From assembly GCA_036495095.1 (NCBI GenBank), contig DASXNK010000090.1, positions 1-33,208 of the forward strand: 33,208 nt of DNA. The letters run 5' to 3'. Positions 1-33,208 of this stretch are shown one piece after another. The translations under genes were made by a program, and so were the position numbers. Source of the DNA: Candidatus Dormiibacterota bacterium. GTDB lineage: Bacteria > Chloroflexota > Dormibacteria > Aeolococcales > Aeolococcaceae. How positions within the stretch are numbered: the first letter of the stretch is position 1; each line of letters starts with the position of its first letter. The notes below the pieces were generated by a model. It was not told where the DNA came from and did no database searches. It saw only the letters and a list, made by a program, of their open reading frames with translations.

Positions 1-8
1 CCCCATCC

Positions 9-1289
9 ATGCCCCCGTGGCCGGCGGCGCCCCCGCCGGCCGCGGCGGTGCCCCCTCCCCCGCCCCCAGGTCCCATGACCCCGCCCCCGGCAGGGCCGCC
101 CGTCTCCGGCGGCGCCACGCCGGGATGGTCGGCTCCCGCCCTGCCGGCCGGGTGGGGCAATCCGCCCCCTCCCGGAGGGAGCCCGTCGGTGTCCGGCGGC
201 GGGTCCCGGCGACCCCTGCTCGTGGTCGGCGCCCTGATGCTCGCCGTCGGGGTCGTCGCCGGGGCGCTGGTGGGCGCCGGCTTCGCCCACAACGACACCA
301 CGTCGCGCACCGCCAACATCCTGGTCAACGACCAGCCCTCCACCGCCAGCGGCGGCGGCGGTGACGCGGTGCGGGTCGCCCAGAGCCTCGGCCCCGCGGT
401 GGGCACGATCATCGCCAAGCAGACCACCGCCACCACCGGCAGCGCCGCCCTCGGCAGCGGCGTGGTCATCGCCCACGACAGCACCAGCAGCTTCCTGATC
501 ACCAACAACCACGTCGTCGACGGCGCCAAGTCGCTCGACCTGGTGATGCCCGGCGGCAAGAACCTCAAGGCCACCGTGGTCGGCACCGACGCCTTCGACG
601 ACCTCGCGGTGATCTCGGTGCCCGACACCGGCCTGCCGCAGGCGGTGTTCGGCAAGTCGGCCGACCTCAAGGTGGGCCAGCAGGTGGTCGCCATCGGCAG
701 CCCGCTGGGCAACGACGGCTCGGTCACGGTCGGCGTGGTCAGCGCCCTCCACCGCACCATCCAGGCGGGCTCGGGCACCTCGACCTCCGCCGAGACCCTC
801 CAGGACGTGCTCCAGACCGACGCCTCCATCAACCCCGGGAACAGCGGCGGCCCGCTCGCCGACATGCAGGGGCGGATCATCGGCATCAACGTCGCCGTCG
901 CCGGGAACACCAGCCGCATCGGCTTCAGCATCCCCAGCGACGTCGCCCAGAACGTCGCCCAGGCGCTGATCGCCCACCAGGCGGTGAAGCATCCCTTCCT
1001 GGGGATCTCCTACCTCACCGCGATCGACGCCACCGAGAGCGGGCAGCCGTACACCGGGCCCGGGGTGCTGGTCACCAAGGTGGTCGACGGCACCCCCGCC
1101 GCGAGCGCGGGCTTCCACACCGGCGACGTGCTGATGGCGGTGAACGGCAGCACCATCGACAACGGCCAGACCCTCGGCGGTCTGATCCAGCAGTATCACG
1201 TGGGCGACTCGGTGACCTTCACGGTGCGCCGCGGGAACGACACGATGAAGCTGCAGGCGACCCTGACCGAGCGCCCCAAGGGCCAGTAA
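9..1289 (+). CDS. membrane-anchored HtrA/DegP-like serine protease with PDZ domain (5' end uncertain)
   Basis: This is an S1C-family protease of the cell envelope that degrades or processes misfolded exported proteins. Residues 1-68 are Pro/Gly/Ala-rich and probably cytoplasmic, followed by one membrane segment (about 69-93). The trypsin-like domain carries the catalytic triad His168 (TNNHVV), Asp198 (FDDLAV) and Ser279 (NPGNSGGPL). A single PDZ domain fills about 325-420, with a typical carboxylate-binding start at FLGISY. The reading frame is open to the left window edge, so the true start may lie outside and the Pro-rich tail may be longer. A strong hairpin follows the stop codon. Family assignment is secure; the substrate is unknown. 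Confidence 0.93.
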   Translation: MPPWPAAPPPAAAVPPPPPPGPMTPPPAGPPVSGGATPGWSAPALPAGWGNPPPPGGSPSVSGGGSRRPLLVVGALMLAVGVVAGALVGAGFAHNDTTSRTANILVNDQPSTASGGGGDAVRVAQSLGPAVGTIIAKQTTATTGSAALGSGVVIAHDSTSSFLITNNHVVDGAKSLDLVMPGGKNLKATVVGTDAFDDLAVISVPDTGLPQAVFGKSADLKVGQQVVAIGSPLGNDGSVTVGVVSALHRTIQAGSGTSTSAETLQDVLQTDASINPGNSGGPLADMQGRIIGINVAVAGNTSRIGFSIPSDVAQNVAQALIAHQAVKHPFLGISYLTAIDATESGQPYTGPGVLVTKVVDGTPAASAGFHTGDVLMAVNGSTIDNGQTLGGLIQQYHVGDSVTFTVRRGNDTMKLQATLTERPKGQ

Positions 1290-1307
1290 CCAGCCAGTGT
1301 CACGGAC

Positions 1308-1340
1308 CACCGGGGCGGCGGGCAGCCCGCCGCCCCGGTG
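1308..1340 (+). terminator. perfect 15-bp hairpin after the HtrA-like gene
   Basis: Arms 1308-1322 and 1326-1340 are perfectly complementary around a 3-base CAG loop. The hairpin lies 18 bases after the protease stop codon. No T-run follows, so it would be a non-canonical terminator or mRNA-stabilising hairpin. It ends just before the typA promoter region. Confidence 0.6.
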
Positions 1341-1358
1341 CGGTTCGGCCAACCCCTG

Positions 1359-1370
1359 TACGATGCGGCG
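1359..1370 (+). promoter_or_regulatory. -10 element for leaderless typA transcription
   Basis: TACGAT at 1359-1364 fits the TANNNT -10 pattern and is followed by only 6 bases before GTG 1371. No Shine-Dalgarno sequence is visible. No convincing -35 is seen at 16-18 bp. Confidence 0.45.
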
Positions 1371-3209
<1,839 letters not shown>

Positions 3210-3224
3210 GCGCACCGCTCGCCG

Positions 3225-3253
3225 GCGGCGGCGCGGTGACGCTGCGCCGCCGC
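3225..3253. terminator. hairpin between convergent typA and DUF1003 gene
   Basis: A 10-bp perfect stem (3225-3234 with 3244-3253, 9-base loop) lies in the 63-base gap between two convergent genes, the expected place for a bidirectional terminator. No U-tract is present. Confidence 0.45.
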
Positions 3254-3272
3254 ACCCCGTGACCTGGTTCGC

Positions 3273-3737
3273 TCAGGAGGGGACCTGCTTGCGCAGCAGG
3301 TCGAGCACCTGGTTCTGACCCTCGAGGATGCCGAGCTGCTGCCTGCTCAGCTCGTGCAGCGCGATCAGGGTCTGGTGGTCGGCGAGGGCACGGGCGTCGG
3401 CGGTGCGCTGCGCCAGGTTGGCGCTCACCTGCAGCGAGATCATGATCGACAGCTGGGGCAGGTTGAGGATGGTGAGCAGCAGCGGCCAGGGAGTCCTGTC
3501 GAAGCCGACGATGTTCCCCGCGAAGAGCCACACCACGATGCCGACGGTGACGCCGACGAACACCCACATCGAGCCGACGATGACGTTGACGACGTTGGCG
3601 GTGCGGTCGAGGAAGCCGGTGCCCCGGTGATGCTTCGACAGCTCCAGGCGTGGCCTGTGGAGAGCCGGGGCGGCGCGCACCTCGGCGTCGACGGCGGCGT
3701 GCTTCGGAGTGATCTGCGGCGGATCGGTGGTGGTCAT
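3273..3737 (-). CDS. DUF1003 family membrane protein
   Basis: The 154-residue protein has a charged N-terminal third, two membrane segments (the first around VGSMWVFVGVTVGIVVWLF, the second around PLLLTILNLPQLSIMISL) and a cytoplasmic, probably helical C-terminal tail. This layout, with a GFD motif between the membrane segments, matches DUF1003, a widespread family without a defined biochemical role. The ATG at 3737 is preceded by an AGGAGGGG ribosome-binding site. It lies 19 bases downstream of the cupin gene on the same strand, so the two are probably co-transcribed. Functional meaning is unknown. Confidence 0.82.
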   Translation of the reverse strand: MTTTDPPQITPKHAAVDAEVRAAPALHRPRLELSKHHRGTGFLDRTANVVNVIVGSMWVFVGVTVGIVVWLFAGNIVGFDRTPWPLLLTILNLPQLSIMISLQVSANLAQRTADARALADHQTLIALHELSRQQLGILEGQNQVLDLLRKQVPS

Positions 3738-3756
3738 GACGGCCCCTCCTCTGAGC

Positions 3757-4023
3757 TCACTCGAAGGCCTCGACGCAGCGCACCCCGCCGTCGCCGGCCA
3801 CCGCCGAGTGCTCGACCCCGGCGGGGATGCGGATGCCCTCACCGGTGGCCAGCGGCAGGCCGTCGAAGCTGATCGTCCCCTCGACCACGAAGAGACGCTT
3901 GGGACGGGGATGGCGGTGACGACCGAACACCGCCCCGCCCCCCGCCGACCACGGCGAGGGGTGCAGACCGGCGGCGCGCAGCGTCTGCTCCGGCGCCGGC
4001 GAGGCCTCGAGGCGCTCGATCAC
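3757..4023 (-). CDS. small single-domain cupin protein
   Basis: The 88-residue protein is one cupin barrel. The first metal motif carries the HxH pair (His36, His38) but has no glutamate at the usual downstream position (PRPKRL instead), and the second motif is PAGVEH with His72. Cupins of this size bind metal or small ligands, and several control sugar or mercaptan metabolism; no specific substrate can be read here. The GTG start lies 7 bases after a TACATT -10-like hexamer with no ribosome-binding site, suggesting a leaderless message. It heads a two-gene unit with the DUF1003 gene. Confidence 0.78.
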   Translation of the reverse strand: MIERLEASPAPEQTLRAAGLHPSPWSAGGGAVFGRHRHPRPKRLFVVEGTISFDGLPLATGEGIRIPAGVEHSAVAGDGGVRCVEAFE

Positions 4024-4036
4024 CCGGGGGAATGTA
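4024..4036 (-). promoter_or_regulatory. -10 element for leaderless cupin gene
   Basis: On the minus strand TACATT (4036-4031) is followed by 7 bases and then the GTG start at 4023. This is one of the best -10 matches of the recurring leaderless pattern in this window. Confidence 0.5.
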
Positions 4037-4059
4037 CAGCACCCACCCGGCGGCCGCCC

Positions 4060-4389
4060 TCAGGCCAGGGCGGCGTCCACCTTGGCGGCCAGGATGAAGT
4101 CGTTGCGGGTGAGCCCCTTCACCGCGTGGGTGGTGAGCTCGATCTCCAGCCGGCCCCAGCCCACCCCCATGTCGGGATGGTGCCCCTCGCCCTCGGCGAT
4201 CAGCGCCACCCGGGTGGCGGTGGCGAAGGCGGCGGCGAAGTCACGGAAGCGCAGCCGCCGCCGCAGCCGGACCTCACCGTCGACCTCCCACTCCGAGGAG
4301 AGCTGCCCGTACAGCTCCTGGAGCTCCGGCCCGGTCACCGTCGGGGTCGAGCCGGTGCAGGCCTCGCAGTGCTCCCTGGCGAGCGGCAT
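4060..4389 (-). CDS. phhB: pterin-4a-carbinolamine dehydratase
   Basis: The family dehydrates 4a-hydroxytetrahydrobiopterin and so recycles the pterin cofactor of aromatic amino acid hydroxylases; many bacteria carry it without a hydroxylase, where a role in molybdopterin metabolism has been suggested. The 109-residue protein has the hallmark GHHPDM (His70, His71, Pro72), TTH (86-88) and the GLTRNDF end motif. Its ATG overlaps the upstream aldolase stop codon by one base (TAATG), implying translational coupling. A longer in-frame start at 4452 lies inside the aldolase gene and is not preferred. Confidence 0.9.
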   Translation of the reverse strand: MPLAREHCEACTGSTPTVTGPELQELYGQLSSEWEVDGEVRLRRRLRFRDFAAAFATATRVALIAEGEGHHPDMGVGWGRLEIELTTHAVKGLTRNDFILAAKVDAALA

Positions 4390-5165
4390 TACTCGAAGAG
4401 GTCGGGCTGCTCGCGGGTGATGCGGTCCCAGATCGGCTGGAACGAGAACCATCCCGCGATCCGCGACCCCACCTGCGAGGCGGTCAGCTCGGCGGAGGCC
4501 TCATCGATGAGCACCGGCGACCCCGCCGCCTCGGCGAGCAGCTGGGCCTGGCAGGAGCGCTCCATGGTGAGGAACCACCAGGCCGCCTCGTCCACCGACT
4601 GGCCGACGGTCAGCAGGCCGTGGTTGCGGAGGATCACCGCCTTGCGGCTTCCCAGCGCCGTGCTGATCCGCCGCCCCTCCTCGAGGTCGAGGACCACGCC
4701 GGTGTAGTCGTCGAAGAGGGCATGATCGCCGTAGAAGGCGCAGGCGTCCTGGGTGATGGGGTCGAGCAGCCGGCCCAGCGACGACCACGACTTCCCATAC
4801 AGGGAGTGGGCATGGGCGGCGGCGATCACGTCGGGACGGGCCCTGTGGACCTGGGAGTGGATCGCGAAGGCGGCGGCGTTGACCGCCCGGCCACCCTCGA
4901 CCACCTCGCCCCTGTCGTTGACGAGGAGCAGGTCGGAGACCCTGATCTGGCCGAAGTGCATCCCGAAGGGATTCACCCAGAAGTGATCGGTCAGCTCCGG
5001 ATCGCGAGCCGTGATGTGCCCCGCCACCCCCTCGTCGAAGCCGCACTTCGAGAACATCCGGAAGGCCGCGGCGAGCCGCTGCTTGCGATGCAGGCGCTCC
5101 TCCTCGACCGACGCGAACGACGGGGGCGTGGGGATGGTCAGCTCCCGACGGAGCGCTTGTGCCAT
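4389..5165 (-). CDS. class II aldolase/adducin family protein
   Basis: The 258-residue protein belongs to the zinc-dependent class II aldolase fold (fuculose/ribulose phosphate aldolase, adducin head). Metal-ligand candidates are His118 and His120 (HAHS) and His182 (RNHG). The glycine-rich VAGHITARD segment (48-55) is the usual phosphate-side loop. The N-terminal extension and the FWVNPFGMHF segment resemble the adducin-like decarboxylase/aldolase branch, for which a substrate cannot be named. A GGAGG ribosome-binding site lies 7 bases before the ATG and a TACACT -10-like hexamer at 5204-5199. The gene is coupled to phhB and divergent from the flavoprotein gene. Confidence 0.85.
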   Translation of the reverse strand: MAQALRRELTIPTPPSFASVEEERLHRKQRLAAAFRMFSKCGFDEGVAGHITARDPELTDHFWVNPFGMHFGQIRVSDLLLVNDRGEVVEGGRAVNAAAFAIHSQVHRARPDVIAAAHAHSLYGKSWSSLGRLLDPITQDACAFYGDHALFDDYTGVVLDLEEGRRISTALGSRKAVILRNHGLLTVGQSVDEAAWWFLTMERSCQAQLLAEAAGSPVLIDEASAELTASQVGSRIAGWFSFQPIWDRITREQPDLFE

Positions 5166-5198
5166 GTCTCGACCTCCGGAGGGCGCTGCGACGTCTCC

Positions 5199-5204
5199 AG
5201 TGTA
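5199..5204 (-). promoter_or_regulatory. -10-like element for the aldolase-phhB unit
   Basis: TACACT on the minus strand is followed by a leader of about 25 bases that includes GGAGG (5177-5173) before the ATG. Unlike many genes here, this one would have a conventional leader. Confidence 0.4.
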
Positions 5205-5245
5205 CGGCCGCAGCCGCGAGCGACGGCCTCGGCGGCCGCGCCCCG

Positions 5246-6820
5246 GTGACCCGGCGGCGCTCCTGGTGGGGCTGGGGATGGGAGGACGCCGCCGTCGCCG
5301 GCGACGAGCTCGACCGGCTCGCCGGCATGCTCGCCGCCGTCCTCGGCGACCCCGGGCGGCCGCGGGAGGCCCCCGACCCCGAGGCGCTGGGCCTGCCGCC
5401 GCCGCGGATCGCCGTGCCCGCAGCCCTCGCCGGCCTCGCCGACGGCACCGACCGGGCCCGGGCGGTGCACAGCCACGGCCAGTCGTTCCTCGACGTGGTG
5501 GCGATGCTCGAGGGCGACCTCGACGCCGCCTGCGACTGGGTGCTGCGCCCCGGCGACGAGGGCGAGGTGGCCGCGGTCCTGGAGTGGTGCACCGCCGCCG
5601 GGGTCGCCGCGATCCCGTACGGTGGGGGCACCAGCGTCGTCGGCGGGGTCACCCCCCGGGTCGGCGACGCCTACGCCGGAGCGGTGAGCGTCGACCTCAC
5701 CGGCCTCGACCGGGTGCTCGACGTCGACACCGTGTCGCGGGCGGCACGGGTCCAGGCGGGGGTGCTGGGCCCGGCGCTCGAGGAGGCGCTCCGCCCCCTG
5801 GGCCTGACCATGCGCCACCAGCCCCAGTCGTACGAGTTCGCCTCGGTCGGCGGCTGGCTGGCGACCCGGTCGGCAGGCCACCACTCCACCCTGCACACCC
5901 ACGTCGACGACCGGGTCGAGGGGATGCGGGCGGTGACCCCGCGGGGGACGCTGGAGACGAGGCGGCTGCCCGCATCGGGCGCGGGGCCCAGCCCCGACCG
6001 CCTCCTGCTCGGCTCCGAGGGGGCGCTGGCGGTGATCACCGAGGCGTGGCTGCGGCTGGTCGAGCGCCCCCGCTTCCGCGCCCGGGCCACGGTCCGCTTC
6101 CCCGACATGCCCGGCGGCTCCGCCGCGGCCATGGCGCTGGGCCGGAGCGGGCTGCTCCCCGCCAGCTGCCGGCTGATCGACGCCACCGAGGCGATGATCA
6201 ACCGGGTGGGCGACGGCTCCGCCTGCCTGCTGATGCTCGGCTTCGAGTCCGCCGACCATCCCGTGGACGCCGCCCTCGCCCGCGGCCTGGAGCTCTGCGC
6301 CGACGCGGGCGGGGTCGCGGAGGCGGTGCGGGAGGAGTCCGGCGCCGGGACCGGGGATGCGTGGCGGTCGGCCTTCGTGCGGCTGCCCTACGTGCGCGAC
6401 GCGGTCGCACGGCTGGGGCACATCGTGGAGACCTTCGAGACCGCGGTGACCTGGGACCGCTTCGAGGAGCTCTGGCGGGCGGTGTCGGAGCGCGCCGGCG
6501 CGGCGGTGGCGGAGGTGTGCGGGGCCGGGCTGGTCACCTGCCGGCTGACCCACGTCTATCCGGACGGGTGCGCCCCGTACTTCACCGTGATCGCTCGCAG
6601 CCGGCACGGCGACCAGCGGGCGCAGTGGGCCGCGGTCAAGGCGGCGGCGACCGAGGCCATCCTCGGCGCCGGCGGGACGATCACCCACCACCACGCGGTC
6701 GGCCGCGACCACCGCCCCTGGTACGACCGTCAGGTGCCGGCGCTGTTCGCCGAGGGGCTGGCCACGGTGAAGGCGGCGTGGGACCCGGCCTGGATCCTCA
6801 ACCCGGGAGTGCTGGTGTGA
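5246..6820 (+). CDS. FAD-linked oxidase, alkylglycerone-phosphate synthase-like
   Basis: This is a vanillyl-alcohol-oxidase-type flavoprotein of 524 residues. The N-terminal SWWGWGWED is typical of bacterial alkyldihydroxyacetonephosphate synthase relatives and supports GTG 5246 over an upstream ATG that overlaps the divergent gene. The FAD-binding half contains PYGGGTSVVGG and the SVGGWLATRSAGHHS segment; the C terminus has the THHHAVGRDH motif and ends WILNPG. The HHH segment corresponds to the active-site histidines of AGPS, which makes ether-lipid precursors. An ether-lipid role is an inference; other lactate- or glycolate-oxidase-like substrates are possible. No ribosome-binding site is obvious. 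Confidence 0.85.
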   Translation: MTRRRSWWGWGWEDAAVAGDELDRLAGMLAAVLGDPGRPREAPDPEALGLPPPRIAVPAALAGLADGTDRARAVHSHGQSFLDVVAMLEGDLDAACDWVLRPGDEGEVAAVLEWCTAAGVAAIPYGGGTSVVGGVTPRVGDAYAGAVSVDLTGLDRVLDVDTVSRAARVQAGVLGPALEEALRPLGLTMRHQPQSYEFASVGGWLATRSAGHHSTLHTHVDDRVEGMRAVTPRGTLETRRLPASGAGPSPDRLLLGSEGALAVITEAWLRLVERPRFRARATVRFPDMPGGSAAAMALGRSGLLPASCRLIDATEAMINRVGDGSACLLMLGFESADHPVDAALARGLELCADAGGVAEAVREESGAGTGDAWRSAFVRLPYVRDAVARLGHIVETFETAVTWDRFEELWRAVSERAGAAVAEVCGAGLVTCRLTHVYPDGCAPYFTVIARSRHGDQRAQWAAVKAAATEAILGAGGTITHHHAVGRDHRPWYDRQVPALFAEGLATVKAAWDPAWILNPGVLV

Positions 6821-6869
6821 CCGGATGGGTGGCGGTTCCCGGCCGTTCCGCGGCCGCTCGCGCCGCGCT

Positions 6870-7196
6870 CTACAGCCCGAGGCCGGCCACGGGACTGGCC
6901 GCGAACCTCTCCGTCCCCAGGGCCAGCTGCAGGCCGGTGAACGCGGAGTGGGCATGGAGGTAGTCGAGCTCGTGGGCGAGGTCGCCGACACCGTTGCTGG
7001 CCGGTAGCGGGGCCAGCTGGAGGGTGCTGAGCACTCCGAGGGCACGTCCCTGGGCGTCGAGGTAGGCGCTCCCGGAGTCGCCGGGGATTCCCGGCGAGAG
7101 GGTCATGACCGCGTGGCTCCAGCCGCTGCCGCTGTCTCCGAGGCTGACGCCCCCCCGACGGTCACCGCGCCGCACCCGGGTTGACGCGACGATCAC
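6870..7196 (-). pseudogene. C-terminal fragment of a trypsin-like serine protease
   Basis: The reading frame keeps only the second half of a chymotrypsin-fold protease: PGIPGDSGSAYLD contains the nucleophile-serine motif GDSGS, followed by the strand GRALGVLSTLQLAP. There is no room upstream for the barrel with the catalytic histidine and aspartate, because the frame runs directly into the promoter of the Rrf2 gene at about 7181-7212. No ribosome-binding site or signal peptide is visible. It is most simply a 5'-truncated relic; a short secreted protein is unlikely without the other catalytic residues. Confidence 0.6.
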
Positions 7197-7216
7197 GGAT
7201 ATCTAATATCCGGATC
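7181..7216 (+). promoter_or_regulatory. Rrf2 gene promoter with overlapping palindromic operator
   Basis: A near-consensus promoter is visible: TTGACG (7181-7186), 17-bp spacer, TAATAT (7204-7209), then 7 bases to ATG 7217. A perfect 17-bp palindrome, CGGATAT-CTA-ATATCCG (7196-7212), covers the -10 element. Position and symmetry fit an autorepression operator for the homodimeric regulator encoded immediately downstream. The message would be leaderless. Confidence 0.75.
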
Positions 7217-7705
7217 ATGAAGCTCTCCGATGGGGTGGAGTGGGGGATCCACTGCTGCACCGTCCTGGCCGCGCTGCCGGAGGGGACGGCGCTTCCGGCG
7301 GGCCGCCTCGCCGAGTTCCACGGGGTGCCCGCCGCCTACCTGGCCAAGCACCTCCAGGCGCTGAGCCGGGCGGGCATCGTGACCACCGAGCCGGGGCAGC
7401 GGGGCGGCTACCGGCTGGCGCGGCCGCCGGCCGAGATCAGCCTCTGGGACGTGGTCGCCGCCGTCGACGGCAGCGCTCCCGCATTCCGCTGCACCGAGAT
7501 CCGCCGCCGCGGACCGGCGGCGCTCCCCGACCGTCAGTACACCCGCGCCTGCGGGATCGCCCGCGCGATGCAGCGCGCCGAGCAGGCATGGCGAGCCGAG
7601 CTCCAGGCCACCACCCTCGCCGACATCCTCGCCGACCTGGCGAGCAGCGTCCCGCCCCGGGCGGTCCAGAGGGCCGGGGCATGGTTCATGGAGGTGCTCC
7701 GATGA
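7217..7705 (+). CDS. Rrf2-family transcriptional regulator
   Basis: The 162-residue protein has the Rrf2 winged-helix domain (about 1-85: SDGVEWGIHC at the start, then PAAYLAKHLQALSRAGIV as recognition helix and GQRGGYRLARP as wing). Rrf2 proteins sense redox state, nitric oxide or Fe-S status, usually through three clustered cysteines. Here only Cys96 and Cys117 occur in the sensory region, too far apart for the IscR/NsrR CX5CX7C-type motif, so the ligand is uncertain. A TTG upstream is part of the -35 element, so ATG 7217 is chosen. The stop overlaps the next start (ATGA), indicating a two-gene operon. Confidence 0.88.
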   Translation: MKLSDGVEWGIHCCTVLAALPEGTALPAGRLAEFHGVPAAYLAKHLQALSRAGIVTTEPGQRGGYRLARPPAEISLWDVVAAVDGSAPAFRCTEIRRRGPAALPDRQYTRACGIARAMQRAEQAWRAELQATTLADILADLASSVPPRAVQRAGAWFMEVLR

Positions 7706-8820
7706 AGGTGTTCGTCGCCGGTGCCACCGGCGTCGCCGGCCGGCCCGCGGTGCGGCTGATGGTCGGGGCGGGGCACCGCGTGACCGCCGCCGCCCGCAGC
7801 GAGGAGAGGGCCGCGCTGCTGCGCTCGCTCGGCGCCACCGCGGTGATCGTCGACCTCTTCGATCCGGCCGCGGTGGGCACCGCGGTGGCCGGTCACGAGG
7901 CGGTGGTCAACCTTGCCACCCACATCCCGAGCATGGCGAGGGCGGCGCTGCCCGGCTCCTGGGGGGAGAACGACCGCATCCGCCGCGAGCTCTCGCGCAA
8001 CCTGGTCGACGCCGCCCTCGCCGCCGGCGCCACCCGCTACGTGCAGGAGTCGGTGGCGTTCTTCTACCGCGACCTCGGCGACGGGTGGATCGACGAGGAC
8101 ACCGCTCTCGACCTCCCCGCGTACGCGAGCAGCACCGCCGACGCCGAGGCGTCGGCGCGGCGCTTCACCGACGCGGGCGGCGCCGGCGTGGTGCTGCGCT
8201 TCGGCATGTTCTACGGCGCCGACAGCGGCCACATGACCGCCGACATGGTGCGGCTGGCGCGGCGGGGAGTGACGCCGTTCATGGGCCCGAGCGGGTTCGT
8301 CTCCTCGATCCACACCGACGACGCCGGCGCGGCGGTGGTGGCCGCGCTGGGGATGCCCGCCGGCGTCTACAACGTCGTCGACGACGACCCGGTTCGCCGC
8401 GCCGAGTTCGTCGCCACCATGGCGGGCGCCCTCGGCATCCGCACCCCGCGGATGGCGCCGCGGGCGGCGGCCACCGTGCTCGGCTCGCGGGGCGCGGTGA
8501 TGATCCGTTCGCAGCGGGTCTCGAACCGCCGCTTTCGGGAGGCCTCCGGCTGGGCGCCGCGGCGGCCCAGCGTGCGCGAGGGGTGGCCCGAGGTCGCGGC
8601 CGCCGTCGAGCAGGCCCCGGCCGCCTCACCCCGGCGGCGGGCCGTCCGGGGCCTGCTCGGGGGGCTCTCGGTGCTGGCGCCACTGGTGGTGCTGGTGCTC
8701 GCCCGGAGCGGGGATCAGCAGAGGCGGAGCGCGCCGCAGAGCGCGGACAGCCGGGCGGGCAGACCGTCGGGTGGCGAGGGCGCCGGACCGGCGGTCGGCG
8801 GGGAGGCGGCGGGCGCCTGA
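7702..8820 (+). CDS. NAD(P)-binding SDR/epimerase-like protein with C-terminal membrane helix
   Basis: The 372-residue protein begins with a Rossmann fold (GATGVAG, 7-13) of the extended/atypical SDR type. Where epimerases have YxxxK, this protein has YASST, so the catalytic lysine is missing and it may be a nucleotide-binding or NmrA-like sensor rather than a classical epimerase. After about residue 300 there is an extension with one hydrophobic helix (LLGGLSVLAPLVVLVLA) and a low-complexity Gly/Ser/Ala tail. The ATG overlaps the Rrf2 stop, with GGAGG upstream. The tail overlaps the convergent gene by 106 bases. Rrf2-SDR pairs often respond to electrophile or redox stress; that role is inferred. 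Confidence 0.8.
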   Translation: MKVFVAGATGVAGRPAVRLMVGAGHRVTAAARSEERAALLRSLGATAVIVDLFDPAAVGTAVAGHEAVVNLATHIPSMARAALPGSWGENDRIRRELSRNLVDAALAAGATRYVQESVAFFYRDLGDGWIDEDTALDLPAYASSTADAEASARRFTDAGGAGVVLRFGMFYGADSGHMTADMVRLARRGVTPFMGPSGFVSSIHTDDAGAAVVAALGMPAGVYNVVDDDPVRRAEFVATMAGALGIRTPRMAPRAAATVLGSRGAVMIRSQRVSNRRFREASGWAPRRPSVREGWPEVAAAVEQAPAASPRRRAVRGLLGGLSVLAPLVVLVLARSGDQQRRSAPQSADSRAGRPSGGEGAGPAVGGEAAGA

Positions 8821-10163
8821 CCCGTCGCGGCGCGCGAGAGCGTCACCGGCGGGACCGCGGGGAGGAGGCGCGACCGCGGCGCGGTCGGGACCGACGGCGC
8901 CGCCGTCGCCGCGGCCAGGGGGAGTGACGGCAGCGGCGGGGGCGCGAGCGGCCCCGCCGCTGGCGCGGTGTCGAGGACGCTCTGCAGCGCCTCGGCGGCG
9001 ATCCCCGCGGCCTCGGTGGTGATGTGGCGCTCGCCGCGGTAGAAGTCGTATCCGGCGGTCTCGCGGTACGGGTAGCCGGTGAGCGGGGTCCGGTGCTGCA
9101 TCCGCAGCGCCACCCCGGTCATCTCCGCCTCGAGCCCGGCGTAGCGCCCTCCCTGCAGCGCGTTCGCCCGGTGCAGCGCGGTGAGCAGGGTGAGCTGGCG
9201 GACCTCCTTGTAGCTGCTGCTCACCTGCTGCGTGCCCAGGTCGAACTCGAAGAAGAAGCCGCCGGCGCCGGTGTCGTGGAGCCTGGTGGAGTTGGCGACC
9301 AGGCCGTCGAGCATCTGGGTGGCCAGGGCGGTGAGGACGGGGATCCCGGTGGCGTCGCCGGTGTCGAGCAGCGCCAGCACCTCGTCGGCCTGCTCACCCA
9401 CCTTCGCCTCGCGGTCGGCGGGGACACCGCCGCACACGGTGTGGTTGAAGAGGTGGTAGGTGGTGTCGTAGGCCTGGGAGACCACGGTGAGCGCCTCGCG
9501 CATCCCCACCGCGACCCAGCCCGGATCGCCGAAGCGCATCCCCGCGTCGACCAGGGCGAGACCGCCCTCGAGGTCGTGGTCGACCCGGTAGCCGTCGGCG
9601 CACGCGGGCTGGTGGCCGGCGGCGGAGACATGGCCGTGCACCACCCCCGCGGCGGGGTCGACGATGCCGTTGAGGTGGCCGGCGAAGGCCTGGGCCCGCT
9701 GTGTCCAGAAGGCGTCGCCGGTGAGCCCGGCGAGCTGCAGGAACTGCCAGTACACCCAGCCCTTGTCCGAGGAGTAGTGGACGACCTTGGCCCGAAGCGG
9801 CGCGGTCAGCCGGGCCAGCGCCGCCGCCTGGGAGTGGTCGCCGGGGTGGCGTCGCTGGTACCAGACCATGTTCAGCACGTCGCGCAGGTCGGTGAGCTCG
9901 TCGCGGCGTGCCGGGCTGCCGTCGGGGAGGTTGGAGCGGGCCGGGTCGTCGACCGACCAGTTGATGAAGAGCCCGCCGGTCGCCGGGTTGAACCCGTGAG
10001 CGTCGATCTCGTCGAGGGTGGCCCGCACCGCCGCGTCGAGCGCCGGCGCCGCCGCCGAGACCGGCGCAGCCGCCGGGGCCATCGATGCCGCCATCGCCAG
10101 CAGCGCCATCACGATCAGCATCCGCAGCGCACCGCGCCGCGAGCGCAGCCGTCGCACCGTCAC
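8715..10163 (-). CDS. secreted protein, possible alpha/alpha-toroid glycosidase
   Basis: The 482-residue protein has an export signal (arginine-rich start, hydrophobic core MLIVMALLAMAASM, cleavage likely near residue 39 after VSA). The mature part is rich in aromatic-helical segments typical of (alpha/alpha)6-toroid enzymes: LRDVLNMVWYQRR, KGWVYWQFLQLAGL, YRVDHDLEGGLALVDAG, GAGGFFFEFDLG and GYDFYRGERHITTEAAG. I do not recognise the exact family, so glycoside hydrolase activity is a guess from fold-like features. The last 100 residues are a Pro/Ala-rich tail that overlaps the convergent SDR gene. GTG 10163 is preceded by AGGAGG at a normal distance. Confidence 0.7.
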   Translation of the reverse strand: MTVRRLRSRRGALRMLIVMALLAMAASMAPAAAPVSAAAPALDAAVRATLDEIDAHGFNPATGGLFINWSVDDPARSNLPDGSPARRDELTDLRDVLNMVWYQRRHPGDHSQAAALARLTAPLRAKVVHYSSDKGWVYWQFLQLAGLTGDAFWTQRAQAFAGHLNGIVDPAAGVVHGHVSAAGHQPACADGYRVDHDLEGGLALVDAGMRFGDPGWVAVGMREALTVVSQAYDTTYHLFNHTVCGGVPADREAKVGEQADEVLALLDTGDATGIPVLTALATQMLDGLVANSTRLHDTGAGGFFFEFDLGTQQVSSSYKEVRQLTLLTALHRANALQGGRYAGLEAEMTGVALRMQHRTPLTGYPYRETAGYDFYRGERHITTEAAGIAAEALQSVLDTAPAAGPLAPPPLPSLPLAAATAAPSVPTAPRSRLLPAVPPVTLSRAATGQAPAASPPTAGPAPSPPDGLPARLSALCGALRLC

Positions 10164-10286
10164 GACACCGTCCTCCTGCCGGACGTTCCCTTCCCTCCCG
10201 GCCGCAGCCGGTCGGCGCCCATTATGGGCGACCCGTCACGGCGGCGGGGGACGCCCCGGCGGGAGGCGGCGCACCTGCGGATCGCG

Positions 10287-10315
10287 TTAACAAAGTATGA
10301 TGCTGAGGCTATACG
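10287..10315 (+). promoter_or_regulatory. promoter of the MIP channel gene
   Basis: TTAACA (10287-10292), 17-bp spacer and TATACG (10310-10315) form a plausible housekeeping promoter 25 bases before the GTG start. TATGAT at 10296-10301 is an alternative -10. The area is AT-rich compared with its surroundings. Confidence 0.5.
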
Positions 10316-10340
10316 GGAAGGTGCACAGAGGAGGGGGATC

Positions 10341-11123
10341 GTGGCCGTGCTCGAGGCGACCCGCACGGGCTCGCTGCCGGCCCCCCCGCAGCCGTGGCTG
10401 GACGACTTCCACGCCCCGTCCCACGAGTGGCGCCGGCTCTTCTCCGAGGTCCTCGGCACCTTCCTCCTGGTCCTGGTCGCCGCCGGGCCGGGGCCGGTCA
10501 GGAGCGCGACCGCGGCGACGATCGGCCGCACCGCGGAGGTGACGGCGCCGGCCCTCATGGTGATGGCGGTGATCCTGTTCATGGGGCGGGTCGGGGGCGC
10601 TCACCTCAACCCGACCGTCACCCTCGCCTTCGCCCTGCGGCGCGAGTTCCCCTGGAGGCGCGTCCCCGGGTACGTCGCCGGCCAGGCGGTGGGCGCGGTG
10701 CTCGCCTGCCTGGTGCTCTGGGCGCTCCTCGGCCACCGCGCCAGCCTCGGTGCGACCGTGCCCGGTCCGGGCATCACCGATGTCCAGGCGATGCTGATGG
10801 AGGCGATCCTCACCGCCGGGCTGATCAGCACCATCCTCGGCACCGCCTCCGGTGCGCAGAACGTCGGGCACCTCTCCGCCATCGCCGTCGGCGGGTACAT
10901 CGCCCTCGCCGGGCTCTGGTCGAGCCCGGTCAGCGGCGCGTCGATGAACCCGGCGCGCTCGCTCGCGCCCGCGATCGTCCGGGGCGACCTGGGTCACACC
11001 TGGGTCTACCTGGCCGGCCCCCTGCTCGGGCTCGCCCTGGCGCTGGGGTGCGCGCTGATCCTGCGCGGACCCGGCGGTGACCCGGTGGCCGCCGGCGCCG
11101 CCCAGGGTGATCAGCCAGCCTGA
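10341..11123 (+). CDS. MIP-family (aquaporin-like) channel
   Basis: The 260-residue membrane channel has six hydrophobic segments and the two half-helix motifs of the major intrinsic protein family. The second is a normal GASMNPARSLAP, but the first is GGAHLNPTVTLAF, with NPT replacing NPA. Asparagines are kept in both, so a pore is still expected; selectivity for water, glycerol or a metalloid cannot be read. GTG 10341 follows a strong GAGGAGGGGG ribosome-binding site, and the frame's much longer upstream extension is antisense to the secreted-protein gene. The 3' end overlaps the convergent nicotinamidase gene by 13 bases. Confidence 0.88.
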   Translation: MAVLEATRTGSLPAPPQPWLDDFHAPSHEWRRLFSEVLGTFLLVLVAAGPGPVRSATAATIGRTAEVTAPALMVMAVILFMGRVGGAHLNPTVTLAFALRREFPWRRVPGYVAGQAVGAVLACLVLWALLGHRASLGATVPGPGITDVQAMLMEAILTAGLISTILGTASGAQNVGHLSAIAVGGYIALAGLWSSPVSGASMNPARSLAPAIVRGDLGHTWVYLAGPLLGLALALGCALILRGPGGDPVAAGAAQGDQPA

Positions 11124-11680
11124 ACCTCGACCCCGGCGGCGGTCAGCGCGGTCACGGTGGCGGCCACCCCGGCCTCGCCGAGGCCGGCGCAGAGGCGCTG
11201 CAGCACCCGGGTGGCGAAGCCCAGGCGCGCCGCCGACATCGCGGTCTCGCGGACGCAGTACTCGGTGGCGATGCCGCAGACGTCGACGGCGTCGACCCCG
11301 TGGGCGCGCAGCACCGCATCGAGGCCGCGACCGTCCGCCGCGGTGCCCTCGAAGCCCGAGTAGGCGGCGGCGTGCTCGCCCTTGAGCACCTCGACGTCGG
11401 CGTCGACGCGGAGCCCGGGGTGGTACTCGGCACCGGTGCTGCCGGCCACGCAGTGCACCGGCCAGGTGCCGCGATAGTCGGGGTCGGCGCCGGCGGCGGC
11501 GAAGTGCCCGGCGGGGTCGACGTGCCAGTCCCGGGTGGTCACCACCAGCGCGTACCCGCCGCGGTGGGCGGCGACGTGGCCGGTGATCGCCGCCGCCGCG
11601 GCGGCCCCGCCGGGCACCGCCAGCGATCCCCCCTCGCAGAAGTCGTTCTGGACATCGACGACCAGAAGTGCACGGCTCAC
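11111..11680 (-). CDS. pncA: nicotinamidase
   Basis: Nicotinamidase hydrolyses nicotinamide to nicotinate and ammonia in NAD salvage. The 189-residue protein has the full cysteine-hydrolase set: Asp9 (VVDVQNDF), Lys100 (VLKGEH) and Cys142 (GIATEYCV), plus the metal-binding Asp51, His53 and His59 (RDWHVDPAGHF) that distinguish nicotinamidases from isochorismatases. The GTG start is one base after the pncB stop codon, so both salvage enzymes are made from one message, converting nicotinamide to nicotinate mononucleotide in two steps. Confidence 0.94.
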   Translation of the reverse strand: MSRALLVVDVQNDFCEGGSLAVPGGAAAAAAITGHVAAHRGGYALVVTTRDWHVDPAGHFAAAGADPDYRGTWPVHCVAGSTGAEYHPGLRVDADVEVLKGEHAAAYSGFEGTAADGRGLDAVLRAHGVDAVDVCGIATEYCVRETAMSAARLGFATRVLQRLCAGLGEAGVAATVTALTAAGVEVQAG

Positions 11681-11681
11681 G

Positions 11682-13061
11682 TCACGCGATCCTCCCCCGC
11701 TGGGCGATGCCGCCCTCCTCGCCGAGGCTGGCGCGCAGCGCCAGCAGCCGGGGGCTGCGCCGCACCGGCCAGGGCTGGGGATCGTCGATCCGCCGCACCG
11801 CCGCGGGCAGCGACTCCCGCTCGGCGAGGCAGTGGGCGCGAACCAGGTCGAGCGGGGGCAGCGCGACGCAGGTGCGCCCCGCCTCCATCACCCGGCGGAG
11901 CAGCGGCCGGCCGGGAAGGCTCTCGTCGGCGAGGCCGACGACGTCGCCGTGACCGGGGTCGCGGAAGACCTGGTGGACGCCGGGGTCGGTGTGCTTGGCG
12001 GCGCTCAGCTTCATCACCGGCCGGTCGACCCCCGCCTCGCGCTGGGCCACCAGCTTGTAGACCCCGCCGAGCGAGGGCGCGTCGGCGGAGGTGCCGAGCA
12101 TGGTCCCCACCCCGAAGGCGTCGACGGGCGCGCCGCCCCGCACCAGGGCCTCGATGCGGTACTCGTCGAGGTCGTTGGAGGCGATGATCCGGCACGACCG
12201 CATCCCCGCCGCGTCGAGCATCACCCGTGCCGTCGCCGCATGCTCGGCGAGGTCGCCGGAGTCGATCCGGATGCCGGCGAGGGACACCCCGGTCGCGATC
12301 GACGCGGCGATCGCGTTGGCCACGCCGCGCTCGGTGTCGTAGGTGTCGACGAGCAGCACCGCGAGCCCGGGGTACTCGCCGAGGAACGACTCGAAGGCGG
12401 CGCGCTCGCCCTCGGGCCCGAAGGCGAGGACGTAGTGGTGGGCCATGGTCCCGGTGGTGGGGATGCCGAGGCGCCGGCCCGCCACCGCCGTCGCCGTGCC
12501 CGCGGCGCCGGCGATGTAGGCCGCCCGGGCCACCCCGAGGGCGGCGTCGGGGCCGTGGAGGCGGCGCAGCGAGAAATCCCACACCGGCCGGCCGGCGGCG
12601 GCGTCGACGATCCGCGCCGCCTTGCTGGCGATCATCGTCTGGTGGTTGACGATGGCGAGCAGCGCCGACTCGGCCAGGGTGGCCTCGACCCGCGGGGCGG
12701 TGACCCGCAGCAGCGGCACCTCGGCGCCGACCACGGTGCCCTCGGCGATCGCCTCCACCCGGCCGGTGAAGCCGAGCTCCGAGAGATGCTCGAGGAAGTC
12801 GTCCCCGTAGATGCCCTGCCGGGCCATCCACTCCAGCTCGACGGGCTCGAAGCGCAGCCCCTCGAGGTAGGCGAGCGCCTGCTCGAGGCCGGCGGCCACC
12901 AGGTAGCCGCGGTGGCGGGGGAGGCTGCGGACGAACAGCTCGAAGGTCGCCTCGCCGTTCAGGCCGGCGTGGAGGAACGCCTGCGCCATGGTGAGCTCGT
13001 ACTGGTCGCAGTGCAGCCCGTAGCCGGCGTCGGACAGGGGCAGCGGCCGGGTCTCGGTCAC
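11682..13061 (-). CDS. pncB: nicotinate phosphoribosyltransferase
   Basis: The enzyme joins nicotinate to PRPP to make nicotinate mononucleotide. The 459-residue protein shows the family start (CDQYELTMAQAFLHAG, 18-33), the substrate-site FELFVRSLP, the GTMAHHYVLAF segment containing the phosphorylated histidine (about 208) and the PRPP-side SGDL and GVGTML segments. GTG 13061 is preceded by a short leader with GGGAG; a TAGCCT -10-like hexamer lies about 40 bases upstream, within an element also found before nrtR. It is coupled to pncA. The final 40 residues are poorly conserved. Confidence 0.94.
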   Translation of the reverse strand: MTETRPLPLSDAGYGLHCDQYELTMAQAFLHAGLNGEATFELFVRSLPRHRGYLVAAGLEQALAYLEGLRFEPVELEWMARQGIYGDDFLEHLSELGFTGRVEAIAEGTVVGAEVPLLRVTAPRVEATLAESALLAIVNHQTMIASKAARIVDAAAGRPVWDFSLRRLHGPDAALGVARAAYIAGAAGTATAVAGRRLGIPTTGTMAHHYVLAFGPEGERAAFESFLGEYPGLAVLLVDTYDTERGVANAIAASIATGVSLAGIRIDSGDLAEHAATARVMLDAAGMRSCRIIASNDLDEYRIEALVRGGAPVDAFGVGTMLGTSADAPSLGGVYKLVAQREAGVDRPVMKLSAAKHTDPGVHQVFRDPGHGDVVGLADESLPGRPLLRRVMEAGRTCVALPPLDLVRAHCLAERESLPAAVRRIDDPQPWPVRRSPRLLALRASLGEEGGIAQRGRIA

Positions 13062-13087
13062 AGGCGCTCCCCAGCGGGAGGGACGTT

Positions 13088-13106
13088 CAGCGCAGAGGCT
13101 ATCACC
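13088..13106 (-). promoter_or_regulatory. candidate NrtR box upstream of pncB
   Basis: This 19-bp element matches 14465-14483 at 15 of 19 positions and has the same orientation relative to its minus-strand gene. Both contain TAGCCTC on the coding strand, which may double as the -10 element. An NrtR operator is inferred from gene context. Confidence 0.45.
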
Positions 13107-13125
13107 CGTCCCCGGCCGGGACGTC

Positions 13126-13662
13126 TCAGCCGGAGACCATCACGGTCACGGTGAAGCGGCCGGCATTTCCGGTGCAACGCATCGCCTCGCCGCAGCTGGT
13201 GCGATGTGCGGACACCACCGCCCGCCCCGGGCGCAGCGCCTGGTACCTCGCGGTCACGGTGCCGCAGCCACCGCCCGGGACGCAGCTGCCGGGCCGGTCC
13301 GGCGCGTACACGGGGTCGCCCGCGGAGCGCAGCACCGAGGCGTCGGAGGGCGGGTCGTACTGCCAGTAGGTCGAGTGCAGCACCACCGTGAGGGTGCCGC
13401 CGGTGCGCAGCGACACGGTTCCACCATCGTCAGCCTCGCCGGCGACGCGGGAGGCGGGCGGCGGGCTCGGGCGGTCGACCGGGGCGGCGGTCGCGGCGGC
13501 GGTGGACCCCGGCGCCGCCGGCCCCGAGGGCGTGACCGTGGCCACCGGGGAGGGCGACCGGGTCGCGGCCGCGGGGGAGACGGTGCCGCACCCACCGAGC
13601 AGGACGGCGGCGGCGACGGCGGCGAGGCCGGCGGCGGCGGGGCGGGGGCGGGGACGGCGCAT
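13126..13662 (-). CDS. lipoprotein with possible chagasin-like (I42) domain
   Basis: The 178-residue protein starts with an arginine-rich region, a hydrophobic stretch and a lipobox LLGGC (Cys25), so it should be lipid-anchored outside the membrane. A Ser/Pro/Thr/Ala linker runs to about residue 78. The C-terminal 100 residues have beta-strand character with two cysteine pairs (SCVPGGGC and SCGEAMRC) and end in RFTVTVMVSG; the layout recalls chagasin-type protease inhibitors, but identity is not secure. ATG 13662 has AGGAGAG upstream. It sits between nrtR and pncB on the same strand, but a link to NAD metabolism is not evident. Confidence 0.7.
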   Translation of the reverse strand: MRRPRPRPAAAGLAAVAAAVLLGGCGTVSPAAATRSPSPVATVTPSGPAAPGSTAAATAAPVDRPSPPPASRVAGEADDGGTVSLRTGGTLTVVLHSTYWQYDPPSDASVLRSAGDPVYAPDRPGSCVPGGGCGTVTARYQALRPGRAVVSAHRTSCGEAMRCTGNAGRFTVTVMVSG

Positions 13663-13739
13663 GAGGGTGCTCTCTCCTCTGGTCCGGATCTGCGATGCCA
13701 AGGACGCGGGTGGGGCCCCCCGGGTTCCCACCGCCGCGC

Positions 13740-14462
13740 TCAGCTCCGGCCCCCCGCCCCGGCGCGGATCGCCGCCGGCGTGCGCGAGCGCCGCGGGCTC
13801 CAGGCGGGGCGGCGCTCGACGAACTCGTAGAGCATCGCGGGGCGGCCCGGCACCCCCTTGACCACCACCCCGGTGCTCCGCACCAGCCCCGACTGCTCCA
13901 GCTCGCGGCGGAAGTTCGAGGCCTCGTGGGTCACCCCCGAGATCGCGTCGTAGAGGCGGCGCGCCTGGGGCATGGTGAAGCGCTCGGGGAGCAGGCCGAC
14001 GGCGATGTTCGAGTACCAGAGCTTGCCGCGGAGCCGCTCGGTGCCCTCGGCGATCATCGCGCCGTGGTCGAAGGCGACCTCGGGGAGGTCGTCGACGGGG
14101 AACCACCGGGCGGTGGTGGCGCCCTCGTGGAGCACCACCGCGTCGATGAGGGCGAGGTAGGAGATCGAGACGATCCAGCCCCGGGGGTCGCGGCTGGGGT
14201 CCCCGTAGGTGTGCAGCTGCTCGAGGTAGACCGCGCCCACCCCGGTCTTCTCGGTGAGCTTGCGCTGGGCGGTCTGCTCGGGCAGCTCGTCGTCGTTCAT
14301 GAAGCCGCCGGGGAGCGCCCAGCGCTCCTGCTGCGGCGGCTCCTCCCGGCGCACCAGCAGGACGTGGAGGCGGCCGCTCAGGGGTGCGAGGATCACCGGA
14401 TCGGCGGTGAGCGCCGCGGGGGCGGCGAAGCCCGCGGAGTTGACCGCGGTGAGCCTCGGCAT
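13740..14462 (-). CDS. nrtR: NrtR-type Nudix-domain transcriptional regulator
   Basis: NrtR proteins repress NAD-synthesis genes and respond to ADP-ribose or related Nudix ligands. The 240-residue protein has an N-terminal Nudix fold (about 18-140) and a C-terminal winged helix (about 145-215: RLRGKLWYSNIAVGLLP, FTMPQARRLYDAI, NFRRELEQSGLV, GRPAMLYEF), the NrtR signature. The Nudix box reads G53-x-E59 then QRKLTEKTGV, so the REUXEE catalytic core is altered (RK for RE, EK for EE), consistent with a sensor that has lost hydrolysis. It lies upstream of pncB and pncA on the same strand, strongly supporting control of NAD salvage. Confidence 0.88.
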   Translation of the reverse strand: MPRLTAVNSAGFAAPAALTADPVILAPLSGRLHVLLVRREEPPQQERWALPGGFMNDDELPEQTAQRKLTEKTGVGAVYLEQLHTYGDPSRDPRGWIVSISYLALIDAVVLHEGATTARWFPVDDLPEVAFDHGAMIAEGTERLRGKLWYSNIAVGLLPERFTMPQARRLYDAISGVTHEASNFRRELEQSGLVRSTGVVVKGVPGRPAMLYEFVERRPAWSPRRSRTPAAIRAGAGGRS

Positions 14463-14464
14463 GG

Positions 14465-14483
14465 CACCGCTGAGGCTAGCAGC
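14465..14483 (-). promoter_or_regulatory. candidate NrtR box in the nrtR/DNA glycosylase divergent region
   Basis: The element starts 3 bases upstream of the nrtR ATG and contains a GCTG-N7-CAGC dyad (14469-14483). It shares 15 of 19 bases with the pncB element. TAGCCT on the minus strand lies 10 bases from the ATG. Binding here could autoregulate nrtR. Confidence 0.45.
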
Positions 14484-14496
14484 AGCGACGATCCTG

Positions 14497-14508
14497 CATG
14501 CTGGCGGG
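14497..14508 (+). promoter_or_regulatory. -10-like element for leaderless DNA glycosylase gene
   Basis: CATGCT (14497-14502) is followed by 6 bases and GTG 14509. The match is modest and rests mainly on the recurring spacing seen elsewhere in the window. Confidence 0.35.
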
Positions 14509-15399
14509 GTGCCCGGCGCCGAGCTCGCCCTCCCCGCTCCGCTCGACGTGCCCACCTCGCTCGAGGTCTTCCGCCGCTGGGGCGACGACCTCGTCGACCG
14601 CTGGGACGGGCAGGTCCTGGTCCGCACCCTGCGCAGCGGCGGCGAGCCGGTCGCCTGGAGCGCGGTGTCCGCCGGCGACACCCGGTCGCCGCGGCTGCGG
14701 GTGAGCGTCGACGACCCCGCCCACCTGGAGGCGGCGGTGGCGGCCGGGCACGCCCTCTTCGTCACCGCGCCGGAGGCGTTCGAGAGCCTCCGTGCCAGCG
14801 ATCACGCGGTGGCGGCGGCGGAGGCGCGCCATCCGGGTGTCCGCGGCGTCCGCGAGCCCGACCTGCTCACCGCGCTGGTGCGGTTCATCAGCGCCCAGCA
14901 GGTCAACCTGCGCTGGGCGGCCACCACCCGCGCCCGGCTGGTGCGCGCCGTCGGGGTGGCGCGCAGCGCCGGCGGCCGCGAGGTCTGGGCCCTCGACCCC
15001 CAGCGGCTCGCCGAGACCGACCCCGGCGAGCTCCGCGCGATGCAGTTCACCACCCGCAAGGCGGAGTACATCGTCGGCGTCGCCGCCGAGGTGTGCGCCG
15101 GCCGCCTCGACCTCGCGGAGCTCGGCGGCTGCGCCGACGACGAGGTCATCGCGCGGCTGATGGCGGTGCGCGGCCTCGGCCGGTGGACCGCCGAGTGGGT
15201 GCTCGCGCGCACCCTGGGCCGCCCCCGGGTGGTCGCCGGCGACCTCGGCGTGCGCAAGGCGGTGGGCGCCGCGTACCTGGGCGGGCGCATGCCCTCCGAG
15301 GCCGACGTGCGGGCGCTCACGGCCCACTGGGGCGCAGCGGCGGCGGTGGCCCAGGCGGTGCTGCTCCACACCCTGGTGGGCCCGGTCCCGCCGCTGTAG
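14509..15399 (+). CDS. AlkA-like DNA-3-methyladenine glycosylase
   Basis: The protein removes alkylated bases to start base-excision repair. It has 296 residues from GTG 14509: an N-terminal AlkA_N-like beta domain (FRRWGDDLVDRWDG, then WSAVSAG), then a helix-hairpin-helix/GPD domain with LVRFISAQQVNLRWA, the hairpin VRGLGRWTAEW and catalytic aspartate about 245 (VVAGDLGVRKAV). The lysine of bifunctional Nth/OGG lyases is not seen, so it should be monofunctional. A longer frame reaches back to 14254 but runs antisense through nrtR, and the homology starts at about GTG 14509. Confidence 0.88.
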   Translation: MPGAELALPAPLDVPTSLEVFRRWGDDLVDRWDGQVLVRTLRSGGEPVAWSAVSAGDTRSPRLRVSVDDPAHLEAAVAAGHALFVTAPEAFESLRASDHAVAAAEARHPGVRGVREPDLLTALVRFISAQQVNLRWAATTRARLVRAVGVARSAGGREVWALDPQRLAETDPGELRAMQFTTRKAEYIVGVAAEVCAGRLDLAELGGCADDEVIARLMAVRGLGRWTAEWVLARTLGRPRVVAGDLGVRKAVGAAYLGGRMPSEADVRALTAHWGAAAAVAQAVLLHTLVGPVPPL

Positions 15400-15431
15400 C
15401 GCCGCGCGGGACCGCCGCCCAGAATGGGGCG

Positions 15432-16814
15432 ATGCCCGGTTGCGGGCGGCGCGCCGCCCTGGCCTCGACCCTGCTCCTCCTCGCCGGCTGCGGGTCCCCG
15501 CAGGCCGCCGCCGGCCGGGCCGCCGGGAGCGCCGGGAGCACCACCACCGCCAGGCCGGCGCTCGCCGCCGGGCCGGCGTGGACCACCTACCACGGCGACG
15601 CCGCCCGCTCCGGGGTGGACGCCACCTCGCCGCCGATGGGGTCGCCGCGGGTGCTCTGGCGCTCCGCCGCCCTCGACGGCGACGTCCAGGCCGAGCCGCT
15701 GCTGGTCGACGGCCACGTCATCGTCGCCACCGAGGGCGACTCGCTCTACTCGCTCGACGCCGGCAGCGGCGCGGTGGCCTGGCGGGTGCGGCTGGGCACT
15801 CCGGTGCCGCGCTCGATGCTGCCCTGCGGCAACATCTTCCCGCTCGGCATCACCGGCACCCCGGTCGTCGACCGCGCCGCCGGGCTGGTCTACGCAGTGG
15901 CCGAGTCCATCCCCGGCACCCACACCCTGGTCGCCGTCGAGCTCGCCACCGGCCGGGAGCGCTGGCGGCGCGGGGTCGACCCGCCGGGGATGAGCCCGAT
16001 CACCCAGCAGCAGCGCGCCGCCCTCGCCCTCGACGCCGGCCGGGTGGTGGTCGCCTTCGGAGGGCTGCTCGGCGACTGCGGCGCCTACCACGGCTGGGTG
16101 GTGGCGGTGGCCACCGACGGCGGCGGCCCGCTCCTCGACTTCCGGGTGCCGGGCACCCGCGAGGGCGGCATCTGGGCGCCCCCGGGACCGGTGGTCGACC
16201 CCGACGGGACCCTGCTCGTGGCCACCGGGAACAGCGAGGCGGTGGCCACCCTCGACGGCGGCGACTCGGTGCTCCGGCTCTCGCCCGACCTGCGCCAGCT
16301 CGACCAGTGGGCGCCCGCCGACTGGCGGGTGCTCAACACCACCGACACCGACGTCGGCTCGATCAGCCCGGCGGAGGTGGGCGGAGGCCTGCTCTTCCAG
16401 GGGGGCAAGTCGGGCCGCGGCTCGCTGCTCCGGGCCGGCCACCTCGGCGGCGAGGGCGGGGAGGCCTTCGCCGCCGAGGTCTGCCCGGGCGGGTCGTACG
16501 GCGGCACCGCCCTCGCCGCCCCGTCCCTGTACGTGCCCTGCGTCCAGGGGCTGCGAGCGCTGCGAATCGGCCCCGGCGCGACCTTCTCCGTGACCTGGAC
16601 CGGGCCCGCCACCGGGTCCCCGATCCTGGCCGGCGGGGTGGTCTGGGCGACCGCCTCCGGCCAGGGCGTCCTGCTCGCGCTCGACCCCGCGAGCGGCGCC
16701 GAGCGCGCCCGCGTCGAGGTCGGACCGACCCTCCGCTTCGCCACCCCGGCGAGCCTGGGAGGGACGCTGGTGGTGGCCTCCGGGGCCTCGATCGTCGCCG
16801 TCACGGGGGTCTGA
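15432..16814 (+). CDS. PQQ-like beta-propeller lipoprotein
   Basis: The 460-residue protein has a lipoprotein signal with lipobox LAGC (Cys20). From about residue 50 it carries repeated WD/PQQ-type blades: LLVDGHVIVATEGDSLYSLD, SGAVAWRVRLG, TGTPVVDRAAGLVYAV, ELATGRERWRRG and TGSPILAGGVVWATA. Such propellers act as scaffolds or sensors; true PQQ dehydrogenase active-site residues are not recognised, so no enzymatic role is claimed. ATG 15432 is 6 bases after CAGAAT, a possible -10 for a leaderless message. It precedes the polysaccharide-acetylation pair by 86 bases and may be co-expressed. Confidence 0.85.
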   Translation: MPGCGRRAALASTLLLLAGCGSPQAAAGRAAGSAGSTTTARPALAAGPAWTTYHGDAARSGVDATSPPMGSPRVLWRSAALDGDVQAEPLLVDGHVIVATEGDSLYSLDAGSGAVAWRVRLGTPVPRSMLPCGNIFPLGITGTPVVDRAAGLVYAVAESIPGTHTLVAVELATGRERWRRGVDPPGMSPITQQQRAALALDAGRVVVAFGGLLGDCGAYHGWVVAVATDGGGPLLDFRVPGTREGGIWAPPGPVVDPDGTLLVATGNSEAVATLDGGDSVLRLSPDLRQLDQWAPADWRVLNTTDTDVGSISPAEVGGGLLFQGGKSGRGSLLRAGHLGGEGGEAFAAEVCPGGSYGGTALAAPSLYVPCVQGLRALRIGPGATFSVTWTGPATGSPILAGGVVWATASGQGVLLALDPASGAERARVEVGPTLRFATPASLGGTLVVASGASIVAVTGV

Positions 16815-16900
16815 CCCTCCCCGGGCGGACCTTGACGGACCCGGCCCCGGACGGCTTGAATGACCCGCTCCGAGAGGAAGCCCGCCGTGCGGGGAAGCGG

Positions 16901-18316
16901 GTGATCTGGTTGCTCTTCACCACCGTCGACTTTGCCGTCTTCTTCACCACCGTCCTGGCGCTGAGCTGGCTGGTCCCGGCCTTCGGCACCCGCTGGAAGC
17001 TGCTCGTCCTGCTCGCCAGCTATGTCTTCTACAGCTGGTGGGACTGGCGTTTCTGCGGGCTCCTCGCAGCCTCGACCGCGGCCAACCAGGCTGCCGCCGA
17101 GGCGATCGCGCGCAGCCGCTCGGCGGCGCGGCGGCGCACCCTGCTCGGCCTCGCCGTGGCCTCCGGGCTGGTCACCCTCGGGTTCTTCAAGTACGCCGGC
17201 TTCTTCGCCAGCTCGCTGGAGAACGCCCTCGGCCACCTCGGCATCGGGGCCCCGCTCCCGCTGCTCCAGGTGGTGCTCCCGGTGGGCATCTCGTTCTTCA
17301 CGTTCCAGGCGATCAGCTACGTGGTCGACGTGTACCGGTCAACCATCGAGCCCGCCTCGCGCCTCGACTTCGCCGTGTACCTCGCGTTCTTCCCCCACGT
17401 GGTGGCCGGGCCGATCGTCCGCGCCCGGGAGTTCATCCCCCAGCTCCGGCGCGACCCGGCCGAGCCCCGGGTGGACGGCGCCCGCGCGCTCAGCCTGATC
17501 CTCGGCGGGCTCTTCAAGAAGATGGTGCTGGCCGGCTTCCTCGCCACCGCGGTGGTCGACCCGGTCTTCGCCGCCCCGGGGGCGCACTCGCGGCTCGAGG
17601 TGCTCGCCGCCGTCTACGGCTACGCGGTGCAGATCTGGGCCGACTTCAGCGGCTACACCGACATCGCCATCGGCTGCGCGCTGCTGATGGGCATCCGCTT
17701 CCCCGCCAACTTCAACGCCCCCTACACCGCCACCAGCCTGCAGGACTTCTGGCACCGCTGGCACATGACCCTCTCGCGGTGGCTGCGCGACTACCTCTAC
17801 GTGCCCCTCGGCGGCTCCCGGGGGTCGCGGCTGTTCACCGCCCGCAACCTGATGCTCACCATGGTGCTCGGCGGCCTCTGGCACGGCGCCGCCTGGACCT
17901 TCGTGGTCTGGGGTGGCATCCACGGCGCCTTCCTGGTCGCCGAGCGGCGGCTGCGCGGCCGCGGACCGGACCTCGACCCCGCCACCGGCCGCCTGCTCGG
18001 CCGCCTGCTCACCTTCCACGTCGTCTGCCTGGCCTGGATCTTCTTCCGCGCCGAGTCGCTGGGCACCGCGATGGGCCTGCTCGGCCGGCTGGTCAGCGGG
18101 GGCGGCCCCGCCACCCTGGTCACCTTCCCGGTGGTGCTCGCGATCGGGCTCGGCATCGCCAGCCAGTACCTGCCCTCGGGGGTGATGGGGCGCGCGGTGG
18201 CCCGCTTCTCGCGGCTGGCCCCGGCGCTGCAGGGCGCCGCCGTCGCCGCCGCCCTGGTCGGCATCGGCGTGCTCGGCCCCCAGGGCGTCGCTCCGTTCAT
18301 CTACTACCGCTTCTGA
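16901..18316 (+). CDS. MBOAT-family O-acyltransferase (AlgI-like)
   Basis: The 471-residue multi-spanning membrane protein belongs to the AlgI/DltB branch of the MBOAT family, which passes an acyl group across the membrane to polysaccharide-modifying enzymes. Hallmarks are FFPHVVAGPIVRA, WADFSGYTDIAIG, DFWHRWHMTLSRWLRDYLY and GGLWHGAAWTF with the catalytic histidine at about 328. GTG 16901 is used; TTG 16910, which would give the common MLFTTVDF start, is a real alternative. The downstream SGNH-fold gene starts 19 bases after the stop, forming the usual transporter-plus-transferase pair. Confidence 0.93.
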   Translation: MIWLLFTTVDFAVFFTTVLALSWLVPAFGTRWKLLVLLASYVFYSWWDWRFCGLLAASTAANQAAAEAIARSRSAARRRTLLGLAVASGLVTLGFFKYAGFFASSLENALGHLGIGAPLPLLQVVLPVGISFFTFQAISYVVDVYRSTIEPASRLDFAVYLAFFPHVVAGPIVRAREFIPQLRRDPAEPRVDGARALSLILGGLFKKMVLAGFLATAVVDPVFAAPGAHSRLEVLAAVYGYAVQIWADFSGYTDIAIGCALLMGIRFPANFNAPYTATSLQDFWHRWHMTLSRWLRDYLYVPLGGSRGSRLFTARNLMLTMVLGGLWHGAAWTFVVWGGIHGAFLVAERRLRGRGPDLDPATGRLLGRLLTFHVVCLAWIFFRAESLGTAMGLLGRLVSGGGPATLVTFPVVLAIGLGIASQYLPSGVMGRAVARFSRLAPALQGAAVAAALVGIGVLGPQGVAPFIYYRF

Positions 18317-18335
18317 CGTGGAGGGGCGGAGGCTG

Positions 18336-19367
18336 ATGCGACCCCGTCAGCTGCTGGTGGTGGCGCTCGTGGGCCTCGGCCTGGCGCTGCTGCTGAACGC
18401 CCGGAGCCTGGAGCGCAGCGCCGAGACCTCGCCGTTCGGGCTGCGCCGCAGCGTCGAGATCGCGATGCTCCGGCCGGTGGTGACGATCAGCGACCACCTC
18501 GCCCTCGACCGGCCCCGGGCGGCGCTCAGCGCCCTGCTGCACCGTCCCGACGACGGCGCCCCCGCCCCGCCCGACGCCACCGCCCTGCCCCCGGCGCTGC
18601 CGCCGGTGCGGGTGGCCTCGTCGGGCCTCCGGCTGCGGCTCCCCGCCAGCGGCCCGTCGCGGCCGGCCCCACCGCCGGGGCCGCCGGCGCACACCGCCGC
18701 CGATCCGCTCCGCCTGCTGGTCGGCGGCGACTCGGTCGCCGGCTTCCTCTGCTACGAGATGCAGGCGCTCGCCGAGCACGACCCGAGCCTGGTGGTGCGC
18801 ACCCACTTCCAGATCTCCACCGGGCTCAGCCGTCCCGACTACTACGACTGGCCGGCGCATCTCGCCCAGGACACCGCCGCCTCCAACCCCGAGGTGGTGG
18901 TCTTCCTCGTCGGCGCCAACGACGACCAGCCGCTGCAGACCGCCGGCGGCGGCGTCGCCGACTTCGGCTCCCCCGCCTGGATCGCCGAGTACGGCCGCCG
19001 CGCCGGGGCGCTCATGGACCAGCTGCGCCGCGAGGGCCGCACCGTGGTCTGGGTGGGGCTGCCGGTGATGCGCGCCCCCGACTTCGCCGCCCGCATGGAC
19101 GTGATCGACGACGCCGCCCGGCGCCAGGCGGTGCGCCGCCCCGGGGTGCTCTTCCTCGACAGCCGGCCGCTCTTCTCCGACGCCGGCGGAGGCTATGCCG
19201 CCTACCTGCCCGACGACTCCGGGGCGCTCACCCTGATGCGCGCCCCCGACGGCGTCCACCTCTCCCCGCAGGGCGGGATGCGGCTCGCCGAGGCGGTGCT
19301 GCACCTCGTCCACGACCATCCCGAGGGTGGCGGCTGGGCCCTCCCCCGGAGCGGCCGGGCGCGCTGA
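18336..19367 (+). CDS. membrane-anchored SGNH/GDSL-fold protein (DUF459-like)
   Basis: The 343-residue protein has one N-terminal membrane segment (LLVVALVGLGLALLL), a Pro-rich linker and an SGNH hydrolase domain. Block I is GGDSVAG with nucleophile Ser133, block III is GANDDQ, and block V is DGVHLS with the Asp-His pair near 305-308. It probably acts outside the membrane as the acetyltransferase or esterase partner of the MBOAT protein. ATG 18336 has a close GGAGG; a GTG at 18318 is less likely. The stop codon directly abuts the stop of the convergent gene. Confidence 0.88.
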   Translation: MRPRQLLVVALVGLGLALLLNARSLERSAETSPFGLRRSVEIAMLRPVVTISDHLALDRPRAALSALLHRPDDGAPAPPDATALPPALPPVRVASSGLRLRLPASGPSRPAPPPGPPAHTAADPLRLLVGGDSVAGFLCYEMQALAEHDPSLVVRTHFQISTGLSRPDYYDWPAHLAQDTAASNPEVVVFLVGANDDQPLQTAGGGVADFGSPAWIAEYGRRAGALMDQLRREGRTVVWVGLPVMRAPDFAARMDVIDDAARRQAVRRPGVLFLDSRPLFSDAGGGYAAYLPDDSGALTLMRAPDGVHLSPQGGMRLAEAVLHLVHDHPEGGGWALPRSGRAR

Positions 19368-19820
19368 TCAGTCGTAGTCGCCGCCCTCGAGGGCGGCACG
19401 CAGGGTATGGACCAGCCGGACCCGCGCCGGGGCGGGATCGTCCTCGGCGTAGGCGATCCGGCGCCAGCCCCGGGCCGCGGGCGGCGACACCGCGCCGGTG
19501 GCGTGGAGCACGACGATCTCCCGCTCCAGCGCCTCGCCGCAACCGAGCGCGAAGGCCACCGCGGGGTCGATGCCGCCGAGGTCGGCGACCAGCAGCGAGG
19601 CCTCGCGGACCGCCTCGACCACCGCCTCGGGGGTGGTGAGCTCGGCGGCGCGCCGGCAGCGCACGGGCAGGTGCTCGGCGACGATGGCGCAGGCCTCCTC
19701 GACGAGGCGGGCGACCGCCTCGGAGCCGGCCGGCCGGCGCGGCAGGGCGATCAGCACCCGGCTCTCGATCGCCGGCACCGCCTCCGCGGACGTCACGCCC
19801 CACGCTGTGGTGTTGCTCAC
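19368..19820 (-). CDS. uncharacterised protein with possible nucleoside deoxyribosyltransferase-like fold
   Basis: The 150-residue protein has alternating strands and helices. The central ASLLVADLGGIDPAVAFALG followed by EREIVVLHA resembles the 'aDxxiaDlxgxNpnvxyElG' region of nucleoside 2-deoxyribosyltransferase-like and related TIR/SLOG-type Rossmann proteins. The similarity is weak and the function is unassigned. The GTG start has only a weak GAGGG upstream; an AT-rich AATAAATAA stretch about 25 bases upstream could contain the promoter. It diverges from the hydrogenase subunit gene and ends exactly at the convergent SGNH gene. Confidence 0.6.
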   Translation of the reverse strand: MSNTTAWGVTSAEAVPAIESRVLIALPRRPAGSEAVARLVEEACAIVAEHLPVRCRRAAELTTPEAVVEAVREASLLVADLGGIDPAVAFALGCGEALEREIVVLHATGAVSPPAARGWRRIAYAEDDPAPARVRLVHTLRAALEGGDYD

Positions 19821-19936
19821 GAGCCCTCGTGTCGCCCGGCCGAGTTATTTATTCCGACGCGAACGTAGATGATACGGGCGGCGGGGGTCAAGCGCGAACC
19901 CGACATTCCTTCACCAGATCTTCACGGATGCGGCGG

Positions 19937-19949
19937 AATACTCGCCGGC
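19937..19949 (+). promoter_or_regulatory. -10-like element for the hydrogenase subunit gene
   Basis: AATACT (19937-19942) is followed by 7 bases and ATG 19950, with no ribosome-binding site. No clear -35 is found at 16-18 bp. If real, the whole hydrogenase-subunit/GGDEF-EAL unit starts from a leaderless mRNA. Confidence 0.4.
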
Positions 19950-21008
19950 ATGAGTGAGGCCCGGCGTTCAGCCTTCGGCAGCCCCAGCATCGACGAGGTG
20001 CACATCCTCTGGCTCAGCGCCGGGCTGGGCTGCGACGGCGACTCGATCTCGCTGACCGCGGCCACCCAGCCGAGCCTCGAGGACATCGTCCTCGGCGCCA
20101 TCCCCGGCCTCCCCAGGGTCCACCTCCACCACCCCCTGCTCGCCTTCGAGGTCGGCGACGACTTCCTGCGCGACTGGCACCGGGCCGTGCGCGGCGAGCT
20201 CGACCCCTTCATCCTCGTGCTGGAGGGGTCGGTGCCCAACGAGGCGATCAACGCGGAGGGCTCCTGGGCGGCGTTCGGCACCGACGCCGAGACCGGCCAG
20301 CCGATCCCCACCTGCGACTGGATCGACCGGCTGGCGCCGCGCGCCTGGGCGGTGGTCACCGCCGGCACCTGCGCGGCCTACGGCGGCATCCATGCCATGG
20401 AGGGCAACCCCACCGGGGCGATGGGGCTCACCGACTACCTGGGCGCCGACTGGCGCTCGGCCTCGGGGATGCGGATCGTCAACGTGCCCGGCTGCCCGGT
20501 GAAGCCGGACAACTTCACCGAGACCCTGCTCAACCTGCTGATGCACATGGCCGGGCTCACCGCCGAGATGCCGCTCGACGAGCTCGGCCGGCCCCGGTGG
20601 CTCTTCGACGTCACCGCCCGCGACGGCTGCAACCGGGCCGGCTTCAACGAGCAGACCGACTTCGCCGCCAGCTACAACTCCGGCAAGTGCCTGGCCCGGC
20701 TGGGGTGCTGGGGACCGGTGGTCGACTGCAACGTCGGCAAGCGCGGCTGGATGTCGGGGATCGGCGGCTGCGCCAACGTCGGCGGCATCTGCATCGGCTG
20801 CACCATGCCGGGGTTCCCCGACCACTTCATGCCCTTCATGGACGCCCCGCTGAAGGGCCAGCTCACCGCCGACCTGCTCCGCCCCCACGGGGCGGCGGTC
20901 CGCACCCTGCGGGTGATCACCAACGCCGCGGTCAGGCTGGAGCCGGAGTGGCGCCGCCCCGGGCCGCGCCTGACGACCGGTTACGAGCCCGAACCGGCGC
21001 CGGGGTGA
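19950..21008 (+). CDS. hhyS: [NiFe]-hydrogenase small subunit, group 1h-like, without large subunit
   Basis: The protein resembles the Fe-S small subunit of the oxygen-tolerant, high-affinity 'actinobacterial' hydrogenase that oxidises atmospheric H2. It has 352 residues and no Tat signal, as expected for that group. The proximal cluster site reads GLGCDGDS (Cys28 with aspartates 29 and 31 instead of the usual second cysteine), then Cys141 (TAGTCAAYGGI) and Cys182 (VPGCPV). Further cluster cysteines are 227, 247, 253, 260, 274, 281 and 284. The 27 in-frame residues before ATG 19950 are not typical. The large-subunit gene, normally adjacent, is absent; the stop overlaps the GTG of a GGDEF-EAL gene. 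Confidence 0.87.
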   Translation: MSEARRSAFGSPSIDEVHILWLSAGLGCDGDSISLTAATQPSLEDIVLGAIPGLPRVHLHHPLLAFEVGDDFLRDWHRAVRGELDPFILVLEGSVPNEAINAEGSWAAFGTDAETGQPIPTCDWIDRLAPRAWAVVTAGTCAAYGGIHAMEGNPTGAMGLTDYLGADWRSASGMRIVNVPGCPVKPDNFTETLLNLLMHMAGLTAEMPLDELGRPRWLFDVTARDGCNRAGFNEQTDFAASYNSGKCLARLGCWGPVVDCNVGKRGWMSGIGGCANVGGICIGCTMPGFPDHFMPFMDAPLKGQLTADLLRPHGAAVRTLRVITNAAVRLEPEWRRPGPRLTTGYEPEPAPG

Positions 21009-23836
21009 GCGCCGGCGACCATCGCCTCGCCGCGGTGGCGACCGCGAGCGGGCAGGCGGTGGTCGGGATGGACGGCGCCGGCCGGATCACCGAGTGGGCC
21101 GGCCAGGCTGCGGCGATCTTCGGCTGGGAGCGCGACGAGGTCCTGGGGAGGTGCCTCGCCGACACCATCATCCCGGCCTTCTACCGCGCCGCCCATCGCC
21201 GCGGCCTGGAGCGCCACCGCGCCGGCGGGGCGTCGCCCCTGGTCGGCCGGCCGGTCGAGCTCCGGGCGGTGCGCCGGGACGGCAGCGAGTTCCCGGTGGA
21301 GATCCTGGTGGTCCCCGCAGAGCACGGCGGCGCTCTCGAGTTCACCGCGATGATCCGCGACATCACCGAGCGCAGGTGGCACGAGCGGCTGGCGGCGATG
21401 CAGCTCGCCGCCGGCCAGCTGCTGATGGACGGATCACGCCCCGGCCTGGCCGAGGCGATGCCCGAGGTGCTGCGCACCGTGGGGGAGGCGGTGCGCTGCC
21501 CGGTGGTGCTCACCTGGGTCCCAGACCCCGCCGGTGAGGGCCTCCGCCTGGAGCACGCCTGGCATGCGGGGGGCGCCGGCCTGGGGACCTTCTGCGAGCG
21601 CGCCGGCGGCGTTCCGCTGCCCCAGCCGGAGCTGGTCGACCGGATGCACTGGGGCGGCACGCCCTTCGTGGTGCACGCGGAGATGCCCCACCACAACCCC
21701 CTGCTCACCCTCGCCGGCGAGTTCGGGCTGCGCTGGATGGCGGTCTTCCCCATCGCCCACTCGGGCCCCCTGATGGGGCTGCTGGTGCTCCTCTCCGGCG
21801 AGATGCTCGGGCTCGACGAGGAGCTGCTGGGGGCGATGAGCGGCCTCGGCGGCCAGCTCGGCGCCGCCTTCGCACGCGCCGAGGCGGAGCGGACCCTGAC
21901 CGAGAGCGAGCGGCGGTTCCGGCTGCTCTTCGAGGGCAACCCCAACCCGATGTGGGTCGCCGACGTCGAGACCAGGGCGATCATCGCCGTCAACGACGCC
22001 GCGCTGGCCGCGTACGGGTACACCCGCGAGGAGTTCCTGGGCATGCGCGTCGACGACGTCGAGGTGTCGAGCCACGCCGGCACCGAGCCGGTGCGTCCCG
22101 CCACCAGCTGCCGGCACCGGCTCAAGGACGGGAGGGTCATCGACGTCGAGGTCACCGCCCGGCTCCAGGAGTTCTCGAGCCGGCCGGCGGTCCTCACCCT
22201 GGTCCACGACGTCACCGAGCGGGCGGCGCTGGAGCGCAACCTCTGGCACCAGGCCTTCCACGATCAGCTGACCGGCCTCGCCAACCGGGCGCTGTTCACC
22301 GACCGCCTCGAGCACGCGCTGCGCCGGGCGGCGCGCCACGGCTCCATCTGTGCGGTGCTGCTGCTCGACCTCGACGACTTCAAGCGGGTCAACGACACCC
22401 GCGGCCACCAGGTCGGCGACCGGCTGGTGCAGGCGGTGGCGGCGCGGCTGTGCGAGCACCTCCGCCCCGACGACTCGGTGGCGCGACTCGGCGGCGACGA
22501 GTTCGCGGTGCTCCTCGAGGACCTCGACGGCGCCGCCGGCGCCGAGATCGCCGCCGGGCGGGTGCTCGAGGCGCTGCAGCTGCCCTTCCACGTCGACGGC
22601 CGCGAGCTGCTGGTCGGCGCCAGCGTCGGGGTGGCCCTCAGCGCCGACGCCGCCGGCTCGGACGAGATCCTGCGCAGCGCCGATCTGGCCATGTACGTCG
22701 CCAAGTCGAGGGGGAAGGGCCGCCACCAGCGCTTCGAGCCGAGCATGCTCAGCGCCATGGTGGAGCAGGTCGCCCTGGAGCAGGAGATGCGCGGCGCGCT
22801 GCCCCGCGACGAGTTCGCGGTGCTGTACCAGCCCCAGCTGGACATCGCCACCGGGCGCATCACCGGCGCCGAGGCGCTGGTGCGCTGGAACCACCCGACC
22901 CGGGGATGGCTCGAGCCCCACGCCTTCATCCCCCAGGCCGAGGAGTCGCGGCTGATCGGCGCGCTCGGCGCCTGGGTGCTGCGCACCGCCTGCGGGACGG
23001 CGCGGCGCTGGGTCGAGCTGGGGCTGCCGGCGACACGGGTGGCGGTGAACATCTCGGGCCGCGAGCTGGAGAGCGAGGAGCTCACCCGTGGCATCCGGTG
23101 CGTGCTCGACGAGACCCGCCTCCCCGCCACCCACCTCGAGCTGGAGATCACCGAGACCGCGGCGGTGGGGCAGGAGGGCGAGACCCTGGCCCGCCTCGCC
23201 GAGCTGCGCGAACTCGGGGTGCGCATCGCCATCGACGACTTCGGCACCGGCTACTCGATGCTCAGCCGGCTGCAGGCCTTCCCCGTCGACCGCCTGAAGA
23301 TCGACCGGTCCTTCATCGAGACGATCGACCTCGCCACCGACACCGCGCCGCTGGTGGCGGCGATGATCGGCATGGCCCACGGGTTGGGGCTGACCGTGGT
23401 CGCCGAGGGGGTCGAGCTGACCGAGCAGCTCCAGTACCTGCGCGGCCACGGCTGCGACGAGGCCCAGGGATACCTGGTCGGCAGGCCGATGACCGGGGCC
23501 GCCCTCGAGGAGCTGCTGCGCCGCTCGGCGGCCGGTGCCAGCGCGGTGCGCTGGCAGGAGCCGGAGCTCGAGACCCGCCACCTGCTCAGCGAGCTGGTGC
23601 GGGTCGAGCCCGTGGCCGACCGCCTCGTCCCCGCCCTCCTCGGCGAGCTCGAGCGCCTGACCGGGGTGCGCTGCGACCTGCTCGACCGCACGCCCGGCCC
23701 CGCCGAGGCCCGGGTGCCGCTGCGGCTGCGCGACGGCCGCGTGCTGGGCTGGCTGGGGGGTGCCGCCGGCGCCGACGATCGCACCCTCGAGGTCATCCGG
23801 CTGTTCGGCCGGGTGATCGCCACCCAGCTCGGCTGA
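21005..23836 (+). CDS. PAS-GAF-PAS-GGDEF-EAL cyclic di-GMP cyclase/phosphodiesterase
   Basis: The 943-residue cytoplasmic protein has PAS 1 (about 5-125), a GAF-like domain (about 140-310), PAS 2 (about 315-415), GGDEF (about 420-580), EAL (about 595-840) and about 100 C-terminal residues of unknown type. The cyclase motif GGDEF (496-500) is intact and has a classical RxxD inhibitory site (487-490) five residues before it. The phosphodiesterase side is also intact: EAL (623-625), DDFGTGYS, KIDRSF and VAEGVE. It may therefore make or degrade cyclic di-GMP depending on input. The GTG overlaps the hydrogenase subunit stop (GTGA), indicating translational coupling. Confidence 0.93.
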   Translation: MSAGDHRLAAVATASGQAVVGMDGAGRITEWAGQAAAIFGWERDEVLGRCLADTIIPAFYRAAHRRGLERHRAGGASPLVGRPVELRAVRRDGSEFPVEILVVPAEHGGALEFTAMIRDITERRWHERLAAMQLAAGQLLMDGSRPGLAEAMPEVLRTVGEAVRCPVVLTWVPDPAGEGLRLEHAWHAGGAGLGTFCERAGGVPLPQPELVDRMHWGGTPFVVHAEMPHHNPLLTLAGEFGLRWMAVFPIAHSGPLMGLLVLLSGEMLGLDEELLGAMSGLGGQLGAAFARAEAERTLTESERRFRLLFEGNPNPMWVADVETRAIIAVNDAALAAYGYTREEFLGMRVDDVEVSSHAGTEPVRPATSCRHRLKDGRVIDVEVTARLQEFSSRPAVLTLVHDVTERAALERNLWHQAFHDQLTGLANRALFTDRLEHALRRAARHGSICAVLLLDLDDFKRVNDTRGHQVGDRLVQAVAARLCEHLRPDDSVARLGGDEFAVLLEDLDGAAGAEIAAGRVLEALQLPFHVDGRELLVGASVGVALSADAAGSDEILRSADLAMYVAKSRGKGRHQRFEPSMLSAMVEQVALEQEMRGALPRDEFAVLYQPQLDIATGRITGAEALVRWNHPTRGWLEPHAFIPQAEESRLIGALGAWVLRTACGTARRWVELGLPATRVAVNISGRELESEELTRGIRCVLDETRLPATHLELEITETAAVGQEGETLARLAELRELGVRIAIDDFGTGYSMLSRLQAFPVDRLKIDRSFIETIDLATDTAPLVAAMIGMAHGLGLTVVAEGVELTEQLQYLRGHGCDEAQGYLVGRPMTGAALEELLRRSAAGASAVRWQEPELETRHLLSELVRVEPVADRLVPALLGELERLTGVRCDLLDRTPGPAEARVPLRLRDGRVLGWLGGAAGADDRTLEVIRLFGRVIATQLG

Positions 23837-23856
23837 GCCCGCGGCGGGCCGCCGTG

Positions 23857-23883
23857 GCCGCGCCCCCGCGATGGGGGCGCGGC
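23857..23883. terminator. 11-bp hairpin between convergent genes
   Basis: Arms 23857-23867 and 23873-23883 pair perfectly around a GCGAT loop, 20 bases after the GGDEF-EAL stop and 20 bases beyond the convergent gene's stop. It is well placed as a bidirectional terminator. Confidence 0.6.
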
Positions 23884-23894
23884 GTGGCGGCGAG

Positions 23895-23913
23895 CCGGGC
23901 GCCTAGCGCCCGG
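23895..23913 (-). terminator. hairpin containing the stop codon of the Ser-Asp repeat gene
   Basis: CCGGGCGC-CTA-GCGCCCGG is an 8-bp perfect stem whose 3-base loop is the TAG stop codon of the minus-strand gene. It could aid termination or protect the mRNA end. Confidence 0.35.
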
Positions 23914-24544
23914 TGGTGCGCCGGAGCCGGCGGCCGGCGCCGAGCGCGCCGACCCCGAGGCCGGTGAGCAGAAGGCCGGCGCCCAGCGGAAGCTCGGTCC
24001 CGGTCTTCGGCGTGGCCACCGCCTTGGTGGCGGCGGGGGTGTTCGACGCGGTGGTCCCGGCGACGCCGCTGCCGGGCACGGGGAGGGACACCGGGACCGG
24101 TGCGACCGGGCAGGTGATGGCGGCGGCGTTCTTCACGCTGCTGTCGTCAGCCTTGTCGCTGCTGTCCTCGGAGTCCTTGTCGCTGTCCTCGGAGTCCTTG
24201 TCCGAGTCTCCGGAGTCCTTGTCGGAGTCCTTGTCCGAGTCCTTGTCCGAGCCCTTGCCGGAGGAGCTCTTCCCGGTGCCGCAGGCGACCGGGGCGGGCA
24301 CCGGCTTGGCGATCGGCGCGACCGCCTTCGGCGTCGGCGTGGCCTTGGCCGTCGGCGTCGCCTTCGCGGCCGCGGTCGGCTTCGGCGTCGTCGTGGCCTT
24401 GGGTGCGGTCACCTTCGGCGTCGGCGTCGGTGTCGAGGCCGCGAGGGCGTTCGACACCCCCGCCCCTGCGAACAGCATCGCGAGTCCCGCCGTGGCCGCC
24501 GCGGCGAGGCCGCGGGCGAGCTTGGAGAGACGCATCCCTTCCAT
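23903..24544 (-). CDS. Ser-Asp repeat surface protein with sortase-like C-terminal signal
   Basis: The 213-residue protein has an N-terminal export signal (hydrophobic stretch about 12-35, cleavage near NALA-AS). A Thr/Pro/Lys/Ala-rich stalk (37-85) follows, then a Lys-Asp-Ser/Glu-Asp-Ser repeat (about 95-135), two cysteines (88 and 144), and a second linker. The C terminus is built like a cell-wall sorting signal: TPKTG (an LPxTG variant), a hydrophobic helix (GAGLLLTGLGVGALGAG) and a basic tail RRLRRTTGR. It is probably anchored at the surface; no sortase lies in this window. ATG 24544 follows GGGAGGGG; ATG 24535 is an alternative. No function can be assigned. Confidence 0.75.
   Translation of the reverse strand: MEGMRLSKLARGLAAAATAGLAMLFAGAGVSNALAASTPTPTPKVTAPKATTTPKPTAAAKATPTAKATPTPKAVAPIAKPVPAPVACGTGKSSSGKGSDKDSDKDSDKDSGDSDKDSEDSDKDSEDSSDKADDSSVKNAAAITCPVAPVPVSLPVPGSGVAGTTASNTPAATKAVATPKTGTELPLGAGLLLTGLGVGALGAGRRLRRTTGR
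24161..24256 (-). repeat. tandem repeats encoding Asp-Lys-Asp-Ser units
   Basis: Two perfect 21-bp copies (24161-24181 and 24182-24202) encode DKDSEDS twice, followed by about three near-identical 12-bp units encoding DKDS. The repeats keep the reading frame and resemble staphylococcal Sdr-type repeats in composition. Copy number could vary between strains. Confidence 0.8.
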
Positions 24545-24871
24545 CCAGTCCCCTCCCTGATATTTCGCGAATCGACGCGAGCACGTCGATCGCCGCTATA
24601 TGACCGGATGCTAGCAGGAGTGCCCCACCGGTTGCGACTGCACGATCGGGGAGCGCGACGGACCGGCGTTCAGGGTGCGTTCAGCCCAGGAGACGGGCGA
24701 CCGGGGGGGTCCCGGGGCGGCTGACGGGAGTTTCGCGAAACGCGTTTGAAACGTTAAGCCGGACCTCCCTTGCCGTTAACCCGCGAACTGTGTCAACCCG
24801 GCACCCCAAAACGAAGGATTCGCAGGCACCGGCGCGTTGACTGTGCGGATGGGTGTTAGCAGGAGGAGCGG
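24545..24871. other. palindrome-rich spacer between divergent genes
   Basis: This 327-base gap holds no convincing gene. On the left side a dyad ATCGACG-N6-CGTCGAT (24571-24590) and TTCGCGAA (24564-24571) lie in the leader of the minus-strand surface-protein gene; TATAGC near 24600-24595 may be its -10. On the right side are a perfect 12-bp palindrome GTTTCGCGAAAC (24730-24741), a second dyad CGTTTGAAACG (24743-24753), and GTTAA/GTTAAC motifs up to 24780. AGGAGG (24861-24866) is the ribosome-binding site of the plus-strand gene. Confidence 0.6.
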
Positions 24872-25750
24872 GTGACCTCGGGTTGCTCGCCACGTCCACC
24901 CGCTCCGGCGGTCGAGGTGCTGCCCGAGGGGACCATGCGCGGCGGTCCGCGCGGCTCCATCGGCGAGCGCACCGCGTTCGTCGTCGACTCCTCGGCGAGC
25001 GTCCAGCTGATCGCCCACACCCTCCTGGAGATCGCCGGGTTCAGCGTCGAGAGCTTCGCCGCCCCCCGCGCCGCCCTCGAGCGCGCCGTCGAGGTGCGGC
25101 CCGACGTGGTGCTGCTGGAGCCGCGCAGTCCCGGGATCGACGCCCTCGCCACGATGCGGGCGCTCGCCCAGCTCCACGGCGCCGATGCGGCGCCGGTGAT
25201 CTGGTGCACCACCGTCGAGCCCACCGCCGAGGCGGTGGAGGAGGCCGCCCGGGTCGGCCTCCGCGGGGTGCTGGTCAAGCCCTTCCGGCTGGAGGCGCTG
25301 ACCGCGCTGGTGCTGCGGGTGTGCCGCCGCGCCGACCGCGAGCGCCGCCTCGCGGTGCTGGGCATCCCGCCCGACGAGATCGCCACCCTCATCCTGAGCC
25401 GCGACTCCACCCGGCTCTGGACGCGGGCCGAGATCGAGCTCGCCGACGCCGCCCGGCGGTCGCTCTCACTGGTGGCGGTGGGCGCCGACACCAGCGAGGT
25501 CACCGCCGCGGTCCGCCGCGCCGTCCGCACCGTCGACACCGTCGGCAGCGCCCCCGCGCACGTGCTGCTGGTGCTGCTCCCCGACGTCGACGAGGGCGGC
25601 GCCGAGGCCGTCGCCGGCCGGGTCGCCGCCGGGCTCGCCACCCTGGATCCGGCGCCGGTGGTGGGCCGGGTGACCCGCCGGGACGGCGAGGACGACACCG
25701 ACCTGCTCGCCCGTGCGGTGGTGCAGGTGATCCTCAGGCGGGTGGGCTGA
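24872..25750 (+). CDS. pseudo-receiver protein with degenerate GGDEF-like C-terminal domain
   Basis: The 292-residue protein has a receiver fold (about 33-150). The usual phosphoacceptor aspartate is replaced by Glu83 (VVLLEPRSPG), the N-terminal acidic pair is reduced to one Asp (VVDSSA, Asp39), while the lysine of KPF (136-138) is kept. It is therefore unlikely to be regulated by normal phosphorylation and may be locked. Residues about 155-290 resemble a GGDEF domain in strand pattern (SLVAVGAD, HVLLVLLPDVDEGG, AEAVAGRVAAGL) but have no GGDEF motif. GTG 24872 follows AGGAGG. A signalling or protein-binding role is inferred. Confidence 0.75.
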   Translation: MTSGCSPRPPAPAVEVLPEGTMRGGPRGSIGERTAFVVDSSASVQLIAHTLLEIAGFSVESFAAPRAALERAVEVRPDVVLLEPRSPGIDALATMRALAQLHGADAAPVIWCTTVEPTAEAVEEAARVGLRGVLVKPFRLEALTALVLRVCRRADRERRLAVLGIPPDEIATLILSRDSTRLWTRAEIELADAARRSLSLVAVGADTSEVTAAVRRAVRTVDTVGSAPAHVLLVLLPDVDEGGAEAVAGRVAAGLATLDPAPVVGRVTRRDGEDDTDLLARAVVQVILRRVG

Positions 25751-25765
25751 CCCGGCGACCGGCGG

Positions 25766-25778
25766 CATACTGCGCGGG
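25766..25778 (+). promoter_or_regulatory. -10 element for leaderless GH13 gene
   Basis: CATACT (25766-25771) lies 7 bases before ATG 25779 and no ribosome-binding site is present. It fits the spacing found at other genes in this window. Confidence 0.42.
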
Positions 25779-27377
25779 ATGACCGGCGCCCCCCCGCCGG
25801 CGGAGCGCCCCTGGTGGCAGGACGCCGTGCTCTACCACATCTACTGCCGCTCGTTCGCCGACTCCGACGGCGACGGCGTCGGCGATCTGCGCGGCATCGT
25901 CGAGCACCTCGACCACCTCGCCTGGCTGGGCGTCGGCGGGATCTGGCTGTCGCCGACGATGCCCTCGCCGAACGCCGACTGGGGCTACGACGTCTCCGAT
26001 CACCACGGGGTCGACCCCGTCCTGGGCAGCCTCGACGACCTCGACGACCTCGTCGAGCGCGCCGGCGGGCTCGGCATCCGGGTGCTGCTCGACCTGGTGC
26101 CCAACCACACCAGCGACCGGCACCCGTGGTTCCTCGACGCCCGCTCGTCGCGGACCGCCGCCCACCGCGACTGGTACGTGTGGGCCGACCCGGGCCCGGA
26201 CGGCGCGCCGCCGAACAACTGGCTGAGCTTCACCGGCGGGCCGGCGTGGACCCTCGACCCGACCACCGGGCAGATGTACCTGCACAACTTCGTCGATGCC
26301 CAGCCCGACCTCGACTGGTGGAACCCGCAGGTGCGGAGCGCCTTCGAGGACATCCTCCGCTTCTGGTTCGACCGCGGCATCGCCGGCTTCCGCATCGACA
26401 CCGCCAACCGGCTGGTGAAGGACCGCCTGCTCCGCGACAACCCTCCGGCGCACGGCGATCTCCACCAGCAGGTCACCGGCATGCCCCAGGAGCAGCGCTA
26501 CAACGCCAACCGGCCGGAGGTCCACGAGGTGCTGCGCGGCTGGCGGCGCCTCGCCGAGCGGTGGGCGCCGCCGCGGCTGCTGATCGGCGAGACGTTCCTG
26601 TTCGACCTCGACGCGATGGCCTCGTACCACGGCGCCGGCGACGAGCTGCAGCTCACCCTCAACCTCCCCTTCATGTTCACACCGCTGCGGGCCGGGGCGC
26701 TCCGCGCGGTGGTGGAGCGCACCGAGGCGGCGCTGCCCCCGGGCGCCTGGCCGCTCTGGCTGGGCTCGAACCACGACCTGCCGCGGCTGGCGACGCGCTG
26801 GTGCGCCGGTGATCCCGCCCGGGTGCGCTGCGCCCTGCTGATGCTGCTCACCCTGCGCGGCACCCCGCTGCTGTACTACGGCGACGAGATCGGGATGGGC
26901 GACACCCCCGTGCCCGCGGAGCGGGTGCGCGACCCGCTGGGACGGTTCGGGAGCGGGCGCCCCGGCCGCGACGGAGCGCGTACCCCGATGCGCTGGCGCG
27001 GCGGACCGGGCGCCGGCTTCACCGCCTCCGGGGTCGAGCCGTGGCTGCCGCTCGGCACCGAGCCCGGCGTGGATGTGGCCGGGCAGCGCGCCGACCCCGG
27101 CTCGGTGCTCCACCTCTGCCGGGACGCCATCCGGCTGCGCGCCGCCGAGCCCGACCTCCGCGACGGCACCCAGCGCAGCCTCCCCTCGCCACCGGAGGTG
27201 TGGGCGTTCCGGCGCGGAGAATCGGTCACCGTCGTCCTCAACCTGGACGGGGCGCCGGCCACCGTGGGCGGCGTGGAGGGCACCGTGCTGCTCGGCACCG
27301 ACCGGTCGCGGGACGGGGAGCGGGTGCGGGGTTGCCTCGAGCTGCGCGGCTGGGAGGGCACGGTGATCCGGGGCTGA
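25779..27377 (+). CDS. GH13 alpha-glucosidase / oligo-1,6-glucosidase-like enzyme
   Basis: The 532-residue cytoplasmic enzyme hydrolyses or transfers alpha-glucosides. The (beta/alpha)8 barrel shows all GH13 regions: DLVPNHTS, GFRIDTA with nucleophile Asp207, LIGETF with acid/base Glu271, and SNHDLPRL with Asp333. QDAVLYHIYCRSFADSDGDG at the start and the C-terminal beta domain match the oligosaccharide-acting alpha-glucosidase subfamilies; no signal peptide is present. Exact specificity (maltose, isomaltose, trehalose or sucrose) cannot be read. It is followed 17 bases later by ilvA, which appears to have its own promoter. Confidence 0.92.
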   Translation: MTGAPPPAERPWWQDAVLYHIYCRSFADSDGDGVGDLRGIVEHLDHLAWLGVGGIWLSPTMPSPNADWGYDVSDHHGVDPVLGSLDDLDDLVERAGGLGIRVLLDLVPNHTSDRHPWFLDARSSRTAAHRDWYVWADPGPDGAPPNNWLSFTGGPAWTLDPTTGQMYLHNFVDAQPDLDWWNPQVRSAFEDILRFWFDRGIAGFRIDTANRLVKDRLLRDNPPAHGDLHQQVTGMPQEQRYNANRPEVHEVLRGWRRLAERWAPPRLLIGETFLFDLDAMASYHGAGDELQLTLNLPFMFTPLRAGALRAVVERTEAALPPGAWPLWLGSNHDLPRLATRWCAGDPARVRCALLMLLTLRGTPLLYYGDEIGMGDTPVPAERVRDPLGRFGSGRPGRDGARTPMRWRGGPGAGFTASGVEPWLPLGTEPGVDVAGQRADPGSVLHLCRDAIRLRAAEPDLRDGTQRSLPSPPEVWAFRRGESVTVVLNLDGAPATVGGVEGTVLLGTDRSRDGERVRGCLELRGWEGTVIRG

Positions 27378-27381
27378 GGCG

Positions 27382-27394
27382 TATGGTCGCGCAC
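27382..27394 (+). promoter_or_regulatory. -10 element for leaderless ilvA
   Basis: TATGGT (27382-27387) is followed by 7 bases and GTG 27395. The ATG at 27383 lies inside this hexamer, which argues for the GTG as the start if this promoter is used. Confidence 0.42.
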
Positions 27395-28654
27395 GTGCTC
27401 CGCGCCGATCACGCCCCCACCCCCACCGATATCCGCGAGGCCGCCGCCCGACTGCGTCCGGTCGTGGTCGCCACCCCGCTGGAGCGGAGCGCGCGGCTCT
27501 CCCGCGATCTCGGCTGCGAGCTCCAGATCAAGCGCGAGGACCTCCAGGTCACCCGCTCGTACAAGATCCGGGGCGCCTACAACCTGATCGAGCAGCTTCC
27601 CGACCTGATCCGCGGACGCGGGGTGGTCTGCGCCAGCGCCGGCAACCATGCCCAGGGGGTGGCCTACAGCTGTGCGCGGCTGGGCGTCCCGGCGTTCGTC
27701 TTCCTCCCCCGCAGCACCCCCCGCCAGAAGCTGGCGCGGATCCGCGAGATCGGCGGCGAGCACGCCCGCATCGAGCTCGCCGGCGACAGCTACGACGAGG
27801 CGGCGCAGAGCGCCATCGCCTTCGCCGAGACCAGCGGCCTCCCGGTGGTGCCGCCCTTCGACCACCCCGACATCATCGCCGGCCAGGGCACGGTGGGCCT
27901 GGAGCTGATGGAGGGCCCCGCCGAGCCGCCGGAGGTGCTGGTGGTGCCGGTCGGCGGAGGCGGCCTGATCGCCGGCATCGCCGCCTACGTGCGCCGCGAG
28001 CACCCCCGGACCGTGATCATCGGCGCCGAGCCCGCGGGCGCCCCGAGCATGACCGAGGCACTGGGCGCGGGACGACCGGTCTGGCTCACCAGCCTCGACC
28101 CCTTCGTCGACGGCGCGGCGGTGCGCCAGGTCGGCGAGCTGCCGCTGCGCATCACCGCGGAGCTGGTCGACCAGGTGGTGGTCGTCGCCGAGGGCGCGGT
28201 GTGCACCGCCATGCTCCAGCTCTACCAGCACGAGGGCATCGTCGCCGAGCCCGCCGGGGCGCTCTCGGTCGCCGCCCTCGACCAGCTCGGCGAGCACATC
28301 CGCGGCCGCCGGGTGGCATGCGTGCTCAGCGGTGGCAACAACGACGTCAGCCGCTACGCCGAGGTGATCGAGCGCAGCCTGGTGCACGAGGGGATCAAGC
28401 ACTACTTCCTGGTCGAGTTCCCGCAGCGCCCCGGCGCGCTGCGCGGCTTCATCGACAACGCCCTCGGGCCCGGCGACGACATCACCTTCTTCGAGTACAC
28501 CAAGAAGACCAACCGCGAGAGCGGCCCCGCGCTGGTGGGTGTCGAGCTCGCCCGCCGCGAGGACCTCGAGCCCCTCCTGGAGCGGATGAGCCGCGCCGGC
28601 ATCAGCTACCGCGCGCTCGACTCCACCAGTCCGCTCTTCTCGTTCCTCGTCTAG
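27395..28654 (+). CDS. ilvA: threonine ammonia-lyase (threonine deaminase)
   Basis: The PLP enzyme converts threonine to 2-oxobutanoate, the first step of isoleucine synthesis. Motifs: SYKIRGAYN with the PLP lysine (residue 57 from GTG 27395), SAGNHAQGVA, the phosphate-binding GGGGL, and SGGNND. After about residue 325 there is one ACT-like regulatory domain (HYFLVEFPQRPGALRGFID), as in the short form of the enzyme, so isoleucine feedback is likely but through one domain. ATG 27383 would add four residues and overlap the probable -10 element. Neither start has a ribosome-binding site. Confidence 0.93.
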   Translation: MLRADHAPTPTDIREAAARLRPVVVATPLERSARLSRDLGCELQIKREDLQVTRSYKIRGAYNLIEQLPDLIRGRGVVCASAGNHAQGVAYSCARLGVPAFVFLPRSTPRQKLARIREIGGEHARIELAGDSYDEAAQSAIAFAETSGLPVVPPFDHPDIIAGQGTVGLELMEGPAEPPEVLVVPVGGGGLIAGIAAYVRREHPRTVIIGAEPAGAPSMTEALGAGRPVWLTSLDPFVDGAAVRQVGELPLRITAELVDQVVVVAEGAVCTAMLQLYQHEGIVAEPAGALSVAALDQLGEHIRGRRVACVLSGGNNDVSRYAEVIERSLVHEGIKHYFLVEFPQRPGALRGFIDNALGPGDDITFFEYTKKTNRESGPALVGVELARREDLEPLLERMSRAGISYRALDSTSPLFSFLV

Positions 28655-28762
28655 CGGGCCGCCGGGACACCGGCTAGGTGCGCCACGCAGTGAGAGTCAC
28701 GACCCCGACCGGGCTGCGATGATCAGGGCAGGAGGAGGACATCCGAGCTTGGGGGAGTTGTG

Positions 28763-29032
28763 GTGACCGATCAGCGCATCAAGCAGATCCGCTTCACCGC
28801 GGAGGGCATCCTCGACGGCAGAGAGTGGAAGGTCGCACCCCAGGATGCGCTGGACCTGATCACCGAGCTCGAGCGACTGCGCGGTCTCTGCAACCAGATG
28901 CAGGACGAGCGCGCCCAGCTTCTCGACCTGCTCCTCGACGCCCGCGTCATCGAGGGCCAGCTCGCCGACAGCAAACCGGTGAGCAACCTGGCCGAGCACT
29001 GGAGTGGGATCGAGTCCGTGCTCGCCCGCTGA
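28763..29032 (+). CDS. small acidic helical protein, unknown function
   Basis: The protein of 89 residues is predicted almost wholly helical, with heptad-like leucines in DALDLITELERLRGLCNQMQ and RAQLLDLLLDA suggesting a coiled coil. There is one cysteine and no membrane segment or signal. GTG 28763 is five to six bases after GGGGGAG; GTG 28760 is too close to it. I do not recognise the family. It precedes a receiver-domain gene by 50 bases on the same strand, but that gene has its own probable promoter. Confidence 0.68.
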   Translation: MTDQRIKQIRFTAEGILDGREWKVAPQDALDLITELERLRGLCNQMQDERAQLLDLLLDARVIEGQLADSKPVSNLAEHWSGIESVLAR

Positions 29033-29069
29033 GTGCGCAGCACATCTACCGGCATCGGGAGAGGCCGGA

Positions 29070-29082
29070 TAGTCTTGCTCCA
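29070..29082 (+). promoter_or_regulatory. -10 element for leaderless receiver gene
   Basis: TAGTCT (29070-29075) is followed by 7 bases and ATG 29083, without a ribosome-binding site. Confidence 0.42.
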
Positions 29083-29556
29083 ATGTTCGACGAGATCACC
29101 CGGCCTCCACTGCTGCGCACGCTCGTCGCCACCACGCGTCTGACCGATCGCCAGCGGATCATCCGCATCCTCGACCGTGCCGGCGGCTACGACGTCATCG
29201 CCGAGACCGGCGACGGCCGCAGCGCGGTGCGGCTCTCCGGCCAGATCGAGCCCGACCTGGTGCTGCTCGACCTCGACCTGCCCGAGCTGGGCGGCATCGA
29301 CGCCACCCCCGCGATCCTCCACAAGGCGCCGGGGGCGACGATCGTGATCCTCACCCCGCGGGGTGAGGACTCCGGCGGTGTGCTCGCGGTGCGCTTCGGC
29401 GCCCGCGCTCACGTGCCGCTGGACAGCCTCCCGGAGATCCTCCTCGCCGCCCTCGAGGCGGCGCTGCCGCGCGAGGTCGCGGGCCGCCAGGCGGCCACCG
29501 GCGCGCCCGGCACCGCACCGCCCTCGTGGTGGGAGGCGCTGCTCGCCGACCGCTAG
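29083..29556 (+). CDS. receiver-domain protein with atypical active site
   Basis: The 157-residue protein is a single response-regulator receiver fold with a short Ala/Pro-rich tail and no output domain. The phosphoacceptor Asp63 is present (LVLLDLDLPELGG). However, the acidic pair that binds magnesium is replaced by threonines (LVATTRLTD, 17-18), and the conserved lysine near residue 111-115 is absent (HVPLDS). Phosphorylation is therefore doubtful, and it may work by protein binding. The C terminus ends with SWWEALLADR. The partner kinase is unknown and none is encoded nearby. Confidence 0.82.
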   Translation: MFDEITRPPLLRTLVATTRLTDRQRIIRILDRAGGYDVIAETGDGRSAVRLSGQIEPDLVLLDLDLPELGGIDATPAILHKAPGATIVILTPRGEDSGGVLAVRFGARAHVPLDSLPEILLAALEAALPREVAGRQAATGAPGTAPPSWWEALLADR

Positions 29557-29559
29557 AGG

Positions 29560-29895
29560 TCAGCGGGCCCCGGGCAGGCAGGGCGAGGCGGACCCGCGGC
29601 CCGCCGGGATGGTGCAGCCGGCGGCGCCCGACGAGACCAGGCCGGGGCCGCCCTGGGCCGCGGAGACGGCGAGGGCGGTGAGCAGGAGGCACACCGCCGC
29701 CACCAGGACCATCACCGTGCCCTCGGCCGACCACGGCCGCCGGTGCAGCCGCGACCAGAGGGTGGGGCGATGGGGTCGGTGCGGGCTCCGCGCCTCCCGC
29801 CGCGCCTCCACGCGACGGAGCAGGCCCGGCGAGCTCCAGGCGCGGCCGGTGGCGGGGTCGGGGATCTCCGAGGACGGGATGGGCACTGTGGTCAT
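29560..29895 (-). CDS. small single-pass membrane protein, unknown
   Basis: The 111-residue protein has a basic, Arg/His/Pro-rich N-terminal half (about 1-58), one hydrophobic segment (VMVLVAAVCLLLTALAVSAA, 61-80) and a short external tail with two cysteines (94 and 106). ATG 29895 follows GGAG at a normal distance. It lies 74 bases downstream of the riboswitch-preceded gene on the same strand, with no strong terminator between, so it may share that transcript. No family is recognised. Confidence 0.65.
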   Translation of the reverse strand: MTTVPIPSSEIPDPATGRAWSSPGLLRRVEARREARSPHRPHRPTLWSRLHRRPWSAEGTVMVLVAAVCLLLTALAVSAAQGGPGLVSSGAAGCTIPAGRGSASPCLPGAR

Positions 29896-29969
29896 GGTGG
29901 GCTCCAGGGGGCGGGGACGGCCGCCCCAGCGACCGTCCCCGCCACTGCGGAGAGAGAGGGAGACGTGGG

Positions 29970-30278
29970 TCAGGCGGTGGCGGGCGCCGCGCTCCGGACG
30001 GCGGGGCGGGCGACCGAGCGCCGGCTCACCCGGGCGTGCTCGTCGAGCGCTCCGCCGATGACGCCGCGCCACGCCTCCCAGGTGGCGAGCACCTGGTGGG
30101 ACCGGACCACCACCGGGGTCCACTCGTCGCCGCCGGGGCGGCGCATGGCGAGGACGATGTCCGGGCGCCGGCCACCACCGGCGGGACCGACGACGATCGC
30201 CGGGACGGCACGTCCCGGCACGGCACCACGGGCGGCGACGAGCGCGCCCGGGTGGCGATGCCACGCTGGCTGGGCCAT
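29970..30278 (-). CDS. small unknown protein under a cyclic di-GMP riboswitch
   Basis: The 102-residue soluble protein is rich in Ala, Arg, Val and Pro and has no signal or clear membrane segment. A core of short strands (PAIVVG, PDIVLAMRR, WTPVVVRS) followed by a helix (HQVLATWEAWRGVIGGALDEHARV) suggests a small alpha/beta domain; I do not recognise it. ATG 30278 has AGGAG about 9 bases upstream. The leader contains a cyclic di-GMP-I riboswitch, so its expression should follow the second messenger. A start far upstream in the same frame would overlap the riboswitch and is rejected. Confidence 0.65.
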   Translation of the reverse strand: MAQPAWHRHPGALVAARGAVPGRAVPAIVVGPAGGGRRPDIVLAMRRPGGDEWTPVVVRSHQVLATWEAWRGVIGGALDEHARVSRRSVARPAVRSAAPATA

Positions 30279-30296
30279 AGGGAGAATCTCCTCTCG
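30279..30296 (-). promoter_or_regulatory. possible Shine-Dalgarno-sequestering hairpin
   Basis: On the minus strand the ribosome-binding site reads AGGAGATTCTCCCT just before the ATG. GGAG can pair with the adjacent CTCC around a 3-base loop, offering a simple translational switch downstream of the riboswitch. The stem is only 4 bp. Confidence 0.35.
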
Positions 30297-30307
30297 GCCC
30301 CTCCGCT

Positions 30308-30391
30308 CCTTCGGCAGCCCGGCTATCTCAGAGAGACCCGTGGCTTTGCGTCCCCGCCTCGCGACGGGTTTGCCAGTTTGTCGGGAGCCGA
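30308..30391 (-). promoter_or_regulatory. cyclic di-GMP-I (GEMM-I) riboswitch aptamer
   Basis: On the minus strand the element contains, in order, GGCAAACC (30374-30367), a six-pair stem closed by a GCGA (GNRA) tetraloop, GGGACGCAAAGCC ending near 30342, GGGTCTC-loop-GAGAT, and GATAGCCGGGCTGCCG. These are the conserved blocks of the GEMM-I class, including the tetraloop and the GGACGCAAAGCC receptor side. UCGGC (30391-30387) can also pair with GCCGA (30315-30311) to close the element. TACGCT at 30405-30400 may be the -10 element. It precedes the 102-residue unknown gene; the ligand assignment comes from the family. Confidence 0.9.
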
Positions 30392-30517
30392 CCCCGGCAG
30401 CGTAGCCGCCCGCGGATCGCATCGCCGCGCGGTGCCGGTCACAGACGGGTGGCGGTCCCGCCGCCGGGTCCCCGTGATATACAGGGCGGCGCTCGAGACG
30501 TGGCATGGAGGACGAGG

Positions 30518-31687
30518 GTGGCAGCCGCCGTCGGCATCCCCCGGGAGACCGGGGACGGGGAGAAGCGCGTCGCCACCGTGCCCGCGGTGGTGCCGATCCT
30601 GACCAAGCTCGGGCTCGAGGTGGTGGTCGAGTCCGGGGCGGGCGAGGCCGCCGGCTTCCTCGACGAGGCCTACACGGCAAAGGGCGCGCGCATCGCCGAC
30701 CGCGCCGAGGTGCTGCGCTCCGGGGTGGTCGCCGCCGTCGACGCCGCGGCGCTGGCGGACGAGCAGCCGGGCCCGCCCGCGGGCACCGTGCTGATCGGCT
30801 TCTGCAACCCGCTCTCCGGCTCCGCGGCGGTGCGCACCCTCGCGGAGCGCGGGCTGGTCACCCTCTCCATGGAGCTGATGCCACGGATCACCCGCGCCCA
30901 GAGCATGGACGCGCTCTCCTCGCAGGCCAACCTCGCCGGCTACAAGGCGGTGCTGGTCGCCGCGGGGATGCTGCCGAAGATCTTCCCGATGCTCACCACC
31001 GCGGCGGGGACGATCGCCCCCGCCCGGGTGCTGGTCGTCGGCGCCGGCGTCGCTGGCCTCCAGGCGATCGCCACCGCCCGCCGCCTCGGCTCCGTGGTCG
31101 AGGCCTACGACGTCCGCCCCGCGGTGAAGGAGCAGGTGGAGAGCCTGGGGGCGAAGTTCGTCGAGCTGGCCGTGGAGGAGACCGCCGCGGAGGATGCGGG
31201 CGGCTACGCCAAGGCCCAGGACGAGACCTTCTACCGCCGCCAGCAGGAGCTCATGGCCAAGGTGGTGGCGGGCAGCGACGTGGTGATCACCACCGCCCTG
31301 GTGCCCGGCCGGAAGGCCCCGGTGCTGGTCACCGCGGCGATGGTGGAGGGGATGGCGCCGGGATCGGTGATCGTCGACCTCGCCGCCGAACAGGGCGGCA
31401 ACTGCGAGCTCACCGAGGCCGGGAGGACGGTTGTCGTGCACGGTGTCTCGGTGGTGGGGGCCGTCAACCTGCCGGCGACGGTGCCCCAGCACGCCAGCCA
31501 GATGTACGCGAAGAACGTGTCCACCTTCCTCCAGCACCTGGTCAAGGACGGTGAGGTGCGGCTGGACACCGACGACCAGATCACCCGCGAGACGCTGGTG
31601 ACCCGGGACGGACGGGTGGTGAACCCGCGGGTCTGCGAGGCCCTCGGCATCGAGGCGCCCGCGGCGGACGCCACGCCGGCGGGGTAG
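30518..31687 (+). CDS. pntAa: NAD(P) transhydrogenase subunit alpha part 1 (PntAa), orphan
   Basis: The family forms the NAD(H)-binding subunit of the proton-translocating transhydrogenase. From GTG 30518 the protein has 389 residues: VGIPRETGDGEKRVATVP at the start, QANLAGYKAV, the Rossmann motif VGAGVAGLQAIATARRLG, GGYAKAQDETFYRRQQELM and ALVPGRKAPVLV. It ends after the soluble domain, as in split-subunit systems. The partners pntAb (membrane) and pntB are absent downstream. GGAGG lies about 6 bases before GTG; TATACA near 30478-30483 may be the -10 element. A lone enzyme of the related alanine dehydrogenase family is less likely given the transhydrogenase-type motifs. Confidence 0.9.
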   Translation: MAAAVGIPRETGDGEKRVATVPAVVPILTKLGLEVVVESGAGEAAGFLDEAYTAKGARIADRAEVLRSGVVAAVDAAALADEQPGPPAGTVLIGFCNPLSGSAAVRTLAERGLVTLSMELMPRITRAQSMDALSSQANLAGYKAVLVAAGMLPKIFPMLTTAAGTIAPARVLVVGAGVAGLQAIATARRLGSVVEAYDVRPAVKEQVESLGAKFVELAVEETAAEDAGGYAKAQDETFYRRQQELMAKVVAGSDVVITTALVPGRKAPVLVTAAMVEGMAPGSVIVDLAAEQGGNCELTEAGRTVVVHGVSVVGAVNLPATVPQHASQMYAKNVSTFLQHLVKDGEVRLDTDDQITRETLVTRDGRVVNPRVCEALGIEAPAADATPAG

Positions 31688-31721
31688 CCGGCGCGGCGTC
31701 CGGTCCGCCTCCCTGGTGCTT

Positions 31722-31871
31722 CTAGTGCTTCTTCGCCCTGCGGGCGGCGCGGCTGACCTTCTCCGCCTTCTCCTTCACCACGTCACCCGGCGCGCGGCGG
31801 CGCCGGCGGGTGACCACCAGCAGCGAGCCGGCGGTGACGGCGAGCAGCATGGCCCGAACCCGGTTGCCCAT
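31722..31871 (-). CDS. 49-residue basic membrane peptide
   Basis: A short frame starts at ATG 31871 and ends with TAG at 31722. It encodes a hydrophobic segment (AMLLAVTAGSLLVVT, about 7-21) followed by RRRRR and a Lys/Arg/Glu-rich helical tail ending AARRAKKH. The pattern looks like a real small single-pass protein rather than chance coding. The ribosome-binding site is weak (AGAGG about 9 bases upstream). It is divergent from the LapA-like gene, sharing an AT-rich promoter region. Function is unknown. Confidence 0.5.
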   Translation of the reverse strand: MGNRVRAMLLAVTAGSLLVVTRRRRRAPGDVVKEKAEKVSRAARRAKKH

Positions 31872-31963
31872 GGGTGAGTACCTCTGTGGGAGGACGACCT
31901 ACCAAAGTTGTTATAGTCATAGGATACGATTATCTGCCGTTGCGCAGCCTGGGGAGGTGAGGT
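31872..31963. promoter_or_regulatory. AT-rich divergent promoter region
   Basis: Bases about 31905-31935 are unusually AT-rich for this window. Plus-strand candidates include TTGTTA (31908-31913) and TACGAT (31925-31930) or GATTAT; on the minus strand TATAAC (31915-31910) could serve the small peptide gene. GGGGAGGTGAGGT directly before ATG 31964 is a strong ribosome-binding site for the LapA-like gene. Confidence 0.4.
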
Positions 31964-32308
31964 ATGAAGGCGATGAGCGCCGCACGGGCGGCCCGCACGC
32001 GCGCCGGGGTGGCGGGAGGGGTGATCACGCTGATCATCATGCTCGTCCTGGCCGTCCAGAACACCGGCCCCGTCGCCGTCCACTTCCTGCTCTGGGGCTG
32101 GGCAGGCACCCCGCTCTTCGCCGTGATCGTGGTCTCGATGCTGCTCGGGTTCCTGCTCGGGCTCGCCTACATGCTCTCCCAGCACGGCCACACCACCGCC
32201 CCGGCCCCGGGCGCCCGGGCCGCCACGCCGCGCCGGCGCACCCTGCGGGGGAAGCGCGCCGCCGCGCCGGCGGCCGAGCCGGTCGCCGGACCGCCCGCCG
32301 AGGTCTGA
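31964..32308 (+). CDS. LapA-like (DUF1049) small membrane protein
   Basis: The 114-residue protein has two membrane segments (GVITLIIMLVLAV and LFAVIVVSMLLGFLLGLAYML) separated by the family's QNTGPVAVHFLLWGW strand-like region, matching the lipopolysaccharide assembly A / DUF1049 domain. In high-GC, probably LPS-free lineages the role of this domain is unknown. The Ala/Pro/Arg-rich tail is cytoplasmic. The stop codon is 26 bases before the end of the IS110 transposase frame, so the insertion sequence lies very close to its 3' end without evident damage. Confidence 0.85.
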   Translation: MKAMSAARAARTRAGVAGGVITLIIMLVLAVQNTGPVAVHFLLWGWAGTPLFAVIVVSMLLGFLLGLAYMLSQHGHTTAPAPGARAATPRRRTLRGKRAAAPAAEPVAGPPAEV

Positions 32309-32334
32309 GCTAGATATCCCACGGCCGTAAGAAG

Positions 32335-33208
32335 TCAAGCCGCTGTCTCGACCAGGGTCGGCCAGGCGACGTCTTCGGAGTAGAGGGTCCGGTGAGTCAG
32401 GCATCCGTGGAGGATGCCGACGAAGCGGTTGGCGAGGGCTCGGAGTGCCTGGTGGTGGGTGTTGCCGCGCTGTCGGTGAAGGTCGTAGAAGCGTCGGGCG
32501 CCTGGGGAGCGGGTCAGCGACGAGAACGCCCAGAGGTAGAGCGGGTCCGCGAGCCTTCGGTTGCGGGCCACGCGTGCCAGAACGACCAACCTGGTCCCTG
32601 ATGCCCTGGTGATCGGCGCCATGCCTGCGTAGCAGCGTCTCGCCCTGGCATCCTGGTAGCGGGTTCGGTCGTCGCCGAACTCGCCCAGGACCCGGGCGCC
32701 GAGGACCACACCTAGTCCGGGCAGACTGCGAAGGATCTCGGCGTCCGGGTGTATCTCAAAAGCCTCGGCCAGCTCCGCCTCGAGCGTGGCGATTTCAGCG
32801 TTGAGCTGGGCAAGGATCCGCACGGTCGCCCGCACGGTCTTGGCGTACGCTCGGGCCAGTTCCAGGGGCGGGTGGAGCTGCGGCGAGCGCAGCGCCTCCT
32901 GGATCTCGGCGGCGCGGGTATCGAGGTTGCGCTGACGTCCGGCACGCTCCAGGGTGGCCCGGACCCTGCTGAGCGACAGCGTCTTGCCCTCCGCCGGTGT
33001 CGGAGCGCGTTCGAGCAGGGCCACGGCGTCCCTGCCGGCAAGGTCGGTTCCGAAGGCCTCGAGGGCTGCCGGATAGAACTCGCGCAGCGTGCTGCGGAGT
33101 TGGTTGACCGAGCGCTGCCGGCTCCAGATCAATGTCTGGTGAGCCCGAGCGAGGATCTTGATCACCTCGGCGAGCTCGCTGTCCCCAGCCACCGGCCGGT
33201 GGTTGTGG
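32335..33208 (-). mobile_element. IS110-family transposase, partial (cut by window edge)
   Basis: About 290 residues are visible, with no stop codon up to the window edge; the in-frame GTG at 33192 is internal. The visible part has the central helical region (HQTLIWSRQRSVNQLRS) and the C-terminal transposase_20 domain (LRSLPGLGVVLGARVLGEF, then YAGMAPITRASG). The N-terminal DEDD RuvC-like catalytic domain must lie beyond 33208. IS110 elements usually lack terminal inverted repeats, and none is obvious between 32309 and 32334. Members use a bridge RNA from the element's non-coding end, which is not clearly visible here. Confidence 0.92.

Follow-up and report, generated by a model that had tools for sequence, protein, structure and literature searches.

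In the HydDB classification, the [NiFe]-hydrogenases of group 2b are kinase-linked and those of group 2c are listed as "diguanylate cyclase-linked (putative)" (PMC5037454). The regulatory hydrogenases of group 2b (HoxBC or HupUV, with HoxJ) are complete enzymes, built of a large and a small subunit of group 2 and linked to a PAS-containing histidine kinase. Group 2c also comprises complete hydrogenases, whose genes are linked to cyclic di-GMP enzymes and for which H2 sensing has been proposed (PMC5037454; PMC4853749). In group 1h, an extra copy of the small subunit gene, hhyS, has been described in Acidobacteria about 3.6 kb upstream of hhySL, and this homolog is expressed in one strain (PMC8027828); kinases are not mentioned in the main text of that paper.

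The locus studied here lies in a 33,208-nucleotide stretch (the window), which is the complete contig C90 of a Candidatus Dormiibacterota genome assembly of 216 contigs (GCA_036495095.1; G000). The host is a soil bacterium, whose lineage appears to be Dormibacteria-like and related to Chloroflexota. The window contains an intact hhyS reading frame, running from an ATG at 19950 to a TGA at 21006–21008, whose product has the Oxidored_q6 (PF01058) and NiFe_hyd_SSU_C (PF14720) domains (Table 1). Its best solved relative is HofK, from a group 1h enzyme (PDB 5aa5 chain A, E = 2.3e-157), and a phylogenetic tree nests it with the canonical HhyS proteins of its lineage, which places it among the group 1h small subunits. 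It is like HofK/HhyS in family, in the proximal Cys/Asp pattern and in all other cluster cysteines: in an alignment of about 100 HhyS proteins the remaining proximal ligands, C141 and C182, are retained, and the cluster ligands present are C28, D31, C141, C182, C227, C247, C253, C260, C274, C281 and C284. It differs from HofK/HhyS in having no adjacent hhyL, an arginine (R224) in place of the distal histidine, a remodelled C-terminal domain and a cyclic di-GMP enzyme encoded alongside. The distal cluster of [NiFe]-hydrogenases is usually held by three cysteines and one histidine (PMC5297734). This histidine is invariant in all other group 1h rows of the alignment and in 40 of 40 further readable matches in Chloroflexota loci; among the group 1h HhyS examined, the arginine is confined to the window protein, to a second HhyS of the same genome, encoded on contig C21, and to the ortholog of the latter in a related genome (G002). 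A non-histidine distal ligand is not unheard of, since hydrogenases bearing glutamine at this site are known (PMC4070099).

The gene that follows hhyS encodes a protein with two PAS domains, a GAF domain and a GGDEF-EAL module, the last aligning throughout with the motility regulator 4rnh (E = 8.6e-110). In this alignment, the GGDEF domain has the motif RLGGDEF (GGDEF at 22490–22504), with an I-site RxxD five residues upstream, and the EAL domain retains EAL (22871–22879), NISG, DDFGTGYS, KID, AEGVE and QGY. Judged from sequence, the catalytic motifs of both domains and the I-site are therefore intact. Frame-specific GC passes from the hhyS frame to that of the signalling gene close to 21005, which supports the GTG at 21005 as the probable start codon; the signalling frame is open far into hhyS, and later GTG and ATG starts are present. 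The GTGA motif is itself weak evidence of linkage, because the sequence GTGA arises wherever a TGA stop follows a codon with G in its third position; the real evidence is the tight adjacency of the two genes on the same strand. The pair appears isolated, with a divergent ORF upstream and a convergent ORF downstream.

Table 1. Features of the hhyS/cyclic di-GMP enzyme locus (window coordinates)
Feature	Position	Strand	Basis
HhyS (group 1h [NiFe]-hydrogenase small subunit), lone paralog, 352 aa	19950..21008	+	ORF, Pfam, HofK match, tree
Proximal-cluster motif C28-D-G-D31 (Cys...Asp, group 1h form)	20031..20042	+	alignment of about 100 HhyS proteins
Distal-cluster HxxC changed to R224-D-G-C227	20619..20630	+	alignment of about 100 HhyS proteins
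GTGA, shared by the TGA stop of hhyS and the probable GTG start of the signalling gene	21005..21008	+	sequence; frame-specific GC
PAS-GAF-PAS-GGDEF-EAL cyclic di-GMP enzyme, 943 aa	21005..23836	+	Pfam; 4rnh
First PAS, residues 10-122	21032..21370	+	Pfam PF00989, PF13426
GAF, residues 149-288	21449..21868	+	Pfam PF01590, E = 2.9e-5
Second PAS, about residues 303-410	21911..22234	+	PF13188 at residues 303-349; end estimated
GGDEF domain	22253..22720	+	Pfam PF00990, E = 1.8e-44
EAL domain	22781..23488	+	Pfam PF00563, E = 8.4e-70

The position directly downstream of hhyS, where group 1h loci have hhyL, is thus taken by the GGDEF-EAL gene; no hydrogenase large subunit gene was found in the 12.2 kb downstream or anywhere within the window, and hhyL is located on other contigs. 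The preliminary description of an intact HhyS abutting a PAS-GAF-PAS-GGDEF-EAL gene, with a four-base overlap and no large subunit following, is borne out by the ORFs, the Pfam domains and the 5aa5 match, and the tight linkage of a lone small subunit to a cyclic di-GMP enzyme is supported as genuine. The claim that this is a new arrangement has to be narrowed, as both the diguanylate cyclase-linked group 2c (PMC5037454) and the acidobacterial extra hhyS (PMC8027828) are already known; new in the window is a lone group 1h small subunit whose distal ligand is altered and whose neighbour is a cyclic di-GMP enzyme. As in group 2b, a hydrogenase component is linked to a signal protein that contains PAS domains, but the window has a group 1h small subunit alone, with a GGDEF-EAL protein, instead of both group 2 subunits and a PAS histidine kinase. 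The type of enzyme matches that of group 2c, whereas the hydrogenase part is a small subunit only, of group 1h descent. Like the acidobacterial second hhyS, the window gene is an extra paralog without an hhyL of its own and adjoins a PAS signalling gene; the acidobacterial gene, however, belongs to another clade, keeps the distal histidine, has as its partner a histidine kinase with a LuxR-type regulator, and adjoins the canonical pair. Membership of the window gene in that acidobacterial clade was considered, but forcing it there was rejected by the tree (AU p 0.021). Since the window subunit falls outside the acidobacterial lone-hhyS clade, small subunits have probably become paired with signalling genes on more than one occasion.

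Three hhyS genes are found in G000, in the window and on contigs C93 and C21. The copy on C93 is canonical and is followed by the start of hhyL. The hhyL sequences are fragmentary: C93 and C108 both run out in the first part of the gene, and C54 and C56 both open with its last part. The terminal sequences of C93 and C108 have exactly 141 identical nucleotides in common, as do the opening sequences of C54 and C56. A graph assembler leaves such shared contig ends when two near-identical copies collapse, and these ends therefore point to a collapsed near-identical hhyL repeat. The genome thus has about two hhyL for three hhyS: besides the canonical hhyS–hhyL pair there are an hhyL that lacks an hhyS and two hhyS that stand alone. 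The contigs likely pair as C93–C54 and C108–C56, and the two hhyL copies may come from two co-assembled strains. On C108 a PadR-type regulator gene, with no hhyS, precedes hhyL, and on C54 the end of hhyL is followed by NifU/Rieske-like, DUF5947 and DUF6084 genes. The term orphan, used earlier for the window hhyS, therefore holds within the window and has to be qualified genome-wide, given the hhyL fragments on these four contigs. The collapse of hhyL shows that the assembler did mishandle repeats of this gene family, and the junction could in principle be an assembly error that joined hhyS to a foreign gene. We regard this as extremely improbable: the window hhyS is only 66% identical to the other copies and matches C21 exactly over no more than a short run, which leaves no collapsed repeat at this gene; the reading frame switches cleanly at 21005; and the gene is internal to a contig of 33 kb. 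The related suggestion that hhyL might lie hidden just beyond a misassembly at the junction is rejected in view of the hhyL starts on C93 and C108 and of the same interior position.

An ortholog of the window pair was not found among 110 genomes of the class, and the exact overlap of hhyS with the GGDEF-EAL gene was not found in any relative, the two genomes of the same genus being only about 67% complete. The PAS-GAF-PAS region, sought in 60 relatives, gave distant domain matches only. Among 400 genomes drawn from the phylum, no HhyS match exceeded the 66–67% level of ordinary HhyS, and the best fetched matches have hhyL next downstream. A normal hhyS–hhyL pair, combined with the absence of the overlap in all relatives, had been named beforehand as evidence against the linkage; such a pair is indeed present in the genome and the exact overlap is absent from the relatives searched, which goes halfway, but the linkage is not refuted by this, the window gene being a derived paralog distinct from the working hhyS of G000. 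In the tree, the window HhyS, the C21 HhyS and the G002 ortholog form a single clade (support 100/99) that is separate from the canonical HhyS of G000, yet groups with the canonical HhyS of its family; its branches are longer than those of canonical HhyS. The next ORF after the C21 gene, and after its G002 ortholog, is small and contains a CxxC motif; neither has a signalling gene alongside.

The divergence of these paralogs was scored at 120 near-invariant HhyS positions, 56 in the N-terminal and 64 in the C-terminal domain, and evaluated by Fisher tests. The window HhyS departs at 1 of 56 and 13 of 64 positions, respectively (p 0.0014), and the C21 HhyS at 1 of 56 and 14 of 64 (p 0.0007), the median departure of other HhyS being 0. 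When the comparison is made with the canonical clade alone, the contrast between domains is clear for C21 (p 0.005) and weaker, and not clear, for the window (p 0.12). On the alignment evidence, the proximal-cluster domain is kept and the C-terminal, electron-exit side is remodelled in both proteins. In known hydrogenases, the proximal-cluster domain of the small subunit faces the large subunit.

Lone hhyS genes are common in other lineages, with loci in Acidobacteriota, Verrucomicrobiota, Planctomycetota and Myxococcota, among others. Their clade is not that of the window gene, and they keep the distal histidine. Outside the window lineage, all 37 downstream neighbours scanned contain a PAS domain and 34 contain a HATPase domain, most of them being histidine kinases. 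The window has this same layout, namely a lone small subunit, no adjacent hhyL and a signalling gene directly downstream. A second case within the same family is provided by contig 140 of G003, where a lone small subunit gene is directly followed by a cyclic di-GMP phosphodiesterase gene. The G003 subunit comes from another branch (47% identity), keeps the histidine and has a CxxC proximal motif, and its partner has EAL only, whereas the window partner has both GGDEF and EAL. Chance adjacency in both genomes is unlikely because G000 has only about 17 EAL genes and G003 a comparable number; we estimate its probability, assuming random gene order, to be of the order of 1e-4 to 1e-5. Chloroflexota small subunits of the 47% type were also considered as a generally signal-linked group; this was rejected, as a large subunit lies downstream in most fetched loci, with short helical ORFs between the two subunits in the two loci read, and the G003 locus looks like an exception among them. 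A decaying paralog lying beside the GGDEF-EAL gene by chance would fit the long branches of the window HhyS and the lack of the pair in every relative searched. This explanation is nevertheless very unlikely: the reading frame is intact, the cluster cysteines are kept, 106 of the 120 near-invariant positions are unchanged, and the gene is tightly adjacent to a gene of a rare type, with the parallel case in G003. By analogy with the G003 locus and with the lone hhyS/PAS kinase loci, a signalling role for the window subunit gains support.

With moderate confidence, we propose that the window HhyS is a small subunit put to a new use, as the input or adaptor module of the signalling enzyme with which it would be co-transcribed, possibly with HhyL acting in trans and with cyclic di-GMP as output. 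The two proteins would most likely form a complex in which the Fe-S clusters are presented to the PAS-GAF-PAS region, and HhyL made from the separate hhyL copies may join HhyS in trans. If H2 or the redox state of the cell reduced these clusters, the synthesis or the breakdown of cyclic di-GMP by the GGDEF-EAL module would then change. H2 is a possible signal, with the redox or oxygen state of the cell as a serious alternative. A conserved proximal domain combined with a remodelled exit side suits a subunit still able to contact HhyL while signalling to a new partner, and the second hhyL, without an hhyS, supports the use of HhyL in trans, short of proof. The intact reading frame, the retained cysteines, the GGDEF-EAL motifs, the shared arginine in place of the distal histidine, the change in the C-terminal domain and the recurrence beside PAS/EAL genes count in favour of the adaptor role. 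Counting against it are the lack of a detected ortholog of the pair, the arginine-bearing C21 and G002 paralogs without a signalling neighbour, the weaker domain contrast of the window protein against the canonical clade, the PAS domains of the acidobacterial kinases, which gave no match to those of the window, and an actinobacterial lone hhyS (L062) that is followed by an unrelated ORF and has no PAS neighbour.

Two other functions were considered for an intact subunit. It might work alone, with no large subunit, as an Fe-S sensor of redox or oxygen that contacts the PAS domains and performs no H2 chemistry. The lone genes have no hhyL directly beside them, a single group 1h large subunit gene is reported in Acidobacteria (PMC5900883) and the cluster cysteines are all retained; we still consider such a sensor somewhat unlikely, as the best conserved part of the protein is the N-terminal domain, whose proximal cluster faces the large subunit in known hydrogenases, and a spare hhyL is present in G000. 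Alternatively, the protein could be a second small subunit of the metabolic Hhy hydrogenase, providing another electron exit, with the cyclic di-GMP gene merely co-regulated. Its 66% similarity to canonical HhyS, its intact proximal ligands and the excess of hhyS over hhyL copies (three against two) agree with this, but the distal histidine ligand is lost, the exit face is remodelled and the recurrence beside PAS/EAL genes in other lineages is left unexplained, and we judge this function unlikely.

Atmospheric H2 oxidisers are abundant in soil and, to our knowledge, how they sense H2 and time the production of the group 1h enzyme is poorly known; cyclic di-GMP governs life-style choices such as biofilm formation. 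The spare small subunits found beside sensor genes in several phyla suggest that hydrogenase parts are reused as signalling inputs. More tentatively, it is possible that small subunits were repeatedly freed from their catalytic partner to become exchangeable Fe-S inputs to PAS proteins across phyla, and that in the window lineage this input passed from kinases to cyclic di-GMP control, the distal cluster being altered so that electrons or a conformational signal reach the signalling partner and not respiration. If lone small subunits are signal inputs, the window would represent the same idea applied to cyclic di-GMP, and the conserved neighbourhood in cultured Edaphobacter would be a directly testable sensor. 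There (L011), hhyS2 (4282–5310) is followed by a PAS-PAS-HisKA_3 kinase gene (5341–6930), a LuxR-type response regulator gene (6934–7623) and then the canonical hhyS–hhyL, and in two further loci (L019 and L021) a kinase gene lies between hhyS and hhyL.

In Acidobacteriota, the canonical hhySL genes are immediately preceded by a conserved block composed of an additional hhyS gene (hhyS2), a PAS histidine kinase and a response regulator. The first PAS domain of this kinase is strongly conserved across phyla, and it is also found near complete hhySL genes in Planctomycetota and Myxococcota.

The window's genome (G000) carries a second lone hhyS on contig C21, which shares with the lone small subunit of the window both the His-to-Arg change and the GTGA end; the next gene downstream is a small ORF that contains two CxxC motifs. 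This pair of C21 genes appears to be kept in the related genome G002, where the hhyS match is spread over two frames. In G003, another relative, a large-subunit gene is apparently split across two contigs. Its L1 motif is unusual (RVCGYHGGQH, with His replacing the second Cys), and the protein terminates in DPCMNCGSQ; it might be the partner of the lone small subunit that G003 carries beside an EAL gene.

PadR-type regulator genes adjoin hhyS in G000 (contig C93) and in five related genomes (G002 C27, G003 C297, G008 C71, G024 C88 and G026 C46), and likewise the solo hhyL on C108 of G000, which makes this protein a candidate hydrogenase regulator in the window's lineage. The solo hhyL, a second hhyL copy, has its own upstream region together with the regulator and is without hhyS; further along C56, a convergent hemerythrin-like ORF was identified by eye.

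Features of the window and of related loci
Feature	Location	Strand	Remarks
hhyS2–PAS histidine kinase–response regulator block	L011 (Edaphobacter) 4282-7623		about 36 similar loci
Large-subunit gene without adjacent small subunit	G003 C269 13158-14459 and C436 1-473		L176, L177
Second lone hhyS	L072 (C21) 6930-8220		also L089
Second hhyL copy	L099 (C108 end) 16010-16350; L004 (C56 start) 1-141		
c-di-GMP-I-GGC riboswitch aptamer	window 30309-30383	-	70.6 bits, gathering 59
IS110-type transposase	window 32335-33192	-	at contig end
Ms_AS-4 sRNA match	window 32644-32725	+	Rfam

The riboswitch aptamer, located ~6.5 kb away from the GGDEF-EAL gene and followed by a short minus-strand ORF, marks a possible local c-di-GMP target. 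The Ms_AS-4 match lies antisense within the transposase gene.

Follow-up and report, generated by a model that had tools for sequence, protein, structure and literature searches.

We found that a small locus in a 33,208-nt stretch of DNA from an uncultured soil bacterium of Candidatus Dormiibacterota (the window) carries a full-length riboswitch aptamer of the cyclic di-GMP (c-di-GMP)-I-GGC type directly ahead of a gene for a 102-residue protein, P0001. The locus is probably a fragment detached from a Tad/surface regulon under c-di-GMP control, with P0001 probably regulated at translation.

An Rfam 15 cmscan of the whole window placed the aptamer at 30309-30383 on the minus strand. There, RF03167 (c-di-GMP-I-GGC) aligned over its full length, model positions 1 to 80 (70.6 bits against a gathering score of 59 bits, E value = 5.5e-15), and the canonical GEMM-I model RF01051 scored 68.6 bits at the same site (cut-off, 35 bits). 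The GGC type was reportedly first described by Weinberg in 2017. A search with RF03167 gave no match in 14 control genomes, and the conserved core of the c-di-GMP-I class was recognisable in the window aptamer. The initial annotation had proposed a GEMM-I aptamer here and named the Rfam covariance model as a check; with matches over the cut-off for both models, that claim was borne out. Judged by its sequence, the element is a genuine RNA switch of the c-di-GMP-sensing kind, with ligand binding predicted. The window also holds a match to the Rfam sRNA Ms_AS-4 (63.8 bits; 32644-32725, plus strand), antisense within an IS110-type transposase gene (32335-33207, minus strand; Pfam Transposase_20, E value = 4.9e-13), and this RNA family may reflect transposase coding sequence.

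The aptamer lies 5' of P0001 (29970-30278, minus strand) on the same strand, 30 nt separating its end from the P0001 ATG. After a gap of 74 bases from the P0001 stop comes P0002 (29560-29895, minus strand), which encodes 111 residues with one membrane segment as read from the sequence. The two frames and the gap are as initially annotated, and relatives of both ORFs in other genomes keep the reading frame. The annotators had also seen no likeness to a known family in either protein, and we agree, having found no match over the cut-off for P0001 or P0002: P0001 matched no family in Pfam, NCBIfam, or PHROGs, and P0002 and its two relatives had no Pfam family above the cut-off, including the TadE/TadG and Flp domains. 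The downstream neighbour is a convergent response-regulator receiver gene (29083-29556), and the upstream neighbour is a divergent alanine dehydrogenase/PNT-type gene (30518-31687). Farther away, at 19950-23836 on the plus strand, an NiFe-hydrogenase small-subunit gene (Pfam NiFe_hyd_SSU_C, E value = 4.9e-18) is followed directly by a PAS/GAF-GGDEF-EAL gene, whose product could be a maker or degrader of c-di-GMP; its presence in the window is in keeping with c-di-GMP control of the locus.

The window aptamer is one of seven RF03167 matches in its genome, G000, all of them above the cut-off. Four of them lie ahead of sortase-like genes; the other three stand before a TadE-TadE-TadG operon (Pfam TadE and Tad above the cut-off), before a sigma-70 region 4 gene, and before P0001 in the window locus. 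Two genomes of the same genus had six matches each, of which one of the 12 fell under the cut-off; the genes downstream include sortase-like, TadE, response-regulator (one over the Pfam cut-off and one just below), and subtilase genes, along with some of unclear type, and one contig stops after the aptamer. Across the phylum, 61 of 301 genomes had a match at an E value of 0.001 and 49 had one over the cut-off. Nine genomes of another family of the phylum, f8 (G005, G018, G080, G112, G160, G224, G248, G255, and G297), carry tandem aptamers, with at least two c-di-GMP-I-GGC matches within about 200 bases.

The four sortase-like genes showed weak similarity to Pfam Sortase PF04203 (E values, 2.4e-5 to 0.018), all under the cut-off (best, 24.5 against 26.6 bits at E value = 2.4e-5), and seven of the eight aligned members matched at an E value of 0.1 or better. 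H154, C213, and R222, which we take to be the sortase active-site residues, were invariant in all eight aligned proteins. The predicted model, at a pLDDT of 38, did not confirm the fold, and the sole hit of a profile search against the PDB was irrelevant (E value = 0.21). An aptamer was present at five and absent at five of the 10 sortase-like loci with names, the five bearers seemingly being loci already seen, which leaves no new cases; since sortase-like genes without an aptamer exist, the family is not tied to the switch. A Ser-Asp-rich protein encoded in the window (23903-24544, minus strand) has a TPKTG-like motif, a hydrophobic stretch, and terminal Arg residues as read from the sequence, making it a possible sortase substrate; it had no Pfam match, and its NCBIfam matches were far under the cut-off (best E value, 2.1e-5). 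The sigma-type gene (C32, L037:917-1307) encodes an 84-aa Sigma70_r4 protein (E value = 3.2e-15) with region 4 only, and an in-frame ATG was read 37 nt 3' of its aptamer. A riboswitch on such a sigma-like fragment could extend the regulon.

Next, we looked into how the leaders are related, using 23 of the 24 extracted leaders; G254, which has a different platform, was left out, and five leaders whose start codon was uncertain were trimmed to a fixed length. Compared with the 22 others, the P0001 leader was 95% identical to its counterpart in the same-genus genome G305, 92% identical to the TadE-operon leader of its own genome, 84% identical to the G305 Tad leader, and at most 80% identical to the remaining 19. 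The 92% identity extends over the ribosome site and the first codons. In the leader tree, the Tad and P0001 leaders formed a clade (support, 0.959), within which the two G000 leaders paired (support, 0.751). Nearly one control cassette therefore stands before the Tad genes and P0001. Moreover, as the P0001 leader is close to a copy of the TadE-TadE-TadG leader, P0001 is expected to be expressed under the same c-di-GMP conditions, and the presence of near-identical cassettes at P0001 and on a pilus-type operon suggests that the P0001 locus is part of a surface-attachment programme. The locus is like Tad/Flp pilus loci (TadE PF07811, Tad PF13400) in this common leader and in having P0002 relatives that lie in or beside such loci, and it differs from them in that P0001 and P0002 are both without a Tad domain.

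We then examined the leader for signs of a promoter and of a switching mechanism. Upstream of the aptamer is a -10-like hexamer, TACGCT (30399-30404, minus strand), from which transcription would start near 30392. It is an instance of a yAnnnT pattern that stood 6 to 7 nt 5' of a GTCGG-like element in 19 of the 21 leaders bearing the element (23 examined), against 21 of 577 background GTCGG sites in the G000 sequence, its own seven leaders included. Because the pattern was picked after the leaders had been viewed, and because the leaders are related, it is only suggestive of a promoter of their own. A sigma-70 scan found no promoter at the window locus. In the 16 leaders measured among the 24 extracted, the start codon came 27 to 40 nt after the aptamer, and no terminator-like site was found in 29500-30560, where shuffled sequences also gave about none. 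Control of translation is likely because the platform between aptamer and start is short and without a terminator. The more diverged aptamer of G254 (L047:621-709) is followed by a hairpin and a T run as read from the sequence, a terminator-type platform unlike that of the window genus.

The window leader has three further elements: GUCGGC (30387-30392, minus strand), at the putative mRNA 5' end, which pairing computation makes a candidate partner of a segment downstream of the aptamer; GGGCCGA (30294-30300, minus strand), within the 5' arm of a hairpin predicted by folding over the start region; and GGAG (30288-30291, minus strand), the probable ribosome-binding site, 13 nt before the ATG. 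In 18 of 22 leaders, the GTCGG-like element can form a helix of at least six pairs with the segment that precedes the ribosome site; in this GC-rich sequence, random 31-base stretches pair equally well in a proportion of 0.30 on average (22 leaders), and of 0.16 for the window leader. An ON model in which the leader's 5' end pairs before the ribosome site, kept as a candidate, was tested by permutation on 23 leaders (G306_C140, where the contig ends, was left out); its matched pairs did no better than permuted pairs, as 815 of 5,000 permutations were as good and the mean z score against shuffles was -0.7. When this helix was imposed on the 16 leaders whose start codon was clear, the penalty was 0 to 11 kcal/mol and the start codon was not released consistently. 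The start codon was enclosed in 12 of 17 leaders (G215 added) and in 68 of 86 control genes, that is, not more often in leaders. Start-region folds were, on the other hand, stronger in the 17 leaders than in the controls (-17.6 versus -14.5 kcal/mol, P value = 0.003).

P0001 itself has few relatives. In a search of 110 genomes of the class, two had a match, G000 and G305, and the G305 protein is 58 to 59% identical, has the same neighbours, and lies 28 nt behind an aptamer identical at 75 of 75 bases. The third genome of the genus (G306, 68% complete) had no convincing match to P0001 or P0002, and a search of 400 genomes of the phylum, into which G305 was evidently not drawn, gave no further convincing match to P0001. 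Candidates for distant relatives were set aside: within the class, a two-sequence profile matched 33 of 110 genomes at an E value of at most 0.1, the best beyond G000 and G305 being 2.9e-4 and several having internal stops, and within the phylum, the six of 400 genomes that matched at an E value of 0.001 were G000 and five partial matches (8e-5 to 4.5e-4), which we treated as chance. Of these partial matches, the one examined in detail apparently lies within a small frame that runs antisense to another of 615 aa, and gene surroundings were viewed for the G327 match and for a second weak match in G000. A scan of genome contigs for P0001 returned none and was insensitive, as G305 was seemingly included yet not returned. 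An AlphaFold model from two sequences had a mean pLDDT of 56, and Foldseek against the PDB gave 115 matches at an E value of at most 10 and none at 0.001, so we assign no fold.

P0001 might be a by-product, a frame of little function behind a copied Tad leader. The near identity of the two leaders would fit this reading, as would a P0001 codon score of 0.32 per codon, compared with about 0.6 to 0.7 in the neighbouring genes, and an unconserved tail, in which the differences from G305 number 10, 10, and 6 at codon positions 1, 2, and 3. Over the first 82 codons, however, the differences number 21, 13, and 34, mostly at third positions (dN = 0.26, dS = 0.62; dN/dS about 0.42), while the full set of 100 aligned codons gives dN = 0.35 and dS = 0.56 (dN/dS, 0.63); furthermore, the frame has no frame-breaking indel even at 58 to 59% protein identity. 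The first 82 codons thus look to be under selection as a protein, and we consider the by-product reading quite improbable. We give still less credence to the possibility that the aptamer is specific for another cyclic dinucleotide, such as 3',3'-cGAMP, as some GEMM-I variants are. RF03167 is a separate variant family, and yet RF01051 scores the window aptamer almost as well; moreover, by our placement, the base equivalent to Vc2 position 20 remains a G. G20 of Vc2 contacts the ligand according to PMC4744006, and c-di-GMP-I variants with altered specificity are known from PMC7266159.

A third alternative, implied by the initial annotation, is a two-gene output module, with P0001 and P0002 forming one operon under joint control of the riboswitch and their products acting together. 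In its favour, the two genes lie on one strand with a short gap, a GGAG precedes the P0002 ATG, and both P0002-family genes known in the genus sit downstream of a c-di-GMP-I-GGC aptamer. P0002 has two clear relatives, in G305 and G045. The G305 relative closes an operon that runs aptamer-TadE-TadE-TadG, and its GTG overlaps with the stop codon of the third gene. The TadE genes of this operon are above the Pfam cut-off, and the third gene, where it is open, shares 41% identity with the G000 TadG. The frame of this TadG-type gene (L058:5029-6600, minus strand) is broken in its first part by stops, either an assembly fault or a real break. The G045 relative lies in convergent orientation next to a TadG gene that exceeds the Pfam cut-off and, against the module, has no aptamer within the 12 kb examined. 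A P0002-family gene thus lies in or adjoining TadE/TadG genes in two of the three genomes (G305 and G045) and not in the window's own.

The syntenic P0001 locus of G305 weighs further against a module, as it consists of P0001, a 15-bp hairpin, and then the convergent gene, with P0002 missing. P0002 either arrived behind P0001 in G000 or was lost there in G305. The same GC-rich 15-bp hairpin stands between the two genes in the window (29910-29943, minus strand), found by sequence comparison and folding and taken as a putative terminator-like or boundary element without a T run; a 70-nt stretch over it folds at -41.5 kcal/mol (z score, -3.1) in the window and at -38.8 kcal/mol (z score, -2.8) in G305. 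It was absent from the terminator scan results and is not a repeat family, with one exact site in the genome and four at three mismatches, against two for the reversed pattern. A run of CTCTCTCTCC lies 5' of it at 29949-29958 (minus strand) and is found in G305 too. Because P0002 is absent at the syntenic locus and a conserved hairpin separates the genes, riboswitch control of P0002 is less sure, and we regard the two-gene module as unlikely. The initial interpretation is partly supported. P0001 adjoins the aptamer in both known copies, and the surface-response reading agrees with what else the aptamers precede in this genome, namely TadE/TadG and sortase-like genes. Weakened is the claim that the aptamer controls two proteins: the proposed comparison of orthologous loci placed both clear P0002 relatives within or next to Tad loci, and only the G305 one has an aptamer. 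With P0002 missing in the syntenic locus and Tad linked elsewhere, these are therefore two genes of a wider regulon, with unequal certainty, and not one conserved module.

We also evaluated other identities and relatives for P0002. An anti-sigma identity was not supported (NF052375, E value = 0.0081, 16.2 against 100 bits; no Pfam anti-sigma match). A weak profile match in G159 (E value = 0.0017), the only weak match examined, proved to be an RskA-type anti-sigma gene whose neighbour was named by reading as a sigma gene. Additional relatives were not accepted: matches at an E value of 0.01 occurred in 15 of 110 genomes with a two-sequence profile and in 12 of 110 with a three-sequence profile, and once the three clear genes are set apart, the lowest E values were 6.4e-5 with the first profile (second sites in G045) and 5.3e-5 with the other (with stops).

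Taken as a detached piece of the Tad/surface regulon, the locus would work as follows. Transcription probably starts just 5' of the aptamer, at the recurring -10-like hexamer, and ligand binding probably changes access to the start codon 30 nt past the aptamer, giving translational control from a short, terminator-less platform. P0001, whose leader is so similar to that of the TadE-TadE-TadG operon, would be co-regulated with it. The roles of P0001 and P0002 are read from association: P0001 would be a small protein restricted to its lineage that most likely serves the surface/pilus programme, whose control it shares, as an accessory or regulatory factor, and P0002 would be a small Tad-locus membrane protein, co-expressed with P0001 only if transcription passes the intervening hairpin.

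Known c-di-GMP systems offer partial parallels. The window aptamer resembles c-di-GMP-I (RF01051) and c-di-GMP-I-GGC (RF03167) riboswitches in exceeding both cut-offs, in its 5' leader position, and in having surface-type genes among the neighbours; it differs in that its target, P0001, falls in no family found, and binding and switching here are predicted. In Clostridioides difficile, too, there are many riboswitches per genome, some before sortase-dependent surface-protein and type IV pili genes; according to PMC6200980, class II aptamers switch those genes on, and class I aptamers reportedly act as off switches, with one gene increased, whereas here a class I variant in another phylum precedes sortase-like and TadE/TadG genes. 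Vibrio cholerae Vc1, a class I aptamer ahead of the surface-attachment gene gbpA, is reported to act positively (PMC4744006); the window target is unrelated to gbpA.

The riboswitch class is thus already known, while P0001 and P0002 appear to be undescribed, and the titles and opening lines of abstracts examined on c-di-GMP-I-GGC, on c-di-GMP-I riboswitches in general, on c-di-GMP riboswitches with Tad pili, Chloroflexi, or sortase, on GEMM with TadE, and on Dormibacter with c-di-GMP gave no account of this regulon. A bolder reading, which we put forward only tentatively and which may well not hold, is that P0001 founds a new family of small c-di-GMP-controlled factors through which, in these Chloroflexota, the second messenger is coupled to the Tad pilus, as a satellite pilus module assembling around one riboswitch cassette; it comes to mind because a copy of the pilus-operon leader precedes P0001 and a Tad membrane protein, P0002, lies beside it. 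In a lineage represented by metagenome bins, the genes probably under direct control of a known signal include those for TadE/TadG, sortase-like proteins, a sigma-like protein, and one orphan protein, and the shared leader predicts that P0001 and the Tad operon respond jointly to c-di-GMP.
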